From Polymyxa betae (taxonomy: Eukaryota; Endomyxa; Phytomyxea; Plasmodiophorida; Plasmodiophoridae), in NCBI GenBank assembly GCA_003693705.1, contig RBZT01000706.1:1-64000 (forward strand): a stretch of DNA of 64,000 nucleotides, given 5' to 3'. Of the stretch, positions 1 to 64,000 are shown in pieces (position 1 is the first letter of the stretch; each line of letters starts with the position of its first letter). The notes below the pieces were generated by a model, which saw only the letters and a program-made list of their open reading frames with translations, was not told where the DNA came from and ran no database searches. A program made the position numbers and the translations under genes.

Positions 1-54
1 ATTCTTACTCTTTAAAATCATTTCTTTATTAATCCGCTCATTCTTGATTTTTAG

Positions 55-281
55 GCGAAAATGGCGAAACATCGGCGGGCGATGTCTGTGCGCTATTCGA
101 GACCATGGAGGCGTTCTCGTTGAGTGTTCGGTGCTGGATTTCATGAGTATCCGTTGATGCTGTCATCATCATTATAATTTTCGTGTTTTAGGTGCTATCT
201 CTCTAACAAGACAAGATGGAGGTGCCGATGTTCGTGAATATGGTCGTCAAGGTCAAGAATATCAATGGGCACTGCGTATAG
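55..281 (+). CDS. 3' end of an unidentified spliced gene (partial)
   Basis: Two coding-like stretches follow good 3' splice sites: 55-123 (after TTTTTAG) and 192-281 (after TGTTTTAG). They join in frame across a GT...AG intron at 124-191. The joined peptide contains ENGETSAGDV and later TRQDGGADVREYGRQG. A third piece after TTTTTTCAG at 312 would encode DGETSAVFVF and stop near 370, but the intron between would be only 31 nt, so that last junction is uncertain. The gene begins outside the window. I do not recognise the family. The exon and splice signals are seen directly; calling it a gene end is inference. Confidence 0.35.
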
Positions 282-510
282 GTGCCCATTTGTCATTTTT
301 CACTTTTTTCAGATGGGGAAACCTCTGCTGTTTTTGTTTTTAATAAATCACAAAATGTATATAATTGACTTGGCAATCCTTACGATAGACATATATGTAT
401 ATATAGGTCAGGTGGGAGACTTATGCGCTATTACTATGAAGGTCTTGAGTGCAATTCTGTTTGTTTTTTTTTTTACGTTATTGGGGTTGATTTGTTTTTG
501 CTTTTCCAAA

Positions 511-918
511 TCAAACCCTAAACCCATCATGTATATCATTTAATATTTTTATCAGAATATCTACTGACTGAATATGTCTTTCGTTGTTATCCTCTATATT
601 TTTCTGACAACGAATATTTATATCATTGAAACGTTCAATGCTACATTCGTTTCCTTCAATAATATTCATATTTTCAACAACAACTTTATCTATGCCAGTG
701 TCTTTAAAAACACGTGATGCTATTCCCATTATAAAACTATGATATTCCCATTTAAAATATAATTTACTATTCCATCTATTAATATAATTACCAAATTTAT
801 CGTCAAATCTGTAAAATCCAGTTTTATATACTCCTACACCATCAATACTAAAACCAACAGTACCGACGCATTTATCAATACTTTCATCATTGTATTTTAA
901 TCTTATTTTTCCAATCAT
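511..918 (-). CDS. Hypothetical AT-rich ORF, 135 aa
   Basis: A 135-codon single ORF with ATG at 918 and stop at 511. The product is rich in Asn, Ile, Lys and Asp, and its middle reads like a folded domain (YKTGFYRFDDKFGNYINRW). No signal peptide or membrane helix is visible. Codon use is strongly A/T-ending, unlike the host genes that follow. It starts within a 29-bp module that is repeated exactly before the next upstream small ORF (1023-1142). I do not recognise the family. Given the composition and compact spacing, an origin in a virus-like or mobile element is possible but not shown. The alternative is a relic ORF. Confidence 0.4.
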   Translation of the reverse strand: MIGKIRLKYNDESIDKCVGTVGFSIDGVGVYKTGFYRFDDKFGNYINRWNSKLYFKWEYHSFIMGIASRVFKDTGIDKVVVENMNIIEGNECSIERFNDINIRCQKNIEDNNERHIQSVDILIKILNDIHDGFRV

Positions 919-945
919 TAAAATAAATCCTCATTATTATTTTCA
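917..945 (-). repeat. 29-bp module at ORF start, copy 1
   Basis: This 29-bp sequence is identical to 1144-1172. In both places it overlaps or directly precedes the ATG of an AT-rich minus-strand ORF, so it could be a shared 5' UTR or promoter element. The identity is seen directly; a regulatory role is inference. Confidence 0.6.
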
Positions 946-1022
946 GTTTTTTTCGTATTTTTTTGAAACATCGTTTTTCATATTTCTTTTCTGTTTTTTC
1001 AGTTCTCAAATTACTCTCAAAA

Positions 1023-1142
1023 TTAAAAAACTGGCATCATAACTTGAATTCCATTTATTGGTTTAATTAATTTCAGTGGATTGTCTTTATCAGTAATAAG
1101 TTCAACATCTTTATCATCATATAAATATTTTACAGAATACAT
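1023..1142 (-). CDS. Hypothetical AT-rich small ORF, 39 aa
   Basis: A 39-codon ORF (MYSVKYLYDDKDVELITDKD at its start) with ATG at 1142 and TAA at 1023. Its start codon sits against the same 29-bp module as the 511-918 ORF, which lies 104 bp downstream on the same strand. The length alone would not support a gene; the shared upstream module is the reason for listing it. No family recognised. Confidence 0.25.
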   Translation of the reverse strand: MYSVKYLYDDKDVELITDKDNPLKLIKPINGIQVMMPVF

Positions 1143-1143
1143 T

Positions 1144-1172
1144 ATTAAAATAAATCCTCATTATTATTTTCA
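1144..1172 (-). repeat. 29-bp module at ORF start, copy 2
   Basis: Exact second copy of 917-945, two bases upstream of the ATG of the 39-codon ORF. Confidence 0.6.
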
Positions 1173-1780
1173 TCATTTTCCCCATTTATATTTCAATATT
1201 TACCCCCAATTTATTTCTGTTTTCATTTCAAGTTGTCGGCGGGTTTTATTCTTATTATATTTCCATGAAAAGGTGGAAGCAAAATGAAAAAGGTGGAAGC
1301 ACCGCATTAAAACATCCACCAACTTTTTTACATATTTTATTTTTAGATTTCAAAATTATTAAAAATATAGTGTTTTTAGTGTTTTTTGTATGGAATATAC
1401 ACGTTTTTACCTATTTCTTAATAAATATAATATTCAAGGTTATAAGGTCTTTTAATGCGTGGAGGCGTGGAGGCAGTGCAGGCAAAATTTCGGCAAAAAA
1501 CCTTTTCTCCTTTTTCTGAAAAAAAAATAATTTCAATTTTTCTTGGATAATGAAAACTGAATTAACAAGAGAATTTGCCTCCACATCGTCCATTTGCCTC
1601 CACACCTCCACATATTAATAATTTTTTTTCAGAAAACAGAAACTGAAAAAAACAAGGGGGATTGCCTCCACCCTTCCACCGCAGATTTAGTTGCGCGCAG
1701 TTATATGCGGATTGATTGCGGATTAATATGCGTGATTGATTACGGATTAATACTTAATATCATTACGGATAAATCGCCCC

Positions 1781-1903
1781 TGACTTGAATACCACCCATC
1801 CCACAATGATATTATTGAAATTGAATACCACCCATCCCACAATGATATTATTGAAATTTTTTTTTTCAATAATATCATTGTGGGATGGGTGGTATTCAAG
1901 TCA
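1781..1903. repeat. Perfect foldback repeat with an internal direct copy
   Basis: The left arm 1781-1820 is the exact reverse complement of the right arm 1864-1903 (40 bp). Between them, 1821-1856 is a direct copy of the left arm lacking only its first four bases, followed by a short T run. A single strand could therefore form two alternative 36-40 bp hairpins. This looks like a foldback mobile element or a recent inverted duplication. No protein is encoded. Confidence 0.85.
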
Positions 1904-3411
1904 CGTTTTTGTGACTCGTATAGTCCGATTGTGTGCCTATATATGTGAATCATATTCATTGTGACTTATGCGCGATTGTACTGTTGAAGATCCAATATTG
2001 ATATATCTTCCTTGGTGAACAATGCAGGCGCGAGCACTTTGGGTTTATCCCCAATGCAAGGTAGCATGCACTGATGCACATGTCTTCCTTTGGGTGGCAG
2101 AAACCGATAGGAACCGAAGCGACACGTTCGCCGAAAGCACCTGAATTCCTTTTATCTTAAAAAAGTATGCACCGTTGATATAGACGTTTTTGCCCAAGCT
2201 GGTCGATCTGCCATGCTATTCATCAAAATAACTTTAATCTGTCAATCTGTCAGCAATGGTAGATTGTATATCTATCCAGCACCTTGATAAGCCTGGAACG
2301 AGACGAATCAAAGATTACGAGCCATCTCTTGTTAATCATATTGATCTCAGATGCGATCAATTTTAAGAAGGCCTGACTCGAGAAGTATGAGCAAGAGGTC
2401 ATGAGCACTGATGAAGTTTTGCATCTTGCTGCAGGAGGCAAAGTCAGATGCGAAAACAAATGTGGCCAATCCTTGCACCATCATAGCAATATGTGACAAT
2501 GCAATCACCATGTTCTCAATACCTGCATTTTGGTATGCTGTCCATTTCTACAGGTTTAAAACGCCATAATTGCCACCTAAACCACACTCTTGCATTGGCA
2601 CCTCTGCTTTATGGAATGGAGCATCGAAGTCGTAGAAGAGATCGCCTTGCATCCAGTCATTCATTAACTCTTTTTTTGCGCCTTGTGTCATGGTTGTGCT
2701 GGACAAGCTGACAAATGTTCAGGTATCCTTCCCAGAACAAGTTTGCCATCGAAGGGAATGAGAATCGGATCTGAGAACAGCTGAGAATAGCTTTCAATCT
2801 GGCAACAAAATTACCTGAAGGTCATATGATATTGGCCAGTACGGAAATGTTTTTGAATCTTTCCTTTCGCTGAGAAAAATTTCAGGGCATCTATCTTCAT
2901 TCTCCAGCTCTTGTGCATAGATATAAAGCCCGTTTGGGCAAGACTCCAATGGTATGGGTTTAAGAGTCAAGAAATGGTCGCGTAGTATAATACGCTTGGC
3001 TTCTTTCCAGCTTGACGGAAACTGTTTTTAAATCGGGATCGGATTCCCTGCTGCATGGCCCAGCTTTGTCGACATTTCATGTAAGTGAAGGCTGAGCAAC
3101 TCCTCAAGAATTTTTGCTGTTGATACTAGAGCGGAATCACTGGTTGGCGAATTTTCATAATCTTGCTCTTGATTTTCTGCAAATGACCAATGCTGTCGAG
3201 TCCTAGCTCGTGTAACTGGTTGGCGTGAATATCCGGCAGCGTCTGCAGCATCGCTCTTACATCCTCCATGGAGTTGAGTATTTCACGCTCGAACTTGAAA
3301 AGTACATCAGTGGTCGGATCAACATACCGAGCTTCAGAAGTCACGTCTGAATCTGAGGCAGCAGAGGTCTAGTTTCATAAAATTATATGTGTGATGTAGA
3401 TAAATTTTCAG

Positions 3412-3693
3412 GACCGCTGGTCCAACTGGACAGAAAAACGTCCGTCGCTCTCTATTGATGGAACGGATTTCATCAGCGCAGGTGATTTCTCTCAAAAAAT
3501 TTGCCATGCGGGTCTGCGTTATGAAATTGGTCTCGCATTGGGATGCTCCAAGATCGTTCATATAGCAGGTGGGTATATCGCCGGCACATGGTCCGATCTC
3601 AAAATCGCACGAGAATGTCTGGTTCCTCGGTTAAGCGAAGGTGAGCAAGCCGCAGCCGATTTAGGATATCAAGATGGAGATCAATATTTTTAA
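3412..3693 (+). pseudogene. DDE (HARBI1/Tnp4-like) transposase C-terminal fragment
   Basis: A 93-codon open stretch follows a good intron (3367-3411, GT...TTTTCAG) and ends at TAA. It encodes GLRYEIGLALGCSKIVHIAG, then GTWSDLKIARE, then LSEGEQAAADLGY. These match the order of the last DDE_Tnp_4 motifs: an 'LRYEVG' strand, 'GSW.D..IFR' with a catalytic Asp, and 'GE...AD.GY' with the final acidic residue. The N-terminal half and the first catalytic Asp are not convincingly present upstream (a SIDGTDF may be its remnant), so this is probably a dead copy. The family call is by motif pattern; the specific superfamily is uncertain. A minus-strand ORF at 3126-3344 also looks protein-like and could be a companion relic. 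Confidence 0.5.
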
Positions 3694-3715
3694 CACCGTT
3701 TAAATCAGGCCTCCT

Positions 3716-4614
3716 TAAATACGGATTTTTCCTTATATTCCGTATTTTACTAATATACGGCACCGGCTCAGATCCAAATACGGAACATACGGATCTTTAT
3801 TAGAAAAGGCTTTATTTCCAGGCAATTGCTTCAGCAATGACCGAATCTATCGGCAATGTAAAACGCCCTCCAATGAAAACGGCGTTATTGCTGATCTATG
3901 GATGTCTTTTCCCACTTAATGACAGAAAAGTCGCTTTATACCGTAGTAGTATTGGGAAAAAATCAGCTCTGGAAAATTGTTCTTCAGGCCAGGAGTCTGT
4001 CCAAGCCTCGCAAACTAGACTCGGTCCTAACTGAATGGCGCAACTCAAAGCTTTCGTCTGTGCGATATCTCGCGGATTCAATGACAATCAGCTGAGAGAA
4101 CGACAAGGCTAGTCTTGGTCGCTGGTGGTGTTGTTAACATCATCGCGTAAGGCGTCAACCGATCTGAGACCATCAACAATTGTGAGAGAATAATTTGCCC
4201 GGATGGTGAAGACGCCTTGATCACTGATTAGTCCAATCAAATAGCTCTTACTGACCTGCCTGTTCTTCTTAACGTCGAAGCCTTCACTTGACTCTTGGGC
4301 TGCTTCTTCCGGAATGCGTTCAACAAACGCGAATCGCTGTAAAGTAGTAACTTGTTCTTGTACCGCCGATTTTTTGCTGCTGAAGTGTGATCCTTCGCCC
4401 TTGTAAGCTTAAAACGCACTCCCGGGCATGGTTAGATAATTCTCATGACAACTGCAATTACGATCCACCAGCTTGGCGCCGGAAGTTTTTGCAAAAAATT
4501 ATTTTCTTTTTTCAAAACAAAAGAAAATTTTCAATAAAAATATTACGAAATACGGAATTTCCTAGGAGAGAAATACGGATTCTATTTATAGATTTCCGTA
4601 GTTTAGGAGGCCTG
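3716..4614. mobile_element. Candidate ~0.9 kb element with terminal inverted repeats
   Basis: The left end begins CAGGCCTCCT and continues through several ATACGGA/TCCGTAT words. The right end is its imperfect inverse and finishes AGGAGGCCTG. The first 10 bp of each end match exactly, and the next ~35 bp share the TACGGA/TCCGTAT words with gaps. No clear target-site duplication is visible next to the ends. The element holds one decent minus-strand ORF (4109-4408) and no recognisable transposase, so it would be non-autonomous. The neighbouring DDE fragment lies just outside the left end. Confidence 0.5.
4109..4408 (-). CDS. ORF inside the inverted-repeat element, no start codon
   Basis: Ninety-nine codons are open between TAA at 4409-4411 and TAG at 4109. 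The product has a natural composition (for example RFAFVERIPEEAAQESSEG and KSYLIGLISDQGVFTIRANY) but no in-frame ATG near its beginning, so it would be a 3' exon or a relic. No domain recognised. It lies wholly between the inverted repeats. Confidence 0.3.
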   Translation of the reverse strand, partial: AYKGEGSHFSSKKSAVQEQVTTLQRFAFVERIPEEAAQESSEGFDVKKNRQVSKSYLIGLISDQGVFTIRANYSLTIVDGLRSVDALRDDVNNTTSDQD

Positions 4615-5362
4615 GTTGACAGAAGTACAGAAAAATTTCAACGAAACCGTTAACAAACGGTCCAAACATTTCCAGACAGCCGGGCTCGGCATATTCTGTA
4701 CTTTACTGGTGTTGCCATGCTGATTCAGCTCTCTCTGAAATGCGAGCCTTTGTTTGACGTCAAATCTCGTCTTAGTTAAACAATCAAAAACGGATTTGTT
4801 GAAGTAAACCGCCTCAGAATTCGGATAACACTGTGCAATTTATTCGAACATGATAGACGAGGTCGTTTTGGAAATTGAATTTGCAAACATGGCGTTTACC
4901 GTAGCTTCCAGACAGACAGTTAAATTACCGCTGCACAGTTACGCAGATTCTCCTGGCTCCCAAATAACCGCCACCGGTGGCTCTAAATTACCCACTTTTA
5001 AACACGAGCAAAAGAGGTCTCTTTTTATTTTAGACCAGTTTCTAACTTGGACCCACGTTTTAAAGGCCGCCTGTCGTGACCTCCATACTTGTGCATATTC
5101 AGAACATTGAACGACCGGAACGAACCAAGACTGTAGCATGACTGAAGCCCGAGAAACAGCAGAGTCGACGTAATAAAGAATAAAAAAAGTTCAACTGATT
5201 GATGCATTTCAAGGCTACGCAAGCTGATAATCTACATCTTGGAAGCCTTCACGGCGAATAAGATATTAAATCGGAGTTCATCTCGAAAAAAAAATAAAGA
5301 AAAAAATGAGCGGAGTCCGCACGACAATCTTGAGGGCCGTGGCTTAACACGATTACACGAAC
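4615..5362. other. Intergenic stretch, no supported gene
   Basis: Only short overlapping ORFs on both strands occur here (longest 86 codons at 4850-5110, plus), without domains or convincing splice partners. The last part should contain the COX15 promoter and 5' UTR. Confidence 0.5.
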
Positions 5363-7447
5363 ATGTTCCTATCGCGATGTTTTGGTCGCCTGCAGCCAAT
5401 GGGATGCAGAAGCCGCCTTCTACGACCAATGAATGGTAGCACGCTGGCCGCCGATGCTGCGCTGAATCTCAAGCCATCAACGATCCCATCTATCAGCATT
5501 CAGTCTTCTTCCAATGCTGTCTCTAATTGTGCTCGGTTTCTTTGCGTTTTACAAAAGTTTTCGCTAAACAAGTTTAAAAAAAATTTCAACCTTTGCTTTG
5601 TGCTTTCTATCTGTGCAAACTTTTCCTGCCGATTCCCATCAATGTTTAAGCTATTGCCGCACAGCTCTCTTGTTGGCTCTTCCATCTAACTATCACAATC
5701 AGGGTTGTTTGCGTGTTCGGGCCTGGTTTTCGGTATGGTCGTACTGGGCGGCGTCACCAGGTATGCGATCCCTTCGGATTCGTTTTTTTGGCTCTGACTG
5801 TTTACTGCAGACTGACGAAATCTGGTCTTTCCATGGTATCATTGAAAGCCAGATTCCGCCATTCGTTGTACTGAATCATCTGTGTCAAAGGTTGATTGGA
5901 AGATCCAAGGTGGACTCCCACCAATGTCTCCGGAATCCTGGCAACACGAATTCGACAAATACAAACAGTTCCCTGAATACAAAAAGTACGGCGGCCTTTG
6001 GGTTGAAATCGCCTCTTTATCATCCTGTTGCATCTTCGACCTTCAAACTTAATTATTCGAATTTCTTTCTTTTTCAACGATCAAAGTGTTCAGCCGATTT
6101 TTTTCGGAGTCTCGTTTTTCCCTTCGTTTCAATGCAGTGTTACTTCGAGATTCTTCTTACCCGATGATTACAGGGCTCGTTGTGGAATGACTCTTGAAGA
6201 ATTCCAATCCATCTACTATTACGAATGGGGTCATCGTATGCTGGGGCGGGTTCTCGGCGTCGCCTTCGCTGCCCCTTTCGCCTGGTTCGCCTGGCGTGGC
6301 GCTCTCAGCCGTCCCTTGACCCTGAAACTCACCGGTCTGCTGGGTTTTGGTGGCCTTCAGGGTCTCGTTGGCTGGTGAGAAAAATTCTTTCAATTTCCTC
6401 GCAATTTAAATCGAATGCCGAAGCTGATAGGGTGTCTAACACGTCTTAATCAGGTGGATGGTGAAATCGGGTCTCGAAGAGCAGCCTGAAGAGTTCGGCG
6501 AGCCTCGTGTGAGTCCATATCGTCTGGCGACCCATCTGATCTCAGCATTCGCTCTGTACGGCGGGCTGATTCACACCGCCATCGGTGAACGACGCTCCTG
6601 GAATCCGGTGCTCGTCCCGAGACGGGTTCGTAGCGCCGCCATGGGCGTCGTCCATCTCGCTGTAGCGACAGCCATGTCGGGGGCCTTTGTAAGTCTTCCA
6701 GCCCTTCCTATTTGTTGATGGTTTCATATTGTTTGAGAGGTTTCTGGCTGAAAACCTTTTCGGAAAAGTTTGGACGTAACATTATTTTTGAACTTTTTTC
6801 TGGTTGAAAACATTTCGATGTAACGTTATGGGAAAAAATTTCAATGTAACATTACAGTAGGTAGCTGGAAATCGAGCTGGTCTGGTCTATAACGAATGGC
6901 CTTTAATGGGGAATGGTTTCATACCGGATGATCTCTCTCTACCACATCTAACAGAGTCTCCATGGCGTAACTGTTTCGAGGTCTGTCTTTCACCAAGCTC
7001 GCTTTCAACCTCTCTCTCTGCCTTTCTGAAGCTTTCGCTTTTCGTTCGTTTAACAAAATTTGAGATTTTCAGCATTTCCGCCTTTCACTTTTCGTTCGAT
7101 TTCTTCCAACAAAGTTTTAGATTCTCTGCATTTCCGCTCTTTCGAAGAACGCCTCCTGAATCGATCAACAGAACATGTCGTTGGTCCAATTCGAACACCG
7201 GACGCTGGCGTACGCGACGCTCCTGTCCGCCGGCCTGCTCTGGATCGCTGCCCGTCGCCCGCACGTACCGGTCCTGGCCCGACGTGGCGCCAACCTCGTG
7301 ACCGGGACGGCGTTAGCACAAGCCTCGTTGGGTATCGCGACGCTGCTGACTCATGTGCCTGTGGAATTAGCGACGATGCATCAGGCCGGATCTCTGGCTT
7401 TATTAACGTCTACTATCTGGCTATTACGACATATTCGCATCAAATAG
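5363..7447 (+). CDS. COX15: Haem A synthase COX15 (spliced)
   Basis: Mitochondrial inner-membrane enzyme that oxidises haem O to haem A for cytochrome c oxidase. The N-terminus at 5363 is Arg/Ser rich, as expected for import. Exons then give GMVVLGGVTRLTKSGLSM, VDWKIQGGLPPMSPESWQ, YYYEWGHRMLGR, WMVKSGLEEQ, RLATHL, VAGNRAGLVYNEWPLMG, and a last exon from about 7173 with FEHRTLA and TMHQAGSLALLTSTIW, ending HIRIK. All four haem-ligand-type histidines (HRM, ATH, EHR, MHQ) are present. Good splice pairs are seen at 5760/5810, 5834/5891 and around the later exons; the end of exon 1 could not be fixed. Order and length agree with eukaryotic COX15. The next gene, DIMT1, starts about 320 bp downstream on the same strand. 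Confidence 0.93.
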
Positions 7448-7626
7448 GTTAAAACGCCTTCGCTCTCGGCTTCGCCAAATTCGACGCCTTTGGCGTTTTT
7501 TCCCGATCTTGAAACAGAACGATGAGAAGTTCGAATCGGAATAACACAGACAAAAGTTCTGCCCTTTGATGAGCTCGGACTGCCACGATCCAGGCTTCGT
7601 TTGTGAGCGAATTTCCTCGTTTGGGG

Positions 7627-7642
7627 TTAGGGTTTAGGGTTT
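7627..7642 (+). promoter_or_regulatory. Telo-box-like TTTAGGG repeat upstream of DIMT1
   Basis: TTAGGGTTTAGGGTTT lies about 120 bp before the DIMT1 start codon. In plants this telo-box marks promoters of ribosome and translation genes. The motif is seen directly; a promoter role in this organism is inference. Similar motifs occur at 25067-25075 and 28373-28386 upstream of two other genes. Confidence 0.4.
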
Positions 7643-7764
7643 CGATCAGACCGCAACTGCGCTGGCGGACTTGCCCGGGTATTGGATCGGGTCGCCAGCC
7701 TCGATCTCGAAATCGCTCGACGACGACGACCGGTATCGGGCGAGTATTCCGCGCTGCCGTCGCC

Positions 7765-9436
<1,672 letters not shown>

Positions 9437-9622
9437 TATACATTCTATTACTGCTGATGCGTGATGTCACCCCATATTTGTGCGAATCGTGAACAAAATT
9501 GGCTTTTGAAACCATCTACGTTTTTCAACTTTTTGTTCGTCTTTCTACTCTCGTAATCAAGGCTGTGCTGCCAAGTTTAACATTGAGCAAGGCAACCTCG
9601 TGGCTTCCCAATCTTTAACGTC

Positions 9623-10172
9623 TTATAAGTCAGCGCCGTTCATTGTGTATATGCAGTCGTAGTCTTTGCCGATCGCTGAATAGAAGAAATCAGCTTCCTC
9701 ATACGATTCGCAATCGATTATAGTGGGCTCGATAACGTACGCGCAAATCTCGGGTCGTTGACGAGCTGCAGGCGGTTGCTGGATTTCGGCACTCCTCAGC
9801 CTTCAGCTTTTAAAAGGTCCAATCGCAGAAGAAAAGAAACGATTTTCTGCTGAAAGCATTCCGCAAAGTAGGATATCACCATTTAGAGCGAAAATGGCAG
9901 GCCCAGGATTCGGTGATCAAATAACGCAGGGCGTTTGTGAATTTATAGAGCTCAAGCGACATATCTGGAATTTCTAAGGACAACAGCGAACCTTGATCGA
10001 AAAAAGCCATCAAAGTTCTCTCATACAGTTGACCATTGATGCAGTGATAACCGGATTCTGCGTTGCGGGTCAAATTTGGATCGAATCGTCCGTTGTTTGC
10101 AGATTGCGCTTCCGCGTCCCTAAATCCGTTTGCGGTTCGGCGTCGCCCGTTTCGGGTCATTGGTTTCCTCAT
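9623..10172 (-). CDS. Hypothetical protein, probably two exons
   Basis: Two coding-like stretches on the minus strand. The upstream one (about 10120-9900) contains SGYHCINGQLYERTLMAFFD and ends near an ambiguous splice site. The downstream one (about 9760-9623) contains PEICAYVIEPTIIDCESYEE and YDCIYTMNGADL before TAA. Three cysteines in conserved-looking surroundings suggest a small, possibly secreted, disulphide protein, but no signal peptide was found and the start is uncertain. It may share a promoter with the divergent gene at 10208. Family not recognised. Confidence 0.35.
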
Positions 10173-10207
10173 TTGCCTTTAAGAAAACTGCTATACATCG
10201 GTTTACC

Positions 10208-10779
10208 ATGCTTTCACGCGCGCCTTTACTTTCATTCAGCATCGCTCTTCTGCTTCATGGGGCCTTTTCAGCTGTAATGCTACTTGAAATCCCAACTTTC
10301 GAATGTTTACAATTTTACAGTTTTCGGAGATCGACATTGAGGATAATAGCCTGCCATGTACAAGTTTCGATATCGCTCTTGACAACTCTTTCTTGAACCC
10401 GCAAACCCATCCTGACGAACTTGCACGCCGTCAACGTCTATCGCCAAATGAATCTAATAATCTGCTCGATAAACTCTTTGGTAAATTCATTCATGGTGTT
10501 CTAATCGCATTTAAACAGGCAGAGGTTGATATCATGAAGACGTTTCGATCTGGAATTTAACTTTGTATAATTTAGGTTCAGACACGTGCTGTCGAGCTGA
10601 CAGAGAGGAAGGCTTTTAAGACCAACGGGGCCGGGTCGGTGAACAGGCAGCAGAAACCGAGCAGGCTGGGGGCGGTCGATCAGGCCTGGAGTCGTTTCCT
10701 CTCTTCGCTCAAAGACAAAATTCCAGAGCAAGAATTCAAGAACAACCAGGAGAACATTCTATTTGTACAGTACATGTAA
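10208..10779 (+). CDS. Predicted secreted protein, 157 aa
   Basis: Three exons (10208-10273, 10321-10524, 10576-10779) join cleanly into 157 codons ending VQYM. Exon 1 is almost exactly a signal peptide: LLSFSIALLLHGAFSA, with likely cleavage at the exon end. The mature part is hydrophilic and helical (PDELARRQRLSPNESNNLLD, then VDQAWSRFLSSLKDK), with one cysteine. The introns are 47 and 51 nt. I see no known domain. Start, splice sites and signal are seen directly; secretion is inferred. Confidence 0.6.
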
Positions 10780-11175
10780 TCCTGTAATCCTGATAAGCTT
10801 GGATTGGATTTGTAATTACAATTGTCTAAATCGGTGAAGGCAGAAGTTACGTCCGCTGCATTGACGTATTGTCAGTGTTAACGTTCAGGCTTGAGATTCG
10901 TTTTTGTCTGATTCTTGATTATCCTTGATCAACATTGAAATTTAGCCGATGATGGAGACGCTGCAGCATTGAAAGAAACTGTTCTAAGGAGCCCGAATCC
11001 CAACTTGATGGTAACAGTCAATCTTAGTGATTTTCTGTTTCCTTTAAACTACTCAAGACGTTGGAAATATGGCTCAGTCCAATAACGATGTCTGCCTCTG
11101 AACTTCAAAGCTAAAGCGTTGAGGCAACGCACTAGAACATTGCAAATAGATAACTATGAATTAAATCATTTGAAG

Positions 11176-12439
11176 TTAAATTATGATGGGCGGTGCCCAT
11201 ATACTGGAAGATATACTGAGTGGAAGAGCTGGGCATGGCCAGATATCGTCATGACCGCATTGATCAGATTTGAAGCTGACCACCTAACGAAGATGCAATC
11301 AGAAAACACCACTAAAACAGCTGGGTTTACGAAAGCCTCGACATACTTCAAACATTCGTCGCTCGTCATTAACGTGAAAGCATGTATCCGCTATAAACGC
11401 TTTGGCCTTTCGGAGCGTCGAATCCGCGCCACGATGTTGCAGTAAATTATATCGGAACGTGACGACAGGTCGGTCTTGCTTATAATTGGCGCTAAGCAAG
11501 TTGAAATACTTGAAAATTCCCAATAGCAAACGGATCTTACGATTGCTCCGTTTCTCCAGCAAGCCATTCGATTATCAAATGGTCTGGTGGGCGCCTTGTT
11601 AGATGCTCATTAAGATAGGAACCAAACTCCTTCAAATCCTTTCGTTTCAGGATAATCCCATTCATTCCTTCACCGAAAAGGAGTCCGATCCAGTCAGGAA
11701 AGTGCCTAATTAACATACAAATGAGAATTGCCAACAGACATTTTTCGCTCGATGAGACAAACCTATTTGCTTTTTCAATCAAATGAATGATTGCATTCAA
11801 TCCATCTGCGCATAGGGAGAAGTCATCTTCCATGAATAAAATGTAACTCGGCTTTAGATTCGTGCGAGCAAACTCCAACATGAAAACAAGGTCACGAGAA
11901 TGCCTTTGAACTTTCCAGGAAGGATTTTTGTCGCCACCAATATCAGCTCCAGGTGGCTCCTTCTCCTTTAACCGACCTGAATTCTCTACAAAAATAAACT
12001 CGGGCCTATTCTTGAACCGATCTTTTGCTGAATAAAATCCTGGATGCGCTTCCGAATTCTAAGCGGCAGTTAGTGACTGAGAAATATGAGAAGTCTTCAA
12101 AATGCTTTCTTTAACAATCATAGCAGCAACTTGTAGCTGATTATCTGAAGAGATCTGGCTGGCGATCTGGTCTAATGTTGGACTGAGCTCATCGGTGCGC
12201 CTGTGGATCGTCGGTATTGCAAATAGAAGCCAGGGTTGAATTTTTTCAGGTGAAGAACTGATTTCAAAAACTACAGATTCCTCTGAAAGCGTGACGTGAT
12301 TGGCCAGCAAAGACGTTGGTTCTCTGCCCATTGCAACCAGCAAAACGACAGTCACCAAGAACGTGCATAGAATCAGGACATAAAACAGTATCTGGAGTCG
12401 AACCAGAGGCGGTCGTTGCCGACCCTCGCTCCCAATCAT
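11176..12439 (-). CDS. Type II membrane glycosyltransferase, GT54/PGAP4-like
   Basis: Four exons (12439-12116, 12058-11541, 11491-11347, 11283-11176) make a Golgi-type enzyme. It has a short cytoplasmic tail, a membrane helix at about residues 16-38 (LQILFYVLILCTFLVTVVLL), a stem, then LLFAIPTIHRR at the start of the catalytic domain. The metal-binding acidic motif is in SYILFMEDDF, followed by GEGMNGIILKRKDL and RYNLLQHRGADSTL. This order resembles MGAT4 (GnT-IV) and PGAP4 families, which share the IPT, EDD and FQH/NLLQH elements; I cannot decide between them. It lies 200 bp downstream of MGAT1 on the same strand. Acceptor and N- versus GPI-glycan use are unknown. Confidence 0.65.
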
Positions 12440-12639
12440 TGCTGATGAAGACTTGAACTAGAATGGCATTCTAATCGACAATGAAAAACCGGGGGGACCC
12501 AATCCTACCCCATTCATCCAGCTCATCATTCAGCTAAGAGCTGCTAATGTTACGAAACTTCAGCACTGGCTAAATGAAATGTTATACCGTATTTGGAAAA
12601 AAAATACAAAAAGTTCGAGATATATTTGAAATAGATAAG

Positions 12640-14804
12640 TTAGTGAGCTGGTAAGCATGGGCAAAGTCTGCTTGTCGACCAGTGGGTAGCTTCGCATGTC
12701 GGCCATTGCTCTGATGTCAAACAAAAACCCCAAACGTCAGGCTTCTGTCGATTCGAGACGAAATTTGGTACATCACTGCCAGTGACACCTCCTCGACAGC
12801 CCCGATCGCATGGGAAGTGCATTTGTAGCGAAGAGCAATGGTTGATGTACTGGAAATGATCTCGAGAGCAGCTCCATGTTCCATTACTTATCGACCAACA
12901 AGTATCCTTGCAGCTAGCTAAAGCGATGTTAAAATTTCGGAAACAAATTGTAAGTTGAAAAATTTAAAAAAACAACTACCCCCTTCTTTGCCTGCAGTTA
13001 CAACCAGTGAGGGATTCCTTGAAAAACGATGTTCTGGTGGACAAAAAGGGGATATTCGCTTATCGATCAAGAATAGAAAACGTTGGGGGCCTGTCTGCAG
13101 AACGGTGACGCCCTTATAATCCGTTCGTGGTGTAGGTAAAGTATTCAGCTCCGCGTGTATTTTGGATTCATAATCTTCCAGGAGATACAGATAGAGGTAG
13201 TATTCTGGCTCTGCAGAAGGATTTGACGTGATCAGCGTTGATAATATGCCTATAGCGGTTACCATAGTCAACTGGAAAGGACGGATATAAATGTCAACAG
13301 AAAGAGATTTGAAGCATAGAAAGCTAGAAAGAGAAATTGCAAATTCCTACCGCCGAAAACCTGCGCCTTCGAAATATACTCTTTCAAATGCTGGTCGTAA
13401 TTGTGTTGCAGTAGATAGCTCAAATCACCAAAATCTTCAACCGGGTCCTCGGCAAATTTGGCCAGCGCCAAATACTTGGAAAAGAATTCGCGGGATACTG
13501 TAGCACCAGTTGCACCGATATTCTGATTCCTGGATATCTACAGAATAATCAGTCGACCACTAGATTCAAGCTTCGAGAGTCTTAAACTTACCCTTGGTGC
13601 AATGCATGATCTTCCTTTGCTAACAGTGTCAAGCCTCATCCAATGGTCCCAGTGATCTAATGGGAACACTGGCCCAATCTCCATCCATAGGTTTCGCTTC
13701 ACCATCCAGCCCTTGACAAAACATTTACTGAACTGCGACAAATTTGTTGACGTAGTACCAGTCCGGGAAAGAAATCCGTTCTAAACAATGCTCGATTGTC
13801 TAAAGAGTAAGGAGCAAGGCCAAGATCGTTCCAGGACGATATACACCAGATACTCTGAGCAACAGTGTTAAAAACATGCTGATTCTTATTGCAGCGTTGG
13901 AAACAATATCAATAATAATACAATGCAGATTTACAGACCGGGTCTAGATCAAGGAGTGGAGCAGTCTGTTCGAATAGGATCAGAGCATCTTCCGACAGCA
14001 GAAGATCATCTTCTATCACAACAACATGTGAATGGTTACGCTGGAGAAACAGCTGGTCTAATGCCCAGCGGTAATGCTGAGCAAGATAGGCTGTAGCGTC
14101 CTAAAAACGAATATAAATATGCATCTCTCGAATTACGAAACATGCAAGCCTGCTGTGGATATAGAAGAGGCTCTCTCTTATGACGAATGTGAGTAACCCA
14201 ATCGGAATGCAATTCCAGCAGCGCTGCAATGTCAGAATTATCTTCATCTTGCGATGCGTAAATAGCAAATTTCGAGCGTCTCGGCAGCGATTTTAAACCT
14301 ATAACAAGACAGTCGTCATTTGTCATACACAGAATCTGTAGATTACTGAATTCAACATACGATCTAGAACTGCACTGAGATAATCAGGCCGGTTGTAGGT
14401 CAGAACAAGGATAGCTGGATTTCGTGTAATATCATCGAAGTATTTTTCCTCGCGAATGATTTTCCTATACAGGTCTTCAATGGAACTCTCCCTAACTGTC
14501 TTTATTGGCGAATCCGGCATCAAGGGATTGATAGACATGATATTCTAAAGCAGATAATTAACCAATAACGGAGGAAATGGAATTTGTATACCTGATCAAT
14601 GGCTGCGAACTGGAACGGCAACAACATCGTAGTCCCTAGAGCCAGAGACACCATCACGAGGAGAGCAACTCTAAAATTCCGTCGCCACATCGGCCATCGC
14701 CTCTCTGGCCGTGTCGCCATCGTCAATTCTCCTGCATCGGGTATCTGATGACGCCCTTCTATCTCAAATGAAAAGAAAACGGGTCCCGCCCCTGTAACAG
14801 GCAC
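12640..14804 (-). CDS. MGAT1: MGAT1-type GlcNAc-transferase I with an MGAT5-like Cys-rich tail
   Basis: GT13 enzyme that adds the first GlcNAc to the oligomannose core in the Golgi, opening hybrid and complex N-glycan synthesis. The N-terminus (ATG 14804, or 14720) has a type II helix (ALLVMVSLALGTTMLLPF). Then come AILVLTYNRPDYLSAVLDRM, FAIYASQDEDN, VVVIEDDLLLSEDALILFEQ (EDD metal site), SIWCISSWNDLG, FRTDFFPGLGW, DHWDHWMR and GRSCIAPRVS, all in the family order. About eight exons with short introns. After the usual C-terminal end (SLVVTAGKEG) a 64-nt intron joins an extra exon ending at 12640 that encodes ASCKDTCW, 12 cysteines in all, and finishes RLCPC. That pattern is the C-terminal Cys-rich module of MGAT5, not part of GT13. 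See finding. Confidence 0.85.
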
Positions 14805-15084
14805 CTTAGGTACAGTAAAACCCTTCTGATGGGACCTTTACTATCAGTGATCGCTCATCCTGCCATACCTAAGATTAGAGTCTTTGCGACCGATGAATGA
14901 AGAGTGCTTGAAAACCGGCATACGACCCAGATACAAGGTTGGGGTAGCACGTCTGATCAATAAGGCTATCCTGTGGCTTTAGAATGATACCGTCAAAGAA
15001 GTTTATATAAGAAGCTAAGATATTACTAATGCTTATGCTGTGTTAGCTTTTGTTGTTTCAGAATCACGAAGCCTTGTTAGAAGA

Positions 15085-16033
15085 TTATATAGAGCGTTTT
15101 GAAACGCCATGGGTGAGCTTAGCAAGAGGATATGTGCTAACAGAGACCTTGTTCTTATCCCACTCGGCCTGGAAAACAGTCACTTTAGCTCTGTTCCAAA
15201 TTCTATGCAGCCTTAGTAAGCCATCCTGGATTCTCTGAGGTTCGCGTTCGATAAGGGCAGTGATCGCTCCAATAAATGCAAACATGATAATCAATCCGAT
15301 CACGAGAATGATAACAAGGAATGAGGTATATGCTATCCCGGGATACAGCTTCAAAGGCAGAGGCAATAGCTCCATAGATCTATAACAAAATAAGTTTAAA
15401 CAAATTGATTCTTGCAAGCAGGATTTTTGGGAAAAACTAACCTGGCGATGGCTTCGTGAACTCGTAGACCATATCTAATCTGTCGCGTCCTGAAATCTTG
15501 CAGCTCATCCAGGGTATCCGGTTTCTCATTTTTCAGCATGTATCGAAGTGTCTGCACAATGATGAACTGGGCTTCGAATTCGTCTTTGAGATCGGCCGCT
15601 TCTTGCAAGGTGAATGGCGATTTACAACGTGCTTTAAACTGTTCGAGATCTTTCATTGAGACATCATCAAGGCGCCTGATAGAGCATTCTTTCACGAGAG
15701 CCATGGCCCTATCAACGTATCGATTTTGCTGTCCATCTTCTGTGATATAGCTTTAGAATATGATTACGAAGACGGCTATCTTAACGACTTTGTGAAAGGT
15801 ACAAAAGCAGAAAACTACATAAAATCCAAAACCGTACTTAATATTTGCAATTCATCCCAGAGTCTCCTATTGACCTGGTAGAAAACTCGGTCATCTCTTG
15901 GGCCAGTTCTGGGTTCTGGTGCATCTGGATTGAAAGGGTGACAGCCGAGCGTGCCAAACACAGAGGCAGACGAGCTCGAGCATCCGATGATAATGGCAGC
16001 ATAGACAGCTGCTAGCCAGTGTCTGATCTTCAT
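15085..16033 (-). CDS. Unknown single-pass membrane protein with signal peptide
   Basis: Three exons on the minus strand. Exon 1 (16033 to about 15840) encodes a signal peptide (WLAAVYAAIIIGCSSSSASV) and GCHPFNPDAPEP. Exon 2 has the start context YVDRAMALVKEC and a long helical stretch with two further cysteines. Exon 3 has one strong membrane helix (SFLVIILVIGLIIMFAFIGA) and a 55-residue cytoplasmic tail ending VSKRSI. The intron at about 15422-15362 is clear; the first intron (about 100 nt) is less certain. It would be a type I membrane protein of about 245 residues. Family not recognised. Confidence 0.6.
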
Positions 16034-16390
16034 AGCTATGATGTGAGAGCCGATGGAATCATTGATCGATGACCGACATCATCTGCTAAAGAGGTTCCGG
16101 CATCCGGAACCATTATTGATTAATCCTGAAAAATCAACCAACTCAATTTTCCAATATCCATATCGATGTTAAATTGTATTAAACATGTTGCAATTAGACT
16201 TATCTGCAAAATTTTGTCAGAACAACTACGAGGAAGTGAAACTGCAATGTGCAATGGAATCGAAGCGGTAGACAGTTCGCACATCATGGCATTCCTGAAC
16301 CTATTAGACCGATCGCCAAAAAGCTGAGAGAATTTCGACGACGTTCAGATTCGAGACGAAATGTCGCCGGCGCCCATTGCGGATGGCTAC

Positions 16391-16594
16391 TTATATTTTT
16401 ATAAAACAAGGGCGAACGTTTAAAAATTGACGCTGGTTTCCACCAAGGGCAGGACCTGTGGGACTGCCAGGTGGAACACCATTATCGGACATGCCGCCAC
16501 CGCCATTGCCTGTGTCTATTTGGATCTGAACGACGGCGCCACCGTTAGGACCGGGGACAAACGTGACTGACTGGACGCTCTCTAAATCGGCCAA
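16391..16594 (-). CDS. Glycine-rich terminal exon or small ORF
   Basis: Open frame with SVTFVPGPNGGAVVQIQID followed by a Gly/Pro-rich tail and stop at 16391. There is no in-frame ATG at its start, so if real it is a 3' exon whose partners I could not identify. Low support. Confidence 0.2.
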   Translation of the reverse strand: MADLESVQSVTFVPGPNGGAVVQIQIDTGNGGGGMSDNGVPPGSPTGPALGGNQRQFLNVRPCFIKI

Positions 16595-16678
16595 TGAATC
16601 GACCAGTGATCAATAAAATGACCAATGAGTCAAAAGTTGCGTCACATTTCACAATCAAAGTTGGCGTTGCGGAGAATT

Positions 16679-16774
16679 TTAAAAGCGCTTTAAAGTGGAG
16701 GCCACGCAAACTTGCAAAAAAAATCGAAAAAATACCTATTGTTCACAGAACAGCGAAGTTAAAAGCGCTTTAAA
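16679..16774. repeat. Paired TTAAAAGCGCTTTAAA words, 80 bp apart
   Basis: The 16-bp word containing the palindrome AAAGCGCTTT occurs at 16679-16694 and again at 16759-16774, with a related CCTTTAAAAG just after. Near-palindromic, spaced by about eight helical turns. Possibly a regulatory or replication-related element; nothing else supports a function. Confidence 0.45.
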
Positions 16775-16873
16775 TCCCCTTTAAAAGCAGAAGTTTAAAG
16801 CTACGGAAAGCGCATGTTTGATACCCCCTAAGAGGAAGCTGATATTTTGGGTTTTTATTGAGCTTTTGGAATC

Positions 16874-17400
16874 TTAAATTGCAGCACCGTCATACTGCTG
16901 CAGAATGCTCTTCATCTGCTTATAAAGCTCTTGGTCGCTTTTCATATTGTGGGCAATCTCCATTGCTCGCAAATGCGTCCTTGATGAAGAGTTTCAGATA
17001 AATAGGGTTCTAAACGATGAGATCTGTCGAATTACGAAATAATAATTTTAGTTGGAACCCTTTGGAAGGCCTCAATAGGCCCCGGAAATTTCCCATACAA
17101 AAATTGTCGGTTTAAGACTGCCCGCACTGTAGATCAAATATTTTCTAAAGGGATTAGGAATTGAGTGAATCATGTAGGGAAATATCATTGCCATTGTCTT
17201 CCATTATGAATCAACTGCGGTACGAGCTCTGTCCAAATTTCAGCAAGTTCTAACTGATATCCTTGCGTATGGAACAGTTCGGGTGAATGGCTATGTCACT
17301 CGCAATCCAAATATTTCCAGAAATAAAACAATGTTGTATTTATGAAAATTGGATTTCATTTTCACAACGCGCTTCCTAATAGCGTTCAAATTGCGCTATC
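16874..17400 (-). other. Coding-like exons, gene not resolved
   Basis: On the minus strand, about 17310-17210 reads GYQLELAEIWTELVPQLIHN and a final exon reads RAMEIAHNMKSDQELYKQMK then ILQQYDGAAI before TAA at 16874. Both have natural protein composition, but I could not connect them with confident splice sites to each other or to the coiled-coil gene upstream. They may be its 3' exons or a separate gene. Confidence 0.3.
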
Positions 17401-17450
17401 GTTGGTCTGAATCAGCTATTCTGGTTACTGTGCTATCACACAATTTATCA

Positions 17451-19240
17451 TCAATGTAAATAGCCAATGAGAAAGAAAGACGCACGTTCGAATAGATAAG
17501 GCTGTCCAAATCCCGGTCTCTGTAATTGGCCTTCACCGTGAGAATGAGATATCCAAAGTCGATTCGGAAGGGATTGCCAGAAATCGTATAACTTTTCGTC
17601 GAATTCGCTGCAGTTAATAAACGGGTGCTCACAAACGTCGTAGCAGCTTGGCGTGAAGAGATTCAAACTTAAAACCGCTGGTTGAATGCTATTCTAGAGA
17701 TTCATCAATAAGCAATCCTTCATCTTCCTAAACCATTTGTCCTATTCCTGGAGCGTGAATCTATGCCTGAATTCAGATAGAGCACAAATCGACATCGGGT
17801 TTCTACATACTGCCAGAGCCTGTCTTGAGATTGATTCTGCCGCTTTTTGCGATCTCATCAATACAGTGCTGAATCCAACGAAGTTTGGATTCTGTGGTCT
17901 GGGTCGCATCTACAGGCATTGTTTCTGTTTTCGAGACCCTGTATAATAATAAGATTGGGAAGTTTCCACATTCAGAAGTCAACTTTCTCTGCATCGACTC
18001 TGGTTCGGGTTTGTCCTTATTTTGCTTTCTGATCGTGATTCAGAATAACAGATCTTTCGAAACGTGTTATCTTACATTTTGGTTTGGCTCAGCTTTGAGG
18101 CCGACGATGTCACGGCCGATCTTCTGGAGCGAGGCTATCCATTGGGGTGAGATTTTATCGATGAAATCCAATATAAGAATAACCTGAGCGAATGACGGAA
18201 CCGATGTCGCGGACGGAAGCGATCTTGCAGAGCAGGAAGAACGAGTTGCGCCCAAATTCAGCTTCAGCTTTTTACGAACGGCATCGCGATCTTCTTTCAA
18301 TTTGGAGTTCATCTGTAAAGCAGTATTAAAAGCACTCGAATTACAGGATGGAATAGTACAGCAATTATCAAATTAATTAGAATGGTAAGTTGAGAGAGAT
18401 TAAAGGCTATAAAAAAACGATTCGAAAAGTTGTTACTTGTAAGAGATTATAAACAAGGCGTTCCAGCTCTTCGACTTTCTGTTCGTCTTTCGAGCTGGAT
18501 CGCGACTCTGTCACAGAAGGGACAACGATGTCGATATTACGCTCAACATTCGGCTGATGAATGATGGCAGCGTCGTCCTCGGCTGGAGAAGGTTTCGAAA
18601 CGCGGTTCGACGAAGGCGTATCAGCAATCAGGGACTTTGCCATTTTGATTTCGTCTCGTAAAGTGTGAATGGTGTGCTTGCTAACGGCAAGATCGGCCAA
18701 TGCCTACAAGAACGAAATCCTCAACAAAAATCAAATACAAAACCATTCACCTAAACTCGATTGTTGATTGCAAAAAGCAAATTATAACAATGAACTCAAT
18801 CACCTTATCTCGCTGCTGCTTGATATCTTCACAATGATGCTCCAATTGCTTTCTCTCAAGCTCGAACTCCGACTTCAGCGATTCGATCTGAACCATCGCT
18901 TGTTGCAGTTCTTGGCATTTGGTGTCGTAGCGTTCCCTGGCTCTCTCTGCCTCGCAGCGTCGGACGGATTCCACCTCCTCGACACGGGTCTGGAGAGCTT
19001 TCAATGCTGCGACGATCGCCCGAGACGTGGACAAAGCGCCTCCTAACCCACGATTATCAACAATAACGCCATCACAGAACACAGCACGACACCTTGCTCG
19101 GAATTATCTGCTGTCATGCATGAAAACCAACGCTTCGGTGTCTCGTTGCTCTCGACGATAGTCGGAACGAAACCGAAATTGAAGCAGCGAGCGTCACAGA
19201 CTGCCGGTTTCGAACAAACAACATTCGGCGTTCCGTCCAT
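17451..19240 (-). CDS. Coiled-coil protein of unknown function
   Basis: ATG at 19240 opens an exon with six cysteines (VCSKPAVCDARCFNFGF), followed by exons forming a long coiled coil (ALQTRVEEVESVRRCEAERA; ESLKSEFELERKQLEHHCED; HTLRDEIKMAKSLIAD). Then come a Ser/Pro/Asp-rich linker, a second short coil (KVEELERLVYNLLQ), MNSKLKEDRDAVRKKLKLNL and shorter exons (ASLQKIGRDIVGLKAEPNQN; SKLRWIQHCIDEIAKSGRIN). Seven or more introns of about 45-100 nt are readable. The last exon (NLFTPSCYDVCEHPFINCSE) ends at 17451, but another frame across the same region also looks coding, so the 3' end is provisional. No named family recognised. Confidence 0.5.
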
Positions 19241-19319
19241 GCAAGACGTTGCCGGTTGATCGATCGTGTCGTGACAATTTCATGGTAAAACAAAGGTCAA
19301 ACAGCGACAAAAAAAGGAA

Positions 19320-19402
19320 TCCCCTCTACCCGGATCGAACGGGTGACCTGAGCATTACAGTACAACTACAGTGCCCCGCTCTTCCAGCTGAGCTAAGAGG
19401 GG
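19320..19402 (-). tRNA. tRNA-Tyr(GTA) with 10-nt intron
   Basis: Acceptor stem CCCCTCT pairs with AGAGGGG; D arm TAGCTCAGCTGGAAGAGC; anticodon loop CTGTAGA with GTA anticodon; T arm CCCGTTCGATCCGGG. A 10-nt intron (19356-19365) sits one base 3' of the anticodon, the canonical position and typical of nuclear tRNA-Tyr. The mature length is 73 nt. A run of seven T on the transcribed strand (19309-19315) follows as the Pol III terminator. Confidence 0.95.
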
Positions 19403-19915
19403 AATTGCATGCAAGTGATAGATGGAAACCGAAATAGAATCGCGAAGAAAAAGAGGCGTAATAACGGCAAAATAAACAGCCATGACCAGAGCTGCGAATC
19501 CGAATCGAACTTCGTGTCACATCGCCTGATAGATCTTACTGTGCTGCCTCTCTCCGGCCCGACGAGATTCTCTCAGATCGACAGTTTTCTTCATTGCTTT
19601 CTGTGTAAACCGTCATTGTCCAGAAATTGCTAGGGAAGAGAAAACGTGACCGAAATTGTATGCTGATCTTGGGATATCGCTTGTAATTGCTAAATGAGGA
19701 ATCTGAATCTTCGGTGCAAAACCATTGCAATCACAACTATGTCTTGCTGGGGCTGGAGAGATCATCGGTCGTGAAGCATTGCAGCCGCTGCTTTCAAGCT
19801 ATTTTAGTTTGGCAGCATCATGTAGGGCTGCGTCCTACATTGGGCGCGGCCCTCTCCTCGTTATGTTGACTTGACCCTCTCAAAGTGATCCCAAAGTACA
19901 TTTGCTGCCGTCATC

Positions 19916-21946
19916 ATGTATGCAACCATGACTCGGAGTCTAGGCTGCAGAACGTTTAGCACCAAGAATCAAACCAAGCTCTGGATCGGCGGAAAGGCGG
20001 TCCCATCGCTGTCGACAGCGCCGTCGTATGCAATTCACAATCCAGCCACACACGAGCTTGTCACACATGTGCCTGAAACCGACCCGGAAGAAATGGTGGA
20101 AGCCATTCAAAATGCCAAAGAAGCCTATCATGAGTATGCCGTTAGCCGTTGTTGTTTCATCACTTATTTCTTGATCCAGTTGGCGTATGACCCCGATTTC
20201 AGTTAGGCAAAGGATTATGCTAAAATATCAAGGTTCGATTAGACAAAATATGGATAAAATTGCGAACTCCATCGGTAATATTTGCAGCTTTCAAACTCGC
20301 TTTTGAACGACTTCCGTGTTCAGTAAAGGAGAATGGCAAGATCTATAGTGATGCCATCGGAGATGTCACGCGTGGTCTCGAAGTTGTTGAACACAGCTGT
20401 GCGTTAGCCTCCCACGTGATGGGAGAGACCGTAGAAAATGTCTCAAGAGATATTGATACGTACAGCTACAGGCAGCCTCTGGGTCAGCTGCAAACGAATC
20501 GTCTTTCAATTTTGTAACATGGTTCTTTCGAAGGCGTTGTTGCCGGTATTTGCCCGTTCAACTTCCCTGCCATGATCCCACTCTGGATGTTCCCCATTGC
20601 GGTTACTTGCGGGAATACCTTCATATTGAAGCCTTCAGAGCGAACTCCAACTGCAGCGATGATTTTGACAGAACTGGTAGCAGAAAGCGCTCGTGTTTGG
20701 ACCACCTCTATTGAAAAATCTGTTAGGCTTCTGAGGCTGGTCTTCCTAACGGTGTTCTTAATGTGGTTCATGGATCAAGACCGGCCGTCGATTTTCTGTG
20801 TGACCACGACGACATTAAAGCGATATCTTTCGTCGGTTCGAGCGTTGCTGGAAGACATATCCACGCAAGAGCTAGCGCTAATGGAAAACGAGTTCAAGTA
20901 GGTTGTTCAGTTAGGGGAATTTCTTCTCTAATTGTCCATTAGGCCAATCTTGGTGCTAAAAACCATTGTGCGATCCTTCCGGATGCTGATAAAGAATCCA
21001 CTTTAAATAACCTGGTTGCTGCTGCCTTTGGTGCTTCTGGACAACGTTGCATGGCTCTTTCGGTTGCGGTCTTCGTTGGCGATTCTATAAAATGGCTGGA
21101 TGATCTCCGAGAGAAGGCCTCGAAGCTGAATCTGGGTATTGGCACTGATCCAGAATCGCATCTGGGCCCGATGATCTCTCCAGCGTATGTTTTATCTCAT
21201 TCTGCCGGTCAAATGCGATTTCACATTCTGAGAATAGTGCTGTCACACGTGCCAAACAGCTGATTGATAGTGCTGTTAATAGCGGTGCTGAACCGGTTTT
21301 AGACGGCCGGGATTTCAAGTCTGAAAAGTATCCGAAGGTAAGCCGAAAAAACGTCATTGCAATTGTCCTGATTTCTCGCAAGGGAAACTGGTTAGGTCCA
21401 ACGATTTTATCAAATGTGAACACGTCTATGGACGCATATGTTCAGGTTGGGGGATTTTCAGACGTCCATGCTTTTCTGATCTTTGTAAAGGAAATATTTG
21501 GTCCAGTCTTGTTAGTTATGCATGCGGCGACTTTAGATGACGCCATCAAACTCATCAATGAGAACCCACACGGCAATGGTTGTGCAGTTTTCACAAGCTC
21601 TGGATACAATGCTCGGAAATTCCAGTTGCATGCTGATGTTGGTCAAGTGGGCATCAATCTGCCCATTCCTGTACCGCTTCCGTTTTTCAGTTTCACGGTT
21701 TGGCTATATGCGAGTCAGTATCTGTCTCGCTTAAATGTGGTCGAATTAGGGCTCGAGGAGTTCATTTTTGGGAACGAATCATTTCTATGGCAAAGAGGGC
21801 GTCCATTTTTATACACAAATCAAAACGGTTTGAATGGTTGAACTGACAGCGACTTGTCTAACAGTTCTCCTTAGATCACATCGAATTGGCGATCGCCAGA
21901 CAAACCATCGGAAAAACTAAACACATCAATGCCCATTTTGAAGTAA
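19916..21946 (+). CDS. ALDH6A1: Methylmalonate-semialdehyde dehydrogenase (ALDH6A1)
   Basis: Mitochondrial CoA-dependent aldehyde dehydrogenase of valine and pyrimidine breakdown. The N-terminus ([18 protein letters not shown]) suits mitochondrial import. Exons then give [90 protein letters not shown], the catalytic cysteine in [50 protein letters not shown] and [18 protein letters not shown], ending MPILK. All family landmarks are in frame once about ten introns of 41-60 nt are removed, so the gene is intact. One intron (near 20690-20740) is either 32 or 41 nt; the 41-nt version aligns better. Confidence 0.93.
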
Positions 21947-21963
21947 ATAATATAAACAGTATT

Positions 21964-24473
21964 TTAAATTCGAACAATTTCAATCCGAGTTCGTTCCTGA
22001 ATCGGAGTCACTCCCGAATGGATGACAACACGGGCGTACGTTCCTGAACTGTTCTTGCCTTTTACCAGCTGTCCAGAGTTCACGAACAAGCTGTTGCCGG
22101 CTGTTCTAGCGTATTGTCCCAGCTGCGAAGGCAAGAAGAACAAATCAGGGATGGGCGCCTCTAAGTTATACTTTTTCATGTGTGTCCAATCGATACTGGC
22201 CCCCGGAGGAGGAGCTGTCAGTGGATACAGCGATCGTTGATGCAGCAGATATGAGCACAGTCTCGAGACTCGATTCGCTTGGGCACCTGACAACGATTAG
22301 AATCCCCTCGAGACAAGATTCTTTTATATAGAATACCCATTGATGCTTTGGACACCTCATTTCCAGCTAAATGAAAAACGATATCATGGCTCATAACACA
22401 AAGCTTCACTCCATTAACCGTAAAGACGGAAGGATTGGGCAGGTGCACGATCTAAAAATGTAAGAGTGTGAAATAAGGGTTTTACAGAAACCGACCTTCG
22501 AATCCATGTTTTGGGGAGAAGAAGACCTAAAGCAAAAAGGCGGTTCCGGAAAGCAAGCAACATGTTGGGATTCACGAAGATGCGGAACAGTGAAAACCCT
22601 TGTTTCAACATCCTGTAATTTCTGAGAAATTTCTGACCATAAATCATCACGAACTTGAGCAGGGAACTAACAAGCGTTAGTACAGCAATACAGTGTTATG
22701 AAATTCCAAACTTTATCTGTAGAAGCGTTGTTGTCGAGATCGACGAACGGTCCAGATAAAATAAGCAGTGTTGGGGCTCTTTTCCTCACTTCTTCCAGCA
22801 GATCACACAAAGGCGAGAACACCAAATCGTTTTCGAATGTGAACGGTCCGCTGGCGAACATAATTGAAATCTCTAAAACAAAAACAGTCAGTCAATGAAA
22901 AGAGCGATCAACATGAAACAGTTTTCAAGAAACGTCTACAATAATTGACAGAATAAATCCTAACTGACCTGAAGGCATGTTATCAGTAACCATTGGGCTT
23001 GGTGACGACAATAGCTTTGGCACGTAAACCTCCTTAACAAGCAGGTTGTTTCCAGTCGGGTTGAAGCCTCTTATAACGCAGACCATGCCTGGGAAGAAAC
23101 CCCATTGCGCCTTATCATCAGTCGGAAGGGTCAACAAAACCTACTGAGAGCTCAGCATTTTTGATAAGAAAAATGTAAACTCAATAAACCAAGAAAGAAG
23201 TTGAAAACCACAAAAAAAAACAGTCAATCACGTCTGCGCAAACAGAATTGGTGAGTTAAAACTCCCAAAAAGACAACGGACCCTTTCAGTGCCTCGACGT
23301 AACCAAGTATCAGTGATATGCAACTTATTATTGGTATTATATGTCCAAATCGAACCACCACAGATTACTTCAGAAGCGGAGGCCACATCAAGCGGGCACA
23401 AATCGTCAATGGTCGATCCTGCAAGCTGCGTCGAGCAGATCGATTCTAGGAACGCATCCTCACGCTCCTGTCGTACTGCACCATAAAATCAGATTTGATA
23501 GAGTCAGCCAATAAACACGAATCACATCTGTTAATTAGCTCTCGAGGTTGGAACATGTATCGAAACTTGCTCTCCCAACTTTCGAGGTTGAACTCGATTT
23601 GGAGGTTTTCGCGATCTTCTCGGGAAACGGGCCGGAAATCGTTCAGCTCCAGATTGAGACTTTGAACAGTCCGGCCACGGTTTGTTCGCTGGGCGTACGA
23701 CTCCGATGGAGCTGCAGGTGATGCAAATATCGAAGGCGACATGAACCTGAGGATGTCCAACAACATTGAAATTCGCTGCACCAAATGATTGGAATCAACT
23801 TGAAACTTTTACTTCCAAACCGTAAAAGCAGCTTCGTATCAGAAACTATCTGAAATGAAAAAGTATCAACGCATAAAGAAAACTTAAGCGAAAATGTCAA
23901 GAGCCGATCATAAAGCAACTTGTCGTACGTTTTTGAAGCCTGAGCAGGTTTAGCAATTGGCGGTGGGCTCGTAATATTAGGCTTAGCGGTGACGCTGAGA
24001 ACAGCATCCAATTGCGTCGAGAACGAACTCGTTAACAGTTGCGTTTGTGAAACAGCCACCGGCGACACGACATTCTTCTGACGAAGTAGCAGCGTCGACG
24101 ACTTGTTCGGCGTTCTCAAAGTTTCCTTCGCCAATCTCCAGGAACAGATTATTAACGAAGCATAATCCGAAAGAAATGAAATACTTTTTCTGATTTTCCT
24201 TATGCAGATAGCGCTCCAGCGCGTCCAAATGCGAAATCGAAATATCATCATCGATTCGATTATTGAATGCATACGCTAGCCAGGAATTAACCAGGTCGTC
24301 GCCAGATATGTTGAACAGCGAGCAGAGAGAGACACCTGCAGATCTGATCAGCACCGGCGCGGATAGAACGAGGCGCCTCGCGACTCACATCGTTGGATGA
24401 TCTGGACGTCACGGCGCTTGTCTAGGTCGAGCCCAGCTATAACCTGGATCTGGTCATGATCAGGATTGCTCAT
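21964..24473 (-). CDS. POLA2: DNA polymerase alpha subunit B (POLA2)
   Basis: Non-catalytic B subunit of the polymerase alpha-primase complex, nuclear, needed to start replication. ATG at 24473 (MSNPDHDQIQVIAGLDLD) is joined through a 54-nt intron to SLCSLFNISGDDLVNSWLAY, then a helical N-domain and a Ser/Thr/Pro linker. The OB and phosphoesterase-like parts follow: YMFQPRELINRCDS, FFPGMVCVIRGFNPTGN, PTLLILSGPFVDLDN, SVFTVNGVKLCVMSHDIVFH, HQRSLYPLTAPPPG and the family's end VNSGQLVKGKNSSGTYARVV...IEIVRI. Many short introns. Domain order and C-terminus match animal and fungal POLA2; length (about 550-600 aa) is normal. I did not fix every internal junction. Confidence 0.9.
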
Positions 24474-24858
24474 GAAGGCGATCAGCTAAATAGAATTATG
24501 CGCAGCTCTTTCTTAGAGGGACACCCAATGATGATAGCTCTAGAAGCCCATTGCCTATGAAGCTGTAATGTTACATGCTTGGTCCATACACACAGTGATA
24601 AAGCGCCATACAGCAGAATTTCTTGACGAGCGAGTATTTCTTCCATGAGAGCTAATCGTTATGGGATCCTAAACTATGCACTCACCGGAAATCTCATTAA
24701 ATCACAGCCAAGATGACTGAAAATCTGGCTGGCTATGAAATGCTTTTGGCCATGATGCCTGTAATGCATTTAAACCGACATTGCAGAAGTGAATTTTTCG
24801 CCATACAGACGATACTCGAGACAGACGATGTTCCGGATTGACTATGTTGATATGAACT

Positions 24859-24943
24859 GCCACTGTGGCCGAGTGGTTAAGGCGGGAGTCTTAAGCACTT
24901 CTGCGGCGAAAGCTGCGCGCGAGTTCGAACCTCGTCGGTGGTA
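24859..24943 (+). tRNA. tRNA-Leu(TAA)
   Basis: Type II tRNA of 85 nt. Acceptor GCCACTG pairs with CGGTGGT; D arm TGGCCGAGTGGTTAAGGC; anticodon stem-loop GGAGT-CTTAAGC-ACTTC with TAA; long variable arm; T arm GCGAG-TTCGAAC-CTCGT; then A73. Four to five T residues follow at 24946 as a Pol III terminator. No intron. Confidence 0.93.
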
Positions 24944-25066
24944 TCTTTTTGCCGATTGTTTTAGCCATCAGATATGTTAATAGATTCATTTCATCATGTA
25001 TACCTGTATGTATTACAAACATCTAAATGTGATCAGAGATTATTCTCGATCAAACCACCGAGTAAT

Positions 25067-25075
25067 AAACCCTAA
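25067..25075 (-). promoter_or_regulatory. Single telo-box AAACCCTAA
   Basis: AAACCCTAA lies about 200 bp upstream of the cupin/JmjC gene start. On its own a 9-mer is weak evidence; it is listed because longer forms occur upstream of DIMT1 and the gene starting at 28319. Confidence 0.2.
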
Positions 25076-25274
25076 CGATATTCTTTCAACATATTCAGTT
25101 TGTCAAACCTTCGATTGCCTTCTTAGCATCTCATAATCTACTCATTGTGCCTAACATTGAGTTTTTCATAACATTTGTGATTATCCATCACATAACGAAC
25201 ATCATTTAGATCCGTAGCGGAGGTGGTCGTACTCGTCCTGCAATTTCTGCGCTGCAGGGTCAGATCGGTCCCCG

Positions 25275-27102
25275 ATGACCCAGGACGACAACGTCGCTAC
25301 CAATTCGATCGCTGCCGGGGCTTTCGCCGGGCCACGATTCGCCTTCGAATTCGGTGGCGACGACGACGCCGCCGTCCAACTCGCCGTCAAACGGCCTCGT
25401 CACCCGGATCATGACGAACTAGCCCAGACCGTCACGGGCGAGTACGTCGCGGTCGACTGGGACCGCAGCTCGGCAACGCAGATCTACGCCGCGGGCCAGT
25501 ACCACTCGCCGGACGACCTGCAGCTGCTGGACGAGCCCGTGGGCGTGTACGACGCCGACCTGTGGCTGGTCGACGCCGTGTTCGACTCGCGTCTGGCGTC
25601 GTGGTCGCAGCCGCGCTCGCTGCTGCACTACGCCCAGACGCCGCTCTCGTTCGAGCCGGGCCTCGGCCCGTTGTGCTGGCCCTTGCACGGGGCCGCGTTC
25701 CGCCAGCACGTGTACAATCGCCGGGCCTGGGTCGTACACGCCGGCCGCCATCGCCTGCATCAGCTGCGGGACGAACTGTGTCAGCTCGACGTCGACGCTC
25801 TGATCGCCGATGCGACGCGAATCGTCGGTTGGCTGCGCGACGGCGACGCCATGCAGTACGTCGACGTCGAATCGGCCGTGCTGGCCCGCGCCCTGTACCG
25901 GGCCGGGCATTCGCTGTATTTCAACCCGGACCTGGATCTGCAGCGCCGGTACGTGCAGGCCCTGAGTGCGGACCTGGGCATGGATTTCGCGGCCGGCGCT
26001 GGCGGCGATCTCGGTGGCGATATCGAGATGTTCGCTGTCCGGGGTGCTCATAGAACGGCGTGGCATTACGATGCCCAACATAACTTCACCATACAGCTGT
26101 CAGGCACTAAACGTTGGTCGATCAAACGTGGCCCGATCACCGACCCGATCAGCAATCTTCATCCGCGATCGACGAATCGCGACGCCGTCCAGGACGACGT
26201 CCGCGTCCATGGCGCTACGGCTGCCGAACCTCTGCGTGATGTTCCTCAGGACGATGATGAGGGCGTGTATCGGTTCACATTACGACCTGGATCTGTGATG
26301 TATCTCCCAGCTGGATGGTGGCATCAGGTTGAGCAGCTCGATCACGAGACGCCATCACTCTCCATGAACTTCTCGATCGATGGATCGCGCTGGGCCGATC
26401 TCTTCATGAACCGTCTCCAGCCGTTGCTCTGGGCCTCTCCAGACTGGAGAGAACGTCCAGACTTCTCCAACGGTCTCGATTCAGCTCGGTACGTTAAGCT
26501 CTACAATCAGTTTTTCTGTCACTTTTTTCCTCTCAAGATTTCGTTCCTCGTCTTGTTTTCTGCCATCATTTCTGTCCCTTTTTTTTGTCTCAAGATGCGT
26601 TTTTCGTCATATTTTCTACCGTCGTTTTTTCAATGAATTAACTGATTTCAGGTCGCATCTGCAATCGATGTTGGATTCTTTTTCGCAAACGATCTCTCAG
26701 TTAAAGGCAGAGGATGTTCTCTCCGAGGGATTGCTGCAGGCGTCGCACCCGAAATCCTCCATTGTTAAACTCGAGCAGCTCGACTGCCCAGACGTGCCTC
26801 TATCTGAACCGTATCGCCGATCGCCTCTCGTCTATCTTGTCGAACTTCCATCTGATGATGATAACGTCAAGTTCTCCATCGTCTCCGGATTTGGAAAGTT
26901 CGCTGATGGCATCAAACCGGAGTTCTGCATCACGATCAGGCTGCCGAAATCTATTCAGGATGCGGCCAGGAGGTTGATCTCGGCCCCCAATCAGATCGTC
27001 ATTCTCAGCGAAATCGCCGCCGGCTTAGAACGAGACGATTTCGAACATTTCCACCATCTTGTCAATGTTCTCGTCAAACATGGATACTTCATTCGAGTTT
27101 AA
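25275..27102 (+). CDS. Cupin/JmjC-type 2-oxoglutarate oxygenase
   Basis: Two exons (25275-26488 and 26652-27102; 163-nt intron, phase verified) give about 554 residues. The core has GDIEMFAVRGAHRTAWHYD with the HxD iron-binding pair, HNFTIQLSGTKRWSI, and the distal histidine in RPGSVMYLPAGWWHQVE: a complete cupin_4/JmjC facial triad. A C-terminal region after the intron (about 150 aa, helices then ending VKHGYFIRV) would fit the winged-helix part of ribosomal oxygenases such as NO66/MINA53. The N-terminus from 25275 is Asp/Ala rich. Likely an iron/2-oxoglutarate hydroxylase; the substrate (ribosomal protein or other) is inference. Codons are strongly G/C-ending, unlike most neighbours. Confidence 0.75.
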
Positions 27103-27215
27103 ACATCTTCAATCTACGAATCTTACAACTCAACAGATACATATATATTAGTGTTTATAAATATAGTTTTTTTTCTAAAATTCGAATCTGAAAGATCAGT
27201 AGTCGCAACCGAAAT

Positions 27216-28319
27216 CTAAAAGTAGAAAAGAGAGACAGGATCGTGAATGGCCATAAAATCATAAGGTGATCTATCTGGAAATTCGAGCTGATCGAGCTCA
27301 TTGAACATCTCGGTCATGGTGTCGAACGCCCGTACGGGGACGGGCCACAGATCCGCATGGTTCTTGGGCAGGATTCCCAGCCGGGCCCCGTACCGGCCCG
27401 CCGCCCAGAACAGGTCCAGGCTCAGACCGATGCTGTACGCCTGCTTGAAGAACGCTGAGAACAGTCGTCGCCGCGATGATGAGGCGTCGTCCAGGCCGTA
27501 GACCTGGCGCAGATGGCGTTCCCAGGCGTCCATCAGCGGCGTCATGCTCGCCCAATCGGACGAATGCCGAACAGGCGAATCATGATTGGCGGAGAAAAAC
27601 GTCAGGCCGAACTCCTGCATGAACGCGGAGATAGTACGACCGGATCGCAGGAAGCTGGCAACGGCCGGGTAGAGCGCGGCGATCGGGTCGTCGTTGCTGA
27701 CCTCGAAGATGAAATCGCGCAGAGTCAGGCTCTCAGGGCCGACCTCCTTCCAGATCTGGCGCCCGTTCACGTGCTGGAACGAACCGCGACCCAGCACGAC
27801 GAACGCGATCTGAAACCGGCTCCAATGATGACGGTCGGCGAACGGGTCGTCTTCGGCCTGCAAGACGATGAAATCGCCGCTCTTGGCAACGCTGGCAATC
27901 GGCTGCGAGAAGGTGGCCAGGCGATGGTGGCGGCCATGAATCACGACGATGCGCAGGTGCTTTTGGAGACGGCGAAGGCTCTTGCGGAAGCGCCGCATAA
28001 AGAAGCGCCAGGTGACGAATCGGGATCGCAACAGGCGATGATAGTCCGGATAGAGCAGCAGCGAACATCCCCATTCATATCCGGTTCGATGATGTAATAG
28101 AAATCGGAAGAATTCGTAAAAAGTCGTACAAGGATGAAGAGCTTTATCCCAGAAGCCGGCGGCCCCATATGGCGTTATATGACGAAGGTAGAGCGATTCG
28201 GTCGCTTCACAATATTGCTTCAGATTGCAAGCATGGACGGGTTTCATGTGATAGGGCGAATTCGGTCGTTTTGGTAAACAATATGGAGATGAACCTGAAG
28301 TGAGCTGGCATAATGACAT
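27216..28319 (-). CDS. Unknown single-exon protein, 367 aa
   Basis: A 367-codon intronless ORF, unusual here where most genes are split. The N-terminal third is rich in Tyr, His, Arg (SRFVTWRFFMRRFRKSLRRL), the middle has a beta-rich part (SGDFIVLQAEDDPFADRHHW; FQIAFVVLGRGSFQHVNGRQ), and the C-terminal half is helical (MTPLMDAWERHLRQVYGLDD). No signal peptide or membrane helix. It is convergent with the oxygenase gene (114 bp apart) and shares its G/C-ending codon use. A telo-box repeat lies 54 bp before its ATG. Family not recognised. Confidence 0.6.
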   Translation of the reverse strand: MSLCQLTSGSSPYCLPKRPNSPYHMKPVHACNLKQYCEATESLYLRHITPYGAAGFWDKALHPCTTFYEFFRFLLHHRTGYEWGCSLLLYPDYHRLLRSRFVTWRFFMRRFRKSLRRLQKHLRIVVIHGRHHRLATFSQPIASVAKSGDFIVLQAEDDPFADRHHWSRFQIAFVVLGRGSFQHVNGRQIWKEVGPESLTLRDFIFEVSNDDPIAALYPAVASFLRSGRTISAFMQEFGLTFFSANHDSPVRHSSDWASMTPLMDAWERHLRQVYGLDDASSSRRRLFSAFFKQAYSIGLSLDLFWAAGRYGARLGILPKNHADLWPVPVRAFDTMTEMFNELDQLEFPDRSPYDFMAIHDPVSLFYF

Positions 28320-28372
28320 CCAGAATTCGGCAGGTTTAGATTTGAAATCTGTTCAGGTTGAAAATCGAGTCC

Positions 28373-28386
28373 AGGGTTTAGGGTTT
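28373..28386 (-). promoter_or_regulatory. Telo-box-like repeat upstream of the 28319 gene
   Basis: AGGGTTTAGGGTTT on the plus strand (AAACCCTAAACCCT in the direction of the gene), 54 bp before the ATG at 28319. Same word as at 7627-7642. Confidence 0.4.
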
Positions 28387-28616
28387 CCTCTACCTTGATG
28401 GAGTGCCCGGTTGGTTTTCGATAGGGCTACGAGATCGCTGGTGGATAGATATTGATAGATCGCAATGTAATGAACAGAGCTAAGAATGTCGCTAAGGTTC
28501 ATAGAGAGCTATTTGCAGGAACAAGCCATGACATGCAGCAGACCCGTCTCAGGTGACATCACCCAAGCTGTCGTAGCCTCCCGATCACTTGCCTTAGAAC
28601 GTCGTTAAACAGTCCA

Positions 28617-28850
28617 TTAAAAGCGAAATTCTCTATAAACTCTGAATACTGCCCATTCGCTTACCGTAAAAAGGTTTGTACGAGAAGTGAAATCTTCCCG
28701 AAATATTACAGGTCGTAATAGCGGCCTTGATCTTGTTAAAGCAGACTTGAGCCATTCGGGTTGATAGCAGTTGAATAAGCAGAAACGTGCACATAGGGCT
28801 TTATTGTCGAATAAATAATCATACAGTCTTAATACCAAGTTGTCGTCCAA
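28617..28850 (-). CDS. Hypothetical ORF, 77 aa
   Basis: ATG at 28850, stop at 28617. The product (LVLRLYDYLFDNKALCARFC; VSEWAVFRVYREF) has four cysteines or fewer and aromatic residues but no recognised domain or signal peptide. It lies 100 bp downstream of the PH-domain gene on the same strand. May be a small gene or chance. Confidence 0.25.
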   Translation of the reverse strand: MDDNLVLRLYDYLFDNKALCARFCLFNCYQPEWLKSALTRSRPLLRPVIFREDFTSRTNLFTVSEWAVFRVYREFRF

Positions 28851-28953
28851 ATCATTCGATTAGCTATTGAATGACGCACGATTGGTTCGTGCCAACAAAT
28901 ATAATATATAGTACGAAGCAACTCATCACAACTGTGATGTGAAGAGATGGACA

Positions 28954-29826
28954 TCACGCCTGGGTAAGCACTTTGTCAAATGCAGAGAACCAGATGTCAC
29001 GGTCATCCTCTGAAATGCCTTCAAGAAAATACTGTCGATCATCAGTCATTATAGCGAAAGCTCTTGGGGAAGGGATCGCCTCAGCGACGTTGGGCAGAAG
29101 GTAGCTTCGCCTCAAGGGAATACTCCCAAGACAGTTAATGGAATGCCCTTCAGGAATACCCTTAAAATAAAATAACGCAGGGGCAGCTCCGGATACAAGA
29201 ACGAAATATCGCTCGTGCCAAGATTTATGAGAGCCTCCTGCAAAACTATCAGCTCTGGGAAGTTAATCTAAAAAATGCTGGTCAACAAAATCCAGCAAAT
29301 TTCGTCTGAAAGCCAAGATGGCTAATGTGTGAAGAAATCCGCCAACGAAAACGCTTCAACAAGAATGAAAAAGTACTTGCCGACCTTGTTTCTTCAAAAA
29401 ACCACGGTGCACAGCTTTGCTTAAAAGGCTCCAAGAAGGATATTTGGGGATCGCAGGTGGCACTTCACTAAATATTTTGGAGAAGAAAATCGCCTTCGCA
29501 ATACGATCGACCCATTGGTTCAACTGCATGATTGAAGACGCGACCAGATGATATGTCTTCTGTTTTAGACATAAATGAAACTCAAACTGACGCAGCCGTG
29601 CGCTTTCCGAAGGGATCTGAATCGATGCCGAGTCGTCTAAGGTTAACGAACCTGCAGGAATCGAATCGGATGGCTCCTTGAAGTACGACAGAAGAGCGCC
29701 GTGCAGGACGAAAAAGCGATTCTGGAACGTACAACCTTTCGTGCCGCTTCGCTTGAGCAGTGGACCATACAATGCAATCGGGAAGGAACCAGGGCAACCG
29801 AATTGGTCATAGTCTAGCTGTACCAT
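28954..29826 (-). CDS. Tandem PH-domain protein
   Basis: Two exons (29826-29385, 29237-28954; intron 147 nt). The first PH domain spans about residues 17-110: YGPLLKRSGTKGCTFQNRFF...LSYFKEPSD...YHLVASSIMQLNQWVDRIAK with the C-helix Trp. The second begins HRGFLKKQG, crosses the intron, continues SHKSWHERYFVLVSG...ALFYFKG and ends in its C-helix (DDRDIWFSAFDKVLTQ). The two domains make up nearly the whole 240-aa protein, so it is probably a phosphoinositide-binding adaptor at membranes; no catalytic part is seen. The lipid specificity cannot be told. Confidence 0.8.
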
Positions 29827-30173
29827 GATGGAAGGCGGCTACCTGGAGCTTGTTGGCATATAGAGATGTGTGAATGAAATGAGAGAAAATGAAATGGGAG
29901 AAAATAGGTGACCTGCAGGCCGCACCCTACTTAGGGTTGCCCTCTACTTACACCCCATTATCCCCATCTACATACACCCCATCACCCCATCTAGTCAAAT
30001 TTCCCCATTAGTCTACCATAGAGTAGTGTGTTTCTCGTCTACTAACAGATCTTCTGCATCTGCTGATCTCATCGTTTAGTTAATTTGTCTTGTTGGCATT
30101 ACCATTCACAGTTCAGAATCCTGAAGTTCCAATACCAGACCGAGATGGTACTTGAGATTGATCATATCCTTAT

Positions 30174-30930
30174 ATGATTCGTCACGATGGCGTGCCTCTT
30201 GCTGAATTCCTAAGGAGCCAAATTGAACTGCAGCGGCTGCAATCGGGCTGGACTTCCGCTGTAACTAGGCTTCGATCGAAGGTCGAATCGCAGAGGTCCA
30301 TTGCCCATACTTTATCGTCACAAATTCTGTCTTCACAAATGGCTTCGGAATCAATTCGTGATGAAGTCAGAGAGGCCAAAATGAAGATCAAAAAGTCGCG
30401 TCACGAATTGCAATCTTTGAAAAGACGCAACCACAGAGTCAATTTAGAGATTGAATCGACTGCAATTACGATTGAAAAGGCAAAATTAGATAGGCGGCGA
30501 GAAGAAATAATTGGTCGTACTGCCCCTGCGTCTACCAGCACTACTGAGAATGCAGAATCGCCAACTGAACAGAAGATATCGCATGTTTCCGCACAGGAAC
30601 ATCCCAAGATTATACAGCAAAAGCAAAAGCCAAGGAGTAATGATACATCAGAAGAGCGACGTAGTTCAGAGATGTGTTTAGGTTCGCTCCAGCAACAGTG
30701 AGTGTATATGCTTAAAGCTAACTGACATGAATCTGATTACAAACAGAAACAGGCGAATTCATTGTGAAGTAATATCTGCGATAGAATTAACGAAATTTCT
30801 ATTGTGCGAGCTGGGATGTCCAGATAGTGAGCATTCTGATTCGGAGACAGCACCCAGCACATGGACTGTTCTCAAAAATCTATTGCTAAAGTTGAACGAT
30901 GAGCTAGATCGCCAGCTACCGTTTAGGTGA
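30174..30930 (+). CDS. Coiled-coil protein, about 235 aa
   Basis: Two exons: 30174 to about 30698 and about 30748-30930, joined in frame across GTGAGT...ACAG. Residues ~10-120 are an almost continuous coiled coil (IELQRLQSGWTSAVTRLRSK; EAKMKIKKSRHELQSLKRRN). A Ser/Thr/Lys-rich linker follows, then a short helical C-terminus (TWTVLKNLLLKLNDELDRQL). It looks like a small structural or kinetochore/cytoskeleton subunit but has no named signature. Convergent with the kinase gene, 18 bp between stops. Confidence 0.55.
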
Positions 30931-30948
30931 CAATATATACATTTATCT

Positions 30949-32164
30949 CTAAAATGCTTCAAACAGTGCAGCGTCTGCGGGAGATAGTTCGATCGTCTTC
31001 CCCCGTTCCACAGAATCTGGGTATTTGTCGAAGTTCGTAGTATCGCTTTCTGAGGCGATATGCGGAATATATGGAGGAATCAACTGCCTCTGAATGGTAG
31101 CTTCCCAATCTATCCCCTTAAACCATTTGTGCATCTTGATATCATCTACTCCTGCCTTTAAGCAACCATATCTCTTGGTACGATCTGCTGTAAGTAAGCG
31201 CCTTACGAGATCCTTGGCGTTCGGATCGAAATGCTTGGGGAAGTCAACGGTACCATCGAGAATTTTTTGGTAGATTCCAAACGGGTTTTCATCATAGAAA
31301 GGTGGATAACCAGCGATCATTTCAAAAATCAATACTCCAAGTGCCCACCAATCAACAGCTTTCCCGTGTCCTTTGCTCTGAATAATTTCAGGAGCCAAGT
31401 ACTCGGGCGTTCCACAAAGTGTCCATGTACGATCTTCTACGTATTTTGCGAATCCAAAATCGGTGATTTTTACATGCCCTTCTCTATCAATCAAAATATT
31501 CTCTATATTCGCTACACTTAGAAATAGGGTCGATCTAAAAAATCATTACCTGGTTTAAGATCTCTGTAAACGACGTTTCGTTTGTGGCAGAATTCCAAAG
31601 CGAGTACTATCTCGGCAGCGTAAAATCTATAAAACAAAAGCACTTTAGTATCCATTCGAATAGACTTAAGTGGAATTCACCTGCTGGCTTCATTAGAGAA
31701 TCTCCTTGCTTTTCTCAATTGAGAAAACAGCTCACCTCCGATAACGTACTCCATCACCATGTAAAGTCGTTTCTAACAAACAATTAATGGAGATAAGGAG
31801 AGTGTGAATCTTTACAGACCTCGTCTTGGAAGGAAGCGTAAAAATTCACAATGAAAGGATGACATATTGAATTCAGGATCTGCTTCTCATCCTTGATGTG
31901 CTCTACTTGCTTCAACCGGATTATCTCGGTCTTCTTTAGCATTTTTAGTGCCATATGGTAAGTCGTCCCATCAATTTGGGCAGATGCAAGACGAACGCGC
32001 CCAAACGTTCCGGTTCCCAAAGTCGGTCCAAGCGTAAATAGGCTCAAATCGATCTTGTTTCTAGATGCAAACCACTCGCGAATCAACTTGGTCGTCGGGT
32101 TGAGGCAAATGTCATCCAGGCTTCCCCCGGATCGCTTCTTCTTGCCTTTAAAGAGGAACGACAT
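30949..32164 (-). CDS. cAMP-dependent protein kinase catalytic-subunit-like AGC kinase
   Basis: Ser/Thr kinase of the PKA/PRKX type. Exon 1 (from 32164) has the glycine loop LGTGTFGRV and the lysine in [10 protein letters not shown]. Later exons have [16 protein letters not shown], the catalytic loop VVYRDLKPG, the metal site in KITDFGFAK, the activation loop [13 protein letters not shown] with the phospho-Thr, and [13 protein letters not shown]. The protein ends exactly with the PKA hydrophobic motif ALFEAF (FxxF, no extension), which separates PKA from other AGC kinases. Four or more exons with short introns. All catalytic residues are present. Regulated by cAMP through an R subunit in known relatives; not visible here. 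Confidence 0.9.
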
Positions 32165-32524
32165 GAGCAGACCCTGTTTTCACGACAAAATCTGCCGAGA
32201 AATCAGAATAATGGCTAAAAGCAGGGCTGCTCTTAATTCTGCAGAGCTTCGTAACGGTCGCCTGTGTGACGCGCGTCCATAAGCTGCGAGTGCGACCTCC
32301 TTTCGATTTCTCATTCATTCTGGCTGCTTTGTCGAATCTCGATCTTCTCGTCATCAGCTAGAAGCTTCTGGTAACAGCATTCTGATGAAACGCTTTGGAT
32401 TGGTCAATCGACGAATGTGGGTTCGCTTGCTAATAAGAGGAATCATCATGCTATGACTTTTAACACGTTATTGGGCGAAACTAGCGACAGTGATAAAGAT
32501 AGAGAATTTATTCGAGGTATTGAT

Positions 32525-33580
32525 TTAATGTTGTGCTGACGCTTCGACCTGCTTGCGAATATCCTGCAGCAATGCAGAAGCTCCCTTCTTCTTTAATTCA
32601 AGGCCAAGTTTTTGACCGATGGCTTCAGCGTCGCTATTACTTTTGCATAATTCCGTCAAGGTATCTTCGATTAATGTCTTGCCGTCAAGGCCAACAACGA
32701 CACCATAAATCGTTAAATTCCCAGTGGCCGCATCAAAATCAGCATTTACGCCAATGGGCACTTTACAGCCGCCTTCTAAAGTTCGCAATAACGCCCTTTC
32801 GGCAGCGCAGACCATGAAAGCTTCAGGATCGTTGATCTGTTGAGCAATAGTGAAGCTCCTTTCATCGTCTTCACGACATACAACAGCAAGAGCACCTTGT
32901 GAAACAGCATACGGCCAATCCAGCAAATCCACAGCAATCTGGTCTTGAAGCTCCAATCGATGTAGAGCAGCTGCGGCTAATATCAAGCCATCGGCTTTGC
33001 CGGATTGCATATGCTTCAATCGGGTTTGGATATTTCCACGAACCTCGACGCAGACGAGGTGAGGATAATGATGAGCCAGAAGAGCTCGTCTTCGGACAGA
33101 TGAAGTCCCGATTCTAGTTCCTGCTGGCAGATCGTTTAACGAGTGGATGTTAGTTTTATCGTTGAGAACCAGAACATCATGACGATGCTGACGGGCGAGA
33201 ACGGCAGCTAGAATCAATCCGGACGGCAATGTACTTGGTAGATCCTTACAGGAATGCACAGCTAAGTCGATCTCGTTGACAGCAAGGGCTCGATCGAGAT
33301 TCTGAGTGAACACTCCTTTGTTCGTGAACTGGGATAAAGGAGTTTGAAGGTCATTATCAGCCTCGGATGTCAACCCCTTTACAGGGACCCTATCAAGCGG
33401 CGTCTGAGTAGCTTTACATATCCGTTCCTGAACGAGATATGACTGCCACAATGCTAATGGTGATGCACGACCGCCGACAACGAGGGGGGAATTGCCTATC
33501 GTCATCAATGGTGTCGGCTGTCGGTTTAATGCGATTGCGACGCAAAAAGTACGATCTTCTGTTGAGCTCTGATTGATCAA
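32525..33580 (-). CDS. HMBS: Porphobilinogen deaminase (hydroxymethylbilane synthase)
   Basis: Single-exon 351-codon gene for the enzyme that joins four porphobilinogens into hydroxymethylbilane in haem synthesis. It shows GGRASPLALWQ, FTQNLDRALAVNEIDLAVHS, the arginine-rich IGTSSVRRRALL, VEVRGNIQTRLKHM, DGLILAAAALHRL and the cofactor-binding cysteine in LLRTLEGGCKVPIGV. Length is normal. The start may be the first ATG (33580) or the internal MTIGNSPLVV. Absence of introns contrasts with the neighbours. Confidence 0.95.
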   Translation of the reverse strand: MINQSSTEDRTFCVAIALNRQPTPLMTIGNSPLVVGGRASPLALWQSYLVQERICKATQTPLDRVPVKGLTSEADNDLQTPLSQFTNKGVFTQNLDRALAVNEIDLAVHSCKDLPSTLPSGLILAAVLARQHRHDVLVLNDKTNIHSLNDLPAGTRIGTSSVRRRALLAHHYPHLVCVEVRGNIQTRLKHMQSGKADGLILAAAALHRLELQDQIAVDLLDWPYAVSQGALAVVCREDDERSFTIAQQINDPEAFMVCAAERALLRTLEGGCKVPIGVNADFDAATGNLTIYGVVVGLDGKTLIEDTLTELCKSNSDAEAIGQKLGLELKKKGASALLQDIRKQVEASAQH

Positions 33581-33811
33581 GCGGCGTTCAGCAAAACTTG
33601 GATAACAACTTTCTGAGCAACCCGATAGTTAAAGCTCACAGTATATATAATTCGAGGACGCTCCATTCTCCACTTCTTCTCGAATAGAAAAAGGCAACGC
33701 TGAAGACGAGAATCGACAACTGTAAATGGGATAAAGAAGCTTCTCGAATAGCTGGCTGGTACAATAGTTTATCTGGTTATTATAGTACGCAATGGCGAAT
33801 CTGAACTGAGC

Positions 33812-34303
33812 TCATCTTCTAGGCAAAGCATCAGGAAATTCGCTTTCATAGGTCCTTTCAGGACGCGTGTCGCCGCGGCCATCGTCGTTCAATCCGAATC
33901 CAGGATCGAACCGCCGTTGGTAGAGCGACGGATCTCTGATGAAATCGGGATCTTGATGGCAAGCGAGATCACGAGCTCTCAATGCCGGAGGCGGCCTTTG
34001 TGGTTTGCTAGCTGCAGCGGGCTTGTTCACCTGAGTCCCAAAAATCTTCCTTCTCGTTCTTGCATAATGATCTTGTCGCTGAGTGTTATCCATCAACGCC
34101 AAGGTCGGGCGCGAAGAGCTTTCAGTATGTTCAAGTCCGATATCTGCCCTCTTCAATAACTGAACCGTAGGTTTCGATTTCGGTGGATCCAGCTGGACAA
34201 CTGATTCAGGTGGCGGTTGTTCCTGCGGTTGCTGCTCCTCATCAGAATCCTCCCATGAATCCGGGACTTTGCTCGGCGGAGGAACAGGAACGAGACGCCT
34301 CAT
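33812..34303 (-). CDS. SUZ-domain protein, SZRD1-like
   Basis: Basic, Pro-rich 163-aa product from the ATG at 34303 (an earlier in-frame ATG at 34414 adds 37 residues of unlike composition). It has VPDSWEDSDEE at the N-terminus, like the VAESWEE of SZRD1, then LKR, SRPTLALMDNTQRQDHYART and RRKIFG, the conserved core of the SUZ domain. The C-terminal 60 residues are rich in Arg, Asp and Pro, comparable to SUZ-C. SUZ domains bind RNA or translation factors. One exon. Confidence 0.65.
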   Translation of the reverse strand: MRRLVPVPPPSKVPDSWEDSDEEQQPQEQPPPESVVQLDPPKSKPTVQLLKRADIGLEHTESSSRPTLALMDNTQRQDHYARTRRKIFGTQVNKPAAASKPQRPPPALRARDLACHQDPDFIRDPSLYQRRFDPGFGLNDDGRGDTRPERTYESEFPDALPRR

Positions 34304-34607
34304 ATGAAAGAGGCAGTTCGCACGGAATTTGAGAGAGGCAGATTTAGAGAGCCAGGCGACGGTGGCGCAGCCCCCTTGGCTAAAATCATTCATCAAGCTG
34401 ATTAGCCGAGCCAACGTGGGCGGATGCAGCTTCGATCATCAATCTCTAAAGTAGTCAAGTATAGGAACGGTCGAAGAGCCTATCGCCGACACTCAGGTCT
34501 TCAAATCATTGGAACTCAAAGCTTTGAAGATTGCAAGATTGAGGCTCCGTATTGCGACTTAGATAACACTGAACAAGAAGTTACTTTTATCATGAGATAT
34601 CTATTTG

Positions 34608-34940
34608 GAAGCAAAGCGTTTTAACCCTATAGTGAAAGAGATGTTTGCAAGTAACTATTTGATTGTGAAGACGGATCCGAGGCGCTAAACTAGTCTGTCC
34701 AAGAAAAGATTTGGCTTGATCGTGGCATTCAGTAGTCAGAAGGCGATCGCTAGCACATTCAGCGCTGTGCGCTGCAGCACAAAAACAGTCGAGACCAGCT
34801 CGAAACGCCATTTTAAGTGAAAGATAATTACAGGCGTATATGACCAAACGAGACATAAATGCTGTTTCGAACGAGTTTGCAGTCAATAATTCGGCACTGA
34901 GATCGACAGACAAAGTGTCGTGTTGAATGCACACAGGCAA
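34608..34940 (-). CDS. Hypothetical small protein, start unclear
   Basis: An open stretch contains SRLVIYACNYLSLKMAFRAG and LTTECHDQAKSFLGQTSLAP. A 46-nt intron with a good 3' site joins it to a final LKRFASK and TAG at 34608. There is no ATG at the beginning of the open frame; the first is at MSRLV. Six cysteines, helical. Family not recognised. Confidence 0.3.
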
Positions 34941-35190
34941 TCGGAGCTATGAGATTATGGACGTCAATCAGGCGAAGAGGTTTGCTGCTCTGACGAAGAC
35001 TCTGGGTTGCTTGCCTCTAATCGGACTTGCCGCACTACCTACAGAACCATTCTGGATGGCTTGTTATACTGTTTTCCATTAACAGGCTCATCACTTGCAA
35101 TATCCAGAAAAGGTCATCATGAGATCCGGGAGACAAGGCCGAAGAATGCGTAGTATCGATTTAGTACCATTATAGGCAGTATTACTGTAG

Positions 35191-36659
35191 GTCTGGGTGT
35201 GGACTAATCTAATGGAATTGACGGGGACGGCTCTCATCGATCATCTGGTAGGATGCTTCGTTACCAACTCTCCTATGAAAGCATTGTGATTGGTCGAACT
35301 TAGCAATTTCTGATCGCTGGCGTCGAAGGGCAAACCGCACGCGGGCTATTGCAGTTTCTGGCTGGATTATCGCCCAGGCTATGGGGACAAGTTCGGGCGT
35401 CGGCTTTGCTCCCAGATATGATTGCCGCCTGTTCTAGACGACCGCTGGATCTAGCGATGCTTGTGTATTTATGCACGGAATCTCCCGCCACAATCTCGTC
35501 GGTGACGTCGGCATGCATCCTGCCGTGCCTCTCAGTTTTATCTGGAGAAATCAATGCTGTTGAGCTAGATTCACAGCCTGGCTCTTCTGCTCCCAGTAGC
35601 CAAGTTCGCAGGCGTCGCAAGAGGCTTCGAGATGAGTCGGAATCTAATGGGATTCAGCCAATAATCAGATTGCCAGAGACTTGTCAATTAGCACACAGCA
35701 GGCCATCTCTTCTTATGGGACATAGTCTCTCCAGGGCTACTTGCGATCCTAATTTCGCCCAGATGCTCTATAATCACTTCGAATTTCTACCTGTGATAAG
35801 ACAGCTGATTAACACAGACTTTCAAGATTCGTTAAGGAACCATTACATGGCTTTTCGTTTACACAAATGTCTTTCCATTCTGGAGAACATCTCATCCTTA
35901 GAAGGATTTCCTGGTCACAAGAAATCTGATTTAATGCAATGTCTGCTGCCATGGCTAGATCAAGTTCTTGCCTTGGAATGCGAGATGTGGATCAATGATG
36001 AGGCCGATCATGCTTTACTGCAAAGTGTTTGCTGTGCTCTTCGTGCTCTCACCAATTTAACCAACGGAGATGCTAATACATGCGCTGCATTGCGATCTGC
36101 CAAAGGGATCAAAACTGCTATTCGCGTCATTCAACTGTGTGAGAGCGCGGTTGTTAGAAGCAGTGCCGCCTGCGATCTTATAACAATCGCTGTCGCGTTG
36201 TTGACCAACTGTGCCGAAGTCGATCAGACAGCACAAAGGCTACTTTGTGGCGAGCCGGTCTTAACCGACCTGTTCCAAGGCGTTTCTCAGTTTTGGCAAG
36301 TTGCTGTTGATACAGAACATCCTGAAAGCGAACAGATGGTTCATGTACGGACTCTGGTCGTTGTTTGGGCATTTTAATGATTGTTGTTTTAGTGCCGAAC
36401 CGTTGCTGGCTATGTATCATTGCTTATTAGTGTTTTATATCTGGGCTGCTCAGGTCAACGTGAAGCTTTATCGCGTTCTTGTTCAATCCCGATGGTGGCC
36501 GACATTCTTGATCAGTTCGCTATTCTGACGAAGCTTGGCCATCCTGAACAAACGCAGATGATTGATGAGATCACAAGAATACATCGGCGGCTTGTATCAT
36601 GTATTGGGATGTGTGAACTTTCTAAGAGCTCTAGTTGCAGTCCTGCCTCTGTTACATAA
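35191..36659 (+). CDS. WAPL-domain (wings apart-like) cohesin regulator, 5' end not found
   Basis: Armadillo-type helical repeats: ELTGTALIDHLQFLIAGVEG joins by a clean intron to QTARGLLQFLAGLSPRLWGQ, then LDLAMLVYLCTES, LLQSVCCALRALTNLTNGDA, CDLITIAVALLTNCAEVD, and after a 47-nt intron VAGYVSLLISVLYLGC, ending SPASVT. The order (ARCLSLLELA-like helix, RALxNLTNxN motif, late VxxYxALLxG motif) matches the conserved C-terminal WAPL domain, which releases cohesin from chromatin. An Arg-rich nuclear-type stretch (VRRRRKRLRDE) sits in the middle. Upstream exons near 34960 are possible but unproven, so this is a partial model. Confidence 0.6.
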
Positions 36660-37290
36660 ATGTCTAAAATTGACTCGGTCGAGCTGGACTAATATCTGAT
36701 ACGGAATGCAACAAAGAGGTTCTTTTTCAATTTCCAGGCAGAATAGATGGAGTTTCTCCTCCGGCGGAGAACTATGCAATGCGATGGAATCGTTTAGTAT
36801 GTTGAACGAAGTCAATGGTCAGTGATGTCAAACCAACGGGTAGTTTAAAAAATCGCAAAAACGTATAGTAAGAAACATGGACACTCTCTGTCTGTCAAGT
36901 CATCAACGCGTTTATCGCCTCCGACCGATCGATATGAAGGTCCCACCAACACATGATGAATAAATCGTTTAGACCTAAGGGTCACCACATAGATGCTCGT
37001 TCTCAAAAAGCAGGTTTCCAGAACATTTTGCCTCTTGCATCACGCATTGGACGATTTGGCCCTTTATTGCTTGAGCGGCCTTCTGCCGGTAACCGATTGT
37101 CTGCGTTAACGTTACAACGAATGCTTGAATAACGAATGAATCCCTTTCCGTTACCTGCGAGCCAGTATCTAAAAGTGTTAAGTCGCCAGTGGAGGCCGGC
37201 TGCCCTCTCAGAAGCAAGAAGACGGGTCTGTCATCACGAAGAATGTCGTGTCCTTTTCAATCCGGTTCGAATGGACAGGGCCAATGTCCT
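36660..37290. other. Intergenic, no supported gene
   Basis: Short ORFs only. The open frame of the next gene extends upstream without an ATG, so the 5' UTR of tryptophan 2,3-dioxygenase is probably here. Confidence 0.5.
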
Positions 37291-38193
37291 ATGCGAGCCA
37301 GCCCGGATGCAGATGCTTGCTATTACTCGACTTATCTTGGACTACCAGCGGTGCTTGACTCTCAGAAGCCTACCACCGATGCCCATGACGAATTTCTGTT
37401 CATCACGACGCACCAGACATTCGAGATTTGGTTCAAGCAAGTGCTTTTGGAGATGAAGACGCTGGGGGGTATTTTATCTGGACCGGCTCCGAAGTTGCAG
37501 ACGGCTTGCGAGCTTCTGCAGCGGATCTGCAGAATTCTGGGTCTTCTCGTAAGTCAGTTTACCATTCTGGAAACAATGACTCCGCTGGACTTCCTTCGTT
37601 TTCGATATAGTCTGGGGACGGCATCCGGGTTTCAGTCAGCTCAGTTCAAGATTATCGAAATCAGCATGGGGCTATCAGAAAAGCAGCGAGTTTTCCCTTT
37701 AGCTGCAACCCTAGACATTTTCCAGAAAGAAGATCGTGATGCAATCGAGCTGACCATGAGGCAGCCAACTTTAGCTCAGATTGTTGATTCATGGCTGTCG
37801 GGATTCGATATTGCTGAATTCTGGCAAAAGTACTCAGCTGCACTTCAACATGCTGGTCATTTCAGGAGTGTTCTCGATGAATCAGAGTATCTCATGAATG
37901 ACCATCAGCTTTCTTTAAATTCGTTTCGTGCTGCTCTCATGATACATATGTGTCGAGAGAAGTACGGCCAGGAATACACGATATTGTCGAGATTATGCGA
38001 GATGGATGAGCTGATGGCAAAATGGAGGTTCCACCATGCTTCAATGGTTCAGCGTATAATTGGACGGAAAAAGGGAACTGGAGGCTCTTCTGGTATGGAA
38101 TATCTCATTCAAACCAGCATGAGGCATCTAGTTTTTACGGATCTGTCATCAGTAGCCCAATATCTTGTCATTGATGACAGCGTATTGTTATAA
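37291..38193 (+). CDS. TDO2: Tryptophan 2,3-dioxygenase
   Basis: Haem enzyme that opens the indole ring of tryptophan in the kynurenine pathway. One exon, 300 aa from ATG 37291 (relatives have ~280-400). It shows YYSTYLGLPAVLDSQKP at the family start, then DEFLFITTHQTFEIWFKQVL with the distal-side histidine, TPLDFLRFRYSLGTASGFQS, and the proximal haem ligand in KWRFHHASMVQR (second His of the pair, aligned to His328 of human TDO). GTGGSSGMEYL closes the active site. All known catalytic residues appear present. Confidence 0.95.
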   Translation: MRASPDADACYYSTYLGLPAVLDSQKPTTDAHDEFLFITTHQTFEIWFKQVLLEMKTLGGILSGPAPKLQTACELLQRICRILGLLVSQFTILETMTPLDFLRFRYSLGTASGFQSAQFKIIEISMGLSEKQRVFPLAATLDIFQKEDRDAIELTMRQPTLAQIVDSWLSGFDIAEFWQKYSAALQHAGHFRSVLDESEYLMNDHQLSLNSFRAALMIHMCREKYGQEYTILSRLCEMDELMAKWRFHHASMVQRIIGRKKGTGGSSGMEYLIQTSMRHLVFTDLSSVAQYLVIDDSVLL

Positions 38194-38383
38194 TCCCAGA
38201 ACATAATTGTAAATAACAACTGTATTATATTAATTGCTAATCTAAATTTCACAATTTATAGAAAATCTGGTGAGGTGGCCCGGAAGCACGGAGATCGCGT
38301 AATGACGTCATGCTGCTCCTGTGAGTTTGGCGAGATTCGTCTATGGCACCCTAACATTGCCGAATACTGTCATTGCACCTAAG

Positions 38384-39300
38384 ATGTCGTCCGATTCAGA
38401 CTTGGAAGATTCGGTACTTGACATTAGGGTGAAGTACAGAAAGTTGCACGTTGCGGTCGTAAATAACTCGGGTCTTCTGCAGCTTTGGGCTTCGTTCCTG
38501 TTTGCTTTGATCACTGTGTTTTGGAACAGCGCCTTTCAAGTAGTAACTGAATATGTCCCGAAGTCTTTGGACAACCGGCTCTTACGAGACCTCGCTCACT
38601 CTTTAAGCGACCATTATCTTGGGAAGTGGATTCCAAAACCGCTTATTGTTGATTTGCTTTTAACACTAATGTTGGTAATCACGTTCGTGCGATTTTTCTG
38701 TTTCACCCCGCGGGCTGTATCGCTCGTGATCCTAAAGCGGTATTTGCTTTTGCAAGGTGTGATATTCTTATTGCGAGGACCTGCTCTTTATGTAAGCATC
38801 TCCTGGTCAAAGCATTGACGGCTTTTAACGATTTACAGATGACGATGCTCCCGCCGACATTAACAAATCCACAAGATTGCCTCTTTGACTCTTCCGGGTC
38901 TTTCGTTCTAGATACTCTTCTGGTATCACTTCGGCAGAAAGTCACCTGCACTGACCTTTTCTTCAGTGGCCATTCAGCCATGATGTTATTATGGACGTTG
39001 TTTATGACCGCCCATACCACTCCAGAAACTTTCAATTCAAAAGGCCTCTATTATATCTTCATGTTCATGATATGGATCATTACGACCATAACACTTGCTC
39101 TTATTCCGCTGACAAAGTTCCATTACTCTATCGATGTTTACATTGGGATTTTGCTGCCGGTTTTGCTGCAGAGACTCTACTATGATATTCTCTCGACACT
39201 GTCGCTCCTGGAGGAGACCTCCTCCACGAAGCTATCGTGGTCTCAAAATCTGGTGCTTTGGTTCGAGACAGGATATCGCGAACTTCGCCTGCAAAGTTAA
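38384..39300 (+). CDS. Sphingomyelin-synthase-like (PAP2_C) phosphotransferase
   Basis: Two exons (38384-38791, 38839-39300; 47-nt intron) give a six-helix membrane protein of 289 aa. The first catalytic motif is CTDLFFSGHSAMM (family C(G/T)D..(Y/F)SGHT) and the second is HYSIDVYIG (family HYTxDV); both histidines and the Asp are present. SMS/ceramide phosphotransferases act in the Golgi or plasma membrane, moving a phospho-headgroup onto ceramide. Headgroup (choline, ethanolamine, inositol) cannot be told. C-terminal tail is cytosolic and short. Confidence 0.85.
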
Positions 39301-39499
39301 CGGAATCTATAACTCAACATTCCCTATATGTGTATACACATTCTTTAAAGTTTTTCAAATCATGCTTGATGGTGTGGTTGCATAGTGTTAGCCGATTCTA
39401 CCAATTGGACGGCCACTATCATCATGTTCTTATTTTAGCTCTAATCTGAAGTTGCTCTGCATCATCACAGCCAGATTTCAATTAGTACATTGACGTTTA

Positions 39500-40740
39500 T
39501 TATGGGAATAGGCCGAATGGAAGGAAAGGTGTTGACGGCCATGGATCGACGGGGAAGATACTCATTCCGGGCATTAAGGGGATAATTGGAGGAAATACTG
39601 GCGCTTTTGGAGGGGAGAATGGGATGCACAAAGGCGGCGCAAATCGACCCAGTTGGCCATATGGGAAGCCGCTGGTTGCAGATAAAGGAGAAAACCCAGC
39701 GCCTGCTGCTGGTGCGGCAGTTCCAGCGCCTTCTGTTGGTGCGGCAGTTCCAGCAACAGGAGCAGGACCCCCTGCACCACCAGCAGGTCCTGGTTCGGTT
39801 CCGCTCGCATTGGCTCCAGCAGCTCCAGCTGCTGGTTGTAGCAACGACGAAAGTTGAGATAATGGAATCAAGGTAATAGTTGGAGTTTGCTCTGCCCCAG
39901 CAGCTGCCGCTACAAAGCCTCTAGCCTGGTTACCAGGGTTCCTTTTAAATCCCACCGTACCTGTTTGACCACCAGCACCCCCAAAGCCGCCAGGGTATAA
40001 TGCTGCAAATAGATTCAATTATTCGACAATTATCTCTGTGCTCTTACCTGTATTCTGGAGAAGAGATAATTCGGGTGCGTATGAAGTGATTATGCCTGGC
40101 GAAGCGGATCCCCCTACACCTGGTGGTAAATACGTCGTTTCGAGCAACGAAGCTAATGGCGCGTATGAAGTAATCGTAACCGGTGCTCCTCCACCTCCAC
40201 CATAGCCGAGCGCTGCAGGTAGAGCAGGTGCGTCTAAAGCCCCAAAGCCACGTACGCCTCCTAACGAAGACGTTCCAGCGCCTATGAAAGCATTACTGAC
40301 GGAACCCATTGATGATCTATGAACCAACCTTGTAATCCTCCACCTCCAGCTCCTTGGCTTCCAGCACCTTCGGCCCCTTGAGCACCGGCACTAACCGGTA
40401 AAGTGACAACCGGGATTGATATCGGGGCTGTCGTTTGTGCACTGGTTTGCTCTGCCGCCAAGGCTGCACTTATCGGAGCTGGCGAAGCGGTTGCAATTGG
40501 TGCCTGTGTTGGAGGAAGTGTGAGTACTATTGGAGGCGGCTGTCCTGTAGGCAATGGTGGAATCGGGGTGCTGGTTGCTGGCGCCGGTGTGCCAATTATT
40601 GGTGGTAAAGTTGCTGGAGGTGGAGTTATTACAGGCTGGGAAGGGGGAATGCTTAACGGTGGCGCCGTTGGCGTACAACATGGTTGTCTGATCTGTGCTG
40701 TCGCGATTGCGACCAACGCAATCAACGTTGTTGAAAGCAT
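39500..40740 (-). CDS. Secreted low-complexity protein, family member A
   Basis: Three exons on the minus strand. The start (40740) is a signal peptide (MLSTTLIALVAIATAQ) then IRQPCCTPTAPP. A Pro/Thr/Ile-rich domain follows, then ISIPVVTLP and a Gly/Ala-rich run ending GGGLQG at the first intron. The second exon holds VTITSYAPLASLLETTYLPP and a second, shorter ITSYAPELSLLQNT. The third holds TITLIPLSQLSSLLQPAAGA and a Gly/Ala/Pro-rich tail ending LPFGLFP. No known domain. The same modules, in the same order and with the same splice position after G-G-x-Q-G, occur in the gene at 55236-56957. Secretion is inferred; a role in a wall, coat or adhesive is speculation. Confidence 0.75.
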
Positions 40741-40874
40741 GATCGAGCTGTTTTGAATCTGATGAGTATCGTTCCGGTCCCAGAACGTGGGAACCTCAAA
40801 TGATGACGCTCACCTCAAGAAGCCAATTCATGGTATGGAATTGTTCCTTTTATGATTGTGGATTCCGGCGTGAG

Positions 40875-41461
40875 TTAAACCTCCGAAAGTGAAAGCGTTT
40901 TGCTGCTCACATTCCATTGCGTTGAAACTCCTAACTGCTCAGGTGGACCATAAAACTGTAGTTGGGGCGGGTTGACACCTTCCAGGATCTGTTGCAGCAT
41001 TCCAACTAATCACCGTTGAAGTTCGATTCTGACGCCATGCTGGGCGTTGTTGACAGGAGATCGTCGATAAAATGCAAGCGGTCTGACCCATGTGAAAACG
41101 TTGACTCCAATCAATGCCCTGTCGGCAGTGAGTGAGGCAAATAAATGGTCAATCTGTAAACAAACAGTGTGTGTGTGGATGCTATCTGAAACATCGAGGT
41201 CTAAAGATGCAATCTCCATCCGCTCAACCAGTGAATGTTGGACGTTAGTATGTTTATTGCTGGAATTTGAAAAATTTCCATTCCAGGGCCAAGATTCGTC
41301 AACCTTAAGGATGGCATGGCAGTCGTTTAGAAGGTGGCCAATCTTGTGACACTTGAGGCACGTCCCCTTTCATCCAAGTTGATGCAATGGGCATTGACAC
41401 ATTCAGCGAGACGTTGGTCTCGGCTCCGTGAGCTATGTGATCCTGTGATGACCAGGCAGAG
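40875..41461 (-). CDS. CCHC zinc-knuckle protein with an apparent frame break
   Basis: From a 3' splice site at 41462 the frame reads RDQRLAECVNAHCINLDERG. It then shifts at the AAAGGGG run (41364-41370) into TCLKCHKIGHLLNDCH, a perfect CX2CX4HX4C zinc knuckle. The frame stays open through LVERMEIASLDLDV and FTWVRPLAFYRRSP to about 41030, where a 45-nt intron skips a TGA and joins ILEGVNPPQLQFYGPP, ending SLSEV at 40875. The shift could be a homopolymer error or an intron I cannot resolve. Zinc knuckles bind nucleic acid; a host RNA-binding gene and a Gag-like retroelement relic are both possible. Confidence 0.4.
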
Positions 41462-41491
41462 CTGGGTATTTAAGCGCTGGGTATTTAAGCG
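41462..41491. repeat. 15-bp tandem duplication
   Basis: CTGGGTATTTAAGCG occurs twice in direct succession (41462-41476, 41477-41491), at the edge of the zinc-knuckle exon. Perfect copies, so recent. Confidence 0.7.
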
Positions 41492-41808
41492 GCTTATTGC
41501 CAGCACTCATATAGACGCAAACGGATAGGCCGGACTTCGGATATTTCAGGTCAAAACAGAAAACGAATTCGTTTTGTGTGAAAACATTTTGCTCTTGTTC
41601 TGCTTTTCTGATAGATGATCGAGGTAAATAAACTCGTATCGATCGATTGCCGATATTTGATGCAGTTTTCTATAACTTTATCATGAAAAATGCATCTTGT
41701 TACCGTCGCTATGGCAATGGGGATTGCAAATTGGAGATTGGTTGTTTATCCCGTCACACGATCTATTTCAACCAATCGCGGTCTGCGTTTGACCTTTCGC
41801 CGGCGTAA

Positions 41809-44800
41809 ATGTCGGTGTCGACCGATGCCAGTTCTCAAGTGTGTCTGTCGAAAATCGATCAATTCGAGAATACTGACCTGAACAATTAGATCAGCACCTG
41901 TTTAACGACCCTTGCATCATCGGATTTACCTTTCTTGCAATGTGTATTAGGATCAGGCGCTTTCAAAACGAGATCCGGTCAGGTGGTTACCCAGCTAACG
42001 GCAGCTCAGGTATTCCTTGACATAGTTTCGACAACACCAACTGAAATTTGATGACTATCAGATAGCATCGATTGTAGCGGGTACGACATCACCCGGCGAC
42101 TATAGTTTCATTTGTCCAACAACAACGACGTCTCCATCATCAGCATGTTGCTCTGCTGCATCTAAAGCACAGCAGTGCCAATTGTCGTCTTCGTCTCTGC
42201 AAAATGCGGTTCTCGTTGATTGCAAGAATATGATGGATCAAGTCGTATGGCGAAGCTACGAATGTTCAGCCCCTGCTAGCATCATCGTTGCTGTTTTGTT
42301 AGCTACCCTGGTTTTGATAAGCTTCGTCACGATAAGATATCTGGTATATCGTCCCAGATCTCATCTATGGCAACGTCAGCTCTGGGCGTTGATCATCAAA
42401 AACGTGAGCGTCTGGAGAAGAACCATTGGCCGTCATCTTCGTGGTATAATATTCGCTTTGGCTTTGATCGGCGTCCTGGTTCTCATTACCGAATTGACTG
42501 GCGACAGCGTCACGATGGTTTCTGCCTCCCAGTCCTTGAATCTAAATTTGGAGTTTCGCGGCCCATCCGCTTTACGAACCGAATTGTTTCAGAAAATGAG
42601 GCCTGTCGCCGGCCTGCTCTTCCTCATAGCCGTCACTTATCCAATCAGCCAGATTATAATCGCTGTTGTATTAGAGAAAGAGCAGCGTATCCGAGAAGCA
42701 ATAAGAGTAACTGGGGTTACAGATGGGGTAGCCTTGGTGTCATGGGGTCTATCCTATCTAGTCGCCTTTCAGCCTCTCTGTTTGGGCTTGGCCTTCTTAA
42801 CTCATTACGGCAATGTCTTCCCCAACCTTCCGGTCACTTCGTTATTGCTGTTGTTCACCTCGTTTCTAGCTGCTTCTGTAGCTCTATGTCTATCGCTGTC
42901 CGCCTTCTTCGATCAGACGCGCCCGGCTGTTATCGGGACTCTAGTCTTCGTCTACTTAACCCACTTCCTAGCGTTTTTGGCAACGTCGTCCAAAGTTTCG
43001 CAGGGGTTTGTATGTCTGCTAGCGCCGGCTTGCTTAGCAGTAGCTATCTCAAGCGCGCTGGCTGACTCGTCTCTGGGTACCGGATTTCAGCGCTCTTATG
43101 AGAATTATCTATATCCATCGTCATACTTATCACCAGCAGCTGCTACTGCCATTATGTTCGCCGATGTGCTGATATATTACGTTCTGGCCTGGTATCTAGA
43201 CCAGATTGTTCCACAGAGGATAGGGGTTCGGCTGCCTTGGTACTTTCCATTCCAGATATCGTATTGGATTGGCAGTAAAGCTGAAGAGGAGCACGTGGAG
43301 ATATCTGAGCTGACTGCACTTCATGTATTGCTTTTAAATCAGAATCTACAGCTAGAGCTTATTCGTATATAGGAGAAGAAATCTCATCGTAAAATCTCGA
43401 TGCGAGGCGCGATTAACATTTCGCAAAATCAGCCTAATCAGGATGCAGCTCGCATTGAAGAAGTCGATGCTGATTTGGAAGAATTGGGGCGCCAGCATAA
43501 GTATGTTTTAGTGTTTACTATGAATAGAACGTAATGGAAGATTTACAGATGCATTGAGACTTTATCATTAACGCGACATTACAAAGTCCCGGGCATGGCC
43601 AATGAGCGCATTGCTGTCAATCGTATGAGCATGACGTTATACTCTGGCCATATCACCAGCGTGCTTGGGCATAACGGCGCCGGCAAGACCACGTTAATCT
43701 CCATGCTTTGTGGGCTAGTGCGTCCAACATCGGGCGATGCTCTGATATTCGGTCTATCCCTACGTCGCTCGTTAGCACAGATTCGACGAAGTATGGGAAT
43801 GTGCCCACAGCACGACATCCTGTTTCTGGACTTAACGGCAGCTGAGAATATCAGGCTATTTGCCTGGCTGAAAGGCGTCGAACCGAATCAGGTCGATGAG
43901 CAAGCTAAACAGCTATTGACGGAGCTAGGCTTAGGGGAGAAATATCACTCCAAAGTCAATGATCTTTCAGGGGGTCAGAAAAGAAAACTCTGTGTAGCTA
44001 TCGCTCTTATTGGTGGATCAAGTGTAGTATTTCTTGATGAACCCACTGCTGGTAAATGGTTTCGTTAATGCTTGATTTCTCTTCATGTTCATGCAGGAAT
44101 GGATCCGTACAGCAGGCGTCAGACCTGGGATGTGCTGCTCAACAATCGGAAAGGTCGCGTTATGGTTTTAACAACACACTTTATGGACGAAGCCGATATA
44201 CTGTCAGACCGCATTGCCATAGTATCAGATGGAAATCTCTGCTGTATTGGTACCAGTTTATTTCTCAAAACATTGTATGGCAATGGATATCGCCTTAGTA
44301 TTGGGATGACTGGAGCTGGGCGCGACACTCAGAAGTCCATCGTCGCAAGCAGCGGTGTTCGAGATCTAATTCTTTCAAGGATTAACGGCTCGTCCGTTCT
44401 ATCGAGTGCTAACCAAGGCCAAGATCTCATATTCCAACTCCCTCTGAACGAGGCTCATCAATTCCCAGGCCTTTTTCGAACACTGGATTCGATTAGTGAT
44501 CGTGTTGAATATGGAATATCGGTGACAACACTGGAGGACGTATTTCTGACTGTAGCTTCCCAACGTCGTGATGCTGTCGATGTCACCCATCATCGCGCTC
44601 AAAGTGTCAATCTCGATGACCCCCGCGCGGCCAAACATCGTCGTCGTCGCTCATCGGTTGCCGTCAAAGTCACCCGCCCGCAGCTACATTCCCCACCTCG
44701 AGTACGAAGGCAGCGATACTCGTGCTTCGAACGCGTGTTGTATCAGATGGTGATGAAGAGATATTGGCTGTCGAGGCGCGATTATCGCCAGCCGCTGTTT

Positions 44801-47270
44801 CTGATTGTACTGCCTCTGCTTTTTCTGCTCGTACCGATTGTTATTCCCGACATCCAAATAACGCCGATTTTGCGACCTGGACCGGGTTCGTATCCTTCAC
44901 CAGGGCCGTCACAATGCTCTGTTGATGCCGCGACCGATACGGCGACGTCTTGCTCCACAACAACATCAAACTGTGTTACTCTGGATGCCAATGGCAACTC
45001 TATTCAAGTTCGCCCACAGTATATCAATGCTGCCGATTTAGCTAACAAGTGCACGCTTTTTACATATATGGGATTCTGTCGTTATGTCCCGTGGATATGC
45101 TCAACTGATATCTGTTGTAACTGGCGAGATTACAGATCTCCTTGGTATCCATGCCAGACTTCGACTATGATACCCTCGAAGATGACAAGTAATGATGCTG
45201 ATGCTAACTGGAATGTTTATTGCCCCCGAAGGCAATATGCCATGATTCAGGGTACAACTGGATATGCATGCCAGGAAGATTTTTCAAATTGATTTATTTA
45301 CAGGTATCGTCAACGGGTTTGTAAAAGCGATGGCTGTGCTTATGGCGTTTGTGTTCGCGCCTTCTATTGTGATAGCCCATGCAGTACTGGAGACTGAGAA
45401 AAACACGAAATTTCTTCAACTGGTCTCTGGGGTGCGTTTAGCGACGTATTGGCTGGGTGCGGCAATCTGGGACCAGGTCTCGGTTTCTATTGGGGTTCTA
45501 ATCGCTATGGTCCTAATGGCAAACTATTCGTATCCTTTGGGCTCAGTCGCATATTTCCCTGCCATTCTGTTGATTATATTATTCGCACTCTCAATTGTCC
45601 CATTGGCGTATTGGGCTTCATTTCGGTTTAGCATATCATCTCGGGCGCTAACTGCTATGCTTGTGTTCAACATTGTGACAGGGGCTGGATTTGGAATATT
45701 AAACTACATTCTGCAAACAGTTACTATAAGACTGCCTTCCACATCTATTACGACTACAACCCTGTCGAGCTATCTCAGATACATCCTGATGATCTTCCCC
45801 GGTTTCTCTCTAACCGATGGTCTGCTTCGACTTCAGAACGAGCTCTACATCACTTGTATCGGAGACTCGCGCAATCCTTGCTTGAACCAGACGCCACCAA
45901 TCACTTCGGACATATGGAAAAATTGCCTTTATCTGATCGTAGTCACGATTTTTTGCTGGATCGGTTTGATCCGACGAGAAGGGCAAAATCTTCTGCAAGA
46001 CGATGAAATCTCACCGCTTCGAAAACGCTTTATTGAATATATATGCGGGAATTTGATTGAGGAAGTCCAACCAAAGCAAGCCCAAATGTTTTCCGATGAT
46101 AAAGATGTCAGTTCTGAAAAAGCCCATGTTCAGGAAATGGTTCAGTCCCGAAACCTGGATCCATTAGTCATTGCCGGCATGCACAAAATTTATCGTACAG
46201 GAACTGTTGCGCTATACCCCTTATACCTATCCATTTCTGCTGGACAGTGTTTAGGATTTCTTGGCATTAATGGTGCTGGAAAGACTACAACAATCAAATG
46301 CTTAACCGGAGCTATTCGACATTCTGGTGGTAATGCATTTATCGATGGTCACGATATAACTACAGATCTGTATGCGGCTCGAAATCGAGCTGGATATTGT
46401 CCACAGTTTGATGCATTGTTTGACCTGTTAACTGTCAAAGAACATCTAATGATGTTTTGCCGGATTCGCAGACTAAAATTGTCTGCAGTAGCCGAAGTGA
46501 TTGAATCGATGCAACTGGGCCTATTTACTGATGTCCCAGCTTGCTATTTATCCGGTGGTAATCGTAGGAAACTGTCTGCAGCTATAGCACTTCTAGGCTC
46601 TCCAAGAGTTGTCTATCTGGATGAGCCGTCGACGGGAATGGATCCACACGCTAAGCGCTTTCTATGGAGGAGAATTGGTGGAGTCATCGCTGCCGGCAAA
46701 ACGGCTGTAATGTTGACTACTCATTCGATGGAAGAATGTGAGGCTCTTTGTAGCAAAGTAGCGATATTGATGGGAGGAAAATTGGTTGGACTGGGCTCGA
46801 TTCAACATCTGAAAATGCGATTCGGGACAGGATACACAATCGAAGTTCGCACAACCACTGTTTCGTCAGCAATGATTCAAGCAGGAAAGAAACGTTTAGG
46901 AGGGGTTAGCGTGATAACGAAAGATAATATCCATAAAGTTTGCCAACAACTGGGAGATGCCAGTAAAGCAGAAACGAAGTCGACTGAAGGTGAAATCCCA
47001 GTGCGTCAGTTCCTGAAAGGATGGATTGAGGAAGGTCTCGCTGAAACCGTGATCACATATCTCGAGCAAAGGTTACCGGCAGCCCGGCTGAAATCTCGTC
47101 ATGGACCCCACATGTTATTCGAGATTCGAACAGGATCGTTAGCAGATATATTTGCGATTATGTCGACAGCGGAAGGGATCGAGCATTATGCTATATCTCA
47201 AACGAGTCTGGAAGAGATCTTCAACTCACTTGCTGAGAGTTTCCAAAGGAATCATGTACCTGCGACATAG
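41809..47270 (+). CDS. Full-size ABCA-type ABC transporter
   Basis: Seven exons (41809-41838, 41890-42009, 42062-43324, 43373-43500, 43549-44051, 44097-45251, 45304-47270) sum to 1721 codons in one frame; the first small exon is the least certain. Two halves. NBD1 has GHNGAGKTT, LSGGQKRKL and VVFLDEPTAG. NBD2 has GINGAGKTT, LSGGNRRKL and VVYLDEPSTG. Each membrane domain has six helices, the second preceded by QPLFLIVLPLLFLLVPIVIP. ABCA proteins move lipids across membranes. Odd points: a ~90-aa Cys/Thr-rich segment and a membrane helix (IIVAVLLATLVLISFVTI) come before the usual first helix, while the usual large first extracellular loop is cut to about 40 residues. The second loop is Cys-rich. 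Confidence 0.9.
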
Positions 47271-47447
47271 ATTATGGGAATTGAATCGCAATCGATGTAC
47301 CAGGCTATAATTTAAACATAAAGCAGGCAGGCAGTGGCTGATCTTGATGGTTTTCAGAAGTTATGGCTTTCGCCGAGCACTCTGCTGATAAACAAATCGA
47401 ACCCACGTCGTCAAGAAACCATGTTTCATGCCTCACCTTGTTGACAG

Positions 47448-47892
47448 TCAGATTTTGTAGGTTTGGTCAGGATCTTTGCCCACGGTTAACAAATTGAAAA
47501 AGAAGTTATCCATCTCCAAAGTACCATGAAACTAACAACGGTTTGCTTCAATCAACAATTCATATTCATGAACCTTCGGGACACCGACAAAAGCAAATAT
47601 CACTGAAAGAGGCGCTTGATAGGACGTCTTTAACGCAATCGCACTTGCGAGAATCTCCCGATAGCTGCCAACGACTCATTAGTAAAAGTGTCATACTCTA
47701 CAGTAGATCGTCATGACCCACGATTCCAATCGTGTGAGGTTCTTCTGCCTTGGAAATTTTTGTGAGAAAATCGAAAGCGTTTGATAATCTGCCCAGACGA
47801 ACCAACCAGCCAGTAGGTGTTAAAGAGTGTTCATTCACGATTTCATGGAACCCCAAGGCGATCAATTTATCAGAAAGCAATACCGCCATCAT
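47448..47892 (-). CDS. Hypothetical protein, three exons
   Basis: From ATG 47892 the frame reads LLSDKLIALGFHEIVNEHSL, TGWLVRLGRLSNAFDFLTKI and GIVGHDDLL. A 37-nt intron with a TACTAAT branch site joins YREILASAIALKTSYQAPLS, VIFAFVGVPKVHEYELLIEA. A possible 55-nt intron leads to HPDQTYKI and TGA at 47448; without it the frame ends at TAG 47532. The protein is soluble, about 110-115 aa, with no recognised domain. Its start lies 32 bp beyond the stop of the secreted-protein gene on the same strand. Confidence 0.4.
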
Positions 47893-47923
47893 CACGCGAA
47901 CCACATCGAGAAAATACGCTTTA

Positions 47924-49098
47924 TTATTGATTATCATCAAGTTTGGTATTATCGTTGCTGTTGCTGTTTTGGCCTGACGGAAGTTCAGGGCCTGGACCAT
48001 CATTATAGTCGCTGTCAGGTGCCTCCGAGTCGTTGTCGTTGATGATTTCTGGGGACATTCGCTCCGCAGGATGGATGACTTCCGTTTTTACTTTGGGCTT
48101 TCCGTCATTTGTCTTTGTTTTTGTTATTCGAATAGGTTCGCCTTTATCATTGGTCGTGTCTTCGGTTTCTTGTTCATTCGATGTCGATTTGGCGTTTTTC
48201 GGGAATTCTGGAGATATCGATGCCAGTGCCTTGCTAACGTCGATTGACGGGAACGTACCGTTGGGCGTGGCTGCCGAGTCTATTAAATTAATGGGCGGGA
48301 ACGTTGATTTCGGGAATCGATGCTTGTGTTTTGTCCTGTTTTGGAAGTCTGGGAAAGGCATCGGGAAAGCGGTGTTGCTGTCAAACGATGGCCAACTCAG
48401 CTGTCCATTGTTAGGAAGATTCGATTCAGGCTTGTTGGTTGGATTTTTAGAACCTGAAGAAGGCGCTGGAGGAGCTCGCATAACAGCAGGCGAAGGCGAT
48501 GGGTTCGATTCAGGCTCCTCGCTATCTTCTTCGTCATCTGATGCATCTGATGGACGAGAAGTTTCATCCGCTGATGGCGACGATCTCGTGAGCTCTGTGG
48601 GCGGTGCAGACGACGATCTTGTCAGCTCTGAGGGCGGTGCAGGCGACGATCTTNNNNNNNNNNNNNNNNNNNNNNNNNNNNNNNNNNNNNNNNNNNNNNN
48701 NNNNNNNNNNNAGGCGACGATCTTGTCAGCTCTGAGGGCGGTGCTGGGGACGATCTTGTAAGCTCTGAGGGGGGTGCAGGCGACGATCTTGTTAACTCTG
48801 AAGGCTGCTCTGAATCTTCTGATGTATCAGAGTCTGATTGGGGTGATGGGGCCACCCCAGATCCTGAAGCAGGTTGTCTTGTTAGTTCAGAGGATGTTGG
48901 GCTTCCTGCTGGAGGTGCAACTGGAGTCGCCTGCGCTGGAGTCGCACGATCGCCTGGCGATGCTCCGGTTTGAGGCGGCGGTGCCGTGTCTTGTGATTCA
49001 AAGTCATCATATTGGAGAGTCGTAAAGGGTGCAGGCCTGCTGCAAGAGATCAGGAGGCAGCACACGGCTAACCTAATCAAGGTTCCTTTCTGGGTCAT
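47924..49098 (-). CDS. Secreted protein with SELTRSSPAPP tandem repeats (gap inside)
   Basis: One exon, interrupted by the N gap. ATG 49098 gives a signal peptide (GTLIRLAVCCLLISCSRPAP). An acidic, Ser/Thr/Pro-rich part follows, then at least five copies of an 11-aa unit, SELTRSSPAPP (33-bp DNA unit). After the repeat come acidic and Pro/Asn-rich sequence and a polar C-terminus (NSNSNDNTKLDDNQ). No known domain; the product is probably disordered and heavily O-glycosylated. The two sides of the 58-N gap are in different frames as assembled, but any whole number of 33-bp units (gap 53 or 86) restores one frame. Confidence 0.65.
48589..48798 (-). repeat. 33-bp coding tandem repeat around the assembly gap
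   Basis: At least five copies of a 33-bp unit encoding SELTRSSPAPP lie on both sides of the gap, with a few substitutions. Copy number in the genome is not known because the assembly broke here. Confidence 0.75.
48654..48711. other. Assembly gap (58 N)
   Basis: Run of 58 N inside the tandem repeat. From the repeat phase the true gap should be 53 or 86 bases, or another multiple of 33 away. Confidence 0.99.
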
Positions 49099-49264
49099 GT
49101 CGTTTGTGAAATGTCTCAAAAGCGTGACGGAAACGCAGGGTCTTAACGCCGATAGCATGATTGTGGTAAGGAATTGCTCCGGGTTTTAAGGTTGACGGAA
49201 TCGGCGATTCGCCAAAGAACTTGTGCTTAGATTGCGAGCGGTGTTCCGAGCAATCTAGATTAGT

Positions 49265-49891
49265 TTATAGGCCAAGGTGACCAGTGCTATCGATAATCGG
49301 CGATGATCGTCTGTGGCGAAGATTGACTCGTGATGATCCCAGAAGGTTGCCTTCAGCTGCATGTTTGGTTTTAGTGTGGATTTTCTCAGGAGAGCGAGCA
49401 CTCATGTCAGTTCCAATTCTAACTGTTGAGTCGGACTTCCATGATAGTTCTATGAAACAGTAAGGTCGATTTTTTGGAGATCCAGAAGCTTTACTCATGA
49501 AAAAATCAACAATGATATCGCAGCAAGAGCGCCTGATTACTGGAATTGGCCGAGGTACTTCCGTGCGATTTAAATGTTCTGGAGGGATTAATTTATGTCT
49601 TGGAATCCTTTTTTCGTGCATCATATCTCTCTGAAAATGGATCAACAAAGCAGATCTGATTCACTTATCATCTCCTACATAAATCTCGATTGCCGTTAAG
49701 ACACGATGAGGTGAACGGTGAGTATATGCTACAAGATCGCGTAAATATTTGATCTCCTTCTTCGAAACGCCTTGAGCCAATGCTTCATTATACGCCTGCT
49801 TGGCCGCACGAGCGCTAGCTATGCAGGCCTTGTATTCGTCGATAAGTGACTCGTAGACATCATGAGAGGGAACATGAAGATGTGATGTCAT
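49265..49891 (-). CDS. Hypothetical protein, two exons
   Basis: Exon 1 (49891 to about 49664) is helical: SLIDEYKACIASARAAKQAY, then VSKKEIKYLRDLVAYTHRSP. A 35-nt intron (GTGAAT...TTTTCAGAG) joins KDMMHEKRIPRHKLIPPEHL, followed by SCCDIIVDFFMSKA and a Ser/Arg-rich tail ending STGHLGL at 49265. About 198 aa, basic, no signal peptide or membrane helix. Not recognised. Confidence 0.45.
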
Positions 49892-50284
49892 CAGCCCATT
49901 CTTGTGGCAATGTGACTACGCTAGGAGAAGCGCTGATTTATCGAAAATGGGAGTGTTTTTTGGGTACAGTAGTTCGTCGATAGTACCCGAATACCCGTAC
50001 TTCCTTAAGCCACAACCAATTACAGTGGATGTAAACGTGTCGAACGATGTCAAAAGCTGGAATACAGTCGCGATAGAAAAAATTCATTACAAAGAAAAAA
50101 CGTTAAATCTGTTGCTCAATTAGAGGCAAATTCTTTGATGCTTTGCAGTGTTGAGGCAGTCTTCGCCATCGTCAAGCTTATTAGTAACCGAAGGTTAGAT
50201 CATGGGACTCCACCCGAAAGGAAGTCAGGGTATCTACAGCTGGCAAAAAAACGATTCGAATTAGCAAGCGTGGCAAGAATTATA

Positions 50285-51241
50285 TTAATACTGACTTGCA
50301 AAAAGGTTCAGAATCCCTTTAGATTCAAGCGTAGTTACATACTGCTTATATACTTCAGGTGACAAAGGCTGTCGACCACGAACAGAGACTGTTTTATCTT
50401 CTTGGCCAAGATAAGCGCGTGTTGCCATTCCAAGAAAAAGCCCTGTCTCTAAAATTCCAGGAATGTTTTTGAGCTGAAGATTAAGGATCACAGCGTCATC
50501 GATCGGGCCGAAGTTCGCATCGATAATGAAGTTTCCCGAATCGGTTATCACAGGACCAGCTAAAACAATTTTTTAGTGCACTGGTTCATGAAGGGAATAT
50601 ATCGTTGGAACCTTTGTTTACACCCATTCTTAGAATGGGATCTTTGCATCCAATGGATTTCAATGCTTGACAGACATTCTTGTGTGCCATTGGTAGCACT
50701 TCGAGAGGAATACCTTTAATCCAGGAGGTTCCTACGAAGAGAATGATGGCGTATTCATAGAGATTGATGCACTAACCAAGTTGTGACGAATCTTTTGTAA
50801 AATCAGCAACAACGATGAAATGTTCAGCTGCGCTCGCTACAACCTTCTCTTTTAAATGTGCGCCCCCTCCGCCTTTGATACAGTTCAATCTTGAATCGAT
50901 TTCATCAGCACCATCGAATGCTACGTCGAGAATTGGCGATTGGTCGAGATCGCTTAACAATAAACCAGCATCAACGATCAAATTCCTAGATTGAAATGAT
51001 GTTGGAATATAGTGGTACGTAAGCAGCTCGGGCCTTTTTGTTTTCGCCAAGTTTTTGATCTCTTCCACAACAAATCGTATCTAGTCAGAGTTACAAGACA
51101 AACACTAAAATTGCATCAGCAGCATACAGTCGTTCCGCTTCCAATCCCAATGGCTCCGTGTTTTAACCGTAGATTTTGACCAAAGAAGTCTCGAACCGCG
51201 AGCGTCGCTGCCGCTGATTTGGCCTGATCGAAGCTTGGCAT
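50285..51241 (-). CDS. RPIA: Ribose-5-phosphate isomerase A
   Basis: Interconverts ribose-5-phosphate and ribulose-5-phosphate in the pentose phosphate pathway, cytosol. ATG 51241 begins MPSFDQAKSAAATLAVRDFF, then the phosphate loop IGIGSGTT, an intron of about 46 nt, YIPTSFQSRNLIVDAG, LDVAFDGADEID (catalytic Asp), CIKGGGGAHLKEKVVA (catalytic Glu/Lys) and, after a second intron, VITDSGNFIIDANFG. The C-terminus ends LFASQY. All active-site motifs are intact. Length about 250 aa, normal. Confidence 0.93.
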
Positions 51242-52033
51242 GGCTAATAGTGAAATGACGAGAGACCCTTCCAGAACAACCACTAATAGGGACACTATAG
51301 TACAGCAATCTCAGAGGCTTAACAGTTGACTGATGAGCCACAAACCCAACACTGGCTGACGCAGCCTTCGTCGGTCATTTTTTTGGGTTCTTTCATGACT
51401 TACTGCACTTGGGGCGTCAGCATTAGAAAGACTCCTCAGGTTCAGTAAGGCTCCCAATTGAGAATCGATCAATAGGTGTCAACGCCATGATTTGGGTGAT
51501 TTTGCAATATTCAAACCATTGGCGATTGGACTGTTGGACAGATACAGTGCCGGCCAGAATTCCATTCAAAGAGAGCCTAAAGTCCTAAACATAAATTATT
51601 GCAATCGGTAGGCTGGTTTTCGGCCATTCCGGTGATGAATAAGTCACTGGGCGACTTTCTGGTTTCGATCCCAGAATACGCTGGGTGTTTTTTTGCAAAA
51701 GAAGGCAAAAGAGAAAGATGATTTCATCGATAGCCCGGAAATCGATTGGAGTTGTGATAACAAGGGAAGATTCCTTATGATGGAATTACATGCCATATCA
51801 ATCATGGGCCAGTCGATGGTGCTTGTGCAGCTGTTTCGGAGCTCAGTCTCTTTCTCGTCTTGAATGGGAGGACGCGCTTGTCGTTGTTAATGTCTTTGAT
51901 AGAAGCCAGGGTGAAATGGAGCGGCTGCTCCTCGGCGCTGATATTCGTATCTCAATTAATGTTTGTTTCCTGAAGATGAAGTCATTCTCAGCCATGCAAG
52001 CCTTGTTTGTTTATTCTCTATGATTTTGAAAGC
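51242..52033. other. Intergenic with one possible plus-strand exon
   Basis: Around 51718-51865 the plus strand reads DDFIDSPEIDWSCDNKGRFL then MMELHAISIMGQSMVLVQLF before a stop. The composition is natural, but no start or splice partners were found. No other feature seen. Confidence 0.25.
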
Positions 52034-52724
52034 TCATTCAAGCAGTTTGTCCATCTTTTTGTTCTGCTTCTTGAATTTGTCATCAACTTCGTCAGTGCGA
52101 CGGTTGAGGTGCCCAGCCATTTCGGTCTGTTCGTCGACGGCGTTGCCCATGGTGTCAGCGAGACCACCCAGTTTCTTCAGATTTGACCCTAGCACGTCCA
52201 GATCGTCGTCAATGTTATCAGATCCAGTAGCGCCTTGGGTCTTGTCTCCTGAAGCGTTGTGGACTCCAACTCTTGGGCCAGAGTTGGCCGTTGTGTCATC
52301 ACGCTTGGCATTCTTTAAATCGTCTTCTGAAGGTCCACAGCACAGTGAAAAACAAAACCAACGGCTCATGCGGTCCAGAATGGCATCGGTTCTGTTCAGC
52401 GTCGCATCAGTCTCATCAAGATCGTCCGCTATTCGATTCATCTGTTGTCCTGGAAGTGATCTATAAGTGGATTGGTCCCATTTGAGTTAATAACAAACCT
52501 TGCTGGTTGAGCTTATCTAGAGTTTGCTCTCCAACTTGTTCAGTTTCTTGTGTCCTAGCAATAGACTCCTGAATCAAAGCACGATTTTGTCGTTCACGTT
52601 CTTCACGAGCACGCTGAACGCGGGCATCATTCTGAGCTTGGATTTCTTCGGAGAGCTGAACTTGTTGCTGTTGTGCCGCCTGGCGACGCTCTTGGCGTTG
52701 TAGATGGGCTAGTCGTGCGTCCAT
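52034..52724 (-). CDS. SNAP-25-type Qbc-SNARE
   Basis: Two exons (52724 to about 52497; about 52447-52034; intron 49 nt). A Gln/Arg-rich N-terminal helix leads to the Qb SNARE helix (TQETEQVGEQTLDKLNQQGQ...DLDETDATLNRTDAILDRM). A Cys-rich linker WFCFSLCCG is placed where SNAP-25 is palmitoylated. A polar spacer is followed by the Qc helix (LGGLADTMGNAVDEQTEMAG...RTDEVDDKFKKQNKKMDKLL). Both zero-layer glutamines are present. The protein would sit on the plasma membrane as the two-helix t-SNARE for exocytosis, in keeping with the many secreted products around it. Confidence 0.85.
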
Positions 52725-53095
52725 GGCTTAAAGATTTCTAAAAAAATTAGGAATTGAACCAGGACCGATGGTGACTCAGACTCTCAATAGGTTCCGATGG
52801 CGATTGATCTGTTAGGTCGGTGATAAGGGTCTATCAATTGTTGAATGCCTGTAACTAAGTAGTAAGCTGTATTCTAGAATAGTAAATACCCATGAGATAA
52901 CCTTCCCTGATAGAAACACTATGGCAATCGTTTGCTATATTGCAAGAATGGTAGAAAATGTTAAAGTTCCAAATTTGCTCACAATTACTATTCCGAATTT
53001 GTTACAGGTGAGTCACACTGGCCCCAGGTATCATGTTATTGAGGTCAATATGGTCGAATAACTAATCCAATTAACTTAATTGAGTTTCAAGTCGC

Positions 53096-54118
53096 ATGAT
53101 TAATTTTAACCTAATCCGGATCCTGGTTGCGCTTAGCCTCATCGCAGCAGCTTCGGCAGATCATTTGCTCGACAACGATATCGATGCCGATGACCTAATC
53201 GCCTATATTGGAGGCCATGACGCCGAGGAACTCGATTACGAGGTCGAAGAAGCCGAGCATCACGATTCAGATGCAATGGAAAACGGTTTGCAGGCAACCA
53301 GTGACGAGCTGGGTCATGACAATAACGAAATGCACCACAAAGTTGCTGACATTGATGTTCTTGAACTTGGAGAGGTTCTTGAGGCCAGACGGGACGATGA
53401 GCTTGGCTATGCAGAAGATGGATTCCATCCACACTTTGAAGCTCTCGGCGCTGGTTATGGAAGGGCAGAACAGAACATGTACAACCGAGGGAAACCGAAG
53501 CGGTCGAAGAGCTATAGTAAACCTGTACAACGACAACCGATCGCTGAAGCTGAAAGCCAAGCCCCAACTGAAACTCCTGCTCCTCCTACTAAAGCGCCGT
53601 TTTTCGATGATTTCAACAACAGCAAACCACAGAACGACGGCAACTGTTTGCACGCTGTCAACAAGGTTTGGTGATAAACATGGGAAACTAATAGCAACTT
53701 CATGATTGATTGCTTTAGGAACGACAAGCGGCCGGCGTACCCGAGCTTATCAATAACCAAACATTGGTCGATTTAGCTGCTAAACACACTGCCTATATGG
53801 CGGCTGCTCAAACTATTAGCCATGATGGGTTCTGGAGCTACAGGTATGTAATATATTCGGTTGAGGAACAATATGGCTCAATTCTGGCCAAGGTTCGATG
53901 CCGTACCAGCTGGTGTTATCGGGGTCGGTGAGCTCGTCGTGTCTGACGAGACGAGCAACACGCCGAATGGCCCAGCGAAGCGAGCCGTCGACAGATGGAT
54001 CGGCTCTATTGAACACAAAGCGCTCTTACTACGACCTGATATGTTCATAATGGGCTGCTCGACTGCGTTAGGCAGCGACGGGCGCTTCTATGCGACAGCC
54101 ATCATATGCTCGAAATGA
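53096..54118 (+). CDS. Secreted CAP/SCP-domain protein with acidic prodomain
   Basis: Three exons. ATG 53096 starts a signal peptide (LIRILVALSLIAAASADHLL). Residues ~25-130 are very acidic with many His (DADDLIAYIGGHDAEELDYE), then a basic stretch (RGKPKRSKSYSK) that could be a processing site, and a Pro/Thr linker. The CAP domain begins NCLHAVNK and continues over a 50-nt intron with QAAGVPELINNQTLVDLAAK, AQTISHDGFWSYR, and after another intron VGELVVSDE, AVDRWIGS, MFIMGCSTALG and FYATAIIC. Histidines and the 'GEL' element correspond to CAP landmarks (H..SH, GEN), though the motif is atypical. Function of CAP proteins varies; none can be assigned. Confidence 0.7.
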
Positions 54119-54205
54119 GACGCTCAATTTTTGAATTAAAACTCACAGTCAAACTCGTTGTTATAAATAGAGGTTGTTTCAATCTAGAATCGGTGTAGAT
54201 AGGCG

Positions 54206-54889
54206 TTAAACACAAAGCAGCTGTTGAACTTCCCGGTTATCAGTCGTATCTAATGGACTTTCCCCATCCAGGTTGATTACTTTGAGATCCGATACGGCAC
54301 CCTTCCTCAATAATAACTGAACGACGTCAATATGGTTTCCCCTGGCTGCGTTATGTAGCAGAGTATCGCCGTCCTCATCAACAGCGTGTATAGACTCTGG
54401 AGCCGCCTCTAACAGCCGCTCCACGATTCGAATATGTCCTGAAGCGCAAGCATCATGTACAGCCTATTCTGAATTCAGAGCCCAATCGATCCATTTATAC
54501 TTTTGACTTACTAAGCCGCCGCCATTATCCCGTTGATTCGCGTCGGCGCCAGCAGCAAGCAGCCTCTGCACAACAGCTTCATGGCCGAATAAACTTGCCA
54601 GGTGAAGAGCAGTATCGCCATCGCTGCCCAGCGATGAGCAAGAAACTGTTAGCCTTGATAAGGCGGCGTCGACTTCGTCTAAATCGCCAATCTCAGCAGC
54701 ATGCATCAAAGCTTCCAAGGCAGCGTCGTCAGCAGGTCGATAGTCAGGCTCGCCTTCTTCAGACCCACAGCTGGAATAGCCTTCCGAATCCTGGTCGTCG
54801 TCCTCGTCAACGCAGACTTCTCCGCTCAACTCATATTCGTCTGAGTCGAACGAAGTTGATGATTTATCATCGGAACCAGTCGACCTCAT
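54206..54889 (-). CDS. Ankyrin-repeat protein
   Basis: Two exons (54889 to about 54511; about 54463-54206; 48-nt intron). The N-terminal 55 residues are acidic and Ser-rich. Four ankyrin repeats follow: ALMHAAEIGDLDEVDAALSR, DTALHLASLFGHEAVVQRLL, VHDACASGHIRIVERLLEA (across the splice) and DTLLHNAARGNHIDVVQLLL, with a final GESPLDTTDNREVQQLL. About 210 aa, cytoplasmic, probably a small adaptor. No other domain. Confidence 0.8.
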
Positions 54890-55235
54890 CTTCCTTCAAT
54901 GAACCGTCTTGTAAAGTTGTAATAACGGCTCAGAATGGCAAACCAGAAACCAATGAAAAATTCCGAGTCAAACTGCGGACCTGATTTCAACATTTTTCAA
55001 TGTAAATTGACCTTGCCCAATAGGCAATAGCTGTCAAATTTCGTTTTTCGTCCAACATAAACGAGCTGTCCAACATAAACGAGCTGTTCAACATTACAGT
55101 CAATATTGCCATAGAAAGTACTTGTTTAAAAACATTAGTGTTTGCTGTTTATTTCCAGCTTTGTTATTGCCGGTGAAATCTATCTGAGGTAGGTTTCGTT
55201 CTGGTTTATTGGGATATGGGAACATGCTATGAGAG

Positions 55236-56957
55236 CTAAAGGATTCCGCTTCCAAAGCCGCCGAATGGGAATGAGCCAATTCCTCCAAACCCTGCTGACT
55301 CGCTTAGACCGCCAGCCCCAAACGGGAATCCACCACCACAATAGCCTCCTCCCATACAGCCACCAAGACCACCAGCACCGAACCCACCAAGTCCAGCCGC
55401 TCCAAGTCCTCCTGAAGCTAAAGGGCTGAAACCTAGCCCGGCACCGGCACCACCCAATTGTCCAGCGCCAGCTGCACCAGCAAGGCCAGGGCCCGCTCCT
55501 CCGGCACCGCCTGCACCGGCTCCTCCAGCGCCGCCGGTACCAGCTCCGCCTGGAATCGTTGCGACTGGTATGGCGAAATTTTTTCCCTGGTTTCCTTGAC
55601 CGGAAACCGGCGCCGGAGTCGCTTGCTGTGATGCGGCCGCTGCTCCAGTAGCTGGTAATTGAGATGATAGCAACGTCTGAATCTGCGACAGCGGCACCAG
55701 CGTTATGGATGGCGAGCCTCCACCTTGTTCTGCTCCTCCTGGAGATGCTCCAGCGCCGCCTTGTCCACCTAAACCTGTGACACCACTCAGCACAGAGCCC
55801 TGGGTGCCCTGGCCTAAGTTGGTTTGTGGCAGCACGGTTGTCTCCAGCAAAGACGCTGTAGGTGTGTAAGATGTGATCACAAGCGGGCCGTTCGCACCAA
55901 ACACATTCCCCAGGGTGCCCATCGCTAAATGCTTCTTGTCAGCAACTTCACACCTATTGAACCAATCGCTAACCTTGAAATCCGCCTGCTCCTCCTGCAC
56001 CGGTTGCTCCGGCAGCGCCAGCACCAGCACCAGCAGCACCGCCTGCTCCGGCGCCATCAGCACCTCCAGGACCGCCACCACTCGGTAATGTGATGACCGG
56101 GATTGACATTGGTGCTGTGGTTGAAGGCGGTGCTATAGTTGAAGGCGGTGCCGATTGCTCAGCGCCTGCTGCTGCAAACGTTGGCGCCTGTGTCGCTTGG
56201 ATCGGGATCACAACTGGAGGAGCTGCTGAAGGGATTATAATCGTAGGTTGTTGTGTCTAAAGCGGTGTCAGTTGGCGTTATTAAAGCGTCTGAAAGAGAG
56301 GATTACCGCTCCTGCTGCTGCTGCAATTGGTGCCGGGGTACTCAAAGGCGCCAAAGTTGGCTGAGGTGTCGTTATCGATGCCATCGAAGGATATTGTGGT
56401 GCAGGGGCCGTCGTGGAAGGTGTCACCGGTGGCGTTTCCGGAGGCAACGTTTGCATTGGTGGGCTTGTAGCAGGAGGTGATGTAATTGGGAATGACATCG
56501 ACCCATAGTGTGGCGCCGGGGGAGGTGACATTGGAGGCATCGTCTGGGGCGATACCGTCTGGGGTGACGGCGCCATGGGAGGCATCGTCTGGGGCGGTGG
56601 CGTCATGGGAGGCATTGTCTGGGGCGATGGCGTCATGGGTGGCATCGTTTGGGGCGGTGGCGTCATGGGAGGCATCGTCTGAGGCGCTGGCGTTATGGGA
56701 GGCATCGTCTGGGGTGGTGGTGTCATGGGAGGCATCGTTTGGGGTGGTGGCGTCATGGGAGGCATCGTTTGGGGCGATGGCGTCATGGGAGGCGCCGTCT
56801 GGGGCGTTGGCATCATGGAAGGCATTGTCTGGGGCGGAGGCGTCATTGGAAGAGCTGTAAATGGTACTGGCGGCGCCGTTGATGCTGTTGTACAACATGG
56901 TTGGTTGTTTTGAGCCGCTGCAACTGCAGCTAGCAGTATGAACGTCGAAACGAGCAT
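55236..56957 (-). CDS. Secreted low-complexity protein, family member B
   Basis: Paralogue of the gene at 39500-40740. ATG 56957 gives a signal peptide (STFILLAAVAAAQ) and NNQPCCTTAS. A repeat domain of about twelve TMPPMTPPPQ-type decapeptides follows, then a Pro/Thr-rich part. After a 50-nt intron come Thr/Ala-rich sequence, MSIPVITLP and a Gly/Ala run ending GGFQG at the next intron. The last exon has LVITSYTPTASLLETTVLPQ, SITLVPLSQIQTLLSSQLP, FAIPVATIPGG, and long Gly/Ala-rich repeats with a Cys-Gly-Gly cluster (GGCMGGGYCGGG), ending GGFGSGIL. Composition recalls structural extracellular proteins (silk, wall or adhesive-like). No known family. Confidence 0.75.
56540..56880 (-). repeat. 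30-bp coding repeat (TMPPMTPPPQ)
   Basis: About twelve tandem 30-bp units encode Thr-Met-Pro-Pro-Met-Thr/Ala-Pro-Pro/Ser-Pro-Gln with small changes. All lie in the first exon of the secreted paralogue B. Confidence 0.85.
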
Positions 56958-57307
56958 TGGAATAGCAATATCGTTATGAGTTCTCTTACCGATTTGGTTC
57001 CGGGGCCGGAATAGGCAGAACTGGTCTCATTTATTCGTGGAGCGGAATGGTCGATGATGTTGCCGATTGTGGCTTCCGGCAATTATTGTGCACATGTTCT
57101 CCGGAACCACGATTTTGTGTCCTAAAGACCTCAAGATTCTCTAATGAACCGACCAGTTAAAAACATATTAGTGTCAAATATTTTCATGGAACGGGATCGT
57201 AAATTTAGTTGCCGATTGTGGCTGTTTGCACAAATGCCCTGAATGCTATAAGTCAGTATATCTAGGCATCACTAAGGGGATTCAGTTAACGACTGAATAG
57301 TTCTCGG

Positions 57308-57600
57308 ATGAGTTTCATAGTTGGACGAGAAGTCCCAAACGCGACTAGGCTAGGTTTATGGCTTGCGGTCCTGGCTACAATACCCAGTGCCTCTAACCCA
57401 GCCGCTTATTTTGACGAAAAGGGATTGAATATGACAAACATTGAAGTCGTCAATCGTTACACGTTTAACTGAAAACAAGGGAAGGAATGCAAAACAGAAC
57501 CCAGCGGGTTTTACGTCTGTTTCCATTTTGCCGGTCTTCGAGATCGATCGCATTCAGCAAAAGCTGCCATCCACTTGCCCGATAACGAGTTGAACTGAAG
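57308..57600 (+). CDS. Possible small secreted protein, unresolved
   Basis: ATG 57308 reads into a hydrophobic stretch (RLGLWLAVLATIPSASNPAA) then YFDEKGLNMTNIEVVNRYTF and a stop at residue 56. An intron with a 3' site near 57540 could join further codons. Signal-peptide-like, but without a confirmed exon partner or homology this is weak. Confidence 0.25.
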
Positions 57601-58472
57601 CTGTTATGTTATTCCTCGGCCGATCAGTGCTTCCATTAGCGAGTGTTCGCGACTAGTATAAGAGGCGGTGCGATTCCGGAATGCATTCTGTCAGAATATA
57701 AAACGACTATGCAAATCTATCCAATGTCCTGATTAGAAGTTATATGATGACATCTTCCAAAACACTGCCTTCGTTATCATGAAGAATGCGCTCGATTCGT
57801 GACGCCTGAAGGGCGCTCACTGCTTATAGTAGCAATGCTTACTCTGCATAGAGCTGACTATGACATTACGCCTGTCGCTGTCACCGACTTAGGAAACTCA
57901 GATGGCTATTTACTTATTGAGATGAGTGAACGGCTCGTTACAATTAGCTGAAAATAGAAAGAAAAGAAATGGTGGATGCATTCACGTTGCAGTTCAGCTA
58001 GATTACATCGAAAAATGGTGAAAACGGCGTTCGTGAAGACTCGATCTGCATCTAAAAATAAATTTGCGGAACAGCACCGGTTACAAGATAGTCTTAGAAA
58101 ATGAATATTAATCCGCTCCCTGCGCAAAAACAGGTATCAGACATGTCCCATATTGAAAAGATTTAGCATCGCCGTGCCCAATTCACTGCGATCTTTCAGC
58201 ACTAAACAAACGACAATAATTGTGCAATTATGGAGTTTACGCCCAGATGAGATTCACACTTGTCAAATAGACTAATCTGTTGGGATGTTGAAGAATCGGT
58301 GACGCCCCTAGCTCGGCGCTGCAAAACCCGTCCACCTAACTATTGGATAGACTACCTACCGTACATGGTCCGGTAAGAGTCCAGGCTGAGCTCTTCGACA
58401 CAGAAGCTGATAGAGACTTTAACGAGGTAGTGAAGTCTTTTGATCTAGTTGAAGCGACGGCAAATTTCAACA
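57601..58472. other. Intergenic, no supported gene
   Basis: Short overlapping ORFs only (the longest, minus strand 58336-58629, is the antisense of FANCL exon 1). The FANCL promoter should lie at the right end. Confidence 0.5.
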
Positions 58473-59732
58473 ATGAGCGTGCTGTTACCCGAAGACTCCT
58501 TGAAGCCTTCTTCCTATATCGGTCTATTGCAGATATCGCAGCGTCAGTATCCCATTCGAGTCGCGATCGATGCAGACGCGCCTCAGTTTGAATGTGATCC
58601 GGCTCTAGGTCAGCTGCTGCAATCAGCACCGCAAGCTCTGGATTTGATTCGACAAAAGATTGTCCATTATGGACGATTGGGCTGTATTTCTGATTTGCTC
58701 TTGGAAATGCAAGATATTACTGTAATCGTGGGCATACTCGTGCTTTATCTGTAATTTAAAACTCGTGATTAGGAAAGAGTCGTTGGCTGTATAGAATCTG
58801 AAAAGAAGGTTATCAATGCAGCCGAAGCGTTAATGGAGAATGATAGCTATGAGAGGATTATTAAAGAAGTTGGAGAAATTGGATGGGATAGGCTCGTATC
58901 TGTTGATCCTTCTTTGACGTTGTTGCAATTCAAATATGAGTATGAATTCTTCAATTGTCCAGTTCTCTTTTAAACGTGCTTACAGTGATGTGCAACTTCG
59001 AAAACATTATTTCTCGTTCAGATTGCAGCCAGATCATCCAAACACTCCCCCTGAATGCATCCTGGATATTCCTGAAGAATTCGAGTTGTCGTGGTCAAGG
59101 AAATCGTGTCTTTTGTTGGGTGTCCGTCAGATTGAAACTGCTTTACAAAAATACGATTCGTTTTGGGCAATACTTGAAGACTTCGATCAAAACTGCTGGG
59201 TGATAGAGCCGGAAAATCCAACCAGGAGCTCGAGAAGCCGTCGCATTGCTCTTGACCGATACTCCTCTATCATCGTGGATATTGATCCCAAGGCGCCTTA
59301 CCGATTTTGTGATTTTCGCTTCCTGGGTCCCGATTCGGTTATTGAACCACTTAAAGAGAAGTTGGTGAACAATGCTGGCCGCTGGGTAGAGAGTATTCTA
59401 CCGCGCGAAAATCTTCAAACAATTCTTGGCGTCGAGTTCCTTTCAAAGAAGCAATCCGCAGAGATGGAAGAATTCCACCTTGAGTGTGGGATCTGCTACG
59501 CTAAAGATAGGGATGGTGTACGTAATCCATTTGAAATTATTGAACAGGAACTAATAAAACGCTTCAGGTCATTGCCGATCGCTCCTGCGACAATGTTCGT
59601 TGTGCTCGTCCATTCCACAGCGCTTGCTTATTGGAATGGTTAACATCGATTCCGAATTGCAGAAGGTCATTCAGCACTGTATTCGGGACCTGTCCATACT
59701 GTTCAACTTCTATCACAGCAACTGCTCAATAA
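58473..59732 (+). CDS. FANCL: FANCL, Fanconi anaemia E3 ubiquitin ligase
   Basis: RING E3 that monoubiquitinates FANCD2-FANCI in interstrand crosslink repair. Four exons from ATG 58473. The N-terminal ELF-like part (SVLLPEDSLKPSSYIGLLQI...QYPIRVAID) leads to EVGEIGWDRLVSVD and, after a 48-nt intron, the double RWD region (PDHPNTPPECILDIPEEFEL; FWAILEDFDQNCWVIEPENP; SRRIALDRYSSIIVDIDPKA; DFRFLGPDSVIEPLKEKL). A 50-nt intron (59518-59567) splits the RING: ECGICYAKDRDG joins VIADRSCDNVRCARPFHSAC...TCPYC. All eight zinc ligands are present. Without that intron the frame runs into a false C-terminus, which is why the RING could be missed. Confidence 0.93.
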
Positions 59733-59838
59733 TGATTCGCTTAATACAGAGCAACCTTGCGTCCCCATACAATGTGTGATTTTATTGATTACAACCTCTT
59801 TTTAAAAAGTCGCAGAGAAAGGGCGGGTTGCTAAGCCA

Positions 59839-60804
59839 TTATGCAGCTGCTCGAACGTCCTCGTGGTAGTAAGCTTCACCCTCCCTGCCTTTAGCACCTT
59901 CTTCTGATTTGGCTTCTAGAAACGCCCACATACAAAGCAATGGGAGAGCACAGGCTGCAGTTCCTGCATTAAAACAGAATGTCGCAATATAAAGCGCTGA
60001 TAAATAGCCCAATGGCGCTCCCAGAAAATGGCTGGCAAAGTAGAACGTCCATTTACCTGACATGAACATAATTGCTAAAGTGGCACCAAACAGAGTTCCA
60101 AAAGCCAAATGTGTCTTAAGGTTGCCGAAACGAACTGGATACGTGTACAACATGACACCCAAGTAAGCAACAACATTGATGACCAGAGCAAAACCTTGCT
60201 GGCTTTGAACTGCAACCATCGTCCACAGCATTGTAACGCAAGCCCCAAGTATAGCCAGATGCCAAAGCGCTATTATGGTGACCTCTAACAAGTACATTCC
60301 CTTGTTCCATTCAGTGCTGACAGTCTTTCGAGCAGAAGGCTGTGAAAACAGTATCCAGAAAATATACGATCCACAGAAGACAATGCCGCCCATGATAGCG
60401 CTTAGGACAGATACACCAGCCCATGCTGTTGAAGGGACAGACCACCATTCTGCAGATTCACCAAGCATGAATAGGCTGAAAGGATAGCTGTATCCGATCA
60501 GCGATCCATGAAGGAAAGCGTAGTTTCGCTGGCGGAAATCAGGAGCAGCGAACATTACGGCAACAGCTATAAGCAGATAGGTCATGATCATGCCCAGGAA
60601 GAAGCAGTACTCGACGATGGTGAAGGCAAGGCTGGCGATACCAGTTCGCCAATACAGATTCGTAGATGTCACCATGCCTACTACAATGAACATGAACAGG
60701 ATGACCAGCCCAAGAATCGTCAGAGCAGCATAGATTCGGGACATATTCAGGCATCGTTGTGCCCATACATGGTCCTCACTCGCGACAGACGTCTTCATAG
60801 TCAA
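59839..60804 (-). CDS. Unknown polytopic membrane protein, about nine helices
   Basis: Single exon, 321 aa. Hydrophobic segments occur at about residues 20-45, 55-75, 80-105, 112-130, 140-165, 185-210, 215-235, 245-270 and 275-305 (for example ALTILGLVILFMFIVVGMVT and YCFFLGMIMTYLLIAVAVMF). N- and C-terminal tails are short; the C-terminus is charged (EAKSEEGAKGREGEAYYHED). No transporter signature recognised. Its 5' side shares a 270-bp intergenic region with the divergent ZC3HC1 gene; that region contains a 60-bp tandem duplication. Confidence 0.65.
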   Translation of the reverse strand: MTMKTSVASEDHVWAQRCLNMSRIYAALTILGLVILFMFIVVGMVTSTNLYWRTGIASLAFTIVEYCFFLGMIMTYLLIAVAVMFAAPDFRQRNYAFLHGSLIGYSYPFSLFMLGESAEWWSVPSTAWAGVSVLSAIMGGIVFCGSYIFWILFSQPSARKTVSTEWNKGMYLLEVTIIALWHLAILGACVTMLWTMVAVQSQQGFALVINVVAYLGVMLYTYPVRFGNLKTHLAFGTLFGATLAIMFMSGKWTFYFASHFLGAPLGYLSALYIATFCFNAGTAACALPLLCMWAFLEAKSEEGAKGREGEAYYHEDVRAAA

Positions 60805-60851
60805 TTAGAATGAATTCGGCCGATCGGAATCGCTCCGCTGGCATCGGCCGA

Positions 60852-60966
60852 CGCCATATCCCACCCGCTCTTTCAAGCGGCCTAAGAGTCTGCAGAATCC
60901 TCCGCCATATTCGCCATATTCCACACGCTTTTTCAGGCGGCCTAATAGTCTGCAGAATCCTCCGCT
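60852..60966. repeat. 60-bp tandem duplication in a divergent promoter
   Basis: 60852-60904 and 60912-60964 match with an exact 60-bp period and few differences, covering CGCCATAT, CCGC/ACGC, TTTCA-GCGGCCTAA and AGTCTGCAGAATCCTCCGC. It lies between the nine-helix gene (minus) and ZC3HC1 (plus). Confidence 0.8.
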
Positions 60967-61078
60967 TTGACATTGATAAACCTCTACCACGTTATGATGA
61001 TTCATACTAAAGTCAAAATACAGAGTAACACCAATTACGGAAGTCAACAAAGGTCGCGCACTCACTGAGTTCATTGTG

Positions 61079-62337
61079 ATGACATCTAATGGTGACGGCG
61101 ACGATCTACGAAGTATCCGGGATCATGTCCGGGCGTCGCTGACGACACCGGTTCTCATGCCAGAGCAGCGTGCTGCATGGATAAAGTTGATTAGGACGTA
61201 TGGGGAGCGGCATTGGTCGTTCGCTCACAACGCGTATCTTTCGCCAATTCGTTGTGCGCGAATAGGATGGGAATGTATCGGCCCGGATCTTCTGCAATGT
61301 CGATCGTGTCAGAATCAGATCAAGGTGCAATTCAGCTCAAAACTGAAACAACCAGGTATCAATATCGAAAGTTTGTTAAATTTAAGTGTAGTTTCTTGTT
61401 TTGTTCTTTCAAGCCAATCTATTCACGAAATCTTTTGATGATTCTATTGTTTCAGCAATCGATGAGCTGAGCAAAGAAATCGCTACAAAACAACTGTTTC
61501 TTCGCCATGATCAGCTGTGTCCATTTTACGACATCAAGCACGTGACTCCCGCTCGAGTCTTACCGGCGGATTCGTTTACAATTCTTAAAGAATTTCATCA
61601 CCGCCATCAAAAATTAGTTGGAGAGTTTTCGTCCATGATTGAATCTCAAACTCTTCGTCTGGATCGGGTTCCAGAGAAGCTCTCTCAGTATGAACTGGTC
61701 ACTGTTCTAGCAATCTGCGGATGGCAGCCTTCCAAGACATTTTTAAATGTATGAACGTTTAACAAGCTATATTTGCTGTTGTGAAGTTGTCTTGATATGA
61801 ATTATTTAATTGAGATTTTTTGGATATTATTTGATTAATTTTTCTTGAAATACCTTGACATCACCAATGATGCTTCCTTAGGTTATCGAATGTGAGATTT
61901 GTGCCCGTTGTCTTACAAAATCGACAGACTTGCCTGAATTCCGCTCACCAAAACGTCCACGCGTTGACAACGACGATCTCGACGTTGCTGAGCCAGTTTT
62001 CAGTATTGGTGATAGGATAGCAAGCCGCTCCACGTCTCCTTTACCCGGTCAAGATCTCTTCGGGCGCAGGACATCTGCGGCTTCGTTCACTGTTCTAGCA
62101 GTTGATCCATTAGGCGATCATCGAAATTTTTGTCCATGGGTGAAAGGAAGCACAGCTGGAATCCCTGCAGGTTGGGAGACATGTTTGCAGGCCCTTGAGA
62201 GGGATCGCCGGACAGAGACGGATGAGATCAAAAACGACCAGATCGATCAGTCATGTCGCGATATTCTCAGAAACCTGAGGAATCTCACAAAACAGAAACG
62301 ATCGCTTTTAAAACGGAAACCAAGTGAAATCAGCTGA
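61079..62337 (+). CDS. ZC3HC1: ZC3HC1/NIPA-like C3HC zinc-finger protein
   Basis: Nuclear-pore basket / mitotic regulator with two C3HC-type zinc modules. Exon 1 (ATG 61079) has YGERHWSFAHNAYLSPIRCA, RIGWECIGPDLLQCRSC, the CxxxGWxC...CxxC part of the first finger. Exon 2 has RHDQLCPFYDIKH, the completing HxxxC-type element, then VTVLAICGWQPS. Exon 3 opens VIECEICARCLTKS and continues to a basic PKRPRVDNDD, DPLGDHRNFCPWVKG (second module) and a Lys/Arg-rich end. Introns about 90 and 130 nt. Domain order fits the zf-C3HC/Rsm1 pair. An F-box partner role is known for the human protein only. Confidence 0.82.
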
Positions 62338-62372
62338 TTTTTGCTGAAAGCAATTTTATTAGCGATCAACGC

Positions 62373-63113
62373 TTACTGTACTGGAAAGGACATGCTCATA
62401 TGCGCTGTGAGTTCAGCTTCGACTGAGTCGCCACGTCGTAACGGTCCAACACCGCTCGGGGTGCCGGTCAATACCAGATCCCCTTTGTTTAGAGTCATAA
62501 CATGTGAACAATGTGAAATTAACGTTGAAATGTCGAACAACATCTGTGATGTACAGCCCTGTTGACGAATAGCTCCGTTAACCTGATCTTCAGTTAGATG
62601 GGGATTGGAAGGGCGACCATCATGTCTACCTTAAGTACCAAGTTGAGATTCATTGGATCTTCAACTTGGTTTGCAGGTATAAACTCAGAAATAGGGCAGA
62701 ATGTATCGAAGCCTTTAGCTGTAGCCCACGGAAGGCCATTTTTGGCAGCTTCCTTCTGCAATTCACGTGCTGTTAAATCCAATGCCAAGACATATCCTTG
62801 AACGTAATCCATGGCATTATCAGGATCGATGCAGGATACAGGGCCATCGCCAACAACGACACCAAGTTCTACTTCATGATGAACTTGGCTCAAATGCCTG
62901 GGAATAGAATAGAATCGCCCGCGAAAATACGAGAAGATGGCGGCTTCAAGAACTATACTTGGACGGTACTAAACAAGCAGCCGAGAATAGCGAGACAACA
63001 GCATTTACAATCACAGGTTTGGTGAGGGGGGCGTTGTTCAGTTCAGCAATATGAGATGCATAATTCCTTGCAACCGCGACGATTAGCCGAGACCCGATAT
63101 CACGAGCCCGCAT
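62373..63113 (-). CDS. FAHD1: FAHD1 acylpyruvase/oxaloacetate decarboxylase, frameshifted
   Basis: Mitochondrial FAH-fold enzyme. From ATG 63113 the first exon has LIVAVARNYASHIAEL; a 61-nt intron joins FLKPPSSRIFAGDSI. Then the frame breaks at a duplicated ATTCT (62906-62915) and resumes as PRHLSQVHHEVELGVVVGD (metal-binding H..E.E). Then AMDYVQGYVLALDLTARELQ, LPWATAKGFDTFCPISEF and LNLVLK; a 47-nt intron leads to VNGAIRQQG, MTLNKGDLVLTGTPSGVGPL and the end MSFPVQ. Apart from the 5-bp duplication the gene is complete. This is an assembly error, a recent null allele, or a structure I misread. Confidence 0.85.
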
Positions 63114-63259
63114 GGGACTGCAAAGGCAAATCCTTTAGATAACGCAATGGTCAGCTCGCACATAAAAAGTGAAACTTGCTTCCCTCTTTGCGCGAATACT
63201 AAACTTTAGGTAGGATCGAGAACGTTATGAATTTCTCGTAACATACTTTATCAATGTAA

Positions 63260-63975
63260 TTAGACAGTTGTCATAACCGACTCGTCACTGGGACGCCGAA
63301 TCTGCATGGCGGCGAGACGCCTCTCCTTCTTCAAGTATCGGGTGCGGAAAACGAACAGCTGCCGAATAATCATCACGTTCAGAATGCCACTGACGAATTC
63401 CAGAGCGAAAATCTTGATGTTCACAGGAAGAAAGACTTCTTTGTCGTCGATGATGATACCATCGGGAGGAGAGATCCAAATAAAGCACGCCATTCCTAAG
63501 GCCTAACATGGAAAGTCAGAAACCAAGGCAGATTCGTTGTCTGGATAATTACATGGCAGAAAATCGCTATGGTATGCACAAGTTGAAACACGAGAGCAGA
63601 TGCAGCAATGGTACTATTGGCATACGAGATTGTCATCAAGCATAATATCCCGGATATTAAACCTAAAGCAACACGGGCGCTTGATAATACCAAGTTCACT
63701 TTGATGGTCAGATTGTCATCGGCCGCAATGCGACTCCATTTCCACCAGAACAACATATCAGCACAGCCCAGCAGGGCAACAATCATAAAAAACAATGCCA
63801 CGAGCAAGTACCGAAACGTCTTATTCGGCTGCAGAACACGAACATTCCTTTCAGGGATGTGATTAGGCGTCATGGTTTGGATATAGTTAGGGATATGAGT
63901 TCGTCGGGAATCGGAACTTGCCGACCTCGGATTGATCACCGAAATCGAACGTTCACTTCTGCTATGCTGACCCAT
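63260..63975 (-). CDS. Unknown four-helix membrane protein
   Basis: Two exons from ATG 63975, joined over a 51-nt intron (GTAATT...GTTAG) inside the third helix: IAIFCH joins ALGMACFIWI. The N-terminal 55 residues are polar and Ser/Arg-rich. Helices: FRYLLVALFFMIVALLGCAD; SARVALGLISGILCLMTISY; ALVFQLVHTIAIFCHALGMA; FALEFVSGILNVMIIRQLFV. A basic cytosolic tail (YLKKERRLAAMQIRRPSDES) ends VMTTV. Four-helix topology with cytosolic ends recalls MARVEL-type proteins, but I see no specific signature. Confidence 0.65.
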
Positions 63976-64000
63976 GCCTACGAAAGTACGAGAGAGAGAA

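What the first reader, a model, noticed from the sequence alone, without database searches (positions are those of the whole stretch)
12640..14804. MGAT1 enzyme fused to an MGAT5-type C-terminal Cys-rich module
The GT13 catalytic domain is followed, across a normal 64-nt intron in the right phase, by an exon with 12 cysteines. Its pattern (GASCKDTCW ... SCSRDHFQYIN ... FCLTSE ... CEATHW ... RLCPC) follows the C-terminal Cys-rich region of MGAT5 (GQSCKQVC ... C..SFFQHLN ... C ... SC..AH ... RVCPC). In animals the two occur in different enzymes acting at different steps. A fusion could anchor, oligomerise or re-target GnT-I, or mean that this module is an older, mobile Golgi-enzyme domain. I know of no described GT13 protein with it.
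Basis: partly seen in the sequence, partly recalled or inferred. Interest (0 to 1): 0.75.

Follow-up and report, generated by a model that had tools for sequence, protein, structure and literature searches.

The report
Sugar enzyme with borrowed cysteine tail
The gene encodes a Golgi-type sugar-adding enzyme that ends in the same cysteine-rich domain as the unrelated animal enzyme MGAT5; this build is shared by an old branch of the enzyme family in many single-celled eukaryotes and is missing from the land-plant and mammalian members compared here.

Summary

"MGAT1 with an odd fusion" is too narrow. The tail is present in 67 of 120 and 117 of 120 listed homologues of two searches, from many protist lines. 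On the catalytic domain alone, 41 tailed and 12 untailed rows split at 100/100 (human POMGnT1, whose place is unresolved, and the truncated models were left out). The untailed side holds rabbit GnT-I, land plants and another GT13 gene of this genome. So the window gene belongs to an old second GT13 subfamily. The module also sits beside other domains. My open-access literature searches found no description of it. What the tail does, and which acceptor these enzymes use, is unknown but testable.

The parts
14592..14720 (-). Exon 1 (residues 1-43): start codon, short cytoplasmic end, one hydrophobic stretch starting near residue 16-20, type II membrane anchor (inferred)
   Evidence: exon; best 19-residue hydropathy 2.18 at residue 18
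14361..14544 (-). Exon 2: stem and start of the GT13 domain
   Evidence: (PF03071 from residue 86)
14150..14298 (-). Exon 3: GT13 domain (SQD motif, residue 120). Followed by a 49-nt intron that needs a GC donor to keep the frame
13939..14100 (-). Exon 4: GT13 domain with QHYRW (162) and the metal/donor motif EDD (184)
13759..13854 (-). Exon 5: GT13 domain (SSWND 214, FFPGL)
13592..13711 (-). Exon 6: GT13 domain with HWDHW (260), which holds the candidate catalytic base
   Evidence: the first W and D of this motif invariant in 39 of 39 aligned tailed proteins
13351..13537 (-). Exon 7: end of the core GT13 domain. The following 140-nt intron could be two introns around a tiny exon of about 9 nt (both readings keep the frame)
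   Evidence: (sequence)
12980..13210 (-). Exon 8: second GT13 subdomain (YKGVTV strand)
   Evidence: assignment by homology (in the relative P0010 the match to POMGnT1 5ggi spans residues 1-335)
12918..12979 (-). 62-nt GT-AG intron, phase 1, between catalytic part and tail
12640..12917 (-). Exon 9: MGAT5-type C-terminal cysteine-rich module (residues 420-511, 10 Cys) and stop codon

Best explanation
The gene encodes a type II Golgi-lumen glycosyltransferase of family GT13, of an old subfamily distinct from canonical GnT-I, whose C-terminus is a disulfide-rich domain homologous to the C-terminal domain of MGAT5. Shown by sequence and models: the architecture, the homology and fold of the tail, the retained donor/metal and catalytic-base motifs, the separate clade, and, in a relative, both parts in one confidently predicted body. 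[quoted passage not shown] Also inferred: the tail is a lumenal docking module that holds the enzyme to a protein or glycan partner (another Golgi enzyme or the acceptor glycoprotein) rather than taking part in chemistry. I give about 0.95 to the architecture and subfamily, 0.7 to a GlcNAc-transferase activity, and 0.45 to the docking role.
Against: No activity, localisation or RNA data for this gene. Its own PF15024 match (19.4 bits) is below Pfam's cut-off of 28; the claim rests on the family profile and the fold. One of eight introns needs a GC donor. The catalytic part was modelled in a relative, not in the window protein. Counted as they stand, the labels tailed/untailed need 6 changes on the larger trees, because 7 and 6 untailed rows lie inside the tailed side; that these are truncated models is inference. 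Where POMGnT1 is added it moves about: on the canonical side at 87/90; among some tailed rows at 42/80, where the tailed rows form one side in only 47% of bootstrap trees. So the deep order within GT13 is unsure. Two tail searches of the own genome saw only C457 and C336; the tails of C351 and C504 were read by eye and from weak tblastn pieces. A single packed body (pTM 0.92) fits a structural cap as well as a docking module.
Confidence: 0.7

Rival explanations
1. The tail is only a structural cap: a disulfide-locked C-terminal domain needed for folding and stability of this GT13 subfamily, with no partner to bind.
For: High pTM of the two-part model of P0010 (0.92); the tail is present in 117 of 120 listed hits of one search; in MGAT5 the subdomains are described as tightly connected, not independent (PMC6107550 passages).
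Against: Tandem second modules (19 of 76; not modelled here) and modules on proteins with other domains are not expected of a cap fitted to one enzyme.
Confidence: 0.4
2. These enzymes are not GnT-I in function: the subfamily uses another acceptor (O-mannose, glycolipid, other mannosides), and the canonical copy (C163) does the GnT-I step.
For: Canonical-type and tailed genes coexist in this genome. Chlorella vulgaris, which has a tailed GT13 (P0155), makes mainly oligomannosidic N-glycans, with traces of Man5Gn seen in a commercial sample (PMC6344472 passages). A 2025 review states that the substrate specificity of microalgal GnT I has still to be investigated (PMC12507850 passages).
Against: The same papers take the trace Man5Gn as sign of GnT-I action, and the review cites GlcNAc-terminated glycans in Botryococcus and others. 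I could not test whether Chlorella also has a canonical copy. Donor and base motifs are kept.
Confidence: 0.3
3. A recent, lineage-specific fusion of an ordinary MGAT1 gene with an MGAT5 C-terminus.
For: Both parts do exist, and C135 holds a GT18-type catalytic stretch in this genome.
Against: Tailed relatives in many lineages; 100/100 split on the catalytic domain; holding the window gene with the genome's canonical-type GT13 is rejected, p-AU 0.0285, and all four own genes together, p-AU 0.0192 (moderate values, groups named after first trees were seen).
Confidence: 0.04
4. Artefact: two neighbouring genes or an assembly join read as one.
For: No transcript data for this species; one non-standard splice donor.
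Against: The junction matches unbroken proteins from other sources; two paralogues on other contigs, C351 and C504, show the same order; no in-frame ATG ahead of the module.
Confidence: 0.03
5. Convergent cysteine-rich domain, not related to MGAT5.
For: Cysteine-rich folds can resemble each other by chance; only 8 of the 10 cysteine columns of the profile meet an MGAT5 cysteine (alignment).
Against: Profile score of MGAT5 39.1 bits against at most 14.3 for 1000 cysteine-kept shuffles; MGAT5 is the only significant PDB match of the tail by sequence and by fold; in the relative P0010 the match extends over 91 residues at 1.8 Å.
Confidence: 0.02

Closest known systems
Canonical GnT-I / MGAT1 (GT13; rabbit 1fo8, 1foa)
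   Different: No cysteine module in the canonical rows; the tailed proteins form a separate side of the tree, 100/100; HWDHW in the window protein where rabbit has FWDDW
MGAT5 / GnT-V (GT18; 5zic, 6yjq)
   Different: MGAT5's catalytic part is a GT-B fold of another family (PMC6107550, passages). The aligned MGAT5 region lacks tail cysteines 4 and 6 and the full G-x-D-I/V-P-N motif that is common in the GT13 tails (it keeps D-I)
POMGnT1 (GT13; 5ggf, 5ggi)
   Different: Its solved chain was not matched by the tail profile at E up to 10; its place in the tree is unresolved

Membership tests
GT13 (PF03071, GNT-I family) | Profile match over the curated cut-off | tested here: met
   221.9 bits, cut-off 25.4, residues 86-339
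GT13 (PF03071, GNT-I family) | Donor/metal motif EDD and catalytic Asp in the W-D motif | tested here: met
   EDD at 184, HWDHW at 260; W and D invariant in 39 of 39 aligned tailed proteins. That EDD binds metal/donor and that this Asp is the base is recalled, not from a call
GT13 (PF03071, GNT-I family) | GT-A fold | tested here: inconclusive
GT13 (PF03071, GNT-I family) | UDP-GlcNAc beta-1,2-transferase activity | not testable with these tools
   needs enzyme assay
Canonical GnT-I (MGAT1) orthologue | Groups with rabbit and plant GnT-I in a tree of the catalytic domain | tested here: not met
   On the other side of a 100/100 branch (53 rows, POMGnT1 left out)
Canonical GnT-I (MGAT1) orthologue | Ends with the second GT13 subdomain, no further module | tested here: not met
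   93-residue cysteine module follows
Canonical GnT-I (MGAT1) orthologue | Acts on Man5GlcNAc2 | not testable with these tools
   needs assay or complementation
MGAT5 C-terminal domain (module, as distinct from the enzyme) | Sequence profile match | tested here: met
   MGAT5 E 2.8e-7; 31 of 31 tails match PF15024 at E up to 1
MGAT5 C-terminal domain (module, as distinct from the enzyme) | Pfam PF15024 gathering score | tested here: not met
   Window protein 19.4 bits, cut-off 28; relative P0014 (31.0) and the C336 frame (30.6) pass, P0023 (24.1) and P0126 (20.6) do not. The model covers the whole GT18 enzyme, so a lone tail scores low
MGAT5 C-terminal domain (module, as distinct from the enzyme) | Fold | tested here: met
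MGAT5 C-terminal domain (module, as distinct from the enzyme) | Five disulfides | tested here: inconclusive
   10 cysteines, 8 profile columns aligned with MGAT5 cysteines; pairing was not read from the model
MGAT5 / GT18 enzyme | GT-B catalytic domain of GT18 | tested here: not met
   PF15024 match covers only profile positions 445-557 of 557; the catalytic part matches GT13

The most novel reading that the evidence does not exclude
The common ancestor of living eukaryotes already had two GT13 enzymes. One, with this C-terminal module, was kept in many protist lines and lost in animals and land plants. The module is an old lumenal adaptor that was later captured by GT18 to make MGAT5, and the tailed enzymes are not GnT-I in acceptor use, so many protist genes now labelled MGAT1 are misnamed.
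Probability: 0.3. Interest if true: 0.78.

Novelty: new variant of a known kind. Interest (0 to 1): 0.6.

Why it matters
GnT-I is the gate to complex N-glycans, and protist pathways are often inferred from the presence of a GT13 gene. If a second, tailed subfamily makes up much of what is annotated as MGAT1 in protists, those inferences need testing. It would also give the MGAT5 C-terminal domain, for which the passages that I saw state no role of its own, a much wider set of relatives in which its function can be tested. A tail-less mutant, or a rescue of GnT-I-deficient cells, would answer this directly.

Tried and rejected
Rejected: separate gene for the tail (no in-frame ATG; paralogues with the same order); recent fusion (tree and AU tests); chance cysteine pattern (shuffles).

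Led nowhere: viral contigs, 10 pattern matches and no relative by tblastn. Prokaryote genomes, 27 pattern matches and 2 relatives: L018 is an untailed GT13 filed under a Hyphomicrobiales MAG; L019, filed under a Verrucomicrobiaceae MAG, is a tailed GT13 split over several frames beside a carboxypeptidase-like gene (name recalled from the sequence), which I read as eukaryotic contamination. PF05060, PF04666 and PF10218 gave no match in the own genome, but nothing rang in the controls either, so this shows no absence. The organism could not be named. The gene next door had no Pfam match at E 0.1 and no PDB match at E 10. Whether any one species besides this one has both subfamilies was not settled: Tetraselmis rows of both kinds exist (P0110 untailed; P0062 weakly tailed, 15.3 bits, genus read from its source id by recall), from different records.

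Rows dropped: 13 hits with under 190 aligned positions of the core (12 of them tailed) and 33 of 37 land-plant-like rows were left out (85 kept), 14 rows were left out and POMGnT1 added (72); searches used 54 and 53 rows chosen by hand. Seven untailed rows inside the tailed side (P0043, P0045, P0063, P0068, P0077, P0087, P0102) end early or in apparent read-through; six of them were and none. Reading them as truncated models is inference. The own genes C351 and C504 were labelled tailed by hand. The cysteine counts use 62 of 166 tail alignments, those that cover the whole profile.

Full report
What is there. On the minus strand between 14720 and 12640 lies a gene that I model with nine exons. 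It encodes 511 residues: a short N-terminus with one hydrophobic stretch, a GT13 catalytic domain (PF03071, E 1.7e-65, residues 86-339) and a 93-residue C-terminal module with 10 cysteines. The eight introns are 47, 62, 49, 84, 47, 54, 140 and 62 nt. Seven are GT-AG. Intron 3 keeps the frame only with a GC donor; the paralogues C351 and C504 also break at about that place. The 140-nt intron 7 could be two introns around a tiny exon of about 9 nt. The tail intron is 12979-12918, phase 1.

Who else has it. A search with the window protein gave 134 hits, of which 120 are listed. By a tail profile 67 of these 120 are tailed. A search with residues 80-514 of the tailed relative P0023 gave 435 hits, 120 listed; 117 are tailed and the three others stop or go astray at or near the start of the module. 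Names given by the sources of tailed rows include Bodo saltans, Paratrimastix, Balamuthia mandrillaris, Baffinella, Prymnesium parvum, Chrysochromulina, Chlorella vulgaris, Auxenochlorella, Trebouxia, Parachlorella and Symbiodinium; ids that I read from memory as Rhynchopus, Andalucia, Rhodelphis and Cyanophora are also tailed. Which lineages these genera belong to is general knowledge. Several tailed rows carry transcript ids, so the joined message exists in those species.

Subfamily. In a tree of the catalytic domain (85 rows) 14 untailed rows lie on one side of a starred branch: rabbit GnT-I, four land plants, Blastocystis, Tetraselmis chui, six unnamed rows and the own gene C163. The other 71 rows are 64 tailed and 7 untailed that look truncated; counted as they stand, the labels need 6 changes. 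With human POMGnT1 added (72 rows) the split is 87/90 with POMGnT1 on the canonical side. With another choice of 54 rows, POMGnT1, on a long branch, falls among some tailed rows at 42/80, and the tailed rows form one side in 47% of bootstrap trees. Without it, 41 tailed and 12 untailed rows split at 100/100, in 100% of 200 bootstrap trees (no truncated rows in this set). Forcing the window gene beside C163 is rejected at p-AU 0.0285; forcing all four own genes together at 0.0192. These are moderate values, and the groups were named after the first trees had been seen.

In its own genome. PF03071 finds 11 stretches on four contigs, which I read as four GT13 genes: the window gene, C351, C504 and C163. 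C351 and C504 have the module, split by further introns; C163 shows none before the next open frame. The tails of C351 and C504 were read by eye and from weak tblastn pieces; two searches of the genome with single tails saw only C457 and C336. C135 has a GT18-type catalytic stretch (PF15024 positions 170-463) in an open frame that shows no tail. C336 has the module (30.6 bits) in one 259-aa open frame with a weak SPRING1 match (PF10218, E 0.011, under its cut-off). GH38 pieces, as in alpha-mannosidases, lie on C244 and C415.

Mobility of the module. Besides GT13 and MGAT5 it occurs in P0127, an Exo_endo_phos protein, where two copies can be read by eye. P0128, another protein of the same length and domain, is tailed too. 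Two or more copies occur in 19 of 76 tailed proteins, some of them partial. That argues for a module with a binding role, but it is inference.

How it most likely works. Shown: a GT13 with a hydrophobic N-terminal stretch, with donor/metal motif (EDD), SQD and the W-D of the base motif kept, and an MGAT5-type domain at the end. Inferred: Golgi location, transfer of GlcNAc to a mannose, and a docking role of the tail. The strongest rival for the tail is a plain structural cap. The strongest rival for the activity is another acceptor. Chlorella vulgaris has a tailed GT13 (P0155) but mainly methylated oligomannosidic N-glycans, with traces of Man5Gn in a commercial sample that its authors link to a GnT-I (PMC6344472, passages). 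I could not test whether it also has a canonical copy; the putative C. sorokiniana GnT-I named in PMC6344472 and PMC7383745 (passages) was not examined.

What is known. A domain-based survey of plants, animals and fungi treats GnT-I as PF03071, found by it in animals and plants only, and GnT-V as a PF15024 enzyme; the passages that I saw mention no joint protein (PMC5225481). A GT54 study says in the passage seen that GT54 resembles GT18 and GT17 in distribution (PMC12616123). A review of microalgal N-glycosylation calls for tests of GnT I specificity (PMC12507850, passages). My searches for a GT13 with an MGAT5-type tail found no description (open-licence PMC papers only). The joint Pfam labels do sit in the database rows themselves, so the architecture is visible to anyone who looks. 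I therefore call it a new variant of a known kind, not a new kind.

Verdict. Observation confirmed with small corrections. Interpretation partly supported: right about the module, too narrow about the fusion.

Noticed in passing
L013:5027-5806 (G000 contig C336, about 39526-40305): The MGAT5-type module (PF15024, 30.6 bits) in the same open frame as a weak match to SPRING1 (PF10218, E 0.011, below cut-off): possibly a SPRING-like Golgi protein with the same tail. Gene model not made.
   Followed up: partly
P0127 and P0128 (database proteins): Endonuclease/exonuclease/phosphatase-family proteins that carry the module; in P0127 two copies can be read by eye, one with a long insert.
   Followed up: partly
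P0002, P0006, P0008, P0009, P0122-P0125 and others: GT13 proteins with two tandem modules: 19 of 76 tailed proteins, some second copies partial, including Bodo saltans and a diplonemid (lineage recalled from the id).
   Followed up: partly
G000 contig C135, 92566-93360 (-): A GT18-type catalytic stretch in an open frame of 611 aa without a visible cysteine module; an intron-split tail cannot be excluded.
   Followed up: partly
window 12457-11537 (-): Directly downstream on the same strand, a second gene with a hydrophobic N-terminal stretch and a transferase-like EDD motif, without Pfam or PDB match. The neighbour of the GT13 in L018 (3088-3870) looks similar by eye (P-T-x-x-R start, EDD).
   Followed up: partly
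L019 (genome contigs, filed as a Verrucomicrobiaceae MAG): A tailed GT13 spread over several frames beside a carboxypeptidase-like gene: probably eukaryotic DNA binned into a bacterial MAG.
   Followed up: partly
L018:1980-3065 (filed as a Hyphomicrobiales MAG): An untailed GT13 in one open frame next to bacterial-looking genes.
   Followed up: no
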